NCBI RefSeq assembly: GCF_013184775.1
Contig: NZ_JAATVV010000004.1
Span: 62,001 to 126,000, forward strand
Direction of reading: 5' to 3'
Source of the DNA: Martelella sp. HB161492
Lineage (GTDB): Bacteria; Pseudomonadota; Alphaproteobacteria; Rhizobiales; Rhizobiaceae
DNA: 64,000 nt
Part shown: piece after piece, positions 1-64,000 of the stretch
Numbering within the stretch: position 1 is the first letter of the stretch
Layout: the number at the start of each line of letters is the position of its first letter
Notes under the pieces: model-generated
The model's database searches: none
What the model was told of the DNA's origin: nothing
The model's input: the letters and a program-made list of their open reading frames with translations, nothing else
Made by a program: the position numbers and the translations under genes

Positions 1-66
1 TAACTTATTGAATCTACGCATCGTTCTTTTCCAAAATCGTTTCCGATTTTCGAGCCGCTGCGCTAG
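1..66 (+). repeat. Dispersed palindromic repeat, copy A (cut by window edge)
   Basis: This stretch matches the inner part of two other copies in the window (near 35.2 kb and 44.7 kb), sharing the core CTTATTGAATCTACG and ending near GAGCCGCTGCGCTA. It holds a hairpin with arms AAAAT and ATTTT around CGTTTCCG. The left part lies outside the window. It sits just downstream of the apbE stop codon. Similar short palindromic elements are common between genes in rhizobial chromosomes. Confidence 0.75.
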
Positions 67-84
67 GCCGACATTCCAGCTGGC

Positions 85-1044
85 TCAGGCAAGCTCGTCC
101 ATCGTTTCGAACGAGCCGGTTGCGCCGATCCTTGTGCCCGTTCGATCGAGAAACAGCACGGAAAGCCCCATCTGCCGGGCGAGCACGCTTCCCGCCTCAC
201 AGCCAAGCACCATCATCGCCGTCGCCCAGGCATCGGCCTCCATGCAGGACCTCTCCGAAATCACCGTCACGGAGGCCGGTGACGTGACCAGCGGCATGCC
301 CGTTGCCGGGTTCATCGTGTGGCTGAGGCGGTGCTCGCCAAGGCTGATCCAGTGCCGGTAGTCCCCGGAGGTGGCAATTGCCGCATCGGTGAGCTCGACC
401 ACGGAATGGGCCGAGCGTTTGCTGATGTCCGGCGCCTCGATCGCAACCACCCAAGGCTGACCGTCGGGCAGATGTCCCCGGGCGCGCAACTCGCCATCAA
501 TCGAAAAGAGACCGTTGAAAATGCCGTATTGCGCCGCAACCTCGGCGAGACGGTCCACCCCGAAGCCCTTGGCAATGCCATTGAGATCGAAGCGGGCATC
601 GTCGTGGCGGCAGGCGCGTCGGTTCTGCCAGTCCAGTTCGAGACTATCCGCAACGGGCCTGCGCTGCCGCGCCCGGGCTTTTCTGATCTCCTCAGGATCA
701 GCCTCAGCTGCCGAAAATCCCCAGGCCGAGACGGCATCGCCCATGGCAATATCGAAAGCACCGCCCGAGGCCCGGCCGATCACCAGTGCCGCGCCCAGCA
801 CCGTCATGAGACCGGTCGGCAATGGAACCCAATTGCCGGGCTCAGACAGGTTCAGCCGGTTGAGGTCACTGTCGGGCTTGTAGGTCGACATCTCGGCATC
901 GACCTCATCGACGGCCGCCTGCAATGCTGCGGTCAGCCCCCCCGCATTGAAGCGCGCAGGCGCATGGAACAGCGCCGACCAGCGCGTGCCCATCGTCGCT
1001 CCGTTCAGCGCGTGGCGCTGCAGATCAGAATATGTCTTCGCCAT
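85..1044 (-). CDS. apbE: FAD:protein FMN transferase (ApbE family)
   Basis: ApbE transfers FMN from FAD to a Ser or Thr of a target protein, with Mg2+. The family core is visible: the N-terminal NGATMGT motif, DLNGIAKGFGVD in the middle, and the SGDYRHW and HTMNPATG motifs in the C-terminal half. The length (319 aa) is normal. I chose the ATG at 1044 because AGAAGGA lies about 8 bases upstream; an ATG at 1053 is also possible. The start overlaps the end of the PepSY-reductase gene, so the two are translationally coupled. Oddly, there is no signal peptide or lipobox: the core begins about 14 residues in, so this copy is predicted to be cytoplasmic although its likely target (the DUF2271 protein) is exported. 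Confidence 0.93.
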   Translation of the reverse strand: MAKTYSDLQRHALNGATMGTRWSALFHAPARFNAGGLTAALQAAVDEVDAEMSTYKPDSDLNRLNLSEPGNWVPLPTGLMTVLGAALVIGRASGGAFDIAMGDAVSAWGFSAAEADPEEIRKARARQRRPVADSLELDWQNRRACRHDDARFDLNGIAKGFGVDRLAEVAAQYGIFNGLFSIDGELRARGHLPDGQPWVVAIEAPDISKRSAHSVVELTDAAIATSGDYRHWISLGEHRLSHTMNPATGMPLVTSPASVTVISERSCMEADAWATAMMVLGCEAGSVLARQMGLSVLFLDRTGTRIGATGSFETMDELA

Positions 1045-3220
1045 AACGTCCATCCTTCTTCAGGCTCGCCAGCGTAAGGCCGTGCGGGCGCAGTATGTCG
1101 GCCAGAGCGGCAGCAACGCCGCGCGCCATATCGCGGCCGCCACAGACCAGAATCTGGCCGCCTTCCTTGATCAGCGCGGCAATCTTCGGTCCGTCTCTGA
1201 GCAGAGCGTCCTGCACATAGGCAGGCTCGGCACCGCGCGAATAGGCTTCCGTCAGCGATGCGAGCTTGCCGTCACGCTGCCAGCTGGCAAATTCCTCGGC
1301 ATAGAAAGCATCGCTTTTCGGATGGCGCGCGCCGACATAGACATGCATCGGCCGCCGCCTGCGATTGGTGCGCACGAAACCGGCCAGCGGCGCAACGCCC
1401 GAACCCGCGCCGATCAACAGAACCGGCGCGCGGCCGCGGCCCGGACGGAAGGCCGGATTCGGCCGGACAAAGGCCTGAACCGTCTCTCCCGGCTCAAGTG
1501 CGGTCAGCTGCCCCGAGCAGAGACCGCCATTCTGGCGCCGGACGCAGATCTCGACAAAGCCATCGCCGCTGGATGAGGCCAGCGAATAGAAGCGCGGCAG
1601 ATCTGAGCCGGCCGGCAGAATGCCGATCAGGTCGCCGGCCTCGAATTTCGCAAAGCCGGTGCCATTCAGCCGCTGCCACAATCCCCGCCGCGGCAGCGCC
1701 AGCCGGATGAGCGAGGCAGGTGCCTGCACCTCCCTGCCGAAATCCCGCCGCGAGATGACGGAAAGCCTTGAGGTTGCAGGCGGATCGGGCTGGTGGTTGA
1801 GTTCGAAATCCATGCCGAGCGACGCCGCAAGCGCCCGGCCCCAGCGGGCGAAATCCTGCTGCGACTGCCGGTCAACACTGTGCGGAGCGACGAAGACCGG
1901 CCAGTTCCTGATCTTCAGCGCCTTGTGAACGCGCGCCGCATAACCGCAGAAATGCGGGAAGCTGCGGTCACCGAAGCCAACCAGCGCCACGGGTATTTTC
2001 GCCGCATCGGTGTAACCGTCAAGCCGTTCCAGAAAGCTCTTCGCCGTATCCGGTGCGTCGCCATCGCCATAGGTGGCGGCCAGCAGAATGAGGCGCTCGG
2101 CCTTCGACCATTTTTGCGGCGCAAAGCCATTCATCGCGGCCACATGAACCTTCAGCCCCGCAGCCTGCAGCGTCGTCTGCAATGTCGTTGCAAAGCCCCA
2201 GGTCGAACCGCCCTCGCTGCCGACGAGAACGATGGTATCGGCTTCATGCGCGCCGTTCCCGCCCCTCTGCCGCCGTCTGCCGGACAGCCAGAGCCGGATG
2301 CCGGAAACGCCCATCAGCGGCACGCCAAGTGCGGAAAGACCGAGCACCAGCCCGACAATCGACGCCCCCTGACCGGTATGCAGCATCAGGATCGTCGATG
2401 AAGCCTGCTGCCATGGCCCGTTATCGGCCCAGGACAGCATGTCGCCAGTGCCCTGATCGATATAGCCCATGCCATCGTCGGTCGTCAGCGTGAAGACGTC
2501 GGTCGGATCACCGGCACGCGGAAATACCAGCGACTGAAGTTCGCTGACCTGCATGTTCTCAAGGCTTGTGATCGCTGCAGGCGCTATGCCGGTCTTTCCG
2601 CTGACACTGGCGGGAAAGGCGGGAAAGGCCTGATCATCAGGGATAAAACCAAAGGTTGAAAGCGTCATCCACAAGGCGGTCAGCGACGAGAAAGCCAGCC
2701 CGAAGACGGCCATGCGCGCGATCGAGGTATGCAGATAGCCGTCGCCCATGCCGCGCGGTCTGGCAAACAGATAGCGCCAGCCACCGGCGCGGCGCGCCAT
2801 CAGCGAGAGCCCCGTCATGCACAGCGCCAGCAGAAACAGGGCTGTAACGGCAGCGATATAGCTGCCCCAGTCTCCCAAGAACAGCGAGCGGTGCAGCTCC
2901 GTCAGCCACAGAACCAGACCACTGGGTCTGGACGCTGCGATGACGGAACCATTTGCGGGATCGACAAGACTGGACACATACTGGCCGCCATCCATATAGG
3001 AGGCGGTGATCTGACCGGAGGCCGCGCGGTCGATTTCGGTAATGCCGGGATGCGCGGCCGCGATATTGCCGGCCAGCGTGGCGACACTCATCTTTCCGGC
3101 CGATGGGCTGTTCCAGGCATTGAGTGCCGGAAAAATCGACAATGCCGCTCCGCTCAGGGCAACAACGATCAGCAGACCCGTAGCAATCAGCCCCGGCCAA
3201 CGGTGAAGCAGACGCATCAT
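1025..3220 (-). CDS. PepSY-domain membrane protein fused to flavodoxin and ferredoxin-reductase modules
   Basis: A 731-aa membrane reductase. The N-terminal half is a PepSY-associated region with about four membrane helices (near residues 10-30, 118-140, 165-190 and 285-310). It continues into a cytoplasmic FMN-binding flavodoxin-like domain starting near 330. The C-terminal half is an FAD/NAD(P)H reductase, with RFYSLASS for FAD, LLIGAGSGVAPLAGF for the pyridine nucleotide and ILVCGGRDMA near the end. The architecture implies electrons moving from NADPH through FAD and FMN to the membrane and out to a periplasmic acceptor. Proteins of this kind are often linked to iron acquisition (PiuB-like) or to flavinylated periplasmic partners. 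It lies between the DUF2271 gene and apbE. The physiological acceptor is not known. Confidence 0.85.
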   Translation of the reverse strand: MMRLLHRWPGLIATGLLIVVALSGAALSIFPALNAWNSPSAGKMSVATLAGNIAAAHPGITEIDRAASGQITASYMDGGQYVSSLVDPANGSVIAASRPSGLVLWLTELHRSLFLGDWGSYIAAVTALFLLALCMTGLSLMARRAGGWRYLFARPRGMGDGYLHTSIARMAVFGLAFSSLTALWMTLSTFGFIPDDQAFPAFPASVSGKTGIAPAAITSLENMQVSELQSLVFPRAGDPTDVFTLTTDDGMGYIDQGTGDMLSWADNGPWQQASSTILMLHTGQGASIVGLVLGLSALGVPLMGVSGIRLWLSGRRRQRGGNGAHEADTIVLVGSEGGSTWGFATTLQTTLQAAGLKVHVAAMNGFAPQKWSKAERLILLAATYGDGDAPDTAKSFLERLDGYTDAAKIPVALVGFGDRSFPHFCGYAARVHKALKIRNWPVFVAPHSVDRQSQQDFARWGRALAASLGMDFELNHQPDPPATSRLSVISRRDFGREVQAPASLIRLALPRRGLWQRLNGTGFAKFEAGDLIGILPAGSDLPRFYSLASSSGDGFVEICVRRQNGGLCSGQLTALEPGETVQAFVRPNPAFRPGRGRAPVLLIGAGSGVAPLAGFVRTNRRRRPMHVYVGARHPKSDAFYAEEFASWQRDGKLASLTEAYSRGAEPAYVQDALLRDGPKIAALIKEGGQILVCGGRDMARGVAAALADILRPHGLTLASLKKDGRYGEDIF

Positions 3221-3238
3221 GACGCAATCCCCTTTCCG

Positions 3239-3709
3239 CTACTTCGAATAGGAGAAATCGGCGATAAATTGCCGTCCCGGCACGGACTGGCCCGATCCGG
3301 CGCTGGTCAGCGGCACGACGATTTCATTGGGGCTGCTCGGCATGTGTTCAACGGCGGCATCGACATGAAGCTGATAGCCGGCATCGAACAGTGCATCGGC
3401 GATATCGACGGTGACGCTCATGCTGCGGCCCGCGCCGACGCTCGCGCCGGTGATCCCATTGACTTCCGACAGGTCTCCGCGCGTCGCCCGCGCCCAGCCG
3501 GTCAGCGCGCCGTAATAGCGTGCCTTTCGTCCCGACAGCCACAGGCTGCCGGCATAGTTGCCGTTCTGATCCGTCAGATAATAGGCAAGATAGGCTTCCG
3601 GGCCGTAATAGCTATTCATCGTGGTCGTCATCGTCACACTGGCAGCATGGGCAAAACCGGGCGCCGTCAGGGCCGTGGAAACGGCAAGTGCGGCAAGAAG
3701 CATTTTCAT
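3239..3709 (-). CDS. DUF2271 secreted protein with candidate FMN-attachment motif
   Basis: A small exported protein of about 156 aa. The Sec signal peptide starts MKMLLAALAVSTALTAPGFA and ends with an AHA cleavage site. I chose the ATG at 3709 because AGGA sits 8 bases upstream; starts at 3724 or 3778 would only lengthen the leader. Residues 84-90 read NGITGAS (codons 3440-3460). This resembles the ApbE target consensus seen in NqrC and RnfG ([DN]-G-x-[ST]-G-A-[ST]), which would put FMN on Ser90. The next two genes in the operon are a membrane reductase and ApbE. I infer a periplasmic one-subunit flavin electron carrier; no substrate can be named. Confidence 0.8.
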   Translation of the reverse strand: MKMLLAALAVSTALTAPGFAHAASVTMTTTMNSYYGPEAYLAYYLTDQNGNYAGSLWLSGRKARYYGALTGWARATRGDLSEVNGITGASVGAGRSMSVTVDIADALFDAGYQLHVDAAVEHMPSSPNEIVVPLTSAGSGQSVPGRQFIADFSYSK

Positions 3710-3875
3710 CTGTGTCATCCTCATCGGTGAGATGCATGGAGAACCGCGCTGAACCGCGATCCTGATCCGCCTTTTCACCGGCCAAGCTGAAGACTGCCTG
3801 ACGCGCCGGAAAAGCCAGCTTCAGCTTCCCGTAAGCTTGGCGATGGATTACATCTGACGTCGGAGGGACGTGAAA
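3710..3875. promoter_or_regulatory. Divergent promoter region, DUF2271 operon / two-component system
   Basis: The 166-base gap between the divergent DUF2271 operon and the response-regulator gene must hold both promoters. A 9-bp inverted repeat is visible: AAGCTGAAG at 3784-3792 and CTTCAGCTT at 3819-3827, 26 bases apart. It could be a binding site for the adjacent OmpR-type regulator, but no clear -10/-35 pair was identified. Confidence 0.4.
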
Positions 3876-4535
3876 ATGCGGGTATTGCTGGTAGAAGACG
3901 ATACGGTGCTGGGGGCGGCAGTGCGCGACCAGATCGCTGCCGATGGTCATTCGGTCGACTGGGTGATGCGGCTCGATGCCGCCGCGGCTGCACTTGACGT
4001 CAGCGGGTTTGATCTCGTCCTGCTCGATCTGATGCTGCCAGACGGGCGTGGTCTCGTGTTCCTGAAAGGCCTGCGCGGGCGCGGCAGCGTCACGCCGGTG
4101 ATTATCCTGACCGCCCTTGATCAGGTCTCGGACCGGATCGAGGGGCTGAACGCCGGTGCCGACGACTATCTCGTCAAACCTTTCGATCTCGCCGAGCTTT
4201 CCGCCCGGATAGGTTCCGTCGCGCGGCGTTACGCCGGCAATCCCAATCCGATCATCAGCCATGGGGCGCTGGACATCGATCTTGCCGCCCGCCTCATTCA
4301 GCGGGACGGACATCCCGTTTCGCTGACGGCGCGGGAATGGGCCCTGTTCGAAACCCTGCTGCAGCGGCCGGGGCAGCTTTTGTCGAAAGCCCAGCTTGAG
4401 GAGCGGCTTTATTCCTTCAACACAGAGATCGAGAGCAACACGATCGAGGTTCATGTCAGCCGGCTGCGCAAGAAGCTTGGCGCCAACATCATCGAAACCG
4501 AGCGCGGCCTCGGCTACAGGCTGGGTCGCCCATGA
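3876..4535 (+). CDS. OmpR/PhoB-type response regulator
   Basis: A DNA-binding response regulator of 219 aa. The receiver domain has the acidic pair EDD at 7-9, phospho-acceptor Asp51 in LLDLMLPDGRG, and the conserved Lys in VKPFDLAELSARI. A winged-helix domain fills the C-terminal half (TAREWALFETLL ... NTIEVHVSRLRKKLG ... RGLGYRL). GGAGGG at 3862-3867 is well spaced for the ATG at 3876, not for the GTG at 3870. The gene overlaps its histidine kinase by 4 bases. Its position opposite the DUF2271-PepSY-apbE operon makes that operon the likely target. Confidence 0.93.
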   Translation: MRVLLVEDDTVLGAAVRDQIAADGHSVDWVMRLDAAAAALDVSGFDLVLLDLMLPDGRGLVFLKGLRGRGSVTPVIILTALDQVSDRIEGLNAGADDYLVKPFDLAELSARIGSVARRYAGNPNPIISHGALDIDLAARLIQRDGHPVSLTAREWALFETLLQRPGQLLSKAQLEERLYSFNTEIESNTIEVHVSRLRKKLGANIIETERGLGYRLGRP

Positions 4536-5884
4536 AACGGCCGATGTCACTGCAGCTCAGACTGGCGCTGGTGATCGGAGCCGCCGTCACGGTCTTGTGG
4601 CTGATTGCCGCGGCCTATACGGCCCACAGGCTTGGCCATGAGCTGGAAGAGGCCTTTGATGACAATCTGCAGCTGACAGCATGGCGCATGCTGCCGCTTG
4701 CCGCCCATGCGCTCAGAGAACGTGAAGGTCGCAACGGCAATCGTGATTCCGATATCAGCCGGTTCCGAGATGACGATGAAAGCGTCGCCTATATCGTGCG
4801 CAACCGCTCCGGCGATATCGTGCTGCATTCCGGTGATGTCGGGCGCAGTCTTTTTCCGCCCCTTACCACGACCGGCTTCAGCGAGGACAAGAGCTACCGC
4901 TTCTATACCGATGTCTCGCTCAACAGCGCCTATTCGATCACTGTCGCCGAGCCGCTCAGACATCGCGATACCACCAAACGCGTCATGCTGCTTGGCCTGC
5001 TCTTTCCGCTGCTGATCGTGATCCCCTTCAGCCTTGCCGCGATTGCCCTTGCGCTGCGCGGCGGCTTCAGGCCGGTGCGCGGCCTGCAACAGGCGCTTTC
5101 CCATCGCAATGCGCGCGATCTGTCGCCGCTGCCCGAAACGGATCTGCCGGCAGAACTGAGGCCGGTGACGACCGCGATGAACCAGCTCTTCGAACGGTTG
5201 AAGGCTGCCTTCGAGGCTGAGCGCGCTTTTACGGCCAATGCCGCCCACGAACTGCGAACACCTGTGGCAGGCGCGATTGCCCAGGCACAGCGCCTGCAGG
5301 CAGAATCGGCGGAAAACCGCAGCATCGAGCGCGCTCGCGAGATCGAGACGACCCTGAAGCGGCTGATGCGCATGTCTGAAAAGCTGATGCAGCTGGCCCG
5401 GGCCGAAGGCGGCCGGTTGCGGCTGGAGACACAGTCCGACCTGGCACCGGTCCTGAAAATCATTGTCAGTGATTTCGAACGCGCCGGAGATGATCGGATT
5501 GCGCTGCAACTGCCGGAAACAGGCGTCAGATCGGATCTTGATCCCGACATTTTCGCCATTTTGAGCCGCAACCTGATCGAAAATGCCGAGCGCTACGGAA
5601 CCGAAGGCCGGACGATCACCGTCGCGCTCTCGGAGGACGGCACCCTCGTTGTCGCCAATGAGGGGCCGAGCCTTTCAGCCGAAGACACCGAACGCCTGAC
5701 GCATCGCTTCGAGCGCGGGGTGATGGATGCCAAGGGCAGCGGACTCGGCCTTGCCATCGTCCGATCGATCACCGATCGCGCAGGCGGCGCCATCACGATC
5801 ATCTCGCCGCGCCCGGACGGAAAATCCGGGGTGGAGATCAGCGTGTGCCTGCCCGTGAGCGAACCGCAGAAGCCTCCAGGCTGA
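4532..5884 (+). CDS. Sensor histidine kinase
   Basis: A 450-aa inner-membrane kinase, partner of the upstream response regulator. There are membrane helices near residues 10-30 and 150-175, flanking a periplasmic sensor of about 120 residues with no recognisable ligand motif. A HAMP-like linker follows. His239 in NAAHELRTP is the phosphorylation site. The ATPase domain has an N-box (NLIENAERYG) and GSGLGLAIV. The periplasmic loop is rich in charged residues (GRNGNRDSDISRFRDDD), which might sense cations, but this is speculative. Confidence 0.92.
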   Translation: MKRPMSLQLRLALVIGAAVTVLWLIAAAYTAHRLGHELEEAFDDNLQLTAWRMLPLAAHALREREGRNGNRDSDISRFRDDDESVAYIVRNRSGDIVLHSGDVGRSLFPPLTTTGFSEDKSYRFYTDVSLNSAYSITVAEPLRHRDTTKRVMLLGLLFPLLIVIPFSLAAIALALRGGFRPVRGLQQALSHRNARDLSPLPETDLPAELRPVTTAMNQLFERLKAAFEAERAFTANAAHELRTPVAGAIAQAQRLQAESAENRSIERAREIETTLKRLMRMSEKLMQLARAEGGRLRLETQSDLAPVLKIIVSDFERAGDDRIALQLPETGVRSDLDPDIFAILSRNLIENAERYGTEGRTITVALSEDGTLVVANEGPSLSAEDTERLTHRFERGVMDAKGSGLGLAIVRSITDRAGGAITIISPRPDGKSGVEISVCLPVSEPQKPPG

Positions 5885-5904
5885 ACAGGTCGCCCTGCCT
5901 GCCT

Positions 5905-8193
5905 TCATGGCAGCCGGCTGACCGTCGCCCGGTCGCCTGCTGTTGGCTGCGGCCGGCCGTAGAGATAGCCCTGAACATCCATGCAGCCCTCGCGCCGGAC
6001 GAGATCAAGCTGTTCCGGGGTCTCCACGCCTTCGGCCACCGTGCGCGCCCCGAGCCGCTTGCCAAGATCGGCGATCGCCCGGATCACGGCTGCACTCTCA
6101 TGCCGCTCCACGGCATTCTTCACGAAGGATCCATCAATCTTGATCTTGTCGAAGGGGAACATCTGCAGGTTCGACAGCGAGGAATAGCCCGTGCCGAAAT
6201 CATCAAGGGCGATCTTTACCCCAAGCGCTCGCAACCGGGAAAGATTGTCGATGCCGGCTGCTTCTGCGGTCAGCAGCGCCGTCTCGGTGATCTCAAGCTC
6301 AAGCCGCTCCACCGGCAAACCACTTTGCTGAAGCGCGGCGATGACGGCGGGCACAAGCCGGTCACCGCCAAGCTGAGTGGCCGAAACATTGACGGCAACC
6401 GGGGCCTCGTCCGGAAAGCTCAGCGCTTCGCGGCAGGCGGCCTGAAGCACGAAACTGCCAAGCTGCTCGATCAGTCCGCTCTGTTCCGCAATCGGTATGA
6501 ATTCGCCCGGCCCTACCCAGGAGCGCGCGCCGTCATGCCAGCGCAGCAGCGCCTCACGCGCCGTTATCTGCCCGGTTTCGATATTCACGATCGGCTGGTA
6601 GAAAACGAACAGCCCGTCATATGTGTCAAGCACCGCCCTTAACCGCGCCTCGAGCGCAACCCGCTCCTGAACCAAAGCCTCCATCTCTGGCTGAAACAGC
6701 TGCACGCGCCCCTTGCCGGCCGCCTTGGCCGCGTAAAGCGCCATGTCAGCGCGGGCGAGCAGCGTATCAAGATCGCGACCATGCGCAGGCGCCAGAGCAA
6801 CACCGATGGACGCGCCGATATGGACATTGATGTCGCTGGTCAGAGTGAAGGGCTCACACAGTGCCTCGATGATGGCCCTTGCAACGGAGTCAGCCTGGAC
6901 TTCACATTCGCTCTGAATGACCGCCGCAAATTCATCGCCGCCAAGCCGGCCGACTTCGGTTGCCTTTCCCTCGCAGACATCGCTCAGCCTCCGGGCAACC
7001 TGCTCCAGCAGGATGTCGCCGATCCGATGCCCGCGCGTATCATTGATGAGCTTGAAGCCATCCAGATCGATGTAGAGCAGCGCCAGATGACAGTCATCCG
7101 CCAGGAGCTGTTCCTTCAAGTCCTCGCTGAAGGCGAAACGGTTGGCAAGTCCCGTCAGCATATCGGTATGGGCGAGCTGATGAATGCGCTCCTCCGTCTC
7201 GACCTCCTTGGTGACGATCGCCCATCTGAGCATCGGCCCAAGATAGCTGCCATCATCGTCGGTAACAGCCGACACCTTCAGATCGAGCACTTCCGGGCCG
7301 AGGGTGATGCGGGCGCTATGCGGCAATCTGGCCGGATCCGACAGAAGCTGCCGCTGATACTCGGGATGTCGGTGGAACACGTCAATGGACGCGCCAAGCA
7401 GCGTGTCGGCGGTGACCGGCAGCAGATGCTCGATCCGGCGGATCAGCAGCCGCGATGTCTCATTGACATAATTGATCCGGAAACCATCAAGATCGACCGT
7501 CATCACGGCAACGGGCAGGTCATCAATCATGCGCAGCAGCCGCCTTTGATCCTCCTCCCGCCGGCGCGCACGGGTCTGCGCATTCACCATGCTGACAAAA
7601 TCGCGGTAATTGACCATCAGCACAACGATCATGCCGATGGAAACGAGGATAATCGTGGCCGCACTGGCGATTAGCGCCGGTTCGCCAGTGGCGAGAAAAA
7701 AGACGGCGAAGACGCTGTTGACGATCAGCGTCACCGTCATGGCAGCGGAACGCAAATGCATCAGACAGAAGATGCAGGTGATGACCGTGATGGCCATATA
7801 GAAGGCAAGATGCGATTTTTCGTAGGCGTCGCCATAGGGAAACAGCATCAGCGCCCAGGCGGTGAAAAAGATCGCGATAAATGGCGCCAGACGATTGGTT
7901 CGCTGCAGCGCGTGCAGCGCCACCGCGGCCGTCGGAACCTTGTTGCGCGATGTCCACCAGAAATACACCCTCACCGCGCAGGCCAGGGTAAACAGCACAG
8001 GCACGCCGGTCGCGAGCCAGAAGGGGGCATAGCGCATATGGGTGGCGGCCACGGCCCATGTACTGCTCATCAAGATGAGATACATCATCGGCAACTGGCG
8101 GGAGAAGGCACTGTACTGGGCTTTCAGCAGTTCAGGATTGTCACGCGGCACCGCCATGAAGGCCTGGATCCGAGACAAGCGCCACCACTTCAT
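5905..8193 (-). CDS. Membrane-anchored GGDEF-EAL cyclic-di-GMP enzyme
   Basis: A 762-aa protein that could make and/or degrade cyclic di-GMP. About five membrane helices lie in residues 30-195, then a PAS-like region, a GGDEF domain with an intact motif at about 418-422 (GRLGGDEF), and an EAL domain with intact EALLRW at about 547 and DDFGTGYSSL. The inhibitory RxxD site just before GGDEF is absent (KATE instead), so product inhibition is not expected. The ATG at 8193 has GGAG 7 bases upstream; an ATG at 8256 is less likely. The gene is convergent with the histidine kinase. Confidence 0.9.
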   Translation of the reverse strand: MKWWRLSRIQAFMAVPRDNPELLKAQYSAFSRQLPMMYLILMSSTWAVAATHMRYAPFWLATGVPVLFTLACAVRVYFWWTSRNKVPTAAVALHALQRTNRLAPFIAIFFTAWALMLFPYGDAYEKSHLAFYMAITVITCIFCLMHLRSAAMTVTLIVNSVFAVFFLATGEPALIASAATIILVSIGMIVVLMVNYRDFVSMVNAQTRARRREEDQRRLLRMIDDLPVAVMTVDLDGFRINYVNETSRLLIRRIEHLLPVTADTLLGASIDVFHRHPEYQRQLLSDPARLPHSARITLGPEVLDLKVSAVTDDDGSYLGPMLRWAIVTKEVETEERIHQLAHTDMLTGLANRFAFSEDLKEQLLADDCHLALLYIDLDGFKLINDTRGHRIGDILLEQVARRLSDVCEGKATEVGRLGGDEFAAVIQSECEVQADSVARAIIEALCEPFTLTSDINVHIGASIGVALAPAHGRDLDTLLARADMALYAAKAAGKGRVQLFQPEMEALVQERVALEARLRAVLDTYDGLFVFYQPIVNIETGQITAREALLRWHDGARSWVGPGEFIPIAEQSGLIEQLGSFVLQAACREALSFPDEAPVAVNVSATQLGGDRLVPAVIAALQQSGLPVERLELEITETALLTAEAAGIDNLSRLRALGVKIALDDFGTGYSSLSNLQMFPFDKIKIDGSFVKNAVERHESAAVIRAIADLGKRLGARTVAEGVETPEQLDLVRREGCMDVQGYLYGRPQPTAGDRATVSRLP

Positions 8194-8388
8194 TGAAAAG
8201 CTCCAGTTTACATCCGGCCATATCGGCCGGACCGTCTCTGCCAGATTATGCAGCACGCATCACGGCGTCCAGCATGACTGTTCATCGCATGTCGCCCATG
8301 GACTGGCCAATCCCAGCACGCATTATGATGACCGCGCTGTCAAGACAAGCTTGACCCGCTGTGCATGCAGGATCGCGCAACACAACCA

Positions 8389-8424
8389 AAACCCGCCCCT
8401 GCAGCAGCAAGGGCGGTTTTTTTT
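8389..8424 (-). terminator. Intrinsic terminator of the efflux operon
   Basis: The stem CCGCCC (8393-8398) pairs with GGGCGG (8411-8416) and is followed on the plus strand by eight T. Read on the minus strand it lies just after the MFS gene and is followed by GTTTTGG, so it can end that operon. No plus-strand gene reads into it. Confidence 0.65.
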
Positions 8425-8444
8425 GATGGTCTGCGGCAAGCGGG

Positions 8445-9980
8445 TCAATGTCCCGCTGTGGTATCAATCGGCCCCTTGGGCTTCGGTATCAGCCAGGGCA
8501 GCATGGCGGCCACCGCGAAAACGATCGTGATGACCCCGAACATGTTGAGCGTCGACAGCAGCACGCTCTGGTGCTCGACCATCCGCGTCAGCGAGGCCAC
8601 GGCTGCATCGTAGGGCGTGCCGGAGGCAACCATGCCGGCGATCACCTCATTGGCATGCGGCATGGCGTTGACGAGCTCTGTCTGGTTCACCCGCGCCTGA
8701 TTCGCCCAGCCGGTCTGCACCAGCGATGTGGCAAAGGCACCGGCAAGCGTGCGCATGAAATTCGACAGCCCGGCCGCATTGGCCTGTTCCTCCGGACCGA
8801 CGCAGGAGATGGCAAGTCCCGTGACGGGCACGAAGAACATCACCATGAAAGGACCGGTGAAGAGCGTCGGCCAGGCCATCTGCATGAAGGTGACATCGGA
8901 GTTGAAGGTCATCCGCCAGGCCGTCATCGCACCAAGCCCGATAATGCCGACGCTGAGGATCAGCCGCGGATCGATCGTCTCGGTCGCCTTGCCGACAATC
9001 GGGGCGGAAATCAGTGCCAATATGCCCATGATCCCCGTGGCATAGCCCGCCCAGGTCGCCGTGTAGCCCATATTCTGCTGCAGCCAGAGCGGCAAGATCA
9101 CAATCGCGGCAAAGAAGGCCCCGAACCCGCCGGCAAAGGTAACCGCGGCTGCCGAAAAGCCGCGATAGCGGAAGATCTTCAGATCGACGATCGGATTGTC
9201 ATCGGTCAGCTCCCAGATCAGGAAGCTGGCAAAGCCGATAGCGGCAATAATGGCGAGAATGACGATTTCGCGCGAGGCGAACCAGTCGTGGTTGCGCCCC
9301 TCATCCAGCACGATCTGCAATGCAGCGACCCAGACGACGAGAAGGGCAAGCCCGACCTTGTCGATCCGCGCCGGTCCGCGCGGATCCGGCAGCCCCCGCG
9401 TCAGCGAGAAGACCAGGACACCGCCGAGAAAGGCAATCGGCACCTTGATGAAGAAGATCCACTGCCAGCCGAAGCTGTCGCAGATGATGCCGCCGAGAAT
9501 GGGACCGGCAATCGGACCAATCAGCGTCGTCATCGCCCACAGAACCGCTGCGCCCGTGGCCTGTTTCGGCGGAAAGATCCGCATCAGCAGCATTTGCGAC
9601 AGCGGCATGATCGGTCCGCCGAACAGACCGAGCATGACACGCCCCGCGATCAGCATGCCGAGCGACTGCGACATGCCACAGAAGATCGAAACCAGGCCGA
9701 AGGCGAGATAGCAGAAAATGAAAACCCGCAGCGCACCGAATTTACGCGTCAGCCAGCCGGTCAACGGCACGGTGATCGCCTCGGCAACGGCATAGGAGGT
9801 AATGACCCATGAGCCCTGCGACACCGAAACGCCAACCGAGCCCGCTATTGTCGGCACCGAGACATTGGCGATCGTGCTGTCCAGCACCACCATGAAGTTG
9901 CCGGTACCGATCGCCAGCGCCGCTGCGACCAGCGCAAAGCCGGAGAGCGGCCTTACATCCGTCATTGCTTGTTCTGACAT
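8445..9980 (-). CDS. DHA2-family multidrug efflux MFS permease (EmrB-like)
   Basis: A 511-aa inner-membrane proton antiporter of the 14-helix DHA2 family. It begins with the typical MVVLDSTIANVSVPTI first helix and has WVITSYAVAEAITVPLTGWL and GRVMLGLFGGPIMP in helices 2-5. It works with the HlyD-type adaptor and outer-membrane channel encoded just upstream, expelling hydrophobic compounds across both membranes. It is the last gene of the operon. The substrate cannot be told from the sequence. Confidence 0.92.
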   Translation of the reverse strand: MSEQAMTDVRPLSGFALVAAALAIGTGNFMVVLDSTIANVSVPTIAGSVGVSVSQGSWVITSYAVAEAITVPLTGWLTRKFGALRVFIFCYLAFGLVSIFCGMSQSLGMLIAGRVMLGLFGGPIMPLSQMLLMRIFPPKQATGAAVLWAMTTLIGPIAGPILGGIICDSFGWQWIFFIKVPIAFLGGVLVFSLTRGLPDPRGPARIDKVGLALLVVWVAALQIVLDEGRNHDWFASREIVILAIIAAIGFASFLIWELTDDNPIVDLKIFRYRGFSAAAVTFAGGFGAFFAAIVILPLWLQQNMGYTATWAGYATGIMGILALISAPIVGKATETIDPRLILSVGIIGLGAMTAWRMTFNSDVTFMQMAWPTLFTGPFMVMFFVPVTGLAISCVGPEEQANAAGLSNFMRTLAGAFATSLVQTGWANQARVNQTELVNAMPHANEVIAGMVASGTPYDAAVASLTRMVEHQSVLLSTLNMFGVITIVFAVAAMLPWLIPKPKGPIDTTAGH

Positions 9981-9993
9981 GATCGCGCCGGGC

Positions 9994-11136
9994 TCAGAGG
10001 TGAATATCGACGTTCATCGACAGCCCGACAGCCAGCGGATGCTCCGCCAGTTGCGCCGGCTGAAGTGCGATACGCACGGGCAGACGCTGCACCACCTTGA
10101 TCCAGTTGCCGGTGGCATTCTGCGCGGGCACGACCGAGAAGGCCGAACCGGTTCCGCCCGTGAAGCCGACCACGGTCCCGTCATAGACGACATCGGAGCC
10201 ATAGAGATCGGCATGAAGCGTGACCTGCTGACCCGGCTTGACGTTCCGCAGCTGGATCTCTTTGAAATTGGCATCGACATAGACATCATTGACCGGCACC
10301 ACGACCATGATGCGCTGGCCCGGCTGAACCCGTTCGCCGATCTGCACCGACCTTTCGGAAACGATACCGTCAACCGGCGCCGCAATGACGGTGCGGTCGA
10401 GATTGACCTTGGCCTGATCACGGGCGGCCCTGGCGGCCAGGACTTCCGGATTATCGTCGACGCCGGTCCCTTCGATCAGCGTTGCATTGACCTTCTCGTT
10501 GCCGACTGACGCATCAATCGAAGCTGCGGCAACGGCGAGACCGGCTTTGGCTGCCGCAAGATCGGCTTTGGCCGTCTTCATGGCTGTCTCACTCGCCGTC
10601 AGTTCATCGCCGGAAACCGAGCCGCGCTCCACCAGATCCTTGCGGCGTTCGTAATCGATCCGGGCCTTTTCGTAACCGGCCTCAGCAGCCTCCAGACTGG
10701 CCTTTGCCCGGTCCAGTCCCGCTTCCTGCGCGGCTGTTTGCGCCTGAAGCGCCTTGTCGCGCGCCTGATAGCCCTGAACCCTGCGGATGGCACTCTGGTA
10801 ATTGGCCTCAGCCATGGCAAGCTGAAGCTTCGCATCGGTATCATCAAGACGGACAAGCACGTCGCCCTTTTTGACGTGTTCCGCATCACTCACCAGAACC
10901 TCGGCCACCGGCGCTGCGATCAGCGGCGTGATCTCGGCGGTTTCAGCGCCAACATAAGCGTTGTCGGTGCTGACATGTTCAGAAGCGTAGAACTTGTCAT
11001 AGGCAGCGAACCCGCCGGCGCATGCGACGATAACGACCAGCAGGCCGGCAAAGGCCGGTCCCCGGCGGGAACGCTTGCCGGCAGGTGCTTCCATTGCAGG
11101 TGCTTCGGAAAGATGGGGGTCTTCGGTCTGGTTCAT
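9994..11136 (-). CDS. HlyD/EmrA-type periplasmic adaptor of efflux pump
   Basis: A 380-aa membrane-fusion protein. One N-terminal membrane helix (GPAFAGLLVVIVACAGGFAAYDKFY) is followed by a biotinyl-lipoyl-like hairpin (DNAYVGAETAEITPLI ... VKKGDVLVRLDD). A long alanine-rich coiled coil (about 100-200) and a beta-barrel region (TVIAAPVDGIVSERSVQIGERVQPGQ) follow. It bridges the MFS permease and the outer-membrane channel. Its start overlaps the stop of the channel gene by 4 bases. Confidence 0.93.
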   Translation of the reverse strand: MNQTEDPHLSEAPAMEAPAGKRSRRGPAFAGLLVVIVACAGGFAAYDKFYASEHVSTDNAYVGAETAEITPLIAAPVAEVLVSDAEHVKKGDVLVRLDDTDAKLQLAMAEANYQSAIRRVQGYQARDKALQAQTAAQEAGLDRAKASLEAAEAGYEKARIDYERRKDLVERGSVSGDELTASETAMKTAKADLAAAKAGLAVAAASIDASVGNEKVNATLIEGTGVDDNPEVLAARAARDQAKVNLDRTVIAAPVDGIVSERSVQIGERVQPGQRIMVVVPVNDVYVDANFKEIQLRNVKPGQQVTLHADLYGSDVVYDGTVVGFTGGTGSAFSVVPAQNATGNWIKVVQRLPVRIALQPAQLAEHPLAVGLSMNVDIHL

Positions 11137-12575
11137 TTCGTCGTCTCCGTTGCGCTGTAGCCACCGCCAAGCGCGCGTATCATGTCGATGTCGAGTGCAA
11201 AGCTGCGGGTAACAAGCGCTGCTTCGGCCGCTTCGGCATCAATCAGCTGGTCCTGTGCCGTCAGCACTTCGAGATAATTGGCAAGTCCGCCCTCATAGCG
11301 GTCCTTGGTGACCTGCCAGGCTTTGCTGGCAGCCGTCACGGCGCGCGTCGTATCGGCAATGCGCAGGCGAAGCTGCCGCTTGCTGACAACGGCATCGGCC
11401 ACTTCCTTCAGCGCCTCGGAAAGCGTCGCGTCATAATTGGCAACGGCCAGATCACGATTGGCGACCGCCCTGCCCTTGGCCGCCTCAAGCCGGCCGCCCT
11501 CGAAGATCGGCAGCGAGATTGCAGGCCCCGCCGAACCAAAGGTCGAATCGGGATTGCCGAACAGATCAAGCCCCAGCGCCTGGCGGCCAATCACCGCGGC
11601 AAGATTGATGTTGGGATAGAAGTCAGCCTGGGCGACCTTGACCCGCTCACCGCCGGCCTCCACGCGCATGCGGGCAGCTATGATATCCGGACGGCGGCCG
11701 ACAAGCTCGAGCGGCAGATTGGCCGGCACGCCGCTCCAGCTCTTGCCCGAGACTTTCGGAGCCGTGATCGAAAGACCGCGATCCGGCCCGGCACCGACCA
11801 TGGCGGCGAGCTGGTTGCGGGTCAGGGCAATCTGCTCGTCGATGGCATCGAGATGCGCCTTGGTCGAGGCTTCAGCGGCGCGAACACGCTCAAGCGCCGA
11901 ATCATTTTCAAGGCTCTGCTGTGTCCGGTCGGCAATCAGCGTCACCGTTTGATGCCGCACATTCAGCGCCCGGCTGGTGGTGTTGCGTTCGGCATAGAGC
12001 GCATCAAGCTTGGCATAGACACCGGCAATGCCGGTGGAAAGCGCCAGCCTTGCCGCTGCGGCTTCGGCTTCTGATGCTGCGGCATCGCCCCTTGCTGCGG
12101 CCAGGGCGGCACGGTTACGGCCCCAGAAATCGATCTGCCAGTTGAAGCTGATGGCGGCAAGCCCGCCGTCGTTCCAGCCCTTGGGCACGAAATCCGAGCC
12201 GATCAGATAATTGTAGCTCTGGCGTTCGGTATCGACCGAAGCATTGGCATTGAGGCTCGGCAGGAGCGCGCTTTTGGCCGTGCCGATACCCGAATCGGCA
12301 ATCGCCAGCCGGGCCGCGGCGGCACGCATGTCAGGTGCATCGCGAAGCCCCTCCTCAATCAGCGCGGAAAGCTGCGGATCGCCATATTGCGTCCACCAGT
12401 CCTCGGCCGGCCAGCTGGCGGTTCCAGCCTTCAGCGACTGCGCCGTCTGATAGCTCGAAACGGGTTTTACTGTAGCGGCAGGAGGCTCGCCGCTGGTGGC
12501 ACATCCGCCAACAAACCCGGCGACAGCCACAAAAAAGGCGGCCCTGCCCAGAGCCGCATAATGACAATCAAGCAT
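11133..12575 (-). CDS. NodT/OprM-type outer-membrane efflux lipoprotein
   Basis: A 480-aa TolC-like channel of the RND/NodT lipoprotein class. A signal peptide ends in the lipobox VGGC, so the mature protein is lipid-anchored. Two repeated OEP domains follow, with the family pattern WPAEDWWTQYGDPQLSALIE near the N-terminus and PAISLPIFEGGRL before the second half. I prefer the ATG at 12575, which has AGGA 6 bases upstream; an ATG at 12581 is directly abutted by that sequence. First gene of the efflux operon, behind the operator at 12586-12611. Confidence 0.9.
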   Translation of the reverse strand: MLDCHYAALGRAAFFVAVAGFVGGCATSGEPPAATVKPVSSYQTAQSLKAGTASWPAEDWWTQYGDPQLSALIEEGLRDAPDMRAAAARLAIADSGIGTAKSALLPSLNANASVDTERQSYNYLIGSDFVPKGWNDGGLAAISFNWQIDFWGRNRAALAAARGDAAASEAEAAAARLALSTGIAGVYAKLDALYAERNTTSRALNVRHQTVTLIADRTQQSLENDSALERVRAAEASTKAHLDAIDEQIALTRNQLAAMVGAGPDRGLSITAPKVSGKSWSGVPANLPLELVGRRPDIIAARMRVEAGGERVKVAQADFYPNINLAAVIGRQALGLDLFGNPDSTFGSAGPAISLPIFEGGRLEAAKGRAVANRDLAVANYDATLSEALKEVADAVVSKRQLRLRIADTTRAVTAASKAWQVTKDRYEGGLANYLEVLTAQDQLIDAEAAEAALVTRSFALDIDMIRALGGGYSATETTK

Positions 12576-12585
12576 TGGCATTCCT

Positions 12586-12611
12586 ATAACTAAACTGTAC
12601 GGTTTAGTTAT
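12586..12611. promoter_or_regulatory. Palindromic operator for the divergent TetR repressor
   Basis: ATAACTAAAC (12586-12595) and GTTTAGTTAT (12602-12611) are perfect inverted copies around the centre GTAC, giving a 26-base palindrome with one mismatched pair. It lies between the efflux operon and the divergent TetR gene, only about 10 bases before the channel start codon. It is the expected autoregulatory and repression site. Confidence 0.82.
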
Positions 12612-12677
12612 CGCACGAATCCATTTGCGTCAATCCTGATTCAGATGCTAGAGCCAGTGCGTTTCAGGGAGGCTGCC

Positions 12678-13271
12678 ATGCGCGTGCGGACGGACGAGAA
12701 GAAGCATGAGATCCTGCATGCAGCGGGTGAGCTTTTCCGTGAGCTTGGCCTCACGGGGGTCAGCATGACCGCCATTGCCAGCCATCTCGGCATCTCCAAG
12801 GCGACGCTTTACGGCTATTTCAGCTCCAAGGAGGAACTCTTTGCCGAGGCGATGGTTTTCATTGTTCGCGATCGTGGAGAGGAAATGCTGTCGACCCTGA
12901 ACAGCGACGAGGATTCGCGGCTTGTGCTTAATCGCTTTGCCCGCGCCTACCTGCCCTTCGCCACCCAGCCGGATATTATCGCCCATGCGCGGGTCGCAAT
13001 CGGCGACGGACCGCGTTCGGAACTTGGACCGATGCTCTATCGGCTGGGCCAGCGCCGCTCACTTGTTGCCCTCGAGAACTATCTCGCCAGGGCAACAGCT
13101 GCCGGAATGCTCGACTGCCCCGATGTGGCGATTGCCGCGCAGCACCTGAAGGGCATGCTTGAGGCCGGGACGGTCATCCCCATGCTTTATGGGACTAGCC
13201 CGCAATACCCCTTCGACACGCTCGCCGATGCTGCCGTCGAGGCGTTCATCAAGATCTACGGAAAGAGCTGA
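12678..13271 (+). CDS. TetR-family repressor of the efflux operon
   Basis: A 197-aa regulator. The N-terminal helix-turn-helix is clear: EILHAAGELFRELGLTGVSM, then IASHLGISKATLYGYFSSKEELF. The C-terminal ligand domain is of the AefR/RamR-like type. GGGAGG at 12667-12672 fixes the start at the ATG at 12678 rather than at 12645. It is divergent from the tripartite efflux operon and very probably represses it and itself through the 26-base palindrome; efflux substrates would be the inducers. Confidence 0.9.
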   Translation: MRVRTDEKKHEILHAAGELFRELGLTGVSMTAIASHLGISKATLYGYFSSKEELFAEAMVFIVRDRGEEMLSTLNSDEDSRLVLNRFARAYLPFATQPDIIAHARVAIGDGPRSELGPMLYRLGQRRSLVALENYLARATAAGMLDCPDVAIAAQHLKGMLEAGTVIPMLYGTSPQYPFDTLADAAVEAFIKIYGKS

Positions 13272-13464
13272 GCGCGCCCACGCCATCGCACCGCGATATC
13301 GTCGCATCGCATCGGGCTTTGCGATGAAGAAAATCAATGAATTTAATAAATTAGCCCTGCTGCCTGTGGATGATTTCAAACTTCGTGACATTTTTTTTGA
13401 AAAGGGGCTTGGCAAATCGCCAAAGCATTTGTATTAACCCGCTCACACCGCGCAACACGGTTGT

Positions 13465-13539
13465 TCCCTGGTAGCTCAGCGGTAGAGCACTCGACTGTTA
13501 ATCGATAGGTCGTCGGTTCGAATCCGACCCGGGGAGCCA
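13465..13539 (+). tRNA. tRNA-Asn (anticodon GTT)
   Basis: A complete 75-base cloverleaf with encoded CCA. The acceptor stem TCCCTGG pairs with CCGGGGA, discriminator base G. The D arm contains AGCTCAGCGGTAGAGC, the anticodon loop CTGTTAA places GTT at 13497-13499, and the T arm holds GGTTCGAATCC. No repeat of its 3' end was seen nearby, so there is no sign of an integrated element. Confidence 0.97.
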
Positions 13540-13609
13540 TTTCTTTCTGATTACCGCATCTCCAGAAAGAACGTTTCAGCCCTAAACCATCTGTACATCT
13601 TGATCAGAT

Positions 13610-14083
13610 ATGAATGCTTCCGACACGACGTCGCATAAGCATTGGGCAATCCAGAAAATGACGCTTTCCCTCTCCGTAACAGACAATCCCGACAGCCGCG
13701 ATCAGGACTTCATCGCCGAATCGCTGACGGCCTTCAACGATGCCGATGTCGGCAATTCCGACCGGCGCGAGATCGCCGTTTTCGCCCGTGACGAAACGCA
13801 GTCCATCATCGCCGGTCTGACCGGCTACACCGCCTGGGGCTGGCTGTTTGTGCAGCGCCTGTTTGTCAGCGAGGCGGCCCGCGGCCAGGATCTCGCCGGG
13901 CGCATGCTGCGGCAGGCCGAGGAAGAAGCGCTGCGCCGCGGCTGCAAGGGGGCCTTCATCGACACATTCAGCCCGACGGCTGAAAAAGCCTATACCCGCC
14001 AGGGCTACCGCCCTTTCGGCGCCATGGAGGATTTCCCGATCGGTTCCGGCCGCCGCCGCGTCTATCTGCAGAAGCGGCTGTGA
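13610..14083 (+). CDS. GNAT-family N-acetyltransferase
   Basis: A small acetyl-CoA-dependent acyltransferase of 157 aa, or 141 aa if it starts at the ATG at 13658; neither start has a strong ribosome-binding site. The central strand and pyrophosphate-binding loop are visible (LFVSEAARGQDLAGRMLRQA, i.e. the R-G-x-x-x-G/A motif), followed by the C-terminal AEKAYTRQGYRPFG. Its substrate is unknown. It follows tRNA-Asn and is convergent with anmK. Confidence 0.82.
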   Translation: MNASDTTSHKHWAIQKMTLSLSVTDNPDSRDQDFIAESLTAFNDADVGNSDRREIAVFARDETQSIIAGLTGYTAWGWLFVQRLFVSEAARGQDLAGRMLRQAEEEALRRGCKGAFIDTFSPTAEKAYTRQGYRPFGAMEDFPIGSGRRRVYLQKRL

Positions 14084-14090
14084 CGCAAGG

Positions 14091-14118
14091 AGGCGCAGAC
14101 CTTAGCCAGCCTGCGCCT
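14091..14118. other. Hairpin between convergent GNAT gene and anmK
   Basis: AGGCGCAG (14091-14098) and CTGCGCCT (14111-14118) form a perfect 8-bp stem with a 12-base loop, just after the acetyltransferase stop codon. It has no T-run on either side, so it is at best a weak terminator. Confidence 0.4.
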
Positions 14119-14153
14119 GCCTATTGTGAAAGACCGGTTGTTCTCAGAAGGAC

Positions 14154-15281
14154 CTAGCGTACCACCTTGCCGCCGGTCATCGCCGCCGGCACCCCGGTGG
14201 TCGTCGGATAGCTGATCGGCAGGCCGCGCAGGCTTCTGACGGCGAGGAAGGCGAAGCATTCTGCCTCGATCGCATCACCCCGCCAGCCGACCGCCTCTGC
14301 CGCGACGGCTTCGACACCGGCTCTTTCGCCCAGCATCTTCATGATCGCCGGATTGCGGCGGCCGCCGCCGCAGACGATCAGCCGTTCGGGCCGCGCCGGC
14401 AAGAGATCGAGCGCCTTGCCGACCGCACTTGCGGTGAAGGCCGTCAGCGTCGCAACGCCTTCCTCGACCCCAAGCCCATCCGCCATGGCAGCGAGGAAAT
14501 CGAAACGGTCGAGTGATTTCGGATAGGGTGCCGTCAGATAGGGATGTTCGAGCAGTTCTGTCAGCCGCGCCTCGTTCACCTTCGCCGAAAGCGCAATCTT
14601 GCCGTCGCGATCCATTTCGCCCAGTCCATGGGCTTTGACGAAATCATTGATCGGCGCATTGGCCGGGCCGGTATCGAAAGCGATCAGCCCGTCTGAACCA
14701 TCCCACCAGGTGACGTTGGCAACGCCGCCGAGATTGAGCACCGCCGTCCTGCCGCTCTTGTCCAGTCCCTTCAGCAGCGCACGGTGATAGACCGCCGAAA
14801 GCGGTGCGCCCTGCCCGCCGGCACGCACATCGGCAGTGCGGAAATCGTAGACGACCGGGCAGCCGAGAATGTCATGCATCAATTGCCCGTCGCCGAGCTG
14901 GCGGGTATCGCCGATCCGCAGTTTCGTCGGCGCGCGATGCAGGACCGACTGGCCGTGAAAGCCGACGGCGCCGATATCGGCCATCTGCAGCCCCTCGCCC
15001 TCCACCAGCGCCCGCACGGCTTCCGATTGCGCTCTGGTCAGCACCGCTTCGGCTTCAGCGAAGATGTCCGGTTCCGGGCCATCGAAATTCCACTTGCGTG
15101 CGAGCGCAAGCGTTTCTTCGAGCAGCGCGCGGGTCGAAGCCGGATAGGGTGCAAGCGTATAGGTGCCGAAGCGCTCGATCGTCTCGCCGTCGGTCTTCAG
15201 CAGTGCAACGTCGATATTGCCATCCAGCACGGTTCCCGTCATCAGGCCGACGGCCCAGACAGGTGCGAAATCTTCTGTCAT
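14154..15281 (-). CDS. anmK: Anhydro-N-acetylmuramic acid kinase
   Basis: AnmK cleaves and phosphorylates 1,6-anhydro-MurNAc to MurNAc-6-phosphate in the cytoplasm, feeding MurQ. The 375-aa length is typical. Visible motifs: the ATP-binding [17 protein letters not shown] at the start (GLMSGTSxDG in most relatives), the [11 protein letters not shown] segment, the [10 protein letters not shown] loop and the [14 protein letters not shown] loop. It is the last gene of the minus-strand murein-recycling operon and follows the serine hydrolase with a one-base gap. Confidence 0.95.
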
Positions 15282-15282
15282 C

Positions 15283-16290
15283 TTAAGCTCCGTTGATGGC
15301 GTCGCTGACGCCGCGCCGCAGGGCCATGATGCCGCTGTCGAAATGCCGTGTGGGATGCACCCGGTTGGTCAGCAGCGTCCAGCCATAGCCATTGTCGAAA
15401 TCAATCCAGAGGGCCGTACCGGTAAAGCCCGTATGGCCGATTGTGCCGGGCGAACAATGCCCGCCGCCGGACCACATTTCGAAAGGCCGCTCCCAGCCAT
15501 GGGTGCGGTGCCCCTCAATCGGCGTCCGCATCAGTTCGACCACCTGGTCGCCCGCTTTGTCACGCGCCAGCATATCGGCGGCGAAATCGAGCACCGCACC
15601 GACCGTGCCGAACAGGCCGGCATGACCGGAACCCTGCAGCGCATAGCAGTTCTCGTCATGGACCTCGCCGGAGAGCACACGATGGCGGAAGGCGCAGTCT
15701 TCCGTTGCAGCCGCCCTGTCCGGATCTGCGGAGAAGGCAAAGCCTGGTCCCGGATCCATCGCGCGGATCCATTTGCCCGCAAGCCGCTCCAGCGCGATGC
15801 CGAGCAGGATATAGTTGATATCGGAATAGACCGGCGGATCCTGATAGCGCCAGTCGCGCTGCAGCACGAATGTCCGCAAGAGATCGGGATCGCTGCCATA
15901 GGTGTAGATCGGCTCGACAGCGGGAAAATGCGTCTGATGGCCGAGGCACTGGCGGAAGGTCACCTTGCGCTGCCAGGCATTCGGATCATATTGATTGAAA
16001 TCCGGAATGACCGAGGTCACCGGCGCATCAAGATCGATCACACCATCGACGGCGAGCTGAAGAATGCGGGTCGTGGTGAAGATCACCTTGGAGACGGATG
16101 CAAGGTCAAACCAGGTGTCCTCCCGCATCGGCCGCGGTTCAGGCTTCAAGGCCGCCTGCCCCGATGCCCGTGTGATGCGGCTGCCATCGGCCATGGTCAG
16201 CCCCAGCACGCCGCCGGGAATGCGCTTTTCATCGATCGCCAACTGCAGCAGCGCGAATGCACGATCGAACCGTGCGGAAAAATCCGTCAT
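15283..16290 (-). CDS. Serine hydrolase, class C beta-lactamase/AmpH-YfeW fold
   Basis: A 335-aa DD-peptidase or esterase-like enzyme. The nucleophile motif SxxK is SVSK in [13 protein letters not shown], and the Tyr motif YxN appears as YSDINY. The third motif is probably HTGFTGT. No N-terminal signal peptide is evident, so it may be cytoplasmic and act on imported muropeptides. In E. coli the murR-murQ-murP operon also ends with a penicillin-binding-protein-like gene, yfeW, so this is its likely counterpart. The true substrate is not known. Confidence 0.8.
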
Positions 16291-18030
16291 TCAAGCCTCC
16301 TCACGCACCAGATGATCAGCGCTGAAACGGGTAAAGCGCGCCGGTTCCGGTTCAAAGCCCAAGGGACGAACCAGCGAGGGCACATCAGTCGTATCCACCC
16401 GGTAGTCAAGCCGCCGCCGGTCGATATTCGGCACCGCCTCGATCAGCCGCTTGGTATAGGGATGCTGCGGCGCTGACAGGATCGATGCCGCATCGCCGAT
16501 CTCGACGATCTGCCCGGCATAGACCACCGCGATACGGTGGGCAATCCGCTCCACCACCGCCATGTCATGGGTGACGAACAGATAGGAGAGGTTCATCTCC
16601 CGCTGCAACTCGACCAGAAGATCGAGCACCATGGCCTGAACCGAAACATCAAGTGCCGACACCGCCTCGTCCAGCACGACGATGGAGGGATGCAGCATCA
16701 GCGCCCGGGCAATGCACAGACGCTGGCGCTGGCCGCCGGAGAACTGATGCGGGTAGCGCAGCAGCGCCTCTTCCGGCAGACCGACGCGCTTCATGAGCTG
16801 CACCATCCGCTCCCGTGTCTCCGCATTGAGCCGCCCACCGGCGGCAATCACAGGCTCGGCCAGGATGGCGTCAACGCGCAGGCGCGGATTGAGCGAGGCA
16901 TAAGGGTTCTGAAACACCATCTGCACCGGATCGGCGGCAGCCCCGAGACTTGCACCATCGATAAGCGAGAACGCTCCGCGCGTCGGCTTTACCAGGCCCA
17001 TCACCGCGCGCGCGGTGGTGGATTTGCCCGAGCCGCTCTCGCCGACAATGCCCAGCGTTTCCCCCGGCATAAGATCGAAATCGATCCCGTCAACCGCGTG
17101 AACCGCGCCGGTGCGCCGCTTGAAGAAACCGGCCGTGACCGGAAAGCGGACCGTCAGATCCTTCACCGCAAGCGCTGGCTTTTCCGTGCCATTTCGGCGA
17201 TGGTCTTCGCGAACCGCGCGCCCCGCCGAAAACAGCGGGACAGCACTCAACAGGTGTTGCGTATACGGGTGCTGCGGATGATCGAGGACGTCATCCGTCG
17301 CCCCCTGCTCCACCACTTCGCCATTCTGCATCACCATCACCTTGTCAGCGATGCCGGCAACAAGGCCGATATCATGGGTGATGAAGATCAGCCCCATGCC
17401 GGTCTCGCGTTTCAGCTCTGTCAGCAGCGCCAGGATCTGCGCCTGAACCGTGACGTCCAGCGCCGTGGTCGGCTCATCGGCGATCAGCAGGCGCGGATTA
17501 CAGGACAGCGCCATGGCGATCATCACGCGCTGCAGCATGCCGCCGGAAAGCTGGTGCGGATGTGAGGCAAGCCGGCGCGCGGCATCGGGGATACGCACCC
17601 GTTCCAGCGCCGCACGCGCCGCCTCCATCGCCGCTTTGCCCTTCAGCCCGTGATGCAGGCGAAAGCTCTCGGCGATCTGCTCACCGACCGTCAGCACCGG
17701 ATTGAGCGAGGTCATCGGCTCCTGAAAGATCATGCCGATTTCCCGGCCCCGGATCTTTTCAAGCCGCGTTTCCCCGGTCGCGGCCAGATCGATGGTCTCA
17801 CCGGAACCAAGCGTGAATTCGATACGGCCGGAGGTCACCCTGCCACCGCCGAAATCAACGAGGCGGTTGACCGAAAGCGAGGTGACCGATTTGCCGGATC
17901 CGCTTTCGCCGACGATCGCCAGGGTTTCGCCGGGCGCAAGATCGAAGCTCACGCCATGCACAACCTCGTTTTTGACCGGATCCTTGCCGAAGCCGACATG
18001 CAGGTCAGTGACTGAAAGAAGTCCGCTCAT
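16291..18030 (-). CDS. Duplicated ABC transporter ATPase (DppD-DppF fusion)
   Basis: A 579-aa protein carrying both ATPase domains of an oligopeptide-type importer in one chain, as in GsiA or YejF. Each half has a Walker A (GESGSGKS), a signature (LSGGM in the first, FSGGQ in the second) and a Walker B (LLIADEPTTALD and VVLDEAVSALD). Oligopeptide-family C-terminal extensions follow each half (HPQHPYTQHLLSAVP; APQHPYTKRLIEAVP). It powers the two permeases encoded upstream and overlaps the second permease gene by 4 bases. From operon context the cargo is probably murein peptide or a sugar-peptide. Confidence 0.92.
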   Translation of the reverse strand: MSGLLSVTDLHVGFGKDPVKNEVVHGVSFDLAPGETLAIVGESGSGKSVTSLSVNRLVDFGGGRVTSGRIEFTLGSGETIDLAATGETRLEKIRGREIGMIFQEPMTSLNPVLTVGEQIAESFRLHHGLKGKAAMEAARAALERVRIPDAARRLASHPHQLSGGMLQRVMIAMALSCNPRLLIADEPTTALDVTVQAQILALLTELKRETGMGLIFITHDIGLVAGIADKVMVMQNGEVVEQGATDDVLDHPQHPYTQHLLSAVPLFSAGRAVREDHRRNGTEKPALAVKDLTVRFPVTAGFFKRRTGAVHAVDGIDFDLMPGETLGIVGESGSGKSTTARAVMGLVKPTRGAFSLIDGASLGAAADPVQMVFQNPYASLNPRLRVDAILAEPVIAAGGRLNAETRERMVQLMKRVGLPEEALLRYPHQFSGGQRQRLCIARALMLHPSIVVLDEAVSALDVSVQAMVLDLLVELQREMNLSYLFVTHDMAVVERIAHRIAVVYAGQIVEIGDAASILSAPQHPYTKRLIEAVPNIDRRRLDYRVDTTDVPSLVRPLGFEPEPARFTRFSADHLVREEA

Positions 18031-18866
18031 GCTGTCACCTTCCGTGTGCGGGGGTCGAGGATATCACGCAGCGCATCGCCCAGAAGATTGAAGCCGAGAA
18101 TGCCGATCATGATGGCGAAGGCCGGAAACACCAGCAGCCACGGCGCCATTTCCATCAGGTTGCGGCTGTCCGACAGCATCAGCCCGAGCGAAGCCTTGGG
18201 CGGCTGGGTGCCAAGCCCGAGGAAGGAAAGCCCCGCCTCGGTCAACAGCGCCCAGGCGAGCGCCAGCGTGATCTGCACCGTCAGCGGCGCAACGAGGTTC
18301 AGCATCAGGTGGCGCGTCAGAATATAGGAGCGACGGGAATGGAAGGTTCGCGCCGCATCGACGAAATCACGCGTCTTGATCGACAGCGCCGGGCCGCGCA
18401 CCACGCGGGTGAAGATCGGCGTGTAGACGATGGCAATCGCCATGACGCTGGTCCAGGTTCCCGGACCGACAATGGCGATGATCAAAAGCGCCAGCAGGAT
18501 CGCCGGAAAGGCCAGCAGCACATCCATGAAGCGCATCACCACGCCATCCCACCAGCCGCCGAACCAGGCCGCTGTGAGCCCCAGCAGGATGCCGATCACC
18601 GCAGCAATGGCGACGGAGGAAAAGGCGACGATGAAGGATTGTGCCACGCCGATCATCAGCCGGCTGGCGACATCGCGGCCGAGCAGATCGGTGCCCATCC
18701 AGTAGGTCATCGAAGGTGCATGAAGCCGGTCGACACGGAACTGCATCAGCGGATCATGCGGCGTGACCCCGACAAGACCCAGAACGGCAATGACAAGATA
18801 AACGAGGACGATCGTGCCGCCGATGCGGCCGCTCGAATGCGAGAAGATGGAGCGGATGAGCGACAT
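18027..18866 (-). CDS. ABC transporter permease, DppC/OppC type
   Basis: A 279-aa inner-membrane permease with about six helices. It has an N-terminal OppC-like segment and the coupling motif in FVDAARTFHSRRSYILTRHL. LLTEAGLSFLGLGTQPPKASLG is the typical C-terminal signature of the family. It starts on the stop codon of the other permease gene and overlaps the ATPase gene by 4 bases, so these subunits are co-translated. Confidence 0.93.
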   Translation of the reverse strand: MSLIRSIFSHSSGRIGGTIVLVYLVIAVLGLVGVTPHDPLMQFRVDRLHAPSMTYWMGTDLLGRDVASRLMIGVAQSFIVAFSSVAIAAVIGILLGLTAAWFGGWWDGVVMRFMDVLLAFPAILLALLIIAIVGPGTWTSVMAIAIVYTPIFTRVVRGPALSIKTRDFVDAARTFHSRRSYILTRHLMLNLVAPLTVQITLALAWALLTEAGLSFLGLGTQPPKASLGLMLSDSRNLMEMAPWLLVFPAFAIMIGILGFNLLGDALRDILDPRTRKVTA

Positions 18867-19825
18867 CAGTTGCCTCCGAGCCGGATGCGCGGATCAAGCG
18901 CGGCATAGGCGAGATCCACCAGAAGATTGACGATCATGAAATTGAGCGCAATGAACAGGACACTGCCCTGCACCAGCGCATAATCGCGCTGCAGGATCGC
19001 ATCCAGAACCGTGCGGCCAAGCCCTGGCAGGGCGAATATCTGCTCGACAATTACCGCTCCGCCGAGAAGATAGCCGAATTCGACGCCCGAGAGCGTGACC
19101 ACCGGGATCAGCGCATTGGGCAGCGCATGGTGCCAGATCACCTTGCGGGCGGGCACGCCCTTGGAACGCGCCGTGCGGATATAGTCGTCGGAGAGGATAT
19201 CGAGCATGGCCGAACGCGAGATCCGGGTGACGGCTGCGGCAAAGGCAAAGCCGAGCGTGATCGCCGGCAGGATCAGCTGCCCCAGATTTTCGAGCGGATT
19301 TTCCCAGATCGGCGTGAATGCGCCCATGGTCGGCAGAACGCCGAAACCAACAGACAGAACATAGATCATCAACAATGCAACGACGAAGCTTGGGGTCGAC
19401 TGGCCGATCATGGCGATGATGCGGACGCCGAGGTCCTGCGGCCGCTCATTGCGGGTTGCAGCATAGATGCCGAGCGGCAGCCCGACGGCAATCGCGATGA
19501 TCATCGACAGGATCGCCAGCTCCAGCGTCAACGGGAAGACCTTGAGGATCACGGCAAGCACCGGCTTGCCATATATGACGGAAACACCGAGATCGCCGTG
19601 CAGCGCATCGGTCAGCCAGCTCCAGTATTGGGCAAGCCAGCCCTTGTCGATACCGAAATAGGCTTCCAGCGATGCCCGCTGGGCCGGTGTTAGCAGCCCG
19701 GCCTCGGTCCCCAGCATCGCCGTGATGGCGTCACCGGGAATAAGGCGGATCGAGATAAAAACGAGGATGGAGACGCCGAGCATGACCAGGGGAAAGGTCA
19801 GCAGTCTCCGAGCGAGATAATTCAT
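18866..19825 (-). CDS. ABC transporter permease, DppB/OppB type
   Basis: A 319-aa permease with about six helices. The family hallmarks are the start MNYLARRLLTFPLVMLGVSI, followed by a large first periplasmic loop. Later come the coupling loop YIRTARSKGVPARKVIWHHA and LGGAVIVEQIFALPGLGRTVLDAI. It forms the channel with the DppC-type permease. It is separated from the binding-protein gene by 103 bases that hold a hairpin. Confidence 0.93.
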   Translation of the reverse strand: MNYLARRLLTFPLVMLGVSILVFISIRLIPGDAITAMLGTEAGLLTPAQRASLEAYFGIDKGWLAQYWSWLTDALHGDLGVSVIYGKPVLAVILKVFPLTLELAILSMIIAIAVGLPLGIYAATRNERPQDLGVRIIAMIGQSTPSFVVALLMIYVLSVGFGVLPTMGAFTPIWENPLENLGQLILPAITLGFAFAAAVTRISRSAMLDILSDDYIRTARSKGVPARKVIWHHALPNALIPVVTLSGVEFGYLLGGAVIVEQIFALPGLGRTVLDAILQRDYALVQGSVLFIALNFMIVNLLVDLAYAALDPRIRLGGN

Positions 19826-19860
19826 GGGCGTTCCATCCCCGGAATATCAGCCCCGGCCGG

Positions 19861-19901
19861 AAGCCGGGATGCATCGAGAGGGAAATGGCGGCATCCCGGT
19901 T
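19861..19901 (-). other. Intra-operon hairpin between binding-protein and permease genes
   Basis: On the minus strand CCGGGATGC and GCATCCCGG form a 9-bp stem, extended by two A-T pairs past a bulged C, with a loop of about 18 bases. It lies between the substrate-binding-protein gene and the first permease gene. Hairpins here often protect the upstream mRNA so that the binding protein is made in excess; that role is inferred. Confidence 0.55.
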
Positions 19902-19928
19902 CTTGACGGACCGGAATGCCGCGGGATG

Positions 19929-21446
19929 TTATTCCGAAACCGTAACCTTGGTCAGGCCGAACAGCGAACCGGTCGGATCGGCCACAAAGCCTTCGACACT
20001 GTTCTGCTGGGCGGTGTAGCTGTAGCCGGTATAGAGCCAGATCCACGGCGACACTTCGGTGATGTGCTTGGAGAATTCGGCAAAGATTGCCTTGCGCTTC
20101 ACCGGATCGGTTTCAACGCGGCCCTCCTGCATCAGATTGTCGAGATCATCATCGATGTAATGCGCGACCTTCTGCAGATTGCCTGCCTTGGTCCAGTAGC
20201 GGTTATACATGGTGTAGGGGTCGGTGCGGCCGCCATTCAGCGCCACCGCCATGTCGAAATCACCCTTCAGCCAGCGGTCGACATAGACGTTGAGCTCCAT
20301 GGATTCGATATCGAGCTTGATGCCGATCTTGGCCAGCTGCGACTGCAGCACCTGAGCCTCGGCGATTGCCGTCGGCGGCTCGCCGGTGGCAACGATCACC
20401 TTGGCGTCAAACCCATCAGGCGAAGAGGATTCGGCCATCAGCTGCTTGGCCTTGTCGAGGTCGGGCGTGTAGCAGAACAGCGTCGACGGATCGGAGGCAT
20501 AGGCCGGCATGGTCAGCGGGCCCGTGACCTTGCCCTCGCCCAGAAGCGCTGCATCAAGCACGTCCTGACGGTCGACGGCGCAGGAAATTGCCTGACGGAC
20601 CTTCACATCCTGCATCGCGCCGCGATCGGCATTGAGCTGCAGAACATGGTAGGACAGAACCGGTTCGCGGTTCAGCGTCAGGTTCTTTTCCTTCGGCACC
20701 AGCGTTGCCACAAGCGGGTCGTTGATCAGCGCGAAATCGACCTGATCGGTGCGCAGAGCAGCGAGGATCGCGGTTTCGTCCGGCAGAACGGAAATGTCGA
20801 TTTCGTCGACACCTGTCTTGCCGCCGGCCCAGTTCGGGTTTTCAACCAGCACTTCCTTGGCATTCGGTTCCCAGTCCTTCAGCTCGAACGGACCCGAGCC
20901 AAGCGCTGTGGTGCCGATCGAGCCATCCTCGATGGCCTTGGCCGGAACGATGGCGGCATTGATCGAAGCCATGGCCGTCAGAAGCGGCACATCCGGCTGC
21001 GACAGGTTGAAGACGACGGTCTCGTCATCCGGTGTATCGATGCTCTCGATCGACAGGAAGTTCGAACGCGCCGAGGCGCCTGTGGCTTCGTCAAGAATAC
21101 GGGTGAACGAGGCCTTGACGTCAGCCGGCGTCACCGGGGTTCCGTCGGAGAACTTGGCATTGGGATCAAGCTTGAAGGTCAGCGTCTTGCCGTCATCGGA
21201 GAAGGACCAGCTCTTGGCAATCGCCGGCGCCAGGTTGAGATCGCTGTCGGTGCGCAGCAAAGGCTCGTAGACGAGCTCGAGAAGGCGGATCGACGAAAAA
21301 GCCGTCTGCTTGTGCGGATCAAGGCCCGTCGCATCCTGCGACCAGGCCATACGCAGCGTGGCCGCAGAGGCCGGAAGCGTTGCCGCACCCAGCGCGATGG
21401 TAATCGCCAGAGCGGAAACAATATTATGTTTCAGGAATTTACCCAT
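19929..21446 (-). CDS. ABC transporter substrate-binding protein (SBP_bac_5, DppA/MppA-like)
   Basis: A 505-aa periplasmic binding protein. A Sec signal peptide ends LPASAA. Family 5 features follow: DATGLDPHK, LVYEPLLRTDSDLNLAPAIAKSW, KLDPNAKFSDGTPVTPADVKASF, and the QNSVEGF segment near the end. GAGG 8 bases upstream supports the ATG at 21446. It delivers peptides or glycopeptides to the two permeases. Placement just after murQ suggests muropeptide or murein-peptide binding (compare E. coli MppA), but specificity cannot be read from the sequence. Confidence 0.9.
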   Translation of the reverse strand: MGKFLKHNIVSALAITIALGAATLPASAATLRMAWSQDATGLDPHKQTAFSSIRLLELVYEPLLRTDSDLNLAPAIAKSWSFSDDGKTLTFKLDPNAKFSDGTPVTPADVKASFTRILDEATGASARSNFLSIESIDTPDDETVVFNLSQPDVPLLTAMASINAAIVPAKAIEDGSIGTTALGSGPFELKDWEPNAKEVLVENPNWAGGKTGVDEIDISVLPDETAILAALRTDQVDFALINDPLVATLVPKEKNLTLNREPVLSYHVLQLNADRGAMQDVKVRQAISCAVDRQDVLDAALLGEGKVTGPLTMPAYASDPSTLFCYTPDLDKAKQLMAESSSPDGFDAKVIVATGEPPTAIAEAQVLQSQLAKIGIKLDIESMELNVYVDRWLKGDFDMAVALNGGRTDPYTMYNRYWTKAGNLQKVAHYIDDDLDNLMQEGRVETDPVKRKAIFAEFSKHITEVSPWIWLYTGYSYTAQQNSVEGFVADPTGSLFGLTKVTVSE

Positions 21447-21531
21447 GTTCTTTCCCTCAAGAGATGAAAGCGCCTCTGATGACATTTCATCGCCGCAGCG
21501 CCGGTTTTGAATTTGCGTCTTCTGTGCGGCT

Positions 21532-22455
21532 TCACGCCGTCTTGTTGCTCAGTGCCAACCGCAGGAAGCCATTGGCGCGTTCAAGCGCCTGACGGGCCTC
21601 CTCCAGTTCCATGCCAGTCAGTGCGATCAGGATCGCAAGCTTTACATTATTGCCGGTTTCATTCAGCAGCGCTTCGGCTTCGCCGGCGGAAATGCCCGTC
21701 GCCTCGGTGACAATCCGCACGGCGCGGATGAAGAGCTTCTCGTTGCTCACAGAAACATCGACCATCAGATTCTGGTAGACCTTGCCGGAGCGCACCATGC
21801 TGGCGGTCGACAGCATGTTCAAAACGAGTTTCTGTGCCGTGCCGGATTTCATCCGCGTTGATCCGGTCAAAACCTCCGGGCCGACAACCGGCGAAATGGC
21901 GATATCGGCCATGGCGGCGATCGCCGAACCAGGATTGCAGGAAAGTGCCACCGTCGTCGCGCCGACGCCGAGCGCATAATCCAGTGCGCCAATCACGAAG
22001 GGTGTGCGCCCGGAAACGGCAATGCCGACCACGACATCCCTGTCGCTTAAGCCGATCTGTTCCAGCATTGCCCTGCCCTCGGCGCGATTATCCTCCACGC
22101 CTTCGACGGCATTGGTCAGCGCATGCTCGCCGCCGGCCATCAGGCCGATGACCATGCCTTCGGGCACGGAAAAGGTCGGCGGGCATTCGGATGCATCCAG
22201 CACACCGAGCCGGCCGGATGTGCCGGCGCCGATATAGACAAGGCGCCCGCCGCGGGCAAAGGCGTCGACAATGCTGTCGACGGCTCTGGCGATCGCCGGC
22301 AGCTCGGTTTCGACCGCCAGCGCGACCTTCTTGTCTTCACTGTTGATCAGGGAAAGGATGTTGGGGGTCGACAGAAGATCGAGATCGGAAGATCCCGCAT
22401 TGCGGCCTTCGGAGACAAGCCCATTCAATTCAGCCATCAAAGTCTGTTCTGTCAT
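21532..22455 (-). CDS. murQ: N-acetylmuramic acid 6-phosphate etherase
   Basis: MurQ removes the D-lactyl ether from MurNAc-6-phosphate, giving GlcNAc-6-phosphate and D-lactate. The 307-aa SIS-fold protein has the hallmark [31 protein letters not shown] and [20 protein letters not shown] chose the ATG at 22455 ([13 protein letters not shown]) with GAGGGG just upstream, since the longer reading at 22557 adds non-homologous sequence. First gene of the recycling operon, divergent from murR across two operator-like repeats. Confidence 0.95.
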
Positions 22456-22567
22456 ACCCCTCACACCTTCTTCAAGACAGCCATCTGGGCTGTCTGGCGC
22501 ACCGCCGGTTATCCGGTCATTTGCACGGAGCGTAAAATTGAAAATTCCAACTGTCAATTAATTTTCA

Positions 22568-22580
22568 GAATAAATTATTC
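22568..22580. promoter_or_regulatory. Candidate MurR operator 1 (GAATA-n3-TATTC)
   Basis: GAATA AAT TATTC is a perfect inverted repeat lying about 110 bases upstream of murQ in the divergent murQ-murR gap. A second site of identical symmetry lies at 22662-22676. RpiR-family regulators bind short inverted repeats of this kind, so both are probable MurR sites. Confidence 0.65.
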
Positions 22581-22661
22581 CATATTCACTTTTCCCCACC
22601 CGTCTCACGCTGGAAAAGAAAGCGTTCGATTTTCTCGAAATTCCATTGTATTCCTTGAAAC

Positions 22662-22676
22662 GGAATAGATTATTCC
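22662..22676. promoter_or_regulatory. Candidate MurR operator 2 (GGAATA-n3-TATTCC)
   Basis: GGAATA GAT TATTCC is a perfect 6-bp inverted repeat with a 3-base spacer, only 23 bases before the murR start codon, where bound MurR would block its own transcription. It shares the GAATA-n3-TATTC core with the site at 22568-22580. Confidence 0.7.
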
Positions 22677-22698
22677 ATCCCTGGAGAAAAGGAATGCC

Positions 22699-23550
22699 AT
22701 GTCGGTCCTGAAAGTCATCGAAGCCCAGCTTGACGGCATGGCCCCTGCTGACCGGCAGATCGGCTCTTTCATCCTGGAAAATCCCGGCAGCGTCGTCCGG
22801 CTGTCCTCGGCCGAGCTTGCGACCCAGACCGGGCGCAGCCAGTCGAGTGTGGTGAAGTTCTCACAGAAGCTTGGCTTTGCCGGCTATCAGGATCTGAAAA
22901 TCGCCATCAGCAAGGCCGAAGCGCGCGAATGGCACACGCCGCCGGGCATGATCCATGCGACGATCCAGCGCGGCGACGGCCCGGCAACGATTGCCCAGAA
23001 GCTGCTGGCCAGCAAGATCCAGTCGATGCAGCAGACGATTGCCGCCAATGACGAGCGCGAAATCACCCGCGCGCTGGACCTGATTGATGCGGCGGCACGG
23101 ATTTCGATTGCCGGCGTCGGCGCATCATCGCTGGTGGCGCGGGACTTTTCCTACAAGCTGCAAAAGCTCGGCCGTTTCGCCCTGCATGACAGTGACAGCC
23201 ATGTGCAAATGGCCAATGTTTCGGCCTCGCGCGCGGGCGACCTGCTGTTCGCCCTGTCGCAATCCGGCACCAGCATCGAGACCGTGCGCATTGCCGAACT
23301 GGCAAAGGAGCGCGGTGCCACCGTGATCGCCGTGACCGGTCCGCAACAGAGCCTTCTGTCGCGGATTGCCGATTTCTGCCTCTATACCATTGCCGACGAA
23401 GACCGGGTGCGCTCCTCCGCCATCACTGCCCGCGATGCCCAGCTGACCCTGCTCGATTTCCTGTTCATCCTGCTGCTGCAGCGCCAGAATGATGCCAATC
23501 GTTATGTCAGCAACAGTGAAGCGGCCGTCGCAGCGCTGAAATTCAGCTGA
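22699..23550 (+). CDS. murR: RpiR-family regulator with SIS domain (MurR)
   Basis: A 283-aa transcription factor. The N-terminal HTH_6 domain includes LSSAELATQTGRSQSSVVKFSQKLGF. The C-terminal SIS sugar-phosphate domain includes AGVGASSLVARDFSYKLQKLG and FALSQSGTSIET. Divergent from murQ and the ABC importer. E. coli MurR represses murQ and is relieved by MurNAc-6-phosphate; the same logic is likely here. GGAGAAAAGGA upstream gives a good ribosome-binding site. Symbol assigned by context. Confidence 0.88.
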   Translation: MSVLKVIEAQLDGMAPADRQIGSFILENPGSVVRLSSAELATQTGRSQSSVVKFSQKLGFAGYQDLKIAISKAEAREWHTPPGMIHATIQRGDGPATIAQKLLASKIQSMQQTIAANDEREITRALDLIDAAARISIAGVGASSLVARDFSYKLQKLGRFALHDSDSHVQMANVSASRAGDLLFALSQSGTSIETVRIAELAKERGATVIAVTGPQQSLLSRIADFCLYTIADEDRVRSSAITARDAQLTLLDFLFILLLQRQNDANRYVSNSEAAVAALKFS

Positions 23551-23624
23551 CTTCTGATGAGCTTTGATCCTGCTTCGGGGCCAGCCAAGCTATTTGGTCG
23601 AAAAATCGCAATACTAGTAATACA

Positions 23625-23638
23625 TATATTGCAATATA
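23625..23638. promoter_or_regulatory. Perfect 14-bp palindrome in AT-rich leader
   Basis: TATATTG|CAATATA is self-complementary, and another GCAATA half-site lies at 23608-23613. The surrounding 100 bases are much richer in A and T than the rest of the window. It is a candidate operator or promoter element for the C80-like protease gene that follows; no regulator can be named. Confidence 0.45.
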
Positions 23639-23706
23639 CCTAAATTACGCCACAGATCCGCGTTTAATACCTGTATCTACAGGATGTTATCTGTGGATAT
23701 CAAAAC

Positions 23707-24543
23707 GTGGAATCTACGCGCACCAATATCGGCCCAAGGGTTGCCTTCACCCAAACGCATCAGGATATGCAGGTCGTTCCGAACATCCGTCGGACACCGG
23801 AAGGCGACTCGCCGCGAAGCTCAACAAGCGACGAAACGAACAAAGTCAGCCCCACTGCAGACGACGCCTCCCTGCGCGATATCATTCCGACCCGCCCTGC
23901 ACCGCACGGTAACGATCGGTACGGCGCGCAAAATGACTGGCGGAGGAACCCGGACCATCGGCATCTGCTGCGCCTTGGCGCGACGGATAGTGATACATTT
24001 CGCGGTATAGCGCTGCGCTATCGCGATGAATATCAGGTTCCAGCGCGCAACATCCATTCCGATGGCGCTCAGGAAGTTGACTACAACAAACGGGACGACT
24101 GGCGCACGAACCCCGTGGAAAGGGCCGCCGTCGAAGGCATGATGAAGCTGATGCCGACGGCCAAAGCCGATACCTATGCGCACCTGACCAGCAAGGATCG
24201 GCTTGATATCACCGCGCACGGCAGCAAACAGGGCCCCACCAGCTACAGTGCCGACAGGCTTGCCGAAAAGCTCGCCGCGCTCGGGCTGAGGGAAATCGGC
24301 ATCATCAAGCTTCAGTCCTGCCATGTCGGCGCCGCCGACTACCCGAAAAAACTCTGCGGCGCCCTTACTGCCCGCGGCATCAAGGTCGGCTATATTTCAG
24401 CGCCAAAAGCCTATCTTATGGGCGCCGCATCCAATCACCGCCTGGTCGTCAACGGCGCCTTGATCCCCAGGATCGGTGACAGCCGTTTCAAGGTGGTGAA
24501 AGGCAATCTCAATGTCCGTTTCGCTGGTACGCGCTACACGTAA
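23707..24543 (+). CDS. Stand-alone C80-like (MARTX CPD-type) cysteine protease
   Basis: A 278-aa protein with two parts. The first 110 residues are polar and probably disordered, with no signal peptide. The rest is a clan-CD (caspase-like) protease domain. His171 in DITAHGS and Cys205 in LQSCHVG are the expected dyad (HG and SC motifs). Between them YSADRLAEKLA matches, from memory, the YSADELAVKLA segment of the Vibrio cholerae MARTX protease domain. KLCGALTARGIKVGYIS corresponds to the following strand. The motif [ND]DWRxNP occurs twice (76-82, 130-136). MARTX domains are activated by inositol hexakisphosphate in host cells, so an effector or self-processing role is possible. The GTG start at 23707 has only a weak ribosome-binding site. 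Confidence 0.72.
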   Translation: MESTRTNIGPRVAFTQTHQDMQVVPNIRRTPEGDSPRSSTSDETNKVSPTADDASLRDIIPTRPAPHGNDRYGAQNDWRRNPDHRHLLRLGATDSDTFRGIALRYRDEYQVPARNIHSDGAQEVDYNKRDDWRTNPVERAAVEGMMKLMPTAKADTYAHLTSKDRLDITAHGSKQGPTSYSADRLAEKLAALGLREIGIIKLQSCHVGAADYPKKLCGALTARGIKVGYISAPKAYLMGAASNHRLVVNGALIPRIGDSRFKVVKGNLNVRFAGTRYT

Positions 24544-24567
24544 CCCTACAGCAGAGCAGACACAGCC

Positions 24568-27500
24568 TCACGCTGCGTCGCTCGTTTCCGTCTTGTTGCC
24601 CGGCACATAGTTCAGCACCGGCCCGAGCCAGCGCTCGACCTCTTCGACGCTCATTCCCTTGCGGGCCGCATAGTCTTCGACCTGGTCGCGCTCGACCTTG
24701 GCGACACCGAAATAATAGCTGTCGGGATGGCCGATATAGATACCGGAGACCGATGAACCCGGCCACATGGCATAGCTTTCCGTCAGCGTCACGCCCGTGG
24801 CATTTTCCGCATCCAGCAGCTCGAACAGCGTCTTCTTTTCGGTGTGATCGGGTTGCGCCGGATAGCCGGGTGCGGGACGGATGCCATCATAGGCCTCACC
24901 GATCAGCTCGTGATTGGCGAAACTTTCATCCGGTGCATAGGCCCAGAATTCCCGGCGCACGCGCTGATGCATGCGTTCGGCAAAGGCCTCGGCAAAGCGG
25001 TCAGCCAGAGCCTTGACCATGATCGAGGAGTAGTCGTCATTAGCCCGCTCGAAGCGTTCGGCAATGGCGATTTCCTCAAAGCCTGCCGTGACGACGAAGC
25101 CGCCGACATAATCCGGCTTGCCGCTCTCAACGGGCGCGACGAAATCCGACAGCGCCACATTGGGCCGGTCGCCACGCTTGGACAGTTGCTGGCGCAGCGT
25201 GAAGAACGTGGCAAGCTCTTCCGAGCGGCTTTCATCCGTGAACAGGCGGATATCATCCCCAACAGCATTGGCCGGCCAGAAGCCGATGACCGCGCGCGGA
25301 CGGAACCACTTTTCCGCAACGATCTTCTGCAGCATCGCTTTTGCATCAGCGAAGAGCTGACGCGCGGTCTCGCCCTGTTTCTCATCCTGAAGAATATCAG
25401 GATAGCGCCCCTTCAGTTCCCAGGTCTGGAAAAAGGGTGTCCAGTCGAAATATTCGACAAGTTCGGCCAGATCATAATCGTCAAACACTTTGGTGCCGAA
25501 AAAGGTCGGCGCGACGGGCTTGAAGCCGTCCCAGTCCACCTTCACGTGATTGGCCCGTGCTGCAGCCAATGGCAGGCGCAGCTTGGCAGCCTCGGCGCGG
25601 GCATGGGCGTCAGCGACCTTGGCATATTCCTCGCGGATGCCGGTGACGTAATTGCCCTTCAGCTCCGGTGTCAGCAGATTGTTGACCACGCCGACAGCAC
25701 GGCTTGCATCCGTCACATAGATCGCCTGCCCCTTGTCATAGGCGGGATGGATCTTGACGGCCGTATGCACCCGGCTGGTGGTCGCCCCACCGATCAGAAG
25801 CGGCAGGTGGAAATCCTGGCGCTCCATTTCGGCAGCGACATGCACCATCTCGTCGAGCGAGGGTGTGATCAGGCCGGAAAGACCGATGATATCGGCCTTG
25901 TGCTCCTTCGCGGCAGCAAGGATCTTTTCCGCCGGCACCATGACGCCGAGATCAATGATCTCGTAATTGTTGCAGGCAAGCACGACGCCGACGATGTTCT
26001 TGCCGATGTCATGGACGTCGCCCTTGACGGTCGCCATGATCACCTTGCCGGCCGATTGCGCACCTTCAGCCCCGCTCAGGCGCTTTTCCTCTTCCATGTA
26101 GGGCAGCAGAACGGCAACCGCCTGCTTCATCACGCGGGCGGATTTCACCACCTGCGGCAGGAACATCTTGCCGGCGCCGAACAGATCGCCGACCACATTC
26201 ATGCCGGCCATCAGCGGCCCTTCGATGACATGCAGCGGCCGCTCGGCGGCCAGACGCGCCTCTTCGGTGTCGGCCTCGATGAATTCGGTAATGCCGTTGA
26301 CCAGCGCATGTTCCAGCCGCTTTGCAACCGGAAATTCGCGCCAGGCCAGATCCTGCTTGCGCTCCTCGGTCTTGCCCGTGCCGCGGTAGCGCTCGGCGAT
26401 GGCCAGCAGCCGCTCGGTGGAATCCGAACGCCGGTTCAGCACCACGTCCTCGCAGGCTTCGCGCAGCTCGGGCTCGATGCTTTCATAGACGATCAGCTGG
26501 CCGGCATTGACGATGCCCATATCCATTCCCGCCTGAATGGCGTGATAGAGGAACACCGCATGCATCGCCTGACGGACCGGCTCATTGCCGCGGAAGGAGA
26601 AGGACAGGTTCGACACGCCACCGGAAATATGCGCGTGCGGCAGTGTCTCGCGGATCTTCTTCGTTGCCTCGATGAAGTCGACACCGTAGTTGTCATGCTC
26701 CTCGATACCCGTTGCAACAGCAAAGATATTCGGATCAAAAACAATATCTTCCGGCGGAAACCCAACCTTCTTTGTGAGGACGTTATAGGCCCGCGTGCAG
26801 ATCTCGACCTTACGTTCAAACGTATCGGCCTGACCCTGCTCGTCAAAGGCCATCACCACGGTTGCCGCACCGTAATTGCGGATCAGCCTTGCCTTTTCGA
26901 TAAACTGTTCCTCGCCTTCCTTCAGCGAGATCGAGTTGACCAGCGCCTTGCCCTGAGTGCATTTGAGACCAGCCTCGATGATCTCGAACTTGGAGGAGTC
27001 GATCATCAGCGGAACGCGGGCAATGTCCGGTTCGGCAGCGATCAGGTTGAGGAATTCGACCATCGCCTTTTCGCTGTCAATCAGGCCCTCATCCATATTG
27101 ATATCGATGACCTGGGCGCCGGCTTCCACCTGATCACGGGCGACATCGAGCGCGGTCGCGTAATCGGCATTGGTGATCAGCTTGCGGAATTTCGCCGAGC
27201 CGGTGACATTGGTACGCTCACCGACATTGACGAAGGGGATATCGCTGGTCAGCACGAAGGGTTCGAGGCCCGACAGCGCCAGGAAGGGCCTGTGCTCCGG
27301 CACCTGGCGCGGTTTGTACTGGCCGACGGCATCAGCAACGGCGGCAATATGTTCCGGCGTCGAGCCACAGCAGCCGCCGACGATGTTGACCAGCCCCTGG
27401 CGGGCGAAGTTGCCGACCTGACGCGCCATATCCTCCGGACCCTGATCGTAAAGACCGAATTCATTCGGCAGACCGGCATTGGGATAGGCGCAGATGAAGG

Positions 27501-28338
27501 TGTCAGCGACGCCGGAAAGCTCCTGAAGATGCGGCAGCATGGCGTCCGCGCCAAGCGCGCAGTTGAGCCCGATCGTGAAGGGCTCGGAATGGCGCAGCGA
27601 ATACCAGAAGGCCGATGGCGTCTGACCGGACAGGGTGCGGCCGGAAAGATCGGTGATCGTGCCGGAAATCATCAGCGGCAGTTCGATGCCCTTTTCCGCA
27701 AAGGCCTCACGCGCGGCGAAAACCGCAGCCTTGGCATTCAGCGTGTCGAAGATGGTTTCGATCAGGATCAGATCGGAGCCGCCATCGATCAGACCGTTGA
27801 TCTGCTGACGATAGGCAATACGCAAATCATCAAAGGAAACAGCACGAAAGCCTGGATTGTTCACGTCCGGTGAGATCGACGCCGTGCGGTTGGTCGGACC
27901 AACGGCACCGGCAACGAAACGCCGGCGGCCATCTTCCTTCTCGGCTCTCAGCGCCGCACGACGGGCAACACGGGCGCCATCGCGGTTCAGCTCATAGACG
28001 ATATCTTCCATCTGGTAATCAGCCTGGGCGATCGTCGTTCCGGAGAAGGTATTGGTCTCGATGATATCCGCACCGGCGATGGCATAGCGGTAGTGAATTT
28101 CTTCCACCGCCTTCGGCTGCGACAGGATCAGAAGGTCGTTATTGCCCTTCAGCTGGCAGGAACAGCCACCGAAGCGATCACCGCGGAAATGATCTTCGTC
28201 AAATCCAAGCCCCTGGATCTGCGTTCCCATGGCGCCGTCGAGAATGAGGATGCGCTCACGCGCAGCCTTTTCCAGCGCCGCACGGATTTCGGCACCATCA
28301 CGCTTCGGCGCAACGTCCCCGAACAATTCATCCAACAT
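24568..28338 (-). CDS. metH: Cobalamin-dependent methionine synthase
   Basis: MetH methylates homocysteine using methyl-tetrahydrofolate through cob(I)alamin. The 1256-aa chain holds all four modules. The homocysteine domain has zinc ligands in GLNCALG and [10 protein letters not shown]. The pterin domain contains [13 protein letters not shown]. The B12 domain carries the cobalt-ligand motif [10 protein letters not shown]. The SAM-dependent reactivation domain has [12 protein letters not shown]. The ATG at 28338 is preceded by GGGAG at 8 bases; the reading frame opens earlier but the extra 54 residues are not MetH-like. A perfect 20-bp palindrome lies 37-56 bases upstream of the start. Confidence 0.97.
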
Positions 28339-28709
28339 CAGACAGACTCCCGAATTTCTTCGCCAATGCAAATCACATAAAGATATCTTTATGTCAACAT
28401 ATGGCTTTGATTTGCTGCGCGATGGTAGCCAGAAATCGACAAAGGCCGAACCGGGCTCCCCACTCTGACGCCACGCGACATGCCTTGCGGCAAAATCCAT
28501 TTTTTACAGTCAACTGACTTGACCAGCATCAACAAAGTCTCACTCTAGGCCGATATGATGGCAATCGGTTCGCAAGGCAAGATGTTCCGCCAACAGCGCT
28601 TGCCGAAAGGATGTTTTCGCGAGAAAAACCGTGAGCATTTCATTTCAGAATCGGCGCAGGCAATAAAAATACCGGGACGCCGTCGGATTCGCAAAATTGG
28701 AGGAGTTTC
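28339..28709. promoter_or_regulatory. Intergenic region between metH and AGE-family gene
   Basis: These 371 bases separate two divergent genes. The metH side holds a perfect 20-bp palindrome (28375-28394). The AGE-gene side ends with a strong GGAGG ribosome-binding site. I looked for a cobalamin or SAM riboswitch and found no convincing conserved core. Nothing else is recognised. Confidence 0.55.
28375..28394. promoter_or_regulatory. Perfect 20-bp operator-like palindrome upstream of metH
   Basis: ACATAAAGATATCTTTATGT is fully self-complementary. The ATAAAGATATCTTTAT core resembles binding sites reported for ArsR-family methionine-cycle regulators (SahR type) in proteobacteria. The regulator gene itself is not in this window, so the assignment is by analogy. 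Confidence 0.75.
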
Positions 28710-29966
28710 ATGCAGCCGAAAGTCAACACAATGATCGCGCCGCCCCGCTGGATCCGTCGCCCCTACCATCGCGACTGGCTGATGAGCCAGGCCAATGATC
28801 TGTTCGATTTTTTCCAGTATCGCTCGATCAACCCCAAAGGCGGCTTCTTCGAGTTTGACGCCGATGGCAATCCGCTGGGCGGTGACAACCCGGTGCGCGG
28901 CATTCATACCGCAGCCCGCATGGTACACTGCATGTCCATCGGCCACATGCTCGGCCGCCCGGGCTGCGATGACCTTCTCGATCATGGGATGAAATTCCTG
29001 TGGGAGCGTCATCGCGACAGTGAACGCGGCGGCTATTTCTGGCAGGTCGACAATGACGGCCCGCTCGGAGAACCGACCAAGCAGGCCTATGGCCACGCCT
29101 TCGTGCTTCTGGCCGCCTCATCGGCGAAGTTTGCCGGCCATCCGCAGGCCGACCAGATGATCGCAGACGTGACCGAGGTGATCGAAAAGCACTTCTGGGA
29201 AGAGCGATATGGCGCTGTTGCCGAGGAATTTGAGACCGACTGGACGCCCGTTCCCGGCTATCGCGGCCAGAACTGCAACATGCATATGACCGAGGCGCTG
29301 ATGGCGGCCTATGAGGTCACCGGTAAGGTTGACTATATCACCAAGGCAAAGCAGATCGCCGAGCTGATCATTAACAAGCATGCGCGGTCCTGCAATTTCC
29401 GCGTTGCCGAGCATTTCACCGAAAACTGGGAAATCGACTATAATTATTCGGGCAACGAGATGTTCCGCCCCTCCGGCACCACGCCAGGCCACTGGCTGGA
29501 ATGGTCGCGCCTGCTGCTGCAGCTTTTCGCGCTGACCGGCCGCGCCCATGACTGGATGCCCAAGGCTGCCCAGGAACTCTTCATCTCGTCGTTCAAATAT
29601 GGCTGGGATCACGAAAAGAAGGGCATGTATTACACGCTCGACTGGAACAACAAGCCGCTCAACCGGTCGAAACTGTGGTGGCCGCATTGCGAAGCAATTG
29701 GCGCCACCCATTGCCTGTCTGAACATTTCGGCGGCGATTTCCACATGCTGGCCTATCGCCGGCTCTGGAGCTTCATCACCAATCACCTGATCGACCACGA
29801 AAAGGGCGGCTGGCACGAGGAGCTGACCGAGGACCTCGTCCCGGCAAACAGCCTCTTCGCCGGCAAGGGCGACATCTATCACGCGCTTCAGGCCTGCCTG
29901 ATCCCGCTCTACCCGACCACCGGCTCGATCGTGCAGATGATCTATAACGAGATCAAGCATTACTGA
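28710..29966 (+). CDS. AGE-family epimerase/isomerase (N-acylglucosamine 2-epimerase superfamily)
   Basis: A 418-aa (alpha/alpha)6-barrel sugar isomerase. Catalytic and substrate-pocket residues of the family are recognisable: His in QAYGHAFVLLA, NMHMTEALMAAYE, His in TTPGHWLEWSRLLLQL, and GKGDIYHALQACLIPL near the end. Length and motifs fit D-mannose isomerases/YihS-like enzymes and sugar 2-epimerases; which sugar is used cannot be decided. GGAGG 7 bases before the ATG. Monocistronic, ended by a hairpin terminator. Confidence 0.87.
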   Translation: MQPKVNTMIAPPRWIRRPYHRDWLMSQANDLFDFFQYRSINPKGGFFEFDADGNPLGGDNPVRGIHTAARMVHCMSIGHMLGRPGCDDLLDHGMKFLWERHRDSERGGYFWQVDNDGPLGEPTKQAYGHAFVLLAASSAKFAGHPQADQMIADVTEVIEKHFWEERYGAVAEEFETDWTPVPGYRGQNCNMHMTEALMAAYEVTGKVDYITKAKQIAELIINKHARSCNFRVAEHFTENWEIDYNYSGNEMFRPSGTTPGHWLEWSRLLLQLFALTGRAHDWMPKAAQELFISSFKYGWDHEKKGMYYTLDWNNKPLNRSKLWWPHCEAIGATHCLSEHFGGDFHMLAYRRLWSFITNHLIDHEKGGWHEELTEDLVPANSLFAGKGDIYHALQACLIPLYPTTGSIVQMIYNEIKHY

Positions 29967-30000
29967 TCGCCCTCCGGCGCCACTGATCCACGCGAAAAAG

Positions 30001-30025
30001 ACGGGCGGATTTTCCGCCCGTTTTG
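30001..30025 (+). terminator. Intrinsic terminator after AGE-family gene
   Basis: ACGGGCGGA (30001-30009) and TCCGCCCGT (30013-30021) form a 9-bp GC-rich stem with a 3-base loop, followed by TTTTG. It is 35 bases past the stop codon. Confidence 0.85.
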
Positions 30026-30092
30026 TTTGCGCAGGACAGAAACCCGACGATCCCGGAAGGTTCGGGAAACGGAAAACCTGCGCCATTGACTC

Positions 30093-30112
30093 ACTAGGAC
30101 ATTCGTCCTAGT
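30093..30112. promoter_or_regulatory. TetR-type operator palindrome
   Basis: ACTAGGAC (30093-30100) and GTCCTAGT (30105-30112) are perfect inverted copies with a 4-base spacer, 31 bases before the start codon of the TetR gene. It probably overlaps the promoter of the TetR-YciI transcript. Confidence 0.78.
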
Positions 30113-30143
30113 TTTATTGTGCGACCAATGAACCGGTGAGAAA

Positions 30144-30719
30144 ATGGCGACGCCGTCAACCCGAGACCTGATCATCGAGAAAGCCGATACGCTGTTTTAC
30201 GAGCGCGGTTTCGAGGCGACCTCCTTTGCGGACATTGCTGCATCGGTCGGCATTTCACGCGGTAATTTCTATCATCATTTCAAGACGAAAGATGAGATTC
30301 TTGATGCAGTGATTGATCGCCGCATTGAAAATACCAGTGCCATGCTCGATGCGTTTGCGGCTGATGCATCAACGCCGCGCGACGGGATCATCGCCTTCAT
30401 TCACATCGTCATCACCAATCGGACGAAGATCATGGCCTTTGGCTGCCCGGTCGGCACGCTCTGCGCCGAACTTGCCAAGCTCGACCACGCCCTCAAGCCG
30501 CGTGCCGCAGCCCTTTTCACGCTGTTTGGAGACTGGCTGACCCGGCAGTTTGCCGCCCTTGGCATGGCAGACCATGCCGGGCGCTATGCGCTTCATGTGC
30601 TGGCATGGTCACAAGGTGTGGCCGCGCTTGCGGCAGCCTTTCACGATGAAACCTTCATCCGCCGCGAGGTCGATGACATCACCGCATGGCTGGACAGCCT
30701 GCCGGCCGTCCTTGCCTGA
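30144..30719 (+). CDS. TetR-family transcriptional regulator
   Basis: A 191-aa regulator. The helix-turn-helix is clear (LFYERGFEATSFADIAASVGI, then SRGNFYHHFKTKDEIL). The C-terminal part is of the YcdC-like type with a CPVGTLCAELAKLD segment. Its own operator-like palindrome lies just upstream. It is followed after 20 bases by a YciI-like gene, the likely co-regulated partner. Confidence 0.9.
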   Translation: MATPSTRDLIIEKADTLFYERGFEATSFADIAASVGISRGNFYHHFKTKDEILDAVIDRRIENTSAMLDAFAADASTPRDGIIAFIHIVITNRTKIMAFGCPVGTLCAELAKLDHALKPRAAALFTLFGDWLTRQFAALGMADHAGRYALHVLAWSQGVAALAAAFHDETFIRREVDDITAWLDSLPAVLA

Positions 30720-30739
30720 ACCGCGCCTCAGGAGTTCAC

Positions 30740-31033
30740 ATGTTCATCACCTTTCTCACATTCGCGGAAAACCGCTCCCGCGCCGCAGATTTCATCGCGG
30801 CGCATAATGAATGGATTGCCCGCGGCTTTGCCGACGGCGCCTTCCTGTGCGCCGGCACGCTCGATGGTGCCAGCGGCGGCGCGATCCTGGCCCATGGCGA
30901 GACCCGCGAGGATCACGACAGACGGATCGCCGCCGATCCCTTCGTCATTCACGGCATCGTCACGGCAGAAACTCACAGCATCGATCCGAAACGCACCAGC
31001 GATGCCCTTTCCTTCGTGAGGCAGACAGAATGA
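30740..31033 (+). CDS. YciI-family protein
   Basis: A 97-aa single-domain protein of the YciI fold. It has the family layout: strand MFITFLTFAENRS, FIAAHNEWIARGFADGAFLCAGTL, a conserved DPFVIHGIV segment and a C-terminal strand. The usual His-Asp pair is represented by H22 and the Asp of DPF. Related proteins include small dehalogenase-like enzymes and accessory domains; no reaction is known. GGAG sits 6 bases upstream of the ATG, and the stop overlaps the start of the tag remnant (ATGA). Confidence 0.8.
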   Translation: MFITFLTFAENRSRAADFIAAHNEWIARGFADGAFLCAGTLDGASGGAILAHGETREDHDRRIAADPFVIHGIVTAETHSIDPKRTSDALSFVRQTE

Positions 31034-31301
31034 GCGCCACCATTGCCGGGCCGGATGGCCTGCCGCCTTCTTCTGGCGCAATGCCGAAGTTGAGCCTGAT
31101 GCTGCGCCACAGAGCCGATCGGCGTCACCGCTCTCGACCGCGCTGTCAAAAGAATTGCGCCGGCGCGGCTGGAAATTTGTCGGCCCGACAACGATCTATG
31201 CCATCATGCAGGCCGTCGGGCTCATCAATGGCCATGCGCTTTCCTGCGTCACCCGGCCGCTCGTCGCCGAGGCGATCAATGCATTTGACCGGCCTGTCTG
31301 A
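31030..31301 (+). pseudogene. tag: Remnant of DNA-3-methyladenine glycosylase I (tag)
   Basis: The 3' part, read in the frame of the TGA at 31299, gives LSKELRRRGWKFVGPTTIYA then IMQAVGLINGHALSC. This is the C-terminal region of Tag, including the conserved RGWKFVGPTT segment. The 5' part starts at the ATG at 31030 (MSATIAGPDGLP) in a different frame and resembles a Tag N-terminus. The roughly 130 residues between, with the zinc ligands and base pocket, are missing. I read this as an internal deletion plus frameshift; a non-functional remnant of a gene once co-transcribed with the YciI gene. Confidence 0.75.
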
Positions 31302-31411
31302 AGAAAGCGACAAAACGGCCGATTTCGCGCCTGCATCATTATTGTGAGTGACGGCACAAAGCCTTATAAGAAAGCAAAATCCGCCCCTTGAGACGAAACG
31401 GGACAATGAAA

Positions 31412-32344
31412 ATGGCAGCAAAGATCTTCATCGATGGCGAACACGGAACCACGGGCCTGCAGATCCGCACGCGCATGGCCGCGCGCCGTGATGTCGAGCT
31501 GCTGTCGATCCCGGCGGCGGAGCGCCGCAACCCGAAAATGCGCGAAGACCTGCTCAACAGCGCCGATATCGCCATTCTCTGCCTGCCGGACGAAGCCTCG
31601 CGCGAGGCGGTCTCGATGCTTTCCGGCAATAACAGCGTCCGGGTGATCGATACATCGACGGCCTACCGGGTCAATCCGGATTGGGTTTACGGTTTTGCCG
31701 AAATGGACAAGGCGCAGGGCGACAAGATCCGCGCCGCGCGCTATGTCGCCAATCCTGGCTGCTACCCGACCGGCGCCATCGCACTTTTGCGCCCGCTGCG
31801 GTGCGCCGGGCTGATCCCGGACAGCTACCCGGTCACGGTCAATGCGGTTTCCGGCTATACCGGCGGCGGCAAGAACCTGATCGCCCAGATGGAAGACGAA
31901 AGCCGTGACGACCATATCGACACGCCGCATTTCCTTTACGGCCTCAACCTTTCGCACAAGCATGTTCCGGAAATGACGACGCATGGAATGCTTGCCCGCG
32001 CACCGATCTTCTCACCGTCGGTCGGCCGTTTTCCGCAGGGCATGATCGTGCAGGTGCCGCTCTATCTTGATGATCTTGCCGGCAGTCAGACGCTGGAGAG
32101 CATTCACGCGCTGCTTGCCGATTATTATGCCGGCCAGGAGATTGTCAGCGTCGTGCCGCTTTCACAAAGCGCCGCACTTCCCCGCGTCAATGCAGTAGAG
32201 CTTGCCGGTCAGGACACGATGAAGCTGTTCGTTTTCGGCAAGCCCGGCGGCGCGCATGTCAATCTTGTCGCGCTGCTTGACAATCTGGGCAAGGGCGCCT
32301 CCGGCGCTGCCGTTCAGAACATGGATCTGATGCTGTCGGCCTGA
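31412..32344 (+). CDS. argC: N-acetyl-gamma-glutamyl-phosphate reductase
   Basis: ArgC reduces N-acetyl-glutamyl-5-phosphate to the semialdehyde with NADPH in arginine synthesis. The 310-aa length is that of the short (type 2) Arg[18 protein letters not shown] is the nucleotide-binding loop and Cys in [18 protein letters not shown] is the nucleophile; [15 protein letters not shown] is also typical. GGGA 8 bases before the ATG at 31412 favours that start over those at 31388 and 31406. In rhizobia argC normally follows rpsI; here it stands apart. Confidence 0.93.
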
Positions 32345-32442
32345 GACGCATTCAGTGAACAATCCGTCGCCGATGGGCCGGTCGCTAAACGGCCGGCCCA
32401 TCGCTATATTGCTGTCAACACACGATTTTATCGAGGTTTGAC

Positions 32443-33273
32443 ATGAGCAATACCCGTTTTCCCGTCTATTTCATCCCCCATGGTGGCGGTCCGTGGCCGT
32501 TCATGGAAAATCTTTCAGGCGTTCTGCGCGATGATGACCCGTGGAAGCCACTCGAGGTTTTCCTGCGCGGCATGGACAAAGAGATCGGCCGTCGCCCGAA
32601 GGCTGTCCTGGTCATTTCCGCCCATTGGCCGAATGTGCCGAAGCTCACCGTCTCGACTGCCGCCCATCCCGGCATGTATTTCGATTATGGCGGCTTTCCG
32701 GCCCATACCTATCAGCTGAAATACCCTGCCCCCGGCGCGCCCGCGATTGCCGAGCATGTGCGCGATGTGCTGAAGGCGAAGGGCATCGAGACGGAAACCA
32801 ATGACAGCCGTGGCTATGACCATGGCGTTTTCATTCCCTTCATGCTGATCTATCCCAAGGCCGATGTGCCGATCATCATGATGTCGCTCGACCCGGATCT
32901 TTCCGCCGAAACCCATTTCAGGATCGGTCAGGCGCTGGAGAGCCTGCGCGATGAGGATATTCTGATCGTCGGATCGGGACTTTCTTATCACAACATGCGC
33001 ATGTTCTTCCGCCGCAATGGCGAACATGAGGCGCAATCGGCCCGGTTTGACGACTGGCTTGCTGACGCAGTCTCGATAGCAGATCCCGAGGCGCGGCTGG
33101 CAAAGCTTGCGACCTGGACCGACAATCCCGACGCCATCGCCAGCCATTTCCCGGAACACGACCATCTCGTCCCGGTCTTTGCTGCAGCGGGTGCGGCAGG
33201 CAGCGATACGGGTGTGCCGGTGCTGAAGACCGACTTCCTCAACAAACGCTATTCAGCCTATCGCTTCGGCTGA
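32443..33273 (+). CDS. LigB/DODA-type extradiol ring-cleavage dioxygenase family protein
   Basis: A 276-aa class III extradiol dioxygenase-like protein. Metal-binding residues are expected from the His in FIPHGGGPWPFM and in VISAHWP; DHGVFIPFMLIYP and ILIVGSGLSYHNMR are also family motifs. The family oxidises catechols, and the 4,5-DOPA type is widespread in bacteria with unknown substrates. The gene stands alone and ends at a hairpin terminator shared with ctaA. Confidence 0.87.
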   Translation: MSNTRFPVYFIPHGGGPWPFMENLSGVLRDDDPWKPLEVFLRGMDKEIGRRPKAVLVISAHWPNVPKLTVSTAAHPGMYFDYGGFPAHTYQLKYPAPGAPAIAEHVRDVLKAKGIETETNDSRGYDHGVFIPFMLIYPKADVPIIMMSLDPDLSAETHFRIGQALESLRDEDILIVGSGLSYHNMRMFFRRNGEHEAQSARFDDWLADAVSIADPEARLAKLATWTDNPDAIASHFPEHDHLVPVFAAAGAAGSDTGVPVLKTDFLNKRYSAYRFG

Positions 33274-33283
33274 ACCGCCAGAC

Positions 33284-33313
33284 CAAAAAAGGCCCGCTTC
33301 GCGCGGGCCTTTT
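33284..33313. terminator. Bidirectional terminator between dioxygenase gene and ctaA
   Basis: AAGGCCCGC (33289-33297) and GCGGGCCTT (33303-33311) make a 9-bp stem with a 5-base loop, flanked by A-run and T-run. It can serve both convergent genes. Confidence 0.88.
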
Positions 33314-33329
33314 GCCTGCTGCGCCCTGC

Positions 33330-34421
33330 TCAGGACAGCACGAACATCGGCTGGCGATAGCCGCGCGCATGGGCAACAACGGCCGCCAGAACGATCAGCG
33401 CCATGCCCTGATGGCAAAGCGCCAGCGGCAGCGGCACCTGAAACAGCAGCGTGAAGATGCCGAGACAAGCCTGAACCAGCACCAGAATGAAGATCAGAAG
33501 CGCACCGCGGGCATGCTGCGACAGTTCCAGATCAAGCCCGCGGGCAACAGCGCCGCGCCATTCGGCAATCATGTGCAGCAGCGCAAGAATGAATACGGTG
33601 TAACCGCCAATCCGATGAATGAACTGAACGGTCTTGGGATTCTCGAAGAAGTTCAGATAGGCCGGATGCTGAACGAGAAGCCCATCCGGAACCAGAGCGC
33701 CATCCATCAGCGGCCAGGTATTGTAGCTGAAACCGGCATCAAGCCCGGCAACAAGGGCGCCGAGATAGATCTGCACAAGAACCGCCAGGACCAGAAGGGC
33801 GGCAAAGCTGCCGGAACCGAAAGCGGGTGATGGCTGAACCTTGCGGGGCTTCAGCCCGGCGGCGATATAGACACAGGCCGTGAAAATCAGGCATGCCGTC
33901 ACCAGATGAATAGCGAGCCGATACTGGCTGACATCGGTGCGTACCGACAGGCCTGAGGAAACCATCCACCAGCCGATGAAACCCTGAAAGCCACCCAGCA
34001 GGAAAACACCGAAAAGCGGCAGGCGCAGGCTCTTGGCAAGCCGGCCCGAAAGCCAGAAATAGACGAGCGGAACGAAGAAGATCAGCCCAATGGAGCGGGC
34101 GAGCAGCCGGTGCGCCCACTCCCACCAGAACAGCGCCTTGAAGCCGGCAAGGGTCATGCCCTTGTTCAGAAGCTGATATTCGGGAATCTGCTGATAAAGC
34201 GCGAACTCTTCCTGCCAGTCCTTCAGCGACAAGGGCGGAATGACCCCATGGATCGGTTTCCACTGGGTGATGGACAGGCCCGAATGGGTGAGCCGGGTCG
34301 CACCGCCGACCAGAACCAGACAGAACAGTGTCAGGACCACAAGATAGAGCCAATAGCGGACCAGTGCTGCATTGCGCCGCTCCCGTTCATCCCCCGGTTT
34401 CATCGCTGTTGCTGCGACCAT
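33330..34421 (-). CDS. ctaA: Heme A synthase (COX15/CtaA type)
   Basis: CtaA oxidises the C8 methyl group of heme O to give heme A for cytochrome oxidase. The 363-aa protein has eight predicted helices and the type 2 (alphaproteobacterial) motifs GGATRLTHSGLSITQWKP at the start of the first loop and EFALYQQIPEYQLLN. Conserved heme-binding His residues include those in WWEWAHRLLAR and QFIHRIGGYT. The ATG at 34421 has GGAG upstream and is preferred to the one at 34451. Confidence 0.94.
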   Translation of the reverse strand: MVAATAMKPGDERERRNAALVRYWLYLVVLTLFCLVLVGGATRLTHSGLSITQWKPIHGVIPPLSLKDWQEEFALYQQIPEYQLLNKGMTLAGFKALFWWEWAHRLLARSIGLIFFVPLVYFWLSGRLAKSLRLPLFGVFLLGGFQGFIGWWMVSSGLSVRTDVSQYRLAIHLVTACLIFTACVYIAAGLKPRKVQPSPAFGSGSFAALLVLAVLVQIYLGALVAGLDAGFSYNTWPLMDGALVPDGLLVQHPAYLNFFENPKTVQFIHRIGGYTVFILALLHMIAEWRGAVARGLDLELSQHARGALLIFILVLVQACLGIFTLLFQVPLPLALCHQGMALIVLAAVVAHARGYRQPMFVLS

Positions 34422-34528
34422 GCCTGTCTTCTCCGTTTCTGGCGGCCGCAAGGCACATGGCCGCTCTTTTCAACGCTGGCGCAAAGGCCTAATCTCTTGC
34501 CATCACCTTGACAAGCAGGAGATGGAAG

Positions 34529-34765
34529 GTGCCGGTCAGGCTGCGCAAATTCGTCGGAACCATCCTTATCATCCTTCTGGTGATCGTCTATGCGCTCGCA
34601 GCGACGCTTATTGCCACACATATGCTTGGCGACAAAGCCTGGTGGGTGGCACTCCTCTATTTCGCACTGTCAGGCCTGTTATGGATATTGCCGGCCATGG
34701 TGATCATCAAATGGATGGCCGGCCCCGTCGCCAGACCGGCAGGGCACAGGGCAGAAAGCGAGTAG
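34529..34765 (+). CDS. Small membrane protein, DUF2842
   Basis: A 78-aa protein with two membrane helices (FVGTILIILLVIVYALAATL and ALLYFALSGLLWILPAMVII) joined by a short loop, ending in a polar tail. The pattern RKFVGT...W...ILP...W is that of DUF2842, common in alphaproteobacteria and of unknown function. I chose the GTG at 34529 (MPVRLRKF), which has GGAG 7 bases upstream. It is divergent from ctaA. Confidence 0.75.
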   Translation: MPVRLRKFVGTILIILLVIVYALAATLIATHMLGDKAWWVALLYFALSGLLWILPAMVIIKWMAGPVARPAGHRAESE

Positions 34766-34923
34766 TTTCCTCACCGGCCACAAGCCAGGGAACTGACCGC
34801 AAGGCCTGCACGTTCGACCAAGGAGCGGCTTGTGTTTGTCTGAAAACAGGACGAGCATTGCAGCCGGAATGACGCGCCAGCTTATCTCATCTGGCCGCCG
34901 GGCAAAGAGCGAAGGAGAAGACC

Positions 34924-35208
34924 ATGATCTCACCCCAGCAATTGCGCGCGGGCCGCGCCCTTCTCGGACTCGGCAAGGCGGAACTCTCCCGCCAATCGGG
35001 CCTGTCGGTGGAAGCAATCGACCAGGCGGAACTCGACGGCGCCAACTGGGACGACATCACCAGGCTCAAGAAATTCCTCGAGGGCGCGGGCATCGCCTTC
35101 ATTGCCAATGGCGACGATGGCGGCGGACCCGGCGTGCGTCTGACCCGGCCTCAAGGCGGAGCTGATGGGATAAGACCCGAAAACCTCAATGCCACCAATG
35201 ACGGCTAG
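34924..35208 (+). CDS. Small helix-turn-helix protein
   Basis: A 94-aa protein with an XRE-like helix-turn-helix (LRAGRALLGLGKAELSRQSG, then a recognition helix LSVEAIDQAELDG) and a short C-terminal tail. The pattern resembles single-domain HTH proteins common in rhizobia. GAAGGAGAAG lies just before the ATG. Its stop codon TAG is the first bases of the palindromic repeat copy B. No target can be inferred. Confidence 0.72.
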   Translation: MISPQQLRAGRALLGLGKAELSRQSGLSVEAIDQAELDGANWDDITRLKKFLEGAGIAFIANGDDGGGPGVRLTRPQGGADGIRPENLNATNDG

Positions 35209-35314
35209 AGCGCGATGCGTCCTTTTGGACGCACCAGGACGCTCCATCTTATTGAAGCAACGAATCATTCCTTTCGAAAATCGATTCCGATTTTCGGGCC
35301 GATGGGCAAAGCCG
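35206..35314 (+). repeat. Dispersed palindromic repeat, copy B
   Basis: Starts with TAGAGCGC, which provides the stop codon of the HTH gene. First hairpin: TGCGTCC-TTTT-GGACGCA (35216-35233). Second hairpin: CGAAAAT and ATTTTCG around CGATTCCG. Copy C has CGAAGAT and ATCTTCG at the same place, a compensatory change that supports a real RNA or DNA hairpin. Confidence 0.85.
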
Positions 35315-35367
35315 TCCGGCCCGAATCGGAACTGCTGTCTTGAGCGCCTTCATCTTGGTTCGCAAAA

Positions 35368-35405
35368 TCAGCCTGGCGGCGCTCACGACAAGGCCGCCAG
35401 GCTGA
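35368..35405. other. 13-bp perfect hairpin downstream of repeat copy B
   Basis: TCAGCCTGGCGGC (35368-35380) and GCCGCCAGGCTGA (35393-35405) form a perfect 13-bp stem with a 12-base loop. There is no T-run. It sits in the 326-base gap between the HTH gene and holC (35209-35534), which also holds repeat copy B and otherwise shows nothing I recognise. Confidence 0.6.
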
Positions 35406-35534
35406 CGGGACGGGCGAGAAAACCGGCCGGGCAACTCATCACGGCAAGCTGTCTGAAGCTGCAAAGGATTGCCCCCTTGCCACGGCAGGTCCTTAATTAA
35501 AAGCACTGGAAGAAATATCTTCAAACATATGTTT

Positions 35535-35984
35535 TTATGATTTTTTTGACCATCTACCGTCCATCCCCTGCTGCCAGTAGGTCAGCGCATGCCCTTCGCC
35601 ACGCAGACGCTTCCATTCACTCCGGGCAAGGGCAAGCTCATCATTGTCATGGCCATCGAACATGACAACGACGCGCTTGTAGCCCTCGACAGCATCAACG
35701 GGCGCTCCACCGACAAAGAAGCGGATATCGGCCCCATTGCGGTTTTCAGAACCGGTGGTCAACAGGATCGGCTGTTCGGCGCCGTCAGCCTCATCGTCAC
35801 GCCCGTGCGGCAGAAAGCTTGTGTCGCTATAGGTCCATAGCAGGCCATCAAAATGGGCGCAGCTTTCCTCATCCTTCAGCTTGAGACCGATGCGCCAGCC
35901 GCGTTCCAGGCTCTTCTCGACAAGCGGCGGCAAGGCATCATCACAACGTGCTTCCGTCAGGTGATAAAACAGAACTTCGGTCAC
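35535..35984 (-). CDS. holC: DNA polymerase III subunit chi
   Basis: HolC (149 aa) links the clamp loader to single-stranded-DNA-binding protein. The family pattern is clear: VLFYHLTEARCDDALPPLVE, then the LLWTYSDTSFLPHG core. ENRNGADIRFFVGG follows, and VVVMFDGHDNDELALARSEW lies near the C-terminus. The GTG at 35984 is preceded by TGGAG at 6 bases; the longer open frame to 36188 is not HolC-like. In many rhizobia holC follows pepA; here that gene is not adjacent. Confidence 0.88.
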   Translation of the reverse strand: MTEVLFYHLTEARCDDALPPLVEKSLERGWRIGLKLKDEESCAHFDGLLWTYSDTSFLPHGRDDEADGAEQPILLTTGSENRNGADIRFFVGGAPVDAVEGYKRVVVMFDGHDNDELALARSEWKRLRGEGHALTYWQQGMDGRWSKKS

Positions 35985-36186
35985 AAAGCACTCCAGGCAT
36001 GACGATCGGGTTTGATCGCCGCATGATAGTGTGCCGGGGGAGATCAAGGCAACACCGGACAGGCCCGCCTGTAGCTGGACATGATTTTTCCAGATTTGCA
36101 GGGCAAAGCGACACCTCAAGACCTGCGAGAAACGGCTGTTCACGCGGATTTCATGGCTGCAGGAGTTGACCGAAGGGGCCACATCC

Positions 36187-37068
36187 ATGAAAAAAGCAAA
36201 TCAACCCGTCGCCTCGCCACATGAGTCCTTGCCAGCCCGGCCATGGAGATTTCATTTGCCCACGATCCCCTCGCCCAGTGCCGGTTCCAAAGGACGGGAG
36301 ACCGAACTGAGTTCAGCACGCGCCCTTCAGATATTCTGGATAACCCTGGTCGCCTGGTTACTGCTGCTGCTGCTGTTCTATTTTGTTCCGCAGATCGACA
36401 CGACAATCGCCCGCTCCTTTTTCCAGGAGGCGCAGTGCAGCTCCGATAGCAAGACGCTTTCCGTCTGCGGCGTTTTCCCCTATGCGCAAAATGCGTTTCT
36501 GAACGATCTTCGCGGGATCTTCTTCTATCTGCCGCCTGTCTTCGGCGTCTATCTGCTGATCCGCCTTGCGGTCATGCGCCTTGACCGCCGTGCAGGCTAT
36601 GATGCTGCGCTGGGGCGCCGGATCATGGCAGGCATCGTGTCCCTGCTGCTCGGCCCGGCTTTGCTCGTCAACGGACTGCTGAAAGAGTTCTCCCATCGCC
36701 CCCGCCCACGCAATACCGATCTCTTCGGCGGAACACTGAGCTTCGTTCCCGCCGGTGATTTCTCCGGCGCCTGCGGTTCGAACTGCTCATTCATTTCTGG
36801 AGAGGCAGCCGGTGCGGGATGGGTGTTCTGCTTTGCCCTGTTTCTGCTACCACCGCGCGCCCGTGCCGTGCTCATGCCGCCGCTCGTTGCAGCCGCGTTG
36901 ATAGCGCCAGCAATGCGTGTCGCCTTTGGTGGACATTATTTTTCAGATGCAGCACTTGGATGGCTTTCATCTGTCGTTATTTTTTCCGGGATCTGGTATC
37001 TTTTCACGCGGCACGAAGCAGCACGTCCGGCTTCACCGATAACGCACGAGACGCAAGGCAATATATGA
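36187..37068 (+). CDS. PAP2-family membrane phosphatase with an SGE variant motif
   Basis: A 293-aa inner-membrane phosphatase of the type 2 phosphatidic-acid phosphatase superfamily, with about six helices. Motif 1 is K166-EFSHRPRP, motif 3 is R244-VAFGGH-YFSD (His250 as nucleophile, Asp254). Motif 2, normally SGH, reads S204-G205-E206, so the usual proton-donor His is a Glu. Possible substrates are lipid A, phosphatidylglycerol phosphate or undecaprenyl pyrophosphate. Position just before the LPS export genes hints at lipid A or envelope lipid. AAGGGG precedes the ATG by about 9 bases. Confidence 0.85.
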   Translation: MKKANQPVASPHESLPARPWRFHLPTIPSPSAGSKGRETELSSARALQIFWITLVAWLLLLLLFYFVPQIDTTIARSFFQEAQCSSDSKTLSVCGVFPYAQNAFLNDLRGIFFYLPPVFGVYLLIRLAVMRLDRRAGYDAALGRRIMAGIVSLLLGPALLVNGLLKEFSHRPRPRNTDLFGGTLSFVPAGDFSGACGSNCSFISGEAAGAGWVFCFALFLLPPRARAVLMPPLVAAALIAPAMRVAFGGHYFSDAALGWLSSVVIFSGIWYLFTRHEAARPASPITHETQGNI

Positions 37069-37118
37069 GCATTCCGATATATGCGGTTGCTCACACAGGG
37101 ATATTCGGTTCGGCGCAT

Positions 37119-38270
37119 ATGAAAATTCTTGAACGCTATATCATGGCCCGGACTTTTCGCATGGTGCTGGCCGTGCTGCTGCCGGTCATGGCAATCCTGT
37201 GGCTCACCCAGGTGCTCGGTCGCATCAATCTGGTCACCGACAACGGCCAGTCAGCCATGTCATTCCTGACTCTCGCCACGCTGATCTTGCCCACGGTCGT
37301 CCCCACGGTTCTGCCCTTCGCGATCGTGCTCGCCGCCGCCCAGACGCTGACGGCGATGAACAATGATTCCGAGCTGGCAGTCATGGACGCTGGCGGCGCG
37401 CGGCGCAGCATCATCTACCGGCCGATTCTGTTGCTGGCCGCGGCGATGTGCGTTTTTTCATTCTCGCTGATCAATTACATCGAGCCCGCGTCGCGCGGTG
37501 AAATCCGGAAGGTGATTGCCACCGTCTATGCCGACCTCCTGTCGTCCGTGATTGAGGAAAAGACATTTCGCGAAGTCGATGACGGCCTCTATGTGCAGAT
37601 CTCCGAACGCCTGTCGGGCCGTGTGCTGCGCGGGCTTTTCGTCGCCGATTACCGTGATCCCGCCAACCCTTACATCTATTATGCGCAGGAAGGAGCGGTC
37701 GATTCGACGGGCGGCCAGCTGATCATGAAGGACGGGCAGGTCCAGAGACAGGATGCCGCCGGCAATGTTTCGATCATCCAGTTTGATTCCTACAGCTTCG
37801 ATCTTTCCGAGCTGACCAAGGACCGCAGCCAGACGGGTCGGCGCCCGTCTGACCGGGACCTGAATTTCCTGCTCAACCCCGGCAACGATCCCGATTATCT
37901 CAGGCGACCCGAGGTCTACAGGGCCGAGCTGGCGCGCCGGCTGACGGACTGGACCCTGCCCTTCATCTACGCCCTCTTCACCATCGTCATTGTTGGTGAC
38001 GCCCGTTCGCACCGCGAAAAGCGCGTTCCCCCCATGGCAAGCGCTTTCGGCCTGACACTGGTGCTGCGACTGATCTCGCACTTCGCCGCCAATGAGGCCG
38101 AAAACACGCCTGCACTTATCTATCTGATATACGGACTACCGGTGATCTGTCTGGTAATTGGCGTCGTGCTTCTGCTGCGGCCGCACAAGCTCCGGACCAG
38201 GCCCTCATGGACCCAACGTCTGCGTGAACGCTCCGGCAGAGGCGACAAGGCAACGGGAGCCGCATCATAA
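37119..38270 (+). CDS. lptF: LPS export ABC transporter permease LptF
   Basis: One of the two permeases that, with LptB, extract LPS from the inner membrane. The 383-aa YjgP/YjgQ-family protein starts MKILERYIMARTFRMVLAV, has three helices before and three after a periplasmic jellyroll domain, and NDSELAVMDAGG in the coupling helix. The open frame extends upstream to 36819 but overlaps the phosphatase gene, so the ATG at 37119 is chosen. Overlaps lptG by one base. Confidence 0.95.
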   Translation: MKILERYIMARTFRMVLAVLLPVMAILWLTQVLGRINLVTDNGQSAMSFLTLATLILPTVVPTVLPFAIVLAAAQTLTAMNNDSELAVMDAGGARRSIIYRPILLLAAAMCVFSFSLINYIEPASRGEIRKVIATVYADLLSSVIEEKTFREVDDGLYVQISERLSGRVLRGLFVADYRDPANPYIYYAQEGAVDSTGGQLIMKDGQVQRQDAAGNVSIIQFDSYSFDLSELTKDRSQTGRRPSDRDLNFLLNPGNDPDYLRRPEVYRAELARRLTDWTLPFIYALFTIVIVGDARSHREKRVPPMASAFGLTLVLRLISHFAANEAENTPALIYLIYGLPVICLVIGVVLLLRPHKLRTRPSWTQRLRERSGRGDKATGAAS

Positions 38271-39352
38271 TGCTGTTTTCAACCCTCGGCCGCTATTTCC
38301 TCCGGCGCTATATCATCACCATTCTCTGGTTCTTCGGTGGTATCTCCTCACTGATTCTGCTGATCAATTTCAGCGAGACCGTCGGCAGCATCGGCAGTAA
38401 TGTTGATAATGGCATGCTGATCGCAGCCGCCATCACAGCGCTGCAGATGCCAGCAATGCTGCAACAGACGATCCCCTTCATCGCGCTGTTTGCCTGCATG
38501 GTCACCCTTGTCACCCTGAACCGGAAATACGAGCTCGTCGTCACGCGCGCCGCGGGCATCTCGGTCTGGCAATTCATGCTGCCATTCGTGTTTGGCTCAT
38601 TCCTGCTTGGCCTCGTCAGTGTCATGGGACTGAGCCCGCTCAACGCCTGGTCCCAGCCAAAAGCCCTGCAGATGCAGACCATGGCATCGGGGAAATCCAG
38701 CCAGGACAGCAAGATCGTTCCATGGCTGCGGCAGCGCACGGGTGATCAGGATACCATTATCGGCGGGCGCCAGATCATTGATGGCGGCACGGGCCTTGCC
38801 GATGCGGTGGTGATCTATTTCGACAGCAACAACCGAATCACCCTCAGACAGGATGCCAAGATCGCCCGTCTGGGCGATGGCTGGTGGACGCTTTCGGATG
38901 TGACCGAGATTCGCCCGGGTGAAGTCTCCGTTCACCGTGATACCGCCCGTGTACAGACGAATCTGGACAAGGAATTCGTTCAGCAGAGCCTTGCGCAGCC
39001 CGAAATGGTGAGCTTTTTCGACCTGCCGCGCAAGATTGACGCGGCCAAGCAGTTCGGCATTTCGACCAAAGGCCTTGAGACTCAGTATAACTATTTGTTA
39101 TCCTTACCGATACTTTTGATCGCCATGACATTGATCGCGGCGACGGTTTGTCTGAAATTCTCTCGGTTCGCACAGTCCCCTGTCGTGATTTTCGGTGGCA
39201 TCCTGTCGGGCTTTCTGCTTTATGTGGTCAGCGTGCTTGTGAAGGCATTTGGTAGCAGCGGCGTTCTACCGCCGATATTGGCGGCGTGGATTCCGGTGAT
39301 TGTAGCGATGGCGTTGGGTTTGACCATTTTGTTGTATCAGGAGGACGGTTAG
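38270..39352 (+). CDS. lptG: LPS export ABC transporter permease LptG
   Basis: A 360-aa partner of LptF: six helices, a central periplasmic domain, start MLFSTLGRYFLRRYIITIL, and the coupling segment LNRKYELVVTRAAGISVWQF. Its ATG overlaps the TAA of lptF (TAATG), so the two are co-translated. lptD follows after 2 bases. Confidence 0.95.
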   Translation: MLFSTLGRYFLRRYIITILWFFGGISSLILLINFSETVGSIGSNVDNGMLIAAAITALQMPAMLQQTIPFIALFACMVTLVTLNRKYELVVTRAAGISVWQFMLPFVFGSFLLGLVSVMGLSPLNAWSQPKALQMQTMASGKSSQDSKIVPWLRQRTGDQDTIIGGRQIIDGGTGLADAVVIYFDSNNRITLRQDAKIARLGDGWWTLSDVTEIRPGEVSVHRDTARVQTNLDKEFVQQSLAQPEMVSFFDLPRKIDAAKQFGISTKGLETQYNYLLSLPILLIAMTLIAATVCLKFSRFAQSPVVIFGGILSGFLLYVVSVLVKAFGSSGVLPPILAAWIPVIVAMALGLTILLYQEDG

Positions 39353-39354
39353 CA

Positions 39355-41712
39355 GTGGCTCTGCGTATTTTGAGCAAACACCGTCTTGCAGGCCTGCTCG
39401 TCTCGTCCAGCCTCGTTGCGCTGTCGATGGCGACGGGTGGTGTATTCAATGCGGCCCTCGCCCAGAGCCTGCCCGCTCTGCCCTCGCAGTCCTCTGACAG
39501 TCAGGCCCCCTTCCTGCTGACGGCCAATGAACTGGTCTACAATCACGACAGCCAGAAGATCATGGCCATCGGAGGCGTGCAGATTGCCTATAATGGTTAT
39601 CGCATGGTGGCACAGCAAATCGAATATGATCAGGCGAGCGGCCGGCTGATCGCATCAGGCAAAGTCGAGATAGTCGACAGCAGCGGCAACAAGATGCATG
39701 CCGACCGTATCGATGTGACCGACGATTTCGCCAATGGCTTTGCCGATTCGATCAGCATGCGGACGGCCGACAACGTCGCCATTGCCGGGCAAAAGGCCGA
39801 GCGCCTCGACGGCAACAAGATGATTGTCGACAAGGGTATCTACACCGCTTGCGTTCCCTGCTCGGAGACACCCGACAAGCCGCCGCTCTGGCAGATCAGG
39901 GCCGAACGCGTGATTCAGGATGGCGTGACCCACACGGTGCGGCTGGAACATCCGAGTTTCGAGATTTTCGGAAAGCCGATCGCTTTGCTGCCGTCGATCT
40001 CGGTGCCCGATGGCACGGTCAAGCGCAAGGCCGGCTTCCTGTTTCCATCGATCAATTCGAGCAGCAATCTGGGCATTTCCTATTCCCAGCCCTACTACCT
40101 GCCGCTGACCCCGAGTTCGGATGTCACCTTTACCGGGACCGGCTATACGCAGCAGGGCTTCATGCTCGAAGCGGAATACCGCCAGCGCTATGCGAACGGG
40201 ACTCATACGCTTCGTCTCGCCGGCATATCCCAGGCCAACCCTGACAGCTTCGATTCCGGGACCGCCGATCAAAGCGTTGAGAATCGCGGCTTCATCGCAT
40301 CGAAGGGCAGCTTCTCCATCAACCCGCGCTGGGTTTTCGGCTGGGACGTGATGGCCCAGAGCGATAATGATTTCGCCAATACCTACAGCATTTCCGGCTA
40401 CGACGACGATACCTTCAACAATCAGGTCTATCTGCAGGGCCTCGGCAAGCGCAATTCCTTCTCCGTCACAGCGAACTATTTCGACGTGCAGGACGCAGAC
40501 ACGCATGATGCAAGCGAGAAAAAGCAGGCAACAGCGCTGCCGACGATCGACTACCAGTATTACGCCCCGGAACCGGTCTATGGCGGTGAGCTGTCGGTCA
40601 CCAGCAATCTGACCAACATCAACCGGCGCGAATCCGATATTGACAATACCTCCGTCAACACCCGATTCCTCGGCCTTGAAGGCGACAATGCGCGGCTGAC
40701 GACTGAAGTTCAGTGGCAGAAAACGTTGATCGGGCCGGCCGGGCTGGTCATGACTCCGCTGCTCGCCCTTCGGGCTGACGGCAATTACATGGATGTGACC
40801 AATCCGAATGACGTCAGCAATGTCACCTATCCTTATGCCGGCAATTTCAACAATTCCAACACGGCAGCGCGCGGTCTCGCCACGGCGGGTCTTGAAGTGC
40901 GCTATCCCTGGCTGCTGACAGACGGCAGCAATTCGAACATCATTGAGCCGATCGCCCAGATCTATGTGCGCAACAATGAGCAATATGCCGGCGAACTCAC
41001 CAATGAGGATGCCCAGAGCCTTGTGTTCGACTACACCAACCTCTTCAGCCGCGACAAGTTCTCCGGCTATGACCGTGAGGAAGGTGGAACGCGCGCCAAT
41101 GTCGGCTTCCGTTACACCGGTTCGTTTCAGGATGGCATCCTCGTCAACGGTGCATTTGGTCAGTCCTATCAGCTGGCTGGACTGAATTCCTATGCAACGG
41201 ATGACCTCACTGGCGTCGGGATTGATTCGGGCCTTGAAGATGATGTCTCCGATTTTGTCGGTGGCGCTTCCGTGAGCTTCCCCCAGGGGATTTCGCTCAA
41301 TGCCGGCGCGCGCCTGGACAAGGATTCGCTGGCGCTGAACCGTACCGATGCCGGCCTTGCATTTGACGGTGACTGGCTTGCCACGGCCTTTGCCTATAGC
41401 GCCGTCGACGCTCAGCCGGGCTACGCATATGAAACGAGCAGTCGCGAGATAAAATCGACGGGCAAGGTAAAGCTGGACAGCAACTGGTCGGTATCCGGTT
41501 CATTTACCTGGGATCTTGAGAACAATGTGATGACCCGGCGCTGGTTCGGCCTGACCTATGAGGACATCTGCACGAGCTTCTCGATCGTTTACCGGCAGAA
41601 ATGGGACACCAGCAACGCCTCGGCCGCAACCTGGCAGATCGGTGCCCAGCTGACACTGCGCACGCTCGGTGACATCGGATATGGCAGCACCGATGGCGAC
41701 AACTTTAACTAG
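39355..41712 (+). CDS. lptD: LPS-assembly protein LptD
   Basis: LptD forms the outer-membrane beta-barrel that inserts LPS. The 785-aa precursor has a signal peptide ending AALAQ. An OstA-type N-terminal domain (LTANELVYNHDSQKIMAIGG ... VEIVDSSGNKMHADRID) and a large barrel domain follow. Only three cysteines are evident: two in YTACVPCSETPDKPP and one near the end (EDICTSFSIVYRQKW). The pattern differs from the four-cysteine E. coli protein. The GTG at 39355 is preceded by AGGAGG at 10 bases. Confidence 0.94.
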   Translation: MALRILSKHRLAGLLVSSSLVALSMATGGVFNAALAQSLPALPSQSSDSQAPFLLTANELVYNHDSQKIMAIGGVQIAYNGYRMVAQQIEYDQASGRLIASGKVEIVDSSGNKMHADRIDVTDDFANGFADSISMRTADNVAIAGQKAERLDGNKMIVDKGIYTACVPCSETPDKPPLWQIRAERVIQDGVTHTVRLEHPSFEIFGKPIALLPSISVPDGTVKRKAGFLFPSINSSSNLGISYSQPYYLPLTPSSDVTFTGTGYTQQGFMLEAEYRQRYANGTHTLRLAGISQANPDSFDSGTADQSVENRGFIASKGSFSINPRWVFGWDVMAQSDNDFANTYSISGYDDDTFNNQVYLQGLGKRNSFSVTANYFDVQDADTHDASEKKQATALPTIDYQYYAPEPVYGGELSVTSNLTNINRRESDIDNTSVNTRFLGLEGDNARLTTEVQWQKTLIGPAGLVMTPLLALRADGNYMDVTNPNDVSNVTYPYAGNFNNSNTAARGLATAGLEVRYPWLLTDGSNSNIIEPIAQIYVRNNEQYAGELTNEDAQSLVFDYTNLFSRDKFSGYDREEGGTRANVGFRYTGSFQDGILVNGAFGQSYQLAGLNSYATDDLTGVGIDSGLEDDVSDFVGGASVSFPQGISLNAGARLDKDSLALNRTDAGLAFDGDWLATAFAYSAVDAQPGYAYETSSREIKSTGKVKLDSNWSVSGSFTWDLENNVMTRRWFGLTYEDICTSFSIVYRQKWDTSNASAATWQIGAQLTLRTLGDIGYGSTDGDNFN

Positions 41713-41887
41713 CAGGCGACACAACTATAACTAGCATTAGATCGTCTTGCTTTTGCCGTTGTATTTGGGCATTTGGTTGTGATGCGATAAATGGATCTGC
41801 GTCACACTTGCGACGAAGACCTGAGTGAGAGAGTGTCGGCGCGCCGCAGGACTTCGCCGACAAAACGGTTCCAGGAAAGGAAACGCT

Positions 41888-42835
41888 ATGAAAACCGCTT
41901 CATTTGGCCTTGGCGCGATCACCGCCGTGCTGATCGCAATCGGCGGTATGACGGCCGCTCCCGCCCCCACCCGCGCTGCCACGGTCGATATTGCCGTTAT
42001 CGTCAACAATGTTCCGGTCACGAATGACGATATTCGCCGACGCGCAGCCTTGTTGCGCGTCATGGGCGAAAAGGGCGACCTGAACAAGAAGGCGCGCGAA
42101 GACATGATCGATCAGGCGCTGAAGCAGGCGGAAATCGCCTTTCGCGGCATGTCGGTCACCACGGCGGATGTCGACCAGTATTACCAGGGATTCGCCAAGG
42201 CGAACCATATGACGACCGCGCAGCTGACACAGGCCATGAACCAGATCGGCGTCGGCGAAGCGCATTTCAAATATTATATCGCCATCACGCTGAGCTGGCA
42301 GCGCATTGTCGCGGCCCGTTATGGACAAAGCTCGACGCTTACAGATTCGCAGTTCATTCCGCAGCTTGAGGCCTTGGAGAAGGAGGGCAAGAAGCCCGAA
42401 ACCACCGAGTATCAGCTGAAACGGATCGTCTTTGTCGTTCCCGAATCGCAGCGCAACAGCCTGCTGGCGAAACGTCAGCGCGAAGCCGAACAGGCAAGGC
42501 CGAAATTCCCCGGCTGCGATGACGCGATCACCTTTGCCGCCGGCCTGCATGATGTGACCGTCGTCGATGTCGGCCGCTATCTCGAGCCGCAGCTGCCCGA
42601 CCCCTGGGCCAAGTCCCTGAAGGACGCCAAGGGTGATACGGGCTCGGTCTTCACCACGCCCGCGGGCGCGGAATTTCTCGCGATCTGCTCCAAATCGGTT
42701 GCCAATGACGATTACACGGCCCGTCTTCTTCTGAGCCAGAAGGAAGATGCCAGCATGGATGACCGCAAGAAGGAAAGCGACGCCTATCTCAAGGAACTTC
42801 GCGACAAGGCGCAGATCGTCACGCCTTCGAAGTAA
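41888..42835 (+). CDS. surA: SurA-type periplasmic chaperone / peptidylprolyl isomerase
   Basis: A 315-aa exported chaperone for outer-membrane proteins such as LptD, encoded just upstream. A signal peptide ends APTRAA. The SurA N-terminal domain (IAVIVNNVPVTNDDIRRRAAL ... YYQGFAKANHMTTAQLTQAM) is clear. A single weak parvulin-like domain (YQLKRIVFVVPES ... GDTGSVFTTPAGAEFLAICS) follows, in contrast to two in E. coli. The isomerase activity may be lost. AAGGAAA precedes the ATG at 41888. Confidence 0.88.
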   Translation: MKTASFGLGAITAVLIAIGGMTAAPAPTRAATVDIAVIVNNVPVTNDDIRRRAALLRVMGEKGDLNKKAREDMIDQALKQAEIAFRGMSVTTADVDQYYQGFAKANHMTTAQLTQAMNQIGVGEAHFKYYIAITLSWQRIVAARYGQSSTLTDSQFIPQLEALEKEGKKPETTEYQLKRIVFVVPESQRNSLLAKRQREAEQARPKFPGCDDAITFAAGLHDVTVVDVGRYLEPQLPDPWAKSLKDAKGDTGSVFTTPAGAEFLAICSKSVANDDYTARLLLSQKEDASMDDRKKESDAYLKELRDKAQIVTPSK

Positions 42836-42848
42836 GTGGTAAGATCGA

Positions 42849-43859
42849 ATGGACAGCAAGCTTCCGCTCGCGCTGACACAAGGCGATCCCGCGGGGATCG
42901 GCCCGGAACTGGCAGCACGTCTGTGGTTTGAACGCCGTGAAAACGGTGTCGCCCCCTTCATCTATCTCGGCGACCCGCGCATTCTTGTCGAGCGGGCCCG
43001 GATGATCGGGATTGATCTGCCCATAGCGGTCTCAGCGCCTGAAACCGCGCTCGCCACCTTTGATACGGCTTTGCCGGTGTTCACCATTGATGCCGGCATC
43101 CCGGTTCAGCCGGGCGAACCGGACCCGCGATCGGCGCCGGGCACGATCAGCGCCATCGAAACGGCGGTGCGCTTCACCATGCGCGGCAAGACGGCAGCCG
43201 TCGTCACCAATCCGATTGCAAAATCCGTGCTCTATCAGTCCGGTTTTTCCTATCCGGGCCACACGGAATTTCTGGCGGCGCTTTCGCAGGGCGAAACCGG
43301 TCAAGCCGTCATGCCGGTGATGATGCTGGCCTGCCCGCAGCTGCGGGTGGTGCCGATCACCATTCACATTGCGCTGTCGCGGGTGCCCGATAGCCTCACC
43401 GCTGATCTGATTGTCGAGACCGCCCGCATCACGGCGCATGACCTGCGGGTGAAATTTGGCATTGAGCGCCCGCGTCTGGCCTTTGCCGGGCTCAACCCGC
43501 ATGCGGGCGAAGATGGGGCAATGGGCACGGAAGAACAGACGATCATCCGTCCAGCTCTCGCCAGCCTGCGCGATGAGGGGATTGACGTCATCGGTCCGCT
43601 TCCGGCGGATACGATGTTTCATGCCGCCGCCCGCCAGAATTATGATGTTGCGCTTTGCATGTATCACGATCAGGCGCTGATACCGGTCAAAACGCTGGGC
43701 TTTGATGATGGCGTGAATGTCACGCTTGGCCTTCCATTCATCCGCACATCACCCGATCACGGCACAGCCTTCGGCATTGCCGGCAAGGGCGTTGCACGGG
43801 TCGAGAGCCTGCTTTCGGCCGCAAAGATGGCGGCTGCCATGGCGGAGGCGTCGAAATGA
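42849..43859 (+). CDS. pdxA: 4-hydroxythreonine-4-phosphate dehydrogenase
   Basis: PdxA oxidises 4-phosphohydroxy-L-threonine in pyridoxal-phosphate synthesis. The 336-aa protein begins [17 protein letters not shown], has metal-ligand His residues in YPGHTEFLA and AGLNPHAGE, and [11 protein letters not shown] plus [17 protein letters not shown] near the end. It follows surA by 13 bases and overlaps rsmA by 4 bases, an order kept across many Gram-negative bacteria. Confidence 0.96.
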
Positions 43860-44689
43860 GCGCCATTGATGACCTGCCGCCGCTGCGTGACGTGCTGGCC
43901 ACCCATGGGCTGAACGCGAAAAAGGCACTCGGACAGAATTTTCTTCTCGATCTCAACCTGACCCAGAAAATCGCCCGCACGGCCGGTAATCTCGAAGGTG
44001 CCCATGTTATCGAGGTTGGTCCCGGGCCGGGCGGGCTGACGCGGGCAATCCTGTCGCTTGGCGTCGCAAAGCTGACGGTGATCGAACGCGATCCACGCTG
44101 CCTGCCGGCGCTTCAGCAGATTTCCGATCACTATCCGGGTAAAGTCGAGATTATCGAGGGCGACGCGCTGAAGACCGATTTTGCCGCACTGGCCAGTGGC
44201 GACAAGATCAAGATCATCGCCAACCTGCCCTATAATGTCGGCACCCAGTTGCTGGTAAACTGGCTGCTGCCGGAGGCCTGGCCACCCTACTGGACGTCGC
44301 TGACGCTGATGTTTCAGAAGGAAGTCGCCGAACGTGTCACGGCTGATGCCGGCGACAGCGCCTATGGCCGCCTTGGCGTTCTCGCAGGCTGGCGCACGGA
44401 TGCGAAAATAGCCTTCGATGTCCCGCCCCAGGCCTTCACGCCGCCGCCAAAGGTAACGTCAAGCGTTGTCCATCTGACGCCACTCGAAACGCCGATCGCC
44501 GTCAAAGCGCAGACGCTGGAACGCGTGACCCATGCGGCCTTCGGCCAGCGGCGCAAAATGCTGCGACAGAGCCTCAAGAGCCTTGGCGGCGAAGCATTGC
44601 TGGCCCGCGCAGCCATTGAGCCGACGCGGCGCGCCGAGACGCTGGATGTCGCCGAATTCTGCAGGCTGGCGGCAGCGCTTGAAGACTAG
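43856..44689 (+). CDS. rsmA: 16S rRNA dimethyladenosine transferase
   Basis: RsmA (KsgA) dimethylates two adenosines in the 3' hairpin of 16S rRNA. The 277-aa protein has [10 protein letters not shown], the SAM-binding [14 protein letters not shown], the catalytic [15 protein letters not shown] and the C-terminal [12 protein letters not shown]. It is the last gene of the lptFGD-surA-pdxA run. Its TAG stop is contributed by the terminal repeat of element copy C. Confidence 0.96.
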
Positions 44690-44838
44690 AGCGCCGTGCG
44701 TCCTTTTGGACGCACCAGGACACTCTATCTTATTGAATCTACGTATCATTCTTTTCGAAGATCGATTCAGATCTTCGAGCCGATGCGCTGATCACAAGGC
44801 AAGAGTGCGTCTGCCTCCGAATGGCCGAATGCGCTCTA
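44687..44838. repeat. Complete palindromic repeat element, copy C
   Basis: A 152-bp element with terminal inverted repeats TAGAGCGC (44687-44694) and GCGCTCTA (44831-44838). The two ends provide the TAG stop codons of the convergent genes rsmA and gmk. Inside are the hairpins TGCGTCC-TTTT-GGACGCA (44697-44714) and TCGAAGAT/ATCTTCGA (44755-44778). It shares its left 100 bases with copies A and B. Confidence 0.85.
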
Positions 44839-45480
44839 TTCACCCTTCAGCAGCATGTCGACATGATGCGGGATGACATTCTGATAGGTCCGTTTAGCCC
44901 GTTCGGCAATCATGATCGAACGCACCTGATCATAGGCCTCTTCAAGATTGTCATTGATGACGACATATTCGTAGTCGCGCCAGCGCTCGATCTCGCCAAT
45001 CGCATTTTTCAGCCGGACATCCATCGCCGCCTTGCTGTCCTCGGCCCGCGCCTGCAGACGCGCTTTCAGTTCCTTCATCGAAGGCGGCAAAACGAAGATC
45101 CCGACGACATCATCAGGCATCTGCTGCTTGAGCTGCTCGGCGCCCTGAACGTCGATATCGAAAAGCACGTCCCGGCCGGCGGCGAGTGACTTTTCAACCG
45201 CAGCTCTGGGCGTTGCGTAGTAGTTGCCGTGAACCTGGGCCCACTCAAGAAAGGCGCCCTCGTCGCGGCGCGTCTTGAATGCCTCTTCGCTCATGAAGAA
45301 GTAGTGCACGCCTTCCTGCTCGCTCTTGCGGATCGGCCGCGTGGTCGCGCTGATGGACAGGTCAATCATCGGATCCTCGGCCAGCAGTCTGCGGGCAATC
45401 GTCGATTTCCCCGCGCCTGATGGTGCAGCCAGAACCAGCATCACGCCTCGACGTTTAACGGTTACGCTTTGATCGGCCAT
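44836..45480 (-). CDS. gmk: Guanylate kinase
   Basis: Phosphorylates GMP to GDP. The 214-aa protein has the P-loop APSGAGKSTI, SISATTRP and HYFFMSEEAF in the GMP-binding region, and LFDIDVQGAEQLK. Last gene of the fab-mltG-yicC run, separated from yicC by 13 bases. Its stop codon lies in the terminal repeat of element C. Confidence 0.96.
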   Translation of the reverse strand: MADQSVTVKRRGVMLVLAAPSGAGKSTIARRLLAEDPMIDLSISATTRPIRKSEQEGVHYFFMSEEAFKTRRDEGAFLEWAQVHGNYYATPRAAVEKSLAAGRDVLFDIDVQGAEQLKQQMPDDVVGIFVLPPSMKELKARLQARAEDSKAAMDVRLKNAIGEIERWRDYEYVVINDNLEEAYDQVRSIMIAERAKRTYQNVIPHHVDMLLKGE

Positions 45481-45493
45481 TCAGCCCCCCATC

Positions 45494-46381
45494 CTATTCG
45501 ACATTTTGAACCTGTTCGCGAAGCTGGTCGATGACCACTTTCAGTTCGAGACCGGCCGTTGTCACCGCAACGGCATTCGATTTCGAGCAGATCGTGTTGG
45601 TTTCACGATTAAATTCCTGCGCCAGAAAATCAAGCTTGCGCCCGCAGGGCCCGCCTTCTGCCAGAAGCGTCCGCACGGCTGCCACATGGGCATGCAGACG
45701 GTCGATCTCTTCCTGCAGATCGGCCCTGGTCGCCAGAAGCGCGGCTTCGGCATAAAGCCGGTCCGGATCAAGCGAGGGCTGGGCATCGACAAGACGCGCC
45801 ACCTGCTCGCGGAGCCGCAGGGCAATTGCATCGGCACTGCGCGACGGGTCCTGCTCAACCCGCACCGTCAGCTGCTCGATCCTGTCAATCTGCCCGAGAA
45901 GCACGGCGGCAATCTTCTCACCCTCGGCCCGGCGCATGTCGACAAGGTGCGAAAGCGCTGCGTCGAAACCGGCAAGAATGGATGCATCACGCGCGGCAAG
46001 GGCCGCATCATCCTCTTCCGCTTCCTTGAAATCGGCAATTCCGCGAATGCCAAGCAAACCTTCCAGCGAAAGCGGCGCCGGATCGATCCTGTCGCCGAGC
46101 CTTTCCTTCAGTGCCAGAACCGCGTTCAGCACGGTCTCATTGACCACCAGATCGAGCCGGCTGTCGGCAAGCGAAACCGAAAGCGCAATCTGCAGATTGC
46201 CCCGCGTCAGCAGCGTTCCGGCGCGCGTTCTGAGCTCGGTTTCGAGATGTTCAAAACCGGAAGGCAGGCGAAGTCGGAGGTCAAGCCCCTTGCCATTGAC
46301 CGAACGCAGCTCGAAACTCCAGCGATAACGCCCTTCCTGGCCGCTGGCGCTTGCAAAGCCGGTCATTGACTGCACAGCCAT
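45494..46381 (-). CDS. yicC: YicC/YloC-family endoribonuclease
   Basis: A 295-aa protein of the YicC family, shown in E. coli to be an endoribonuclease. Start MAVQSMTGFASASG, the RSVNGKGLDLRLRLP segment and the C-terminal KLDFLAQEFNRETNTICSKS are the family hallmarks. In many bacteria, as here, it is next to gmk and downstream of mltG. Confidence 0.93.
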   Translation of the reverse strand: MAVQSMTGFASASGQEGRYRWSFELRSVNGKGLDLRLRLPSGFEHLETELRTRAGTLLTRGNLQIALSVSLADSRLDLVVNETVLNAVLALKERLGDRIDPAPLSLEGLLGIRGIADFKEAEEDDAALAARDASILAGFDAALSHLVDMRRAEGEKIAAVLLGQIDRIEQLTVRVEQDPSRSADAIALRLREQVARLVDAQPSLDPDRLYAEAALLATRADLQEEIDRLHAHVAAVRTLLAEGGPCGRKLDFLAQEFNRETNTICSKSNAVAVTTAGLELKVVIDQLREQVQNVE

Positions 46382-46526
46382 GTCTTAACCTCCCGATGCG
46401 GCGCCATGACAGCGCCGGAAAACCACATTACGCACGAATCAAAGCCGTTGCTGCCCGGATCATACGCAGTTTGAGGGCCGGCGCGAATGGTGCGGCTTTA
46501 CCGCACCATGCCGCCGATCGCCCGCG

Positions 46527-47663
46527 TCAGTTCTGCTGTTTGCCCGCCTCGAGCTTACGCCACTTGGCAACATTGGCGTTGTGCTCCTTCAGCGTCGAGG
46601 CAAAGGCATGCCCGCCGCTTCCGTCAGCGACGAAGTAGATATCCTCGGTACGGGCGGGATTGGCAACGGCCTCCAGCGAGGCCCGCCCCGGATTGGCAAT
46701 CGGCCCGGGCGGAAGCCCCTTGATCATATAGGTATTAAAGGGCGTATCCTTCTCCAGATCTGACTTGTAGATCGGTGTGTCGGACGGCTTGCCATCACCG
46801 CCATAGATCCCGTAGATCACGGTCGGATCGGATTGCAGACGCATGCCCTTTTTCAGCCTGTTGATGAAGACAGCCGCAACCCGCGGGCGCTCGTCGGCAA
46901 TGCCGGTTTCCTTCTCGACAATCGAGGCCAGCGTGACAAATTCTTTCTTGTTCTTGATCGGCAGATCGGCGTCACGCTTCAGCCAGATGGAATCGACCAG
47001 TGCGGACTGCCCCTCTTCCATCTGCTGAACGATCTCTTCCCGGCTGGTTCCGCGTGAGAATTTATAGGTCTCCGGCATCAGGCTGCCTTCCGGCGGCAGC
47101 TTTGCCGGCAGATCGCCGCTCAGCTCCTCATCGGCCGAAAGCCGATCAAAGACCTGTTTGACGGTGAGCCCTTCGGGGATCGAAATGCTGTAGAGAATCG
47201 ACTTGCCTGACTGCAGCAGATCGGCAACCTCCTGCATGGAGGAACCAACCTTGATCTCGTAATCACCGGCTTTCAGCGTTTCACCATCACGGAACCGCGC
47301 GGCGGTGACATAACGGAACACCCGCGAATCGGTGATGATTCCGCTTCTCTGCAATGCCGTCGAAATCTCCGCCAGCCCCGCCCCCGAACGCACGGTAAAG
47401 GTCGCATTGGCCTTCAGCGGTCCGGCCTCACGGTAGGTCGATGTTGCATAGAAATAGACGCCAACGCCGCAAATGCAGGCCAGGACGGCAATCGACATCA
47501 GGAAATTCAGGAAAATAACCAGCTGGCTCTTGGCACGGCGCGAGTGTTTGGCCGTCGGCTGGGGTACCTTCTCAGGACGAAGTGCTTCGCGTGCCGATTT
47601 CGGCACGATCGGACGCTTGTTCCGCTTCGGTTGATCACCGTTGTTGTTTCCGGGCTCGCTCAC
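46527..47663 (-). CDS. mltG: Endolytic murein transglycosylase MltG
   Basis: MltG cuts nascent glycan strands in the periplasm and so sets their length. The 378-aa protein has a cytoplasmic tail rich in Lys and Arg, one membrane helix (LVIFLNFLMSIAVLACICGV), a LysM-like region and the YceG domain with ASIVEKETGIADERPRVAAV, where Glu is catalytic, and LQSDPTVIYGI. GTG at 47663 is preceded by AAGGAG at about 6 bases; upstream in-frame sequence is not conserved. Follows fabF as usual in rhizobia. Confidence 0.93.
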   Translation of the reverse strand: MSEPGNNNGDQPKRNKRPIVPKSAREALRPEKVPQPTAKHSRRAKSQLVIFLNFLMSIAVLACICGVGVYFYATSTYREAGPLKANATFTVRSGAGLAEISTALQRSGIITDSRVFRYVTAARFRDGETLKAGDYEIKVGSSMQEVADLLQSGKSILYSISIPEGLTVKQVFDRLSADEELSGDLPAKLPPEGSLMPETYKFSRGTSREEIVQQMEEGQSALVDSIWLKRDADLPIKNKKEFVTLASIVEKETGIADERPRVAAVFINRLKKGMRLQSDPTVIYGIYGGDGKPSDTPIYKSDLEKDTPFNTYMIKGLPPGPIANPGRASLEAVANPARTEDIYFVADGSGGHAFASTLKEHNANVAKWRKLEAGKQQN

Positions 47664-47815
47664 CGGATCTCCTTCATCTATGTCACCCAAAACGCACCCG
47701 GCCCTCGACGGGCCGGCATGCATCTTCGTGTTTCGATCTCACAAGGCGAAAGGGACTATGCGCGCAAAACGGCGCGAACATGTCGGCGATGCAACAAAAT
47801 CCCGTAACGCACTGA

Positions 47816-49078
47816 TCAATCGGCAAAACGCTTCAGGACCAGCGATGCGTTAGTGCCGCCGAACCCAAAAGAATTGGAGAGTGCAATGTCAATCCTGCGC
47901 TTGCGCGCAACCTTGGGAACCAGGTCAATCTTCGTTTCACGCTCGGGGTTATCGAGGTTGAGCGTCGGCGGGGCAATGTTGTCGCGAATGGCAAGCGTTG
48001 CGAAAATCGCCTCGATCGCACCAGCAGCCCCGAGAAGGTGGCCGGTCGCCGATTTCGTCGACGACATGGAGACCTTGGCAGCATCGTCGCCCATCAGACG
48101 CTCGACAGCACCAAGCTCAATCGTGTCCGCCATGGTCGATGTGCCATGCGCATTGATGTAGTCGACATCAGCGGGCTTTATGCCGGCGCGCTTCAGCGCC
48201 ATGGTCATGCAGCGGAACGCACCCTCGCCATCCTCGCTCGGCGCGGTGATGTGATAGGCATCACCCGAAAGTCCGTAGCCGACGACTTCGGCATAGATCT
48301 TTGCGCCGCGGGCCTTGGCGTGTTCCAGCTCTTCGAGCACGACCACACCCGCGCCCTCACCCATGACAAAGCCGTCGCGGGCGACATCATAGGGACGAGA
48401 CGCGCGCTGCGGATCATCATTGAAATCGGTGGACAGTGCCTTGCAGGCCGCGAAACCTGCCAGCGCAATGCGGCAGATCGGCGATTCGGCGCCACCGGCC
48501 ACCATGACGTCAGCATCGCCGAGGCCGATCAGACGGCTGGCATCGCCAATGGCATGAGCGCCGGTCGAGCAGGCGGTCACGACAGCATGGTTCGGTCCAC
48601 GCAGCTTGTGCTTGATCGAAACGTGACCCGAGGCCAGGTTGATCAGGCGGCCGGGAATAAAGAATGGTGAAATACGGCGCGGTCCGCGATCGCGCAGCGT
48701 GTAGCCGGCTTCGACGATACCCTCGAGACCACCAATACCCGAGCCGATCAGCACGCCGGTCGAAATCTGGTCTTCATCGGCCTCAGGATGCCAGTCAGCA
48801 TCGGCCAGCGCCATGTCGGCTGCGGCAACGGCATAGGTAATGAAGGGATCAACCTTGCGCTGTTCCTTCGGCTCCATCCAGTCATCGGCATTATAGGTGC
48901 CATCGGAACCATCACCGACAGGAATGCGGCAGGCGATCTTGGCTGGCAGGTCCTCGACCTCAAACTCGGTTACCCGGCGAGCGCCATTTGCGCCCTCAAT
49001 CAGCCGTGACCATGTGGGTTCAACACCGCAACCAAGCGGGGATACCATGCCAAGGCCGGTGATAACGACTCGTCTCAT
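47816..49078 (-). CDS. fabF: Beta-ketoacyl-ACP synthase II
   Basis: Condenses malonyl-ACP with growing acyl-ACP. The 420-aa thiolase-fold enzyme has nucleophile Cys in TACSTGAHAIGDA, the two His residues in NAHGTSTMADT and ATGHLLGAAG, and a Gly-rich FGFGGTNASLV end. The start is MRRVVITGLGMVSPLG at 49078; a GTG four codons upstream is also open. It is separated from acpP by two strong hairpins. Confidence 0.96.
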   Translation of the reverse strand: MRRVVITGLGMVSPLGCGVEPTWSRLIEGANGARRVTEFEVEDLPAKIACRIPVGDGSDGTYNADDWMEPKEQRKVDPFITYAVAAADMALADADWHPEADEDQISTGVLIGSGIGGLEGIVEAGYTLRDRGPRRISPFFIPGRLINLASGHVSIKHKLRGPNHAVVTACSTGAHAIGDASRLIGLGDADVMVAGGAESPICRIALAGFAACKALSTDFNDDPQRASRPYDVARDGFVMGEGAGVVVLEELEHAKARGAKIYAEVVGYGLSGDAYHITAPSEDGEGAFRCMTMALKRAGIKPADVDYINAHGTSTMADTIELGAVERLMGDDAAKVSMSSTKSATGHLLGAAGAIEAIFATLAIRDNIAPPTLNLDNPERETKIDLVPKVARKRRIDIALSNSFGFGGTNASLVLKRFAD

Positions 49079-49207
49079 CGTCGGATCCACCCTCGTTTCA
49101 AGGAGCCCCCGTCGACGGCCCTTAGTGCCGCCCTGACCCCTTACGTCGTTTTGCTATTATGTCTGCACATAAACGGCCAGAACTGTCATGCCAACCCGCC
49201 GCCTATG

Positions 49208-49230
49208 AAAAAGGCCCGGCAAAGCGGGCC
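49208..49230 (-). terminator. Terminator-like hairpin after acpP
   Basis: On the minus strand GGCCCG (49230-49225) and CGGGCC (49218-49213) form a 6-bp GC stem followed by TTTTT. Together with the next hairpin it may partly end transcription between acpP and fabF, keeping ACP mRNA much more abundant. Confidence 0.75.
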
Positions 49231-49235
49231 CGATG

Positions 49236-49267
49236 GGGTAGATTTCCACTGAATTGGAAATCTACCC
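49236..49267 (-). other. 12-bp perfect stem-loop between acpP and fabF
   Basis: GGGTAGATTTCC (49236-49247) and GGAAATCTACCC (49256-49267) are perfect complements with an 8-base loop. It lies 18 bases past the acpP stop and just before the T-run terminator. It could be an mRNA-stabilising element or an antiterminator partner. Confidence 0.75.
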
Positions 49268-49284
49268 GAAACATTCCTGAAGAA

Positions 49285-49521
49285 TCAGGCCTGTGCCTTC
49301 TCGATGAACTTGATGGCATCGCCAACGGTCAGGATCGAGTCAGCAGCGTCATCCGGGATTTCAACGCCGAACTCTTCTTCGAAAGCCATGACCAGCTCAA
49401 CAGTGTCAAGCGAGTCAGCGCCCAGATCGTCGATGAAGCTTGCGCCTTCGACAACCTTGTCGGCGTCAACGCCCAGATGATCAACTACAATTTTCTTAAC
49501 GCGTTCTGCGATATCGCTCAT
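49285..49521 (-). CDS. acpP: Acyl carrier protein
   Basis: A 78-aa acidic carrier. The 4'-phosphopantetheine attachment Ser is in [12 protein letters not shown]. Start [18 protein letters not shown] at 49521 has GAGGAAA upstream; the longer open frame to 49611 is not ACP-like. Followed by two hairpins, preceded by a 278-base gap to fabG that probably contains its own promoter. Confidence 0.98.
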
Positions 49522-49799
49522 GTCGGTTTCCTCGACCTGTCTCAATTTCTCAAGGGATGCAAACGCATCCGCCAACGTTACGCCAGCCTTTCCCTTTGGA
49601 ACGGAAGACACGGCAGCCTAAAGATCCTGTCTCGATTCACCAGTCCGGAAGACATTCCGACACGGTAGAAAAAAGAAAGGTTCAATCCAGTCTCGGCCCG
49701 CTTACCATGGTTTATTCACGGCGCAAAGCCTAAAAAGCGCCCCAGGCCGCGTCGACGGGCAAATGCCCGCATTCAACACGCGGCAGGAGGCAGCTTTGG

Positions 49800-50537
49800 T
49801 CAGATCATCGCCATACCGCCATTGACGTGCAATGTCTGTCCTGTGACATATCCGGCCTCATTTGAGGCAAGATAGGACACGGCAGCGGCGATATCATCGC
49901 CGTTACCCATCTTGCGCATCGGGACGGCGGAGAGAATCGCGTCCTTCTGCTTGTCGTTCAGCTTATCCGTCATTGCCGTCTCGATGAAGCCCGGCGCAAC
50001 ACAGTTGACCGTGACATTGCGAGGCGCCACTTCCTGCGCCAGCGACTTGGAAAAGCCGATCATGCCCGCCTTTGACGCGCAATAATTCGCCTGACCGGGA
50101 TTTCCGGTCACGCCAACGATCGAGGTGATGTTGATCACCCGGCCGAAACGGCGGCGCATCATCGGATGCATAATGGTCCGGGTCAGCACGAAGGCTGCCG
50201 AAAGGTTGACGGCCAGCACGCTGTCCCAGTCGGCATCGCTCATGCGGACGAACAGGCCGTCCTTGGTGATGCCGGCATTATTGACCAGAATATCGACGCC
50301 ACCGAGATCAGCTTCGGCCTTTTCACCAAGCGCCTTGACGGCGTCGCGATCAGACAGATCCGCCGGAAAGGCGAAGGCACGCTCGCCGAGTTCGGCGGAC
50401 AGAGCCTCAAGCTTCTCGGCACGCGTGCCGTGGAGGCCGACCGTGGCACCCTGACGATGCAGCATGCGGGCGATTGCCTCTCCGATGCCACCGCTGGCGC
50501 CGGTTACGAGAGCCTTGCGGCCGGTAAGATCCAACAT
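49800..50537 (-). CDS. fabG: 3-oxoacyl-ACP reductase
   Basis: NADPH-dependent second step of the elongation cycle. The 245-aa SDR has the nucleotide-binding TGASGGIGEAIARML, NNAGITKDGLFVRM, and the catalytic Tyr-Lys in YCASKAGMIGFSKSLAQE. It ends in the FabG-typical TGQTLHVNGGMAMI. Between fabD and acpP as in most proteobacteria. Confidence 0.96.
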   Translation of the reverse strand: MLDLTGRKALVTGASGGIGEAIARMLHRQGATVGLHGTRAEKLEALSAELGERAFAFPADLSDRDAVKALGEKAEADLGGVDILVNNAGITKDGLFVRMSDADWDSVLAVNLSAAFVLTRTIMHPMMRRRFGRVINITSIVGVTGNPGQANYCASKAGMIGFSKSLAQEVAPRNVTVNCVAPGFIETAMTDKLNDKQKDAILSAVPMRKMGNGDDIAAAVSYLASNEAGYVTGQTLHVNGGMAMI

Positions 50538-50588
50538 GGATGTCTCTCCCGTTTAGGTGTTCCTGACGCGCTTTTCGCGCGTTTCCGT

Positions 50589-51533
50589 TCAGCCGAGAAT
50601 GGCCGCTACTGCCGCATCAATATCGCCTGGCGCACCGATGGCAGCCGTGGCAAGCGATTTGTCGATCCGCCGGGCAAGTCCGCTCAGAACCTTGCCGGCA
50701 CCGACTTCATATAATGTATCGACACCATTTTCGGCAAACCAGCTCACCGTTTCGCGCCAGCGCACCCGCCCGGTCACCTGTTCGACCAGAAGACGCGCAA
50801 TCTCATCGGCATCGTCAACAGGAAGCGCGCGGACATTGGCGATCACCGGCACCACCGGCGCCGACTTGGCAACAGCGGCCAGCGCTTCTTCCATCGCCTT
50901 TGCAGCCGGCGCCATCAGCGCCGAATGGAAGGGCGCGGAGACCGGCAGCAGCAAGGCGCGCTTGGCACCGGCTTCAGATGCGAGCCTGGCGGCAAGTTCG
51001 ACCGGCGCCTTGGCACCGGAAATGACGATCTGGCCGCCGCCATTGTCATTGGCGATCTGGCAGAGCCCCGTCTTGGCCGCTTCCGTGCAGACGGCTTCGA
51101 CCTGATCAAACTCGAGTCCGATAATGGCGGCCATCGCGCCCTCGCCGACCGGGACCGCAGCCTGCATGGCATTGCCACGGATCCGGAGCAGCCGCGCCGT
51201 ATCGGCCAGCGAAAAGGTGCCGGCAGCGCAGAGCGCCGAATATTCGCCAAGCGAATGACCCGCAACATAAGACACATGCGTCTTCAGATCGACGCCCCTC
51301 GTCTCAAGCACGCGCATGGTGGCGATCGAAACTGCCATCAGCGCCGGCTGGGCATTGGCCGTCAGCTGCAATGTCTCTTCCGGGCCGTCCCAGATGGTCG
51401 CCGACAGCGACTCACCGAGCGCGTCATCGACTTCCTCGAAAACCGCGCGGGCCTCGGCGAATTCATCGGCAAGCGCCTTGCCCATGCCGACAGTCTGGCT
51501 TCCCTGGCCCGGAAAGGTGAATGCGATGGTCAT
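50589..51533 (-). CDS. fabD: Malonyl-CoA:ACP transacylase
   Basis: Transfers malonate from CoA to ACP. The 314-aa enzyme has FTFPGQGSQTVGMGKAL at the start, the active-site Ser in AGHSLGEYSALCAAG, and the catalytic His in VSAPFHSALM. The ATG at 51533 has AAGGA 8 bases upstream. First gene of the minus-strand fab run. Confidence 0.96.
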   Translation of the reverse strand: MTIAFTFPGQGSQTVGMGKALADEFAEARAVFEEVDDALGESLSATIWDGPEETLQLTANAQPALMAVSIATMRVLETRGVDLKTHVSYVAGHSLGEYSALCAAGTFSLADTARLLRIRGNAMQAAVPVGEGAMAAIIGLEFDQVEAVCTEAAKTGLCQIANDNGGGQIVISGAKAPVELAARLASEAGAKRALLLPVSAPFHSALMAPAAKAMEEALAAVAKSAPVVPVIANVRALPVDDADEIARLLVEQVTGRVRWRETVSWFAENGVDTLYEVGAGKVLSGLARRIDKSLATAAIGAPGDIDAAVAAILG

Positions 51534-51724
51534 TTTCCTGATCCTTCCGCTGAATTTGCCTTCCAATTCACACATAACAGCCGCAAGTCAAGCATTAACG
51601 CTAGATGATAGCCCGCTCCTCCCAGCCGGCGCGGTGCGATTTTGCCGCGGCCGCTGCTTGCCTTGACGAAAAGTCCGGTTACAGTCGCGCCAACGCCCCT
51701 TCCGACTATTTTCAGGGATTATAT

Positions 51725-52768
51725 ATGAAAACCAGAACCTTAGGCCGAACAGGCATCGAAGTTTCCGAAATTTGTCTCGGCACGATGACCTGGGGAACGC
51801 AAAACGACGAAGCCGAAGCCCATGCCCAGATGGATTATGCGGTGGATAATGGCGTCAATTTCATCGATACGGCAGAACTCTATCCCGTAAACCCGGCAGG
51901 GCCGGAAACCTATGGTCGCACCGAAGAATATATCGGCAGCTGGCTTCAGAAGACAGGCAAACGCGCCGACATCATCCTGGCGAGCAAGGTTGCAGGCCCC
52001 GGACGCCCCTGGATCCATGGCGGCAAGCCGATCACACCGCAGGTATTGCGCGAGGCGCTGGAACAGAGCCTGACGCGGCTGAAGACCGACTATCTCGATC
52101 TCTATCAGATCCACTGGCCGAACCGCGGCCATTTCCATTTCCGTCAGCAATGGGGCTACACCCCCTTCGATCAGGATCGATACCAGGCGCTGATCGACAT
52201 CACCGAGACACTCGAAACGCTCGGCGATTTTGTCCGTGAGGGCAAGGTTCGTGCGATCGGTCTCTCCAACGAGACCGTCTGGGGCACGCAGAAATATCTG
52301 AGCATTGCGGAGGAACGCGGCCTGCCGCGCGTTGCGACGATCCAGAACGAATATTCGCTGCTCTATCGCCACCACGATCTCGATATGGCGGAGATGACCC
52401 ATTATGAAGATGTCGGCCTGCTCGCCTATTCACCGCTGGCGACCGGCCTTCTGACCGGCAAATATCTCGGCGGCAAAATTCCGGCCGGCTCGCGCGCGTC
52501 TCTTTCACCCGATCTTGGCGGGCGGCTGACCGGCGGACAGGAACCGGCCGTTGAAGCCTATTGCGCCGTGGCCGAAAAATATGGCCTCGATCCGGCACAG
52601 ATGGCGATCGCATTCACGCTGACCCGTCCGTTCCTCACATCGGCAATCATCGGCCAGACCTCGCAGGAACAGCTGAAGACCAATATCGGCGCGGCCGACA
52701 TCCACCTTTCCGATGAGGTTCTGGGGGAGATCGGCACGGTACACCGGCTCTATCCCGTCCCCTACTAG
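51725..52768 (+). CDS. NADP(H)-dependent aldo-keto reductase (Tas-like)
   Basis: A 348-aa (beta/alpha)8 reductase. The catalytic residues are visible: Asp and Tyr in FIDTAELYPVNPAGPE, Lys in ILASKVAGPGRP and His in LYQIHWPNR. The cofactor segment LTRPFLTSAIIGQTSQEQLK lies near the end. The long YPVNPAGPETYGRTE insertion is characteristic of the Tas group. AGGGA precedes the ATG at 51725. Substrate unknown. Divergent from fabD. Confidence 0.9.
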   Translation: MKTRTLGRTGIEVSEICLGTMTWGTQNDEAEAHAQMDYAVDNGVNFIDTAELYPVNPAGPETYGRTEEYIGSWLQKTGKRADIILASKVAGPGRPWIHGGKPITPQVLREALEQSLTRLKTDYLDLYQIHWPNRGHFHFRQQWGYTPFDQDRYQALIDITETLETLGDFVREGKVRAIGLSNETVWGTQKYLSIAEERGLPRVATIQNEYSLLYRHHDLDMAEMTHYEDVGLLAYSPLATGLLTGKYLGGKIPAGSRASLSPDLGGRLTGGQEPAVEAYCAVAEKYGLDPAQMAIAFTLTRPFLTSAIIGQTSQEQLKTNIGAADIHLSDEVLGEIGTVHRLYPVPY

Positions 52769-52805
52769 GCTGCCGGTGCAGCCAGACATTCTTTTTATCG
52801 TGAGA

Positions 52806-52861
52806 GCGCCCTGCCAGACATTGCGATTGCCGATCCGGCCACCATATGTCTGGCAGGGCGC
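52806..52861. other. Large 16-bp perfect inverted repeat
   Basis: GCGCCCTGCCAGACAT (52806-52821) and ATGTCTGGCAGGGCGC (52846-52861) are exact reverse complements around a 24-base loop. GCCAGACATT also occurs as a direct copy at 52781-52790. There is no T-run; it could cap the aldo-keto reductase transcript or be a regulatory site for the exchanger gene. Confidence 0.85.
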
Positions 52862-52938
52862 AGCCTCACCCGTTCGAGGTGCCAGCCGTAAACCTGACTG
52901 ACACGAAGATTGCGAACGGGAAGGCGGGACATCACTAT

Positions 52939-53859
52939 ATGGATTACATTCTGATTGGCGTCGGGCTGGCAGGTCTCTATTTCGGCGCCGAGTGGCTTGT
53001 GCGCGGCTCTGTGGCGACGGCTTACCGTCTCGGCATTTCACCGCTGATAGCCTCGCTGGTCATTGTCGGCTTCGGCACATCGCTGCCGGAACTTCTCGTT
53101 TCGCTGCGTGCCGCATTTTCGGGGGCACCGGGCCTCGCGCTCGGCAATGTCGTCGGTTCCAACATCGCCAATATCCTGCTGATTGTCGGCCTGTCAGCCG
53201 TCATCTTCCCGATCGCCGGCTGGAGCAAGAGCGTCCGCCGCGATGCCGTTGTGCTGGTCATCTCTGCGGTCGTATTACTGCTTCTGGTTCAGGCAGAAGT
53301 GATCAGCCGCATCAGCGGGCTGGCGCTTCTCGGCATGCTCGCCCTCTATCTCGGCCTCACCTACTACAAGGCGCGCGCGGAAAACCATAGTGCCGACGAT
53401 CTTCCCCACGAACAGCTCTCGCCGCTGGCCATGACATTGCTGATAATCGGTGGTCTGGTGACGCTTCTGATCGGTGCGGAGGCGCTGATCCGCGGCGCGA
53501 CCACGCTTGCCCGCGAGCTCGGCGTTTCCGATGCAGTGATCGGCCTGACGGTCGTCGCCATTGGCACCAGCCTGCCGGAACTGGCAACCGCCATTGTCGC
53601 GGCAATGAAGCGGCATTCCGATGTCACCATCGGCAATGTCACCGGGTCCTGCATCTTCAACACATTCTGCATTGTCGGCGCCACGGCTGCGATCAAGCCA
53701 TTGCCTGTCGCGCCCGGCTTTGCCAGGATCGACGTGCCGATGATGCTGGCCGCATCGGTGTTTTTCGCCGCCATGCTGATCTTCACCCGCAAGTTCAACC
53801 GTGCGACAGGCGCCGTCATGCTCGGAATTTATGCGTTTTATATCGGTGTTCTGGTCTGA
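52939..53859 (+). CDS. CaCA-family cation/proton or sodium/calcium exchanger
   Basis: A 306-aa membrane protein of about ten helices, of the YrbG type. The two inverted alpha-repeats are clear: GFGTSLPELLVSLRAA with GNVVGSNIANILLIVG, and AIGTSLPELATAIVAA with GNVTGSCIFNTFCIVG. The Glu of each SLPEL is the ion ligand. The second repeat has Cys in place of the usual Asn (GSCIFN versus GSNIAN), a mild oddity. I chose MDYILIGVGLAGLYFGAEWL at 52939. Confidence 0.9.
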   Translation: MDYILIGVGLAGLYFGAEWLVRGSVATAYRLGISPLIASLVIVGFGTSLPELLVSLRAAFSGAPGLALGNVVGSNIANILLIVGLSAVIFPIAGWSKSVRRDAVVLVISAVVLLLLVQAEVISRISGLALLGMLALYLGLTYYKARAENHSADDLPHEQLSPLAMTLLIIGGLVTLLIGAEALIRGATTLARELGVSDAVIGLTVVAIGTSLPELATAIVAAMKRHSDVTIGNVTGSCIFNTFCIVGATAAIKPLPVAPGFARIDVPMMLAASVFFAAMLIFTRKFNRATGAVMLGIYAFYIGVLV

Positions 53860-54152
53860 TTCCCTGAGAATCCCTGCCGAACACAGCCAAACAGTGCTTC
53901 AGGGACTTGCCAACGGGACGAAAACGCGTATAAGCACGCCATTCCGAACGCCCGGTCTTCTGGCTGGTGGCTGAACGGAGGGCCGTTGCCTGCTTCTGCC
54001 GGCAACGTCTGACACGAAAAAGTGTCGCCTCCCGTGTCGCCGCTCTCGACCGTCTCGTCAAACGCTTTTCTTGCTGGGGCTTTCCCGTCAGGAGCAGTCG
54101 TTGAGGCTTAGCCGCCGAAACCGGGCAGGAAAACGCAAGAAAGGCTTATTCA

Positions 54153-54566
54153 ATGGCACTTTATGAACACGTGTTCCTGGCGCGCCAGGACGTCACGGCG
54201 CAGCAGGTTGAAGGCATCGTCGAGCAGTACAAGGCTCTGATCGAAGGCGCCGGCGGCAAGGTTGGCCGTACCGAATTTTGGGGTCTGCGTTCGCTGACCT
54301 ACCGCATCCGCAAGAACCGCAAGGCTCACTACACGCTGATGGACATCGAGGCTCCGGCCGCTACGATCCATGAAATGGAACGTCAGATGCGCATCAACGA
54401 GGACATCCTGCGCTACATGACCATCAAGGTCGAAGCGCATGAGGAAGGCCCGTCCGCGATGATGCAGAAGCGCGATCGCGACGACCGTCCGCGCCGCAAT
54501 GACCGTGGTGACCGCCCTGATCGTGGCGATCGTGGTGACCGCGGCGACCGCCGCAATCGCGATTGA
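54153..54566 (+). CDS. rpsF: 30S ribosomal protein S6
   Basis: A 137-aa S6. The ferredoxin-like core is recognisable ([21 protein letters not shown] ... [20 protein letters not shown]). It carries a 30-residue Arg/Asp-rich tail with repeated RGD-like units ([18 protein letters not shown]), typical of alphaproteobacterial S6. First gene of the rpsF-rpsR cluster; the 293 bases upstream are presumably its promoter and leader, in which I found no structure I can name. Confidence 0.97.
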
Positions 54567-54592
54567 TCCGGCTCTAGAAGGAGAACAAAAAA

Positions 54593-54841
54593 ATGGCAGC
54601 TATCGCATCTATCCCGACGCGCCGTCCGTTCAACCGTCGTCGCAAGACGTGCCCCTTCTCCGGCGCCAACGCACCGAAGATCGACTACAAGGACATCCGT
54701 CTGCTGCAGCGTTACATTTCCGAGCGCGGCAAGATCGTTCCGTCCCGTATCACCGCCGTCAGCCAGAAGAAGCAGCGTGAGCTCGCCCGTGCCATCAAGC
54801 GCGCGCGTTTCCTCGGCCTTCTGCCTTACGTCGTTTCCTGA
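54593..54841 (+). CDS. rpsR: 30S ribosomal protein S18
   Basis: An 82-aa S18 that pairs with S6 on the 30S platform. Conserved [35 protein letters not shown] and [18 protein letters not shown] are present. AGAAGGAG sits upstream, 26 bases after rpsF. Followed by a strong hairpin. Confidence 0.98.
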
Positions 54842-54856
54842 TACGAAACGCATTCT

Positions 54857-54887
54857 AGGACAAGGCGGCAGAACCGCCTTGTCCTTT
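54857..54887 (+). terminator. Terminator-like hairpin after rpsR
   Basis: AGGACAAGGCGG (54857-54868) and CCGCCTTGTCCT (54874-54885) form a perfect 12-bp stem with a 5-base loop, followed by only TT before C. It likely lowers read-through into the DUF2232 and rplI genes. Confidence 0.75.
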
Positions 54888-54994
54888 CAGGCTCCGGCGC
54901 GGTGGGCGCGCAGCAGCCTCAAGACACGGAAAACCCAGGTTGAGTGCGGCAGGTTTTGCCAGCCCTCTAACTGCTCAGACAGCAGGACAGCGAG

Positions 54995-55963
54995 ATGAAG
55001 ATCTTCAACGGCAAGACATTGCTGCTCGGCGCACTGGCAGGGCTTACCGCCTTCATGCTGGTGATGGGTGCGAGCGCTCAGCCGTTTTTCTCCACCTTTC
55101 TCTATGCTGCTTCCGCACTGCCGATTCTGATCGTCGGGCTCGGCTGGGGCAATATTGCCGCGATCATCGCCATCGCGGTGGCCGGAATTCTCGGCGTTTC
55201 CTTTGCCTCACCCGATTTTGCCCTGATCATGATCGTCGTCACGCTGGCACCCGCTGGCTGGCTGAGCCATCTCGGCAATCTGGCCCGCCCTGCAAGTGAG
55301 CTCGGCGGCCCGGAAGGGCTTCTGGCCTGGTATCCGCTTTCGGACATCCTGCTTCATCTTTGCGCGATCGTCACACTTGCGCTGGTGATTGTCGGCTATC
55401 GCGCCGGATACGGCCCGGGACTGACCGATCAGGTCGTTGATGCGATGATGCAGACGCTGAGCAGTCAGGACCCGTCACTGGCGGTCACCGATGCTGACGT
55501 CGACAAGATCAAGCAGTTGATCGTGCTGCTGCTGCCGCTGGTACAGGGCGCCACCTGGGTGCTGCTGCTCTTTGTCGCCTTCCATTTCGCCACGCGCATC
55601 ACGGCCGCTGCCGGCATCAGCCTGCGGCCGCGCGAAGACGTTTCAGCAGCGCTGCGCATGCCGCGCCTTGGCCTCGTCTTCATCGTTGTTGCCGTGGTGG
55701 CGACATTCCTCGGCGGCACGATCGCAATGATCGGCGCTGCTGCGACCGGCGCATTTTGCGGCGGCTTCCTGCTTGCCGGGCTTGCCCGGCTGCATTTTGC
55801 CGCGCGCGGCAAGAGCTGGGCCACGCCGGCCATCATTCTTGCCTATCTGTCGCTCATGTTCGGCTTTCCGGCGCTGATCTTCATCGGCCTCGGCATCACC
55901 GACACGCGACGCGCGCTCTCCATGACGCCCGCTTCGGGCAAGACTGACAATAGTGAACATTAA
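54995..55963 (+). CDS. DUF2232 membrane protein
   Basis: A 322-aa protein with about eight membrane helices, no catalytic motif recognised. It belongs to DUF2232, whose members sit between rpsR and rplI in alphaproteobacteria and also in Firmicutes (YybS). Function unknown; the fixed position next to ribosomal genes is the only clue. The ATG at 54995 has GAG upstream, and rplI follows 33 bases later. Confidence 0.85.
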   Translation: MKIFNGKTLLLGALAGLTAFMLVMGASAQPFFSTFLYAASALPILIVGLGWGNIAAIIAIAVAGILGVSFASPDFALIMIVVTLAPAGWLSHLGNLARPASELGGPEGLLAWYPLSDILLHLCAIVTLALVIVGYRAGYGPGLTDQVVDAMMQTLSSQDPSLAVTDADVDKIKQLIVLLLPLVQGATWVLLLFVAFHFATRITAAAGISLRPREDVSAALRMPRLGLVFIVVAVVATFLGGTIAMIGAAATGAFCGGFLLAGLARLHFAARGKSWATPAIILAYLSLMFGFPALIFIGLGITDTRRALSMTPASGKTDNSEH

Positions 55964-55996
55964 GAACAACCGAGACATCAGATAAGGAACATCATC

Positions 55997-56611
55997 ATGG
56001 AAGTCATTCTTCTTGAACGTATCGCCAAGCTCGGCCAGATGGGCCAGGTCGTGAAGGTTCGTGACGGCTACGCCCGTAACTACCTTCTGCCGGAAGGCAA
56101 GGCTCTGCGCGCCAATGCTGCCAACAAGGCCCGCTTCGAAGCAGAACGCACGGTTCTGGAAGCCCGCAACCTTGAGCGCCGCTCCGAGGCCCAGCAGGTT
56201 GCCGACGTTCTGGCCGGCAAGAGCTTCATCGCCGTTCGCGCTGCCGGCGAAACCGGCCAGCTTTACGGCTCGGTCGCCAGCCGCGACATCATCGAGATTC
56301 TGGCTGCTGCAGGCTTCACCGTTGCCCGCAACCAGGTCGTTCTGAACCAGCCGATCAAGACCATTGGTCTGCATCAGGTTGAGATCCACCTTCATGCCGA
56401 AGTCGAAATCGCGATCGAACTGAACGTCGCCCGTTCGGCTGAAGAAGCCGAGCGTCAGTCCAAGGGCGAAGACCTCACCTCTGCTGAGGCCATCTACGGC
56501 GTTGACGAAGATGCCCTGCGTCCGGAAGACTTCTTCAACCCCGACGCCGATTTCGACGCCGACGAGGAAGAAGAAGCACCGGCCGAAGACGAGGCTGAAA
56601 AGTCCGAATAA
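55997..56611 (+). CDS. rplI: 50S ribosomal protein L9
   Basis: A 204-aa L9. The N-terminal rRNA-binding domain is typical ([21 protein letters not shown], then [13 protein letters not shown]), followed by the linking helix and C-terminal domain. It has an extra acidic tail of about 40 residues ([20 protein letters not shown]), common in rhizobial L9. AAGGA precedes the ATG. Ends with a strong terminator. Confidence 0.97.
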
Positions 56612-56633
56612 TTCCGGATCCCATCCGGTTTGC

Positions 56634-56667
56634 AAACGCCCGGCCTTAGCGCCGGGCGTTTTTGTTT
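56634..56667 (+). terminator. Intrinsic terminator after rplI
   Basis: AAACGCCCGGC (56634-56644) and GCCGGGCGTTT (56651-56661) form an 11-bp stem with a 6-base loop followed by TTGTTT. It closes the ribosomal operon. Confidence 0.92.
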
Positions 56668-56875
56668 CCCGCGCGGCCAGCCATCGTCATAAAATGGATC
56701 CAGCGTTTGCGATTCGCCCGTTGCACCCTGTCTGATGAGAGCAGCGGCTGTGAACAACGGTGGAAAATACGCAAAGCTCATCACTTGTTATTGTTTCACG
56801 GTGAGCCGGCATGTCATTGCCACGCGCGATGCGTTATCCTCTGTCTCAGACCCCAAGCCTGAAGAGATCGAACCT

Positions 56876-58372
56876 ATGAACGAAATTGCGCCGACCTTCT
56901 CTCTGGCCAGCAACCAGGCAGCCAAGCCGCGCGAAGCGCCCAACAATCTGGAGGCCGAACAGGCACTGCTGGGCGCCATACTCGTCAATAACAGCGCTTT
57001 TTACCGTGTGTCCGACTTTCTCAAGCCGGAGCATTTCTACGAACCGCTGCACCGCAAGATTTATGAGCTCGCCGGTGACACGATCCGTATGGACAAGGTC
57101 GCCAATACGATCACGCTCAAGACCCATCTGCCGAGCGAGCTGAAGGTCGGGGATCTGACCGTTGCGCAATATCTCGCCCGCCTTGCAGCTGAAGCCGTCA
57201 CGATCATCAATGCCGAGGATTACGGTCGGACGATCTACGATCTGGCGCTGCGCCGCTCTCTGATCAATATCGGCGAGGAAATCGTCAACACGGCCTATGA
57301 TTCGCCGATCGATCTGCCGCCGGTGCGCCAGATCGAGGATACCGAGCGCAGGCTTTTCGCGCTCGCCGAGACCGGACGCTATGAGGGCGGATTCCAGAGT
57401 TTTGGCGACGCCATGACCACCGCCATCGAGATGGCCGCCAAGGCCTTTGAAAATGACGGCCATCTTTCAGGCGTTTCGACCGGACTGATGACACTTGACG
57501 CCAAGATGGGCGGGCTGCAGCGCTCTGACCTTATCATCCTTGCCGGACGTCCCGGCATGGGCAAGACCTCGCTCGCCACCAATATTGCCTGGAATGTCGC
57601 CTCCTCCTATGAGCCGGAAGTGCTGGCGGATGGCACGATCGAGGCAAAACAGGGCGGCGTCGTCGGCTTCTACTCGCTGGAAATGTCCGGCGAGCAGCTC
57701 GCCACCCGTATCATTTCCGAGCAGACTGAAGTCTCCTCCTCGAAGATCCGCCGCGGTGACATTACCGAGGCCGATTTCGACAAGCTGACCGCCTGCGCCC
57801 AGACCATGCAGAAGACCCCGCTCTATATCGACCAGACCGGTGGCATCTCGATCGCGCAGATGTCGGCGCGCGCCAGGCGCCTGAAGCGGCAGCGCGGGCT
57901 CGACCTTCTGGTGGTCGACTACGTTCAGCTGATGACCGGTTCGAAGAAGGCCGGTGACAACCGCGTGCAGGAAGTGACCGAGATCACCACCGGCCTGAAG
58001 GCGCTGGCCAAGGAACTCAATGTTCCGATCATTGCCCTGTCACAGCTTTCCCGACAGGTGGAAAACCGCGACGACAAGCGGCCGCAGCTCTCCGACCTTC
58101 GTGAATCGGGCTCGATCGAGCAGGACGCTGACGTGGTGCTGTTCGTGTTCCGTGAGGAATATTACGTACAGAGCCAGGAACCGCGCGATCCCGACGATCC
58201 GAAATATGACGAGTGGAAGATGAAGATGGAAAAGGTGCGCGGCACTGCCGACGTCATCATTGCCAAGCAGCGCCACGGACCGACAGGAACGGTCAATCTT
58301 GCCTTCCAGGCCGCCTATACGCGCTTTGCCGATCTTGCGGATTCCTCCTTTACCGCATACGAAGAACAATAG
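56876..58372 (+). CDS. dnaB: Replicative DNA helicase DnaB
   Basis: The 498-aa hexameric helicase unwinds DNA at the fork. The N-terminal domain has NNLEAEQALLGAILVNNSAF and the RecA-like domain has Walker A GRPGMGKTSLA, Walker B LLVVDYVQLMTG and SQLSRQVENRDDKRPQLSDL. A loop of about 18 residues after Walker A (SSYEPEVLADGTIEAKQGG) is typical of alphaproteobacteria. No sign of an intein. The ATG at 56876 is chosen; the frame is open upstream without homology. Confidence 0.96.
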   Translation: MNEIAPTFSLASNQAAKPREAPNNLEAEQALLGAILVNNSAFYRVSDFLKPEHFYEPLHRKIYELAGDTIRMDKVANTITLKTHLPSELKVGDLTVAQYLARLAAEAVTIINAEDYGRTIYDLALRRSLINIGEEIVNTAYDSPIDLPPVRQIEDTERRLFALAETGRYEGGFQSFGDAMTTAIEMAAKAFENDGHLSGVSTGLMTLDAKMGGLQRSDLIILAGRPGMGKTSLATNIAWNVASSYEPEVLADGTIEAKQGGVVGFYSLEMSGEQLATRIISEQTEVSSSKIRRGDITEADFDKLTACAQTMQKTPLYIDQTGGISIAQMSARARRLKRQRGLDLLVVDYVQLMTGSKKAGDNRVQEVTEITTGLKALAKELNVPIIALSQLSRQVENRDDKRPQLSDLRESGSIEQDADVVLFVFREEYYVQSQEPRDPDDPKYDEWKMKMEKVRGTADVIIAKQRHGPTGTVNLAFQAAYTRFADLADSSFTAYEEQ

Positions 58373-58432
58373 GGTGCGATTTCGGCGGAATACGCTAAGA
58401 TTGACCTGAAAGGTGCAACAAACGGCGGTTCC

Positions 58433-59608
58433 ATGACTGATATTTCGAATATTCAAGACGATCTCGAAGAAGAAATCGACGCCTTCGAAGCCGCACCAGC
58501 GCGGCTGACCGTCGATCTCGGTGCAATTGTCGATAACTGGAAGACCATGCGCGCGCTGTCCGGCAGCGCCCGCACGGCCGCCGTATTGAAGGCGGACGCC
58601 TATGGCCTTGGTGTCGAGGATGTCGGCGCCGCGCTTTATGAGGCAGGCGCGCGCGATTTCTTCGTTGCCGTGCCGGAAGAAGGCGCGACATTGCGCAACT
58701 ATGCGCCGGAGGCCCGGATCTTCGTGCTGTCGGGCATGTGGCCGGGGTCCGAGCATTTCTTCTTCGAAGCCGAGCTGGTGCCGGTGCTGATCAGCGCCGA
58801 ACAGATCGCCTTTTTCATGGGCGCCATTGCCGAGTTCGGCGAACTGCCCTGCGCACTTCAGATCGATACCGGTTTCAACCGCCTCGGCCTTTCGGTCGAG
58901 GAAGCCATCGAGCTTGCCGAAGACACCTCCCGCCCCGCAAGCTTCGCCCCGGTGCTGATCCTGTCGCATCTGGCCTGCGGCGATGATGCTGACCACCCGA
59001 TGAACCGCCAGCAACTGGAGGCTTTCCGCATCGTGAGAGCAGCCTTCGATGGCATTGAGGCAAGCCTGTCGGCTTCTGCCGGCATTTTTCTCGGGTCTGA
59101 ATATCATTTTGAACTGACCCGGCCGGGCATTGCGCTTTATGGCGGCGATTCGGCACCCGGAACGTCAGCAAAGCTCAAGAATGTCGTCACGGCGGAGGCC
59201 CGCATCCTGCAGATCCGCGAAGCCAGGGCTGGCACGACGGTCAGCTATGGCTGCACCCTGACGCTTGACCGCGACAGCCGCCTGGCCATCGTTTCGGCCG
59301 GCTATGCCGATGGCTTCCACAGGGCGCAATCGGGCTCCGGCGTGCCGCTGCGCGACAGCGGCAGGCCCGGTGGCCATGGCTTCATCGCCGGATACAAGGT
59401 CCCCGTCGCCGGCCGCATCACCATGGATCTGACGATATTCGATGTCACCGATGTTCCCGAAAACGCGCTACGCGCCGGCGACTATATCGAACTGATCGGA
59501 CCGCATGTTCCGGTGGATGTCGCGGCAGAGGCTGCCGGCACGATCGGCTATGAATTGCTGACGGCTCTTGGCTTGCGCTACCAGCGGCGCTATATCCAGC
59601 CGACCTGA
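58433..59608 (+). CDS. alr: Alanine racemase
   Basis: PLP enzyme that makes D-alanine for peptidoglycan. The 391-aa protein has the PLP-binding Lys in AAVLKADAYGLG, and the catalytic Tyr of the second subunit in SYGCTLTLDRDSRLAIVSAG. A 20-residue acidic N-terminal extension (DDLEEEIDAFEA) is present. Between dnaB and radA, an order conserved in rhizobia. Confidence 0.95.
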   Translation: MTDISNIQDDLEEEIDAFEAAPARLTVDLGAIVDNWKTMRALSGSARTAAVLKADAYGLGVEDVGAALYEAGARDFFVAVPEEGATLRNYAPEARIFVLSGMWPGSEHFFFEAELVPVLISAEQIAFFMGAIAEFGELPCALQIDTGFNRLGLSVEEAIELAEDTSRPASFAPVLILSHLACGDDADHPMNRQQLEAFRIVRAAFDGIEASLSASAGIFLGSEYHFELTRPGIALYGGDSAPGTSAKLKNVVTAEARILQIREARAGTTVSYGCTLTLDRDSRLAIVSAGYADGFHRAQSGSGVPLRDSGRPGGHGFIAGYKVPVAGRITMDLTIFDVTDVPENALRAGDYIELIGPHVPVDVAAEAAGTIGYELLTALGLRYQRRYIQPT

Positions 59609-59629
59609 TTTCAAGACAAAGCGATCTTC

Positions 59630-61036
59630 TTGGCCAAAACGAAAACCCAGTTCATCTGTCAGAGTTGCGGCGCGGTCCACCCAAGATGGGCCGGACGCTG
59701 TGATGCCTGCGGTGCCTGGAACACGATCATCGAGGATAATCCGACCGCCGGCATTGGCGGCGGTCCGGTGCAGCGTGCACCGCGCAAGGGCAATCCGGTC
59801 GCGCTGGTTGCGCTTGATGGTGAAAGCGAGGAAGCGCCGCGCATCTCAAGCCGCATTGCCGAACTGGACCGGGTGACCGGTGGCGGCTTTGTGCGCGGTT
59901 CGGCCGTGCTTGTCGGCGGTGATCCCGGCATCGGCAAATCGACGCTTCTGATGCAGGCTGCGGCAGCGCTCGCGCGGCAGGGCAACCGGGTCATCTATGT
60001 TTCGGGCGAAGAGGCGATTGCCCAGGTCCGCCTGCGCGCCAAGCGCCTCGGCGCCGCCGATACGCAGGTGCTGCTGGCGGCTGAAACCAATGTCGAAGAT
60101 ATTCTGGCAACGCTTTCGCATGGCGCCCGCCCCGATCTCGTCATCATCGATTCGATCCAGACCCTGTGGAGCGACCTTGCCGACAGCGCACCGGGAACGG
60201 TGACGCAGGTACGCACCGGTGTCCAGGCGATGATCCGTTTCGCCAAGCAGACGGGTGCCGCCATGGTGCTGGTCGGCCATGTCACCAAGGAAGGCCAGAT
60301 CGCCGGCCCCCGCGTGGTCGAACACATGGTCGATGCGGTGCTCTATTTCGAGGGAGAACGCGGTCATCATTATCGTATTCTGCGGACCGTGAAGAACCGC
60401 TTCGGCGCCACCGATGAGATCGGTGTGTTCGAAATGGGCGATTCGGGTCTCAGACAGGTCGCAAATCCGTCCGAGCTTTTCCTTGGTGAGCGCAACGAAA
60501 AGGCGCCGGGTGCCGCCGTGTTCGCCGGCATCGAGGGCACAAGGCCGGTTCTGGTCGAGGTGCAGGCGCTGGTCGCTCCCACCTCGCTCGGCACGCCGCG
60601 GCGCGCCGTCGTCGGCTGGGATTCAGCCCGTCTTTCCATGGTGCTTGCGGTGCTGGAAGCCCATTGCGGGGTCAGGCTCGGCAATCACGATGTCTACCTC
60701 AACATCGCAGGCGGCTACCGCATCAGCGAACCGGCCGCCGATGTCGCGGTCGCAGCCGCGCTGATTTCGTCGCTCGCCGGGCTTGCCCTGCCGGTGGATT
60801 GCGTCTATTTCGGCGAGATCAGCCTTTCGGGTGCGGTGCGTCCCGTTGCCCATGCATTGCAGCGCCTTAGAGAAGCCGAAAAGCTCGGTTTTGGCAGGGC
60901 CTTTCTTCCCGCAGGTTCAGCGGAGATTGGCAAGCGCAGCAGCGCCGGCCTGAACGAGCTGAGCGGACTGCCCGATTTGGTGGCGGCCATTGCGGGTTCC
61001 AAGCCGTCGTCGCAAGAAGGCCATGGCGCGGACTGA
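59630..61036 (+). CDS. radA: DNA repair protein RadA
   Basis: RadA (Sms) aids branch migration in recombination. The 468-aa protein has the zinc finger CQSCGAVHPRWAGRCDACGAW, Walker A GGDPGIGKSTLLMQ, the RadA motif KNRFGATDEIGVF and a Lon-protease-like C-terminal domain. The start is TTG at 59630 (MAKTKTQF); no ATG is available before the zinc finger. Confidence 0.95.
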   Translation: MAKTKTQFICQSCGAVHPRWAGRCDACGAWNTIIEDNPTAGIGGGPVQRAPRKGNPVALVALDGESEEAPRISSRIAELDRVTGGGFVRGSAVLVGGDPGIGKSTLLMQAAAALARQGNRVIYVSGEEAIAQVRLRAKRLGAADTQVLLAAETNVEDILATLSHGARPDLVIIDSIQTLWSDLADSAPGTVTQVRTGVQAMIRFAKQTGAAMVLVGHVTKEGQIAGPRVVEHMVDAVLYFEGERGHHYRILRTVKNRFGATDEIGVFEMGDSGLRQVANPSELFLGERNEKAPGAAVFAGIEGTRPVLVEVQALVAPTSLGTPRRAVVGWDSARLSMVLAVLEAHCGVRLGNHDVYLNIAGGYRISEPAADVAVAAALISSLAGLALPVDCVYFGEISLSGAVRPVAHALQRLREAEKLGFGRAFLPAGSAEIGKRSSAGLNELSGLPDLVAAIAGSKPSSQEGHGAD

Positions 61037-61129
61037 AATGATTTGGCGCGTCTTGACCCCGGACCGGCTCCCCCGGCAGGACAACAGCGCTTTGGCCCAA
61101 GCTATCTGGAGCAATGGAAACCGATTGCT

Positions 61130-61699
61130 ATGTTCGACCTGATCGTTATCGGCGTTTTGCTGTTTTCCGCTCTTCTCGCCATGGTGCGCGGGTTTTCGCG
61201 GGAAATTCTCTCGATTGCCGCATGGGCCATTTCTGCGGCAGCGGGCTATTTTCTCTATCCGATGCTGCAACCCGCTGTTTCCGGCTTCCTGTCCGATTCG
61301 CGCCTTGCCATCGCCGCGTCTTTCGCCATCATCTTTCTTGTCGTTCTGATCATCGTGTCCTTCGCGACGACGCGACTGGCCGATTACATCATCGACAGCC
61401 GTGTTGGCGCGCTCGATCGCTCGCTCGGCTTTGTCTTCGGCCTGCTGCGCGGCCTTCTGATCCTGGTCGTGGCTGTCGCATTCTGGAACTGGCTCGTTGG
61501 CGACGCGCAATCGCCCGACTGGGTGCGCAATGCCAAGTCCAAGCCGGTGCTGGATGCACTGGCCTCCAAGCTGGAGGCCATGCTGCCCGGCGGCAGCAAT
61601 CCTGCCACGCAGAGCCAGACATCGGCGAAAACAATTCTCTTTGCCGCCACCGACACGCATTTCTTTGCCGTTCCGCAAAATTTGATACGCGAACTATGA
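61130..61699 (+). CDS. cvpA: CvpA-family membrane protein
   Basis: A 189-aa inner-membrane protein with four helices (MFDLIVIGVLLFSALLAMVR first). RGFSREILSIAAWAISAAAG is the CvpA signature. It is linked to colicin V production in E. coli and to envelope homeostasis, and lies directly before purF in many proteobacteria, as here. The frame opens at 61043, but homology begins at the ATG at 61130. Confidence 0.92.
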   Translation: MFDLIVIGVLLFSALLAMVRGFSREILSIAAWAISAAAGYFLYPMLQPAVSGFLSDSRLAIAASFAIIFLVVLIIVSFATTRLADYIIDSRVGALDRSLGFVFGLLRGLLILVVAVAFWNWLVGDAQSPDWVRNAKSKPVLDALASKLEAMLPGGSNPATQSQTSAKTILFAATDTHFFAVPQNLIREL

Positions 61700-61760
61700 G
61701 GCAAAATCGCTAAAACACGCTATATAGAGCCCTGCCCTTACCCTGACGCCGGATCGAGAC

Positions 61761-63251
61761 ATGAACAGCAGACTGCAGATTGAAGACGATTTCAGTATCG
61801 ATGATGACACGCTTCACGAAGAGTGCGGCGTGTTTGGCATTCTGGGGCACAGTGATGCCGCGGCACTGACTGCCCTTGGCCTGCACGCTTTGCAGCACCG
61901 TGGACAGGAAGCAGCCGGTATCGTTTCCTATGACGGCCAGCAGTTCCGCTCCGAGCGCCATATGGGGCTGGTCGGCGATCACTATACCGATCCAGCCATG
62001 CTCGCCAATCTGCCGGGCGCCATGGCCATGGGCCACGTGCGCTACTCCACCACCGGCGGCACGATCCTGCGGAACGTCCAGCCGCTGTTTGCAGAGCTGG
62101 AAGTCGGCGGCATTGCGATTGCCCATAACGGCAATTTCACCAATGGCCTGACCATGCGCCGCCGCCTGATCGCCGATGGTGCCATCTGCCAGTCGACATC
62201 GGATACCGAAGTGGTGCTGCATCTGATTGCCCGCTCGCGCGCCAAAACCTCGTCGGACCGTTTCATCGACGCCATCAGCCAGATGGAAGGCGGCTATTCG
62301 ATGATCGCCATGACCCGCACCAAGCTGATCGCCGCCCGTGATCCGAACGGCATTCGCCCGCTGGTGATGGGCGAGCTCGACGGCAAGCCGATCTTCTGCT
62401 CGGAAACCTGCGCACTCGACATCATCGGCGCGAAATTTGTCCGCGACGTTGAAAATGGCGAAGTGATCATCTGCGAAATCCAGCCCGATGGCTCGATCAC
62501 CACGGACGCACGCAAGCCGGAAAATCCGACGCCCGAGCGTCTCTGTCTGTTCGAATATGTCTATTTTGCCCGTCCGGATTCGATCGTTGGCGGCCGCAAT
62601 GTCTATCAGACGCGCAAGAATATGGGCTTCAACCTCGCCAAGGAGGCGCCGGTTGACGCTGATGTCGTCGTTCCGGTGCCCGATGGCGGCACGCCGGCAG
62701 CCATCGGCTACGCCCAGGAAAGCGGCATTCCCTTCGAGCTCGGCATTATCCGAAACCACTATGTCGGCAGAACCTTCATCGAGCCGACCCAGCAGATCCG
62801 CGCCTTCGGCGTGAAGCTGAAACATTCGGCCAACCGGGCCGTCATCGAGGGCAAGCGTGTTGTGTTGGTTGACGATTCGATCGTGCGCGGCACCACCTCC
62901 GTCAAGATCGTGCAGATGCTGCGTGATGCCGGCGCCCGCGAGGTGCATATCCGCGTTGCAAGCCCGATGATCTTCTTCCCGGATTTCTACGGCATCGATA
63001 CGCCCGACCGCGACAAGCTTTTGGCCAACAACCACGCAACGCTTGACGATATGAGCCGCTATATCGGTACCGATTCACTCGCTTTCCTGTCGATTGACGG
63101 CCTCTACCGGGCCGTCGGCGGCAAGTCGCGCGATCCGGCAGCGCCCCAGTTCACCGACCATCAGTTCACGGGTGACTATCCGACCCGCCTGCTCGACAAG
63201 GAACACGAAAGCGAGTTCCGCAAGGTTGAACTCCTGGCCGGAAACGGCTGA
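61761..63251 (+). CDS. purF: Amidophosphoribosyltransferase
   Basis: First step of purine synthesis: PRPP plus glutamine to phosphoribosylamine. A 21-residue propeptide precedes catalytic Cys22 in EECGVFGILGH, so the protein is likely cleaved to expose it. The N-terminal glutaminase domain has GHVRYSTTGGT, and the C-terminal PRTase domain has VVLVDDSIVRGTTS. Length 496 aa. Its stop codon overlaps the start of the next gene by one base. Confidence 0.97.
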   Translation: MNSRLQIEDDFSIDDDTLHEECGVFGILGHSDAAALTALGLHALQHRGQEAAGIVSYDGQQFRSERHMGLVGDHYTDPAMLANLPGAMAMGHVRYSTTGGTILRNVQPLFAELEVGGIAIAHNGNFTNGLTMRRRLIADGAICQSTSDTEVVLHLIARSRAKTSSDRFIDAISQMEGGYSMIAMTRTKLIAARDPNGIRPLVMGELDGKPIFCSETCALDIIGAKFVRDVENGEVIICEIQPDGSITTDARKPENPTPERLCLFEYVYFARPDSIVGGRNVYQTRKNMGFNLAKEAPVDADVVVPVPDGGTPAAIGYAQESGIPFELGIIRNHYVGRTFIEPTQQIRAFGVKLKHSANRAVIEGKRVVLVDDSIVRGTTSVKIVQMLRDAGAREVHIRVASPMIFFPDFYGIDTPDRDKLLANNHATLDDMSRYIGTDSLAFLSIDGLYRAVGGKSRDPAAPQFTDHQFTGDYPTRLLDKEHESEFRKVELLAGNG

Positions 63252-64000
63252 TGGCAGGCAGTGACGAGAAGCCGCTTGCAGGGCGTCTGGCGCTGGTGAC
63301 CGGTGCCTCGCGCGGCATCGGCTATTTCACCGCTCTGGCGCTTGCCCGGGCGGGTGCCCATGTGATTGCCACGGCGCGCACGGTCGGCGGCCTGGAAGAG
63401 CTTGATGACGCGATCAAGGCAGAGGGACTGGGATCGGCAACGCTGGTTCCCTTCGACCTCGCTGACATGGAAGCCATAGACCGCCTCGGCGGCTCTATCT
63501 TCGAGCGCTGGGGCAAGCTGGACATTCTGATTGCCAATGCCGGCATCCTCGGGACCGTCTCGCCGCTGGCCCACACCGAAGCAAAGGTCTTCGAACAGGT
63601 GATGGCGATCAATGTCACGGCGACCTGGCGGCTGATCCGCTCCACGGAACCGCTGCTGATCAGATCCGATGCGCCGCGTGCCGTTCTGCTCTCCTCCGGC
63701 GCTGCCCATAGCTGCAACCCGTTCTGGGGGCCCTATGCCGCATCGAAAGCCGCCGTGGAAGCCATGGCCCGGTGCTGGGCCGGAGAAACCGCACATCACG
63801 GACTGAAGGTGACCAGCTTCAATCCCGGCCGCACGCGCACTGCCATGCGGGCGCTGGCCGCCCCCGGCGAAGACCCGATGACACTGCCGCACCCTTCCGA
63901 GGTTGCAGCCAGCATCGTCCCCCTCGTCCTGCCAGGCTTCACCGAGACAGGAAAGCTCTATGCCTTCCGGGAAGCGCGGCTGCTGGATTACCGCATGCCG
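63251..64000 (+). CDS. Short-chain dehydrogenase/reductase (cut by window end)
   Basis: At least 250 residues of a classical SDR, still open at the end of the window. It has the nucleotide-binding TGASRGIGYFTALALA, NAGILGTVSPL, a Ser in LLSSGAAHS and the catalytic YAASKAAVEAMA. It is coupled to purF (TGATG), an arrangement found in rhizobia. Substrate unknown. Confidence 0.93.
   Translation, partial: MAGSDEKPLAGRLALVTGASRGIGYFTALALARAGAHVIATARTVGGLEELDDAIKAEGLGSATLVPFDLADMEAIDRLGGSIFERWGKLDILIANAGILGTVSPLAHTEAKVFEQVMAINVTATWRLIRSTEPLLIRSDAPRAVLLSSGAAHSCNPFWGPYAASKAAVEAMARCWAGETAHHGLKVTSFNPGRTRTAMRALAAPGEDPMTLPHPSEVAASIVPLVLPGFTETGKLYAFREARLLDYRMP

Follow-up and report, generated by a model that had tools for sequence, protein, structure and literature searches.

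How does a periplasmic flavoprotein acquire its covalent FMN when the enzyme expected to attach it has no export leader, and what signal and what electron acceptor would the resulting chain serve? The question is raised by five genes in the window, by which we mean the whole 64,000-nucleotide stretch analysed here from Martelella sp. HB161492 (contig NZ_JAATVV010000004.1; genome of 5.28 Mb with a completeness of 100% by a completeness tool). On the minus strand lie a leaderless ApbE-type FAD:protein FMN transferase (85..1053; PF02424, E 2.7e-73), a membrane reductase (1025..3220) and a secreted DUF2271 protein with a Sec-type leader (3239..3709, open frame to 3778; PF10029, E 1.8e-28), and on the plus strand, divergently, an OmpR-type response regulator (3870..4535; Response_reg and Trans_reg_C) and a sensor histidine kinase (4532..5884; HisKA and HATPase_c). 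The reductase combines a PepSY_TM domain (~2285-3208; PF03929, E 7.7e-33), a flavodoxin domain (~1913-2230; Flavodoxin_1, E 5.9e-15) and an FNR/NAD-binding part (~1112-1417; NAD_binding_1, E 1.1e-09), and its open reading frame overlaps that of ApbE by 29 bases at the end. The preliminary description, made from the letters alone, had named this minus-strand set and its divergent OmpR-type pair, and it holds: all five reading frames are in place, and the Pfam matches of all five proteins exceed the curated cut-offs. The DUF2271 frame opens with GTG at 3778; relatives align from the ATG at 3709 (or 3724), which is probably the true start and leaves space for the operator described below. Tail to tail with the kinase gene, a GGDEF-EAL protein is encoded at 5905-8256 on the minus strand, with no sign of membership in the module.

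The kind of system is already known, because PepSY-like clusters with a flavinylated DUF2271 protein have been published: the survey of Meheust (2021; PMC8238504) reports 3220 PepSY-like clusters in 3040 genomes, with DUF2271 in 2833, and a DUF2271 protein flavinylated by its cognate ApbE at an [S/T]GA[S/T] site. The window locus is such a PepSY-like flavinylation system, with a PepSY_TM protein (PF03929/PF16357) that carries an NAD-binding domain, a secreted DUF2271 substrate and ApbE in one flavinylation-associated cluster. It differs from the published systems in having a dedicated two-component pair, a conserved double operator and a leaderless ApbE, and its relatives add a PepSY_2 protein and an acidic secreted protein. 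DUF4198, a frequent but not required neighbour, was absent from the six window proteins and the relatives' representatives that were scanned (genes left of ApbE excluded). The Caulobacter operon CCNA_03155-03159 likewise unites a flavoprotein reductase with ApbE and a DUF2271 protein, but there the PepSY protein and the reductase are separate genes, DUF4198 is present, and the operon is among the iron-responsive, Fur-regulated genes (PMC3751524, PMC12004947). In the extracts of PMC8238504 that concern these clusters, leaderless ApbEs are not discussed, and the one occurrence of 'two-component' is in the reference list; among the matches listed in literature searches for DUF2271 with two-component systems, and for PepSY with VIT1, b561 or QseC, nothing dealt with this system. 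Two features merit follow-up: an ApbE lineage that lacks leaders yet serves a secreted protein, and a regulator dedicated to the module whose double operator is conserved.

The five genes belong together well beyond this genome. Among 61 genomes (own and relatives), DUF2271 was found in nine at E 0.001 and in eight above the family cut-off, and in all eight over-cut-off loci, the window's included, the regulator, kinase, DUF2271, reductase and ApbE occur together. A second sample comprised the best 80 of at least 554 confirmed stretches from a scan with aligned reductases; these are top matches to the window's reductase, near-copies included, so that close kin are favoured in the counts of DUF2271 (80/80), ApbE (79/80, each in one locus with DUF2271), regulator (77/80), kinase (75/80), PepSY_2 (75/80) and cytochrome b561 (31/80 at 100 bits or more). 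Two of these loci, L042 and L076, end at contig ends, and L063 lacks the regulator/kinase pair within 9 kb on either side. Recurrence in both samples indicates a neighbourhood that exceeds chance; co-occurrence in relatives had been set as a test in the preliminary description, and the genes do recur together, though within the window's genus the operon is patchy, with DUF2271 in only 2 of 13 genomes. The closest operon relative among the matches listed is Martelella alba (reductase 89% identical), and the regulator is 70-94% identical in L012-L018. One locus with a sub-threshold DUF2271 match (L019) was left out of the synteny and leader counts, and L012 and L020 come from the same genome. 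Record titles name different genera within each of three locus sets (L023/L032/L034/L036, L027/L028/L029 and L024/L026) whose members share 0.53-0.87 of their 31-mers, which suggests that the operon may have been transferred horizontally, and recently, among them.

Across the phylum the regulated form is a subtype. DUF2271 was present in 70 of 398 genomes at E 0.001 and in 65 above the cut-off, and the 68 over-cut-off matches correspond to 60 neighbourhoods taken, the window and 7 left out. Only five of the 60 neighbourhoods carry the fused reductase (L154, L155, L156, L159 and L160) and four a strong regulator match (L156, L157, L159 and L160), while an ApbE match was found in 39, mostly adjoining a separate flavoprotein reductase. 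Nor is the pair universal within the subtype, being absent from L063, L154 and L155 within the stretches covered. No ApbE was found within the 13 kb taken around L156 and L157, which are of the regulated subtype and have both the regulator/kinase pair and the DUF2271 motif.

The DUF2271 protein is the candidate flavin carrier, combining the PF10029 domain, an export leader and an [ST]GA[ST] site whose predicted FMN-acceptor serine (codon 3440..3442, minus strand, in G-I-T-G-A-S) falls on the motif seen in relatives. Each of the 80 distinct DUF2271 proteins compared contains this motif exactly once, whereas it occurs in 13 of 84 reductases, 0 of 73 PepSY_2 proteins and 0 of 33 b561 proteins. 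In the fused-reductase subtype its last residue, the presumed acceptor, is serine ([TS]GAS). In the other layout it is usually threonine, with variants such as TGAT, TGPT or SSAT, and several DUF2271 proteins lack the strict motif despite an adjoining ApbE, so the motif is looser there. An AlphaFold-type model of the window's protein is weak, with a mean pLDDT of 68.1 and its lowest values around the motif, and is not relied on here. Profile searches of the own genome found one ApbE and one DUF2271 and no FMN_bind, NqrB/RnfD or DUF3570, which leaves DUF2271 as the only type of ApbE client found. These results make it very unlikely that ApbE serves an unrecognised cytosolic client and leaves DUF2271 without flavin, a reading that has a precedent in the cytosolic ApbE of Klebsiella, which serves a soluble fumarate reductase (PMC12052999); against it stand the missing alternative client families, the distribution of the motif, and the sharing of a locus by ApbE and DUF2271 in nearly all of the best reductase loci.

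The enzyme itself is a regular member of its family: profile positions 13-301 align with the solved ApbE 6nxi, including the invariant HT..P and ADA.ATA segments, which we take to be residues of the metal/FAD site. What sets it apart is its N-terminus, where the export or lipoprotein leader of the extracytosolic type was looked for and none was found. Two codons separate the upstream stop from the first Met, and the conserved core follows about 18 residues later; among the eight loci compared first, the match to ApbE starts 2-10 codons past the preceding stop, and in 86 of 87 loci the frame is open for just 19-31 codons between that stop and the core, while in the remaining locus (L021) it is open for longer but has no hydrophobic segment. 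Leaders were counted with a home-made hydrophobicity rule, not with SignalP. The rule asks for charge at the very N-terminus and a hydrophobic segment behind it, and it accepts 144 of 154 DUF2271 proteins, 107 of 108 PepSY_2 proteins and 1 of 102 regulators. By this rule, ApbEs beside DUF2271 have a leader in 0 of 91 cases with the fused reductase, in 4 of 31 cases of the other layout (only that of L117 convincing) and in 1 of 6 cases from an additional, alphaproteobacterial sample, as against 29 of 34 ApbEs away from DUF2271, made up of 19/24 and 10/10 from the own genus. The latter ten (L161-L170) mostly have RR before the hydrophobic part. The five misses away from DUF2271 are L180, an operon of the present type truncated where its locus ends, two fragments in L184, L196, whose Tat-like leader falls below the threshold, and L191, which looks leaderless. 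In a tree of 90 ApbEs, the DUF2271-operon enzymes fall into a single group (SH-aLRT 94, not starred) with 54 members, namely 53 plus the truncated L180, and 49 of the 54 are leaderless by the test; the tree took 18 of the 91 fused-reductase ApbEs and left out domains shorter than 200 residues and the duplicate loci L179 and L185. As these enzymes form a single group, the leader counts may reflect one event and not many.

With an enzyme that lacks a leader and a client that has one, the simplest interpretation places FMN attachment before export, and the leaderless ApbE suggests that DUF2271 would be flavinylated in the cytosol. Such a pair can work there, as the published E. coli assay co-expressed a DUF2271 protein with ApbE, both described as signal-peptide-truncated, and obtained flavinylation (PMC8238504). 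The Klebsiella enzyme resembles the present one in having no leader, but its client is a soluble cytosolic fumarate reductase and here the client has an export leader (PMC12052999, the only relevant source among the matches listed for leaderless ApbEs with exported clients). Alternatively, the ApbE of the same module might enter the periplasm through an unrecognised pathway and flavinylate its target there, as in the NQR, RNF and NosR systems. Most characterised ApbEs are indeed periplasmic lipoproteins acting on secreted targets (PMC12052999), and one ApbE beside DUF2271 (L117:6791-8758) is an exception that retains a convincing lipoprotein-type leader; this and the A. ursilacus ApbE of the published assay, termed 'signal peptide-truncated' (PMC8238504), mean that leaderlessness is not universal. 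We nevertheless regard a periplasmic enzyme as unlikely for the fused-reductase type, given that the test which finds no leader among its 91 ApbEs finds one in all ten other same-genus ApbEs of the sample, and that the stretch between stop and core is so short, or in L021 not hydrophobic. Export of a flavinylated and folded DUF2271 by Tat instead of Sec would ease the compartment problem, and automatic annotation gave one Brucella DUF2271 protein the label 'Tat pathway signal protein' (PMC6304850). The leader, however, is of the Sec type and conserved in relatives, and RR stands near it in only 10 of 77 distinct N-termini, there ahead of the likely start Met, so that export by Tat seems the most improbable of the readings considered here.

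Cytosolic flavinylation before Sec export thus remains the reading we prefer for this locus. Whether it extends to the whole ApbE lineage, with a flavin-bearing, unfolded or partly folded chain passing through Sec, is a proposition to which we would give an even chance; among the matches listed in our literature searches there was no report of an FMN-bearing precursor passing Sec. Under that wider reading, the ApbE-DUF2271 fusions (L149, L150, L152 and L153), all four of which have a leader by the test, would keep it and react outside.

The source of the electrons was addressed through the reductase. Its C-terminal half is a diflavin reductase with flavodoxin and FAD/NADPH domains like CysJ and P450 reductase, from which it differs in being fused to a haem-type membrane domain. 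For the N-terminal half, just one solved relative matches significantly, the Pseudomonas aeruginosa siderophore reductase FoxB (7abw; E 1.9e-06), which shares the membrane part with its four haem-type histidines but is a 382-residue chain without the flavodoxin/FNR part. FoxB is not known to have an ApbE or DUF2271 partner. All 84 distinct reductase sequences retain His6, His110, His164 and His281, giving the membrane part two pairs of histidines of the haem-ligand type, and by analogy with FoxB they are predicted to hold two bis-His b haems; a P. aeruginosa PepSY-like protein with two haem sites and conserved histidines has been described in a 2024 follow-up (PMC11334425). The profile search found one PepSY_TM protein in the own genome. 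A flavinylation motif within the reductase was also considered and rejected, the few [ST]GA[ST] matches lying in scattered places. The path drawn in the preliminary description, from NADPH through the membrane reductase to a periplasmic flavoprotein, fits the diflavin C-terminus, the FoxB-like N-terminus, the histidine set and the DUF2271 motif, and would run from NADPH to FAD, to the FMN of the flavodoxin domain, to the two b haems and on to the FMN of periplasmic DUF2271.

Between the two divergent units lies a conserved double operator. OmpR-family regulators bind tandem half-sites one helical turn apart, and the consensus from 73 distinct regulator promoters consists of a left box, s-CTKAC-N5-(G)CTGAmG, followed after 15 or 16 bases by its mirror, CTTCAG-N6-GTCAG-sTT. 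In the window, operator half A (3819..3836, GCTTAC-N5-GCTGAAG) matches the consensus exactly, and half B (3784..3803), with its tandem half-sites inverted, has two mismatches and is conserved in the relatives' divergent promoters. With up to two mismatches the left box was found in 69 of the 73 promoters versus 2 of 365 shuffles and the right box in 56 versus 0 of 365, figures that illustrate and do not prove the operator, since the consensus was derived from these same related promoters, near-copies included. Both boxes, allowing up to three mismatches each, occur in 64 of the 73, always 15 or 16 bases apart, and more weight is carried by the half-sites, which are nearly fixed while the spacers vary. 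In the own genome the left box is matched exactly at 3 sites and with one mismatch at 38, versus 15 for the reversed control, and among the first 20 of the 41 matches examined the two-sided arrangement was seen solely at the window locus. The other two exact matches lie inside long ORFs; the window's site itself also lies within a spurious minus-strand ORF, so position inside an ORF decides nothing by itself. A wider regulon was considered and is not claimed, the second inverted site being lacking in the other matches examined. Control of the module by the adjacent regulator and kinase, as proposed earlier, is supported by the synteny and by the double operator between both units, and the regulator would bind at 3784-3836 and control both.

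The best scores of the pair against the NCBIfam equivalogs were below the cut-offs for a QseBC or PmrAB identity (PmrA 204.1 of 330 bits, QseC 204.7 of 475 bits). The periplasmic sensor domain of the kinase was placed by eye on the alignment at ~4619-4981, and the AlphaFold model of residues 1-175 has a mean pLDDT of 83.4. Of 80 distinct kinase sequences, 67 have His at positions 81 and 101 alike, 13 have it at neither and none is mixed, an all-or-none pattern that suggests one shared site; the window's kinase has Asp and Gly at these positions (4772-4834).

To estimate what the chain might reduce, we considered the neighbours of the relatives' operons. Among the best 80 reductase loci, 34 carry a heavy-metal P1B ATPase, whose gene immediately follows ApbE in 27 of them; 32 carry a transporter of the VIT1 family, encoded downstream of ApbE in 30; and 18 carry a Ferric_reduct-like protein. 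Families were assigned from representatives, and some members of the P1B ATPase cluster are fragments or stand apart from the operon; the TPC motif was seen in the relatives' P1B ATPase, but no metal specificity is read from it here. VIT1 was also reported near 167 PepSY-like clusters (PMC8238504). An acidic secreted protein between regulator and DUF2271 is present in 46 of 77 loci by its C-terminal motif, and a broader count of 60/85 also took in acidic tails of PepSY_2. The metal genes of relatives and the response to iron of the operon with DUF2271 and ApbE in Caulobacter (PMC3751524, PMC12004947) make iron or another metal our best guess for both the acceptor and the kinase signal, held with modest confidence. 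The same evidence counts against a role of the chain in repairing oxidised proteins of the periplasm or in disposing of an oxidant, with the kinase sensing oxidative stress, although this reading has some claim in the window itself: tblastn with one query each found no match to PepSY_2, VIT1, P1B ATPase, b561 or ferric reductase in the window and 16 kb to its left, and the genome's single VIT1 protein lies on another contig. A PepSY_2 profile search of the own genome likewise gave no match, but its control matched nowhere either, so that this absence carries little weight. Periplasmic repair of oxidised proteins exists in principle, as MsrPQ shows elsewhere. We consider such a non-metal acceptor possible, if on the doubtful side, and retain a metal as the preferred one.

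Taken together, we find it reasonably probable that the locus is a two-component-regulated PepSY-like system in which leaderless ApbE would act in the cytosol and attach FMN to the serine of the DUF2271 precursor, Sec would export the flavinylated precursor, and DUF2271, fed by the reductase, would pass electrons on in the periplasm, most likely to Fe(III) or a different metal complex, with the kinase responding to a periplasmic signal. The genes and their domains, the motif, the leader on DUF2271 and its lack on ApbE, the histidines, the operator and the synteny are visible in the sequences; flavinylation and where it happens, haem binding, electron flow, acceptor and signal are deduced from them. 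Flavinylation of exported proteins is usually placed outside the cytosol, where it needs exported FAD, and this leaderless ApbE lineage suggests the opposite order. If the lineage does act in the cytosol, neither a flavin exporter nor a periplasmic FAD pool would be required. The conserved operator, together with the metal-transport genes of the relatives, offers a handle on the acceptor and signal of PepSY/DUF2271 chains.
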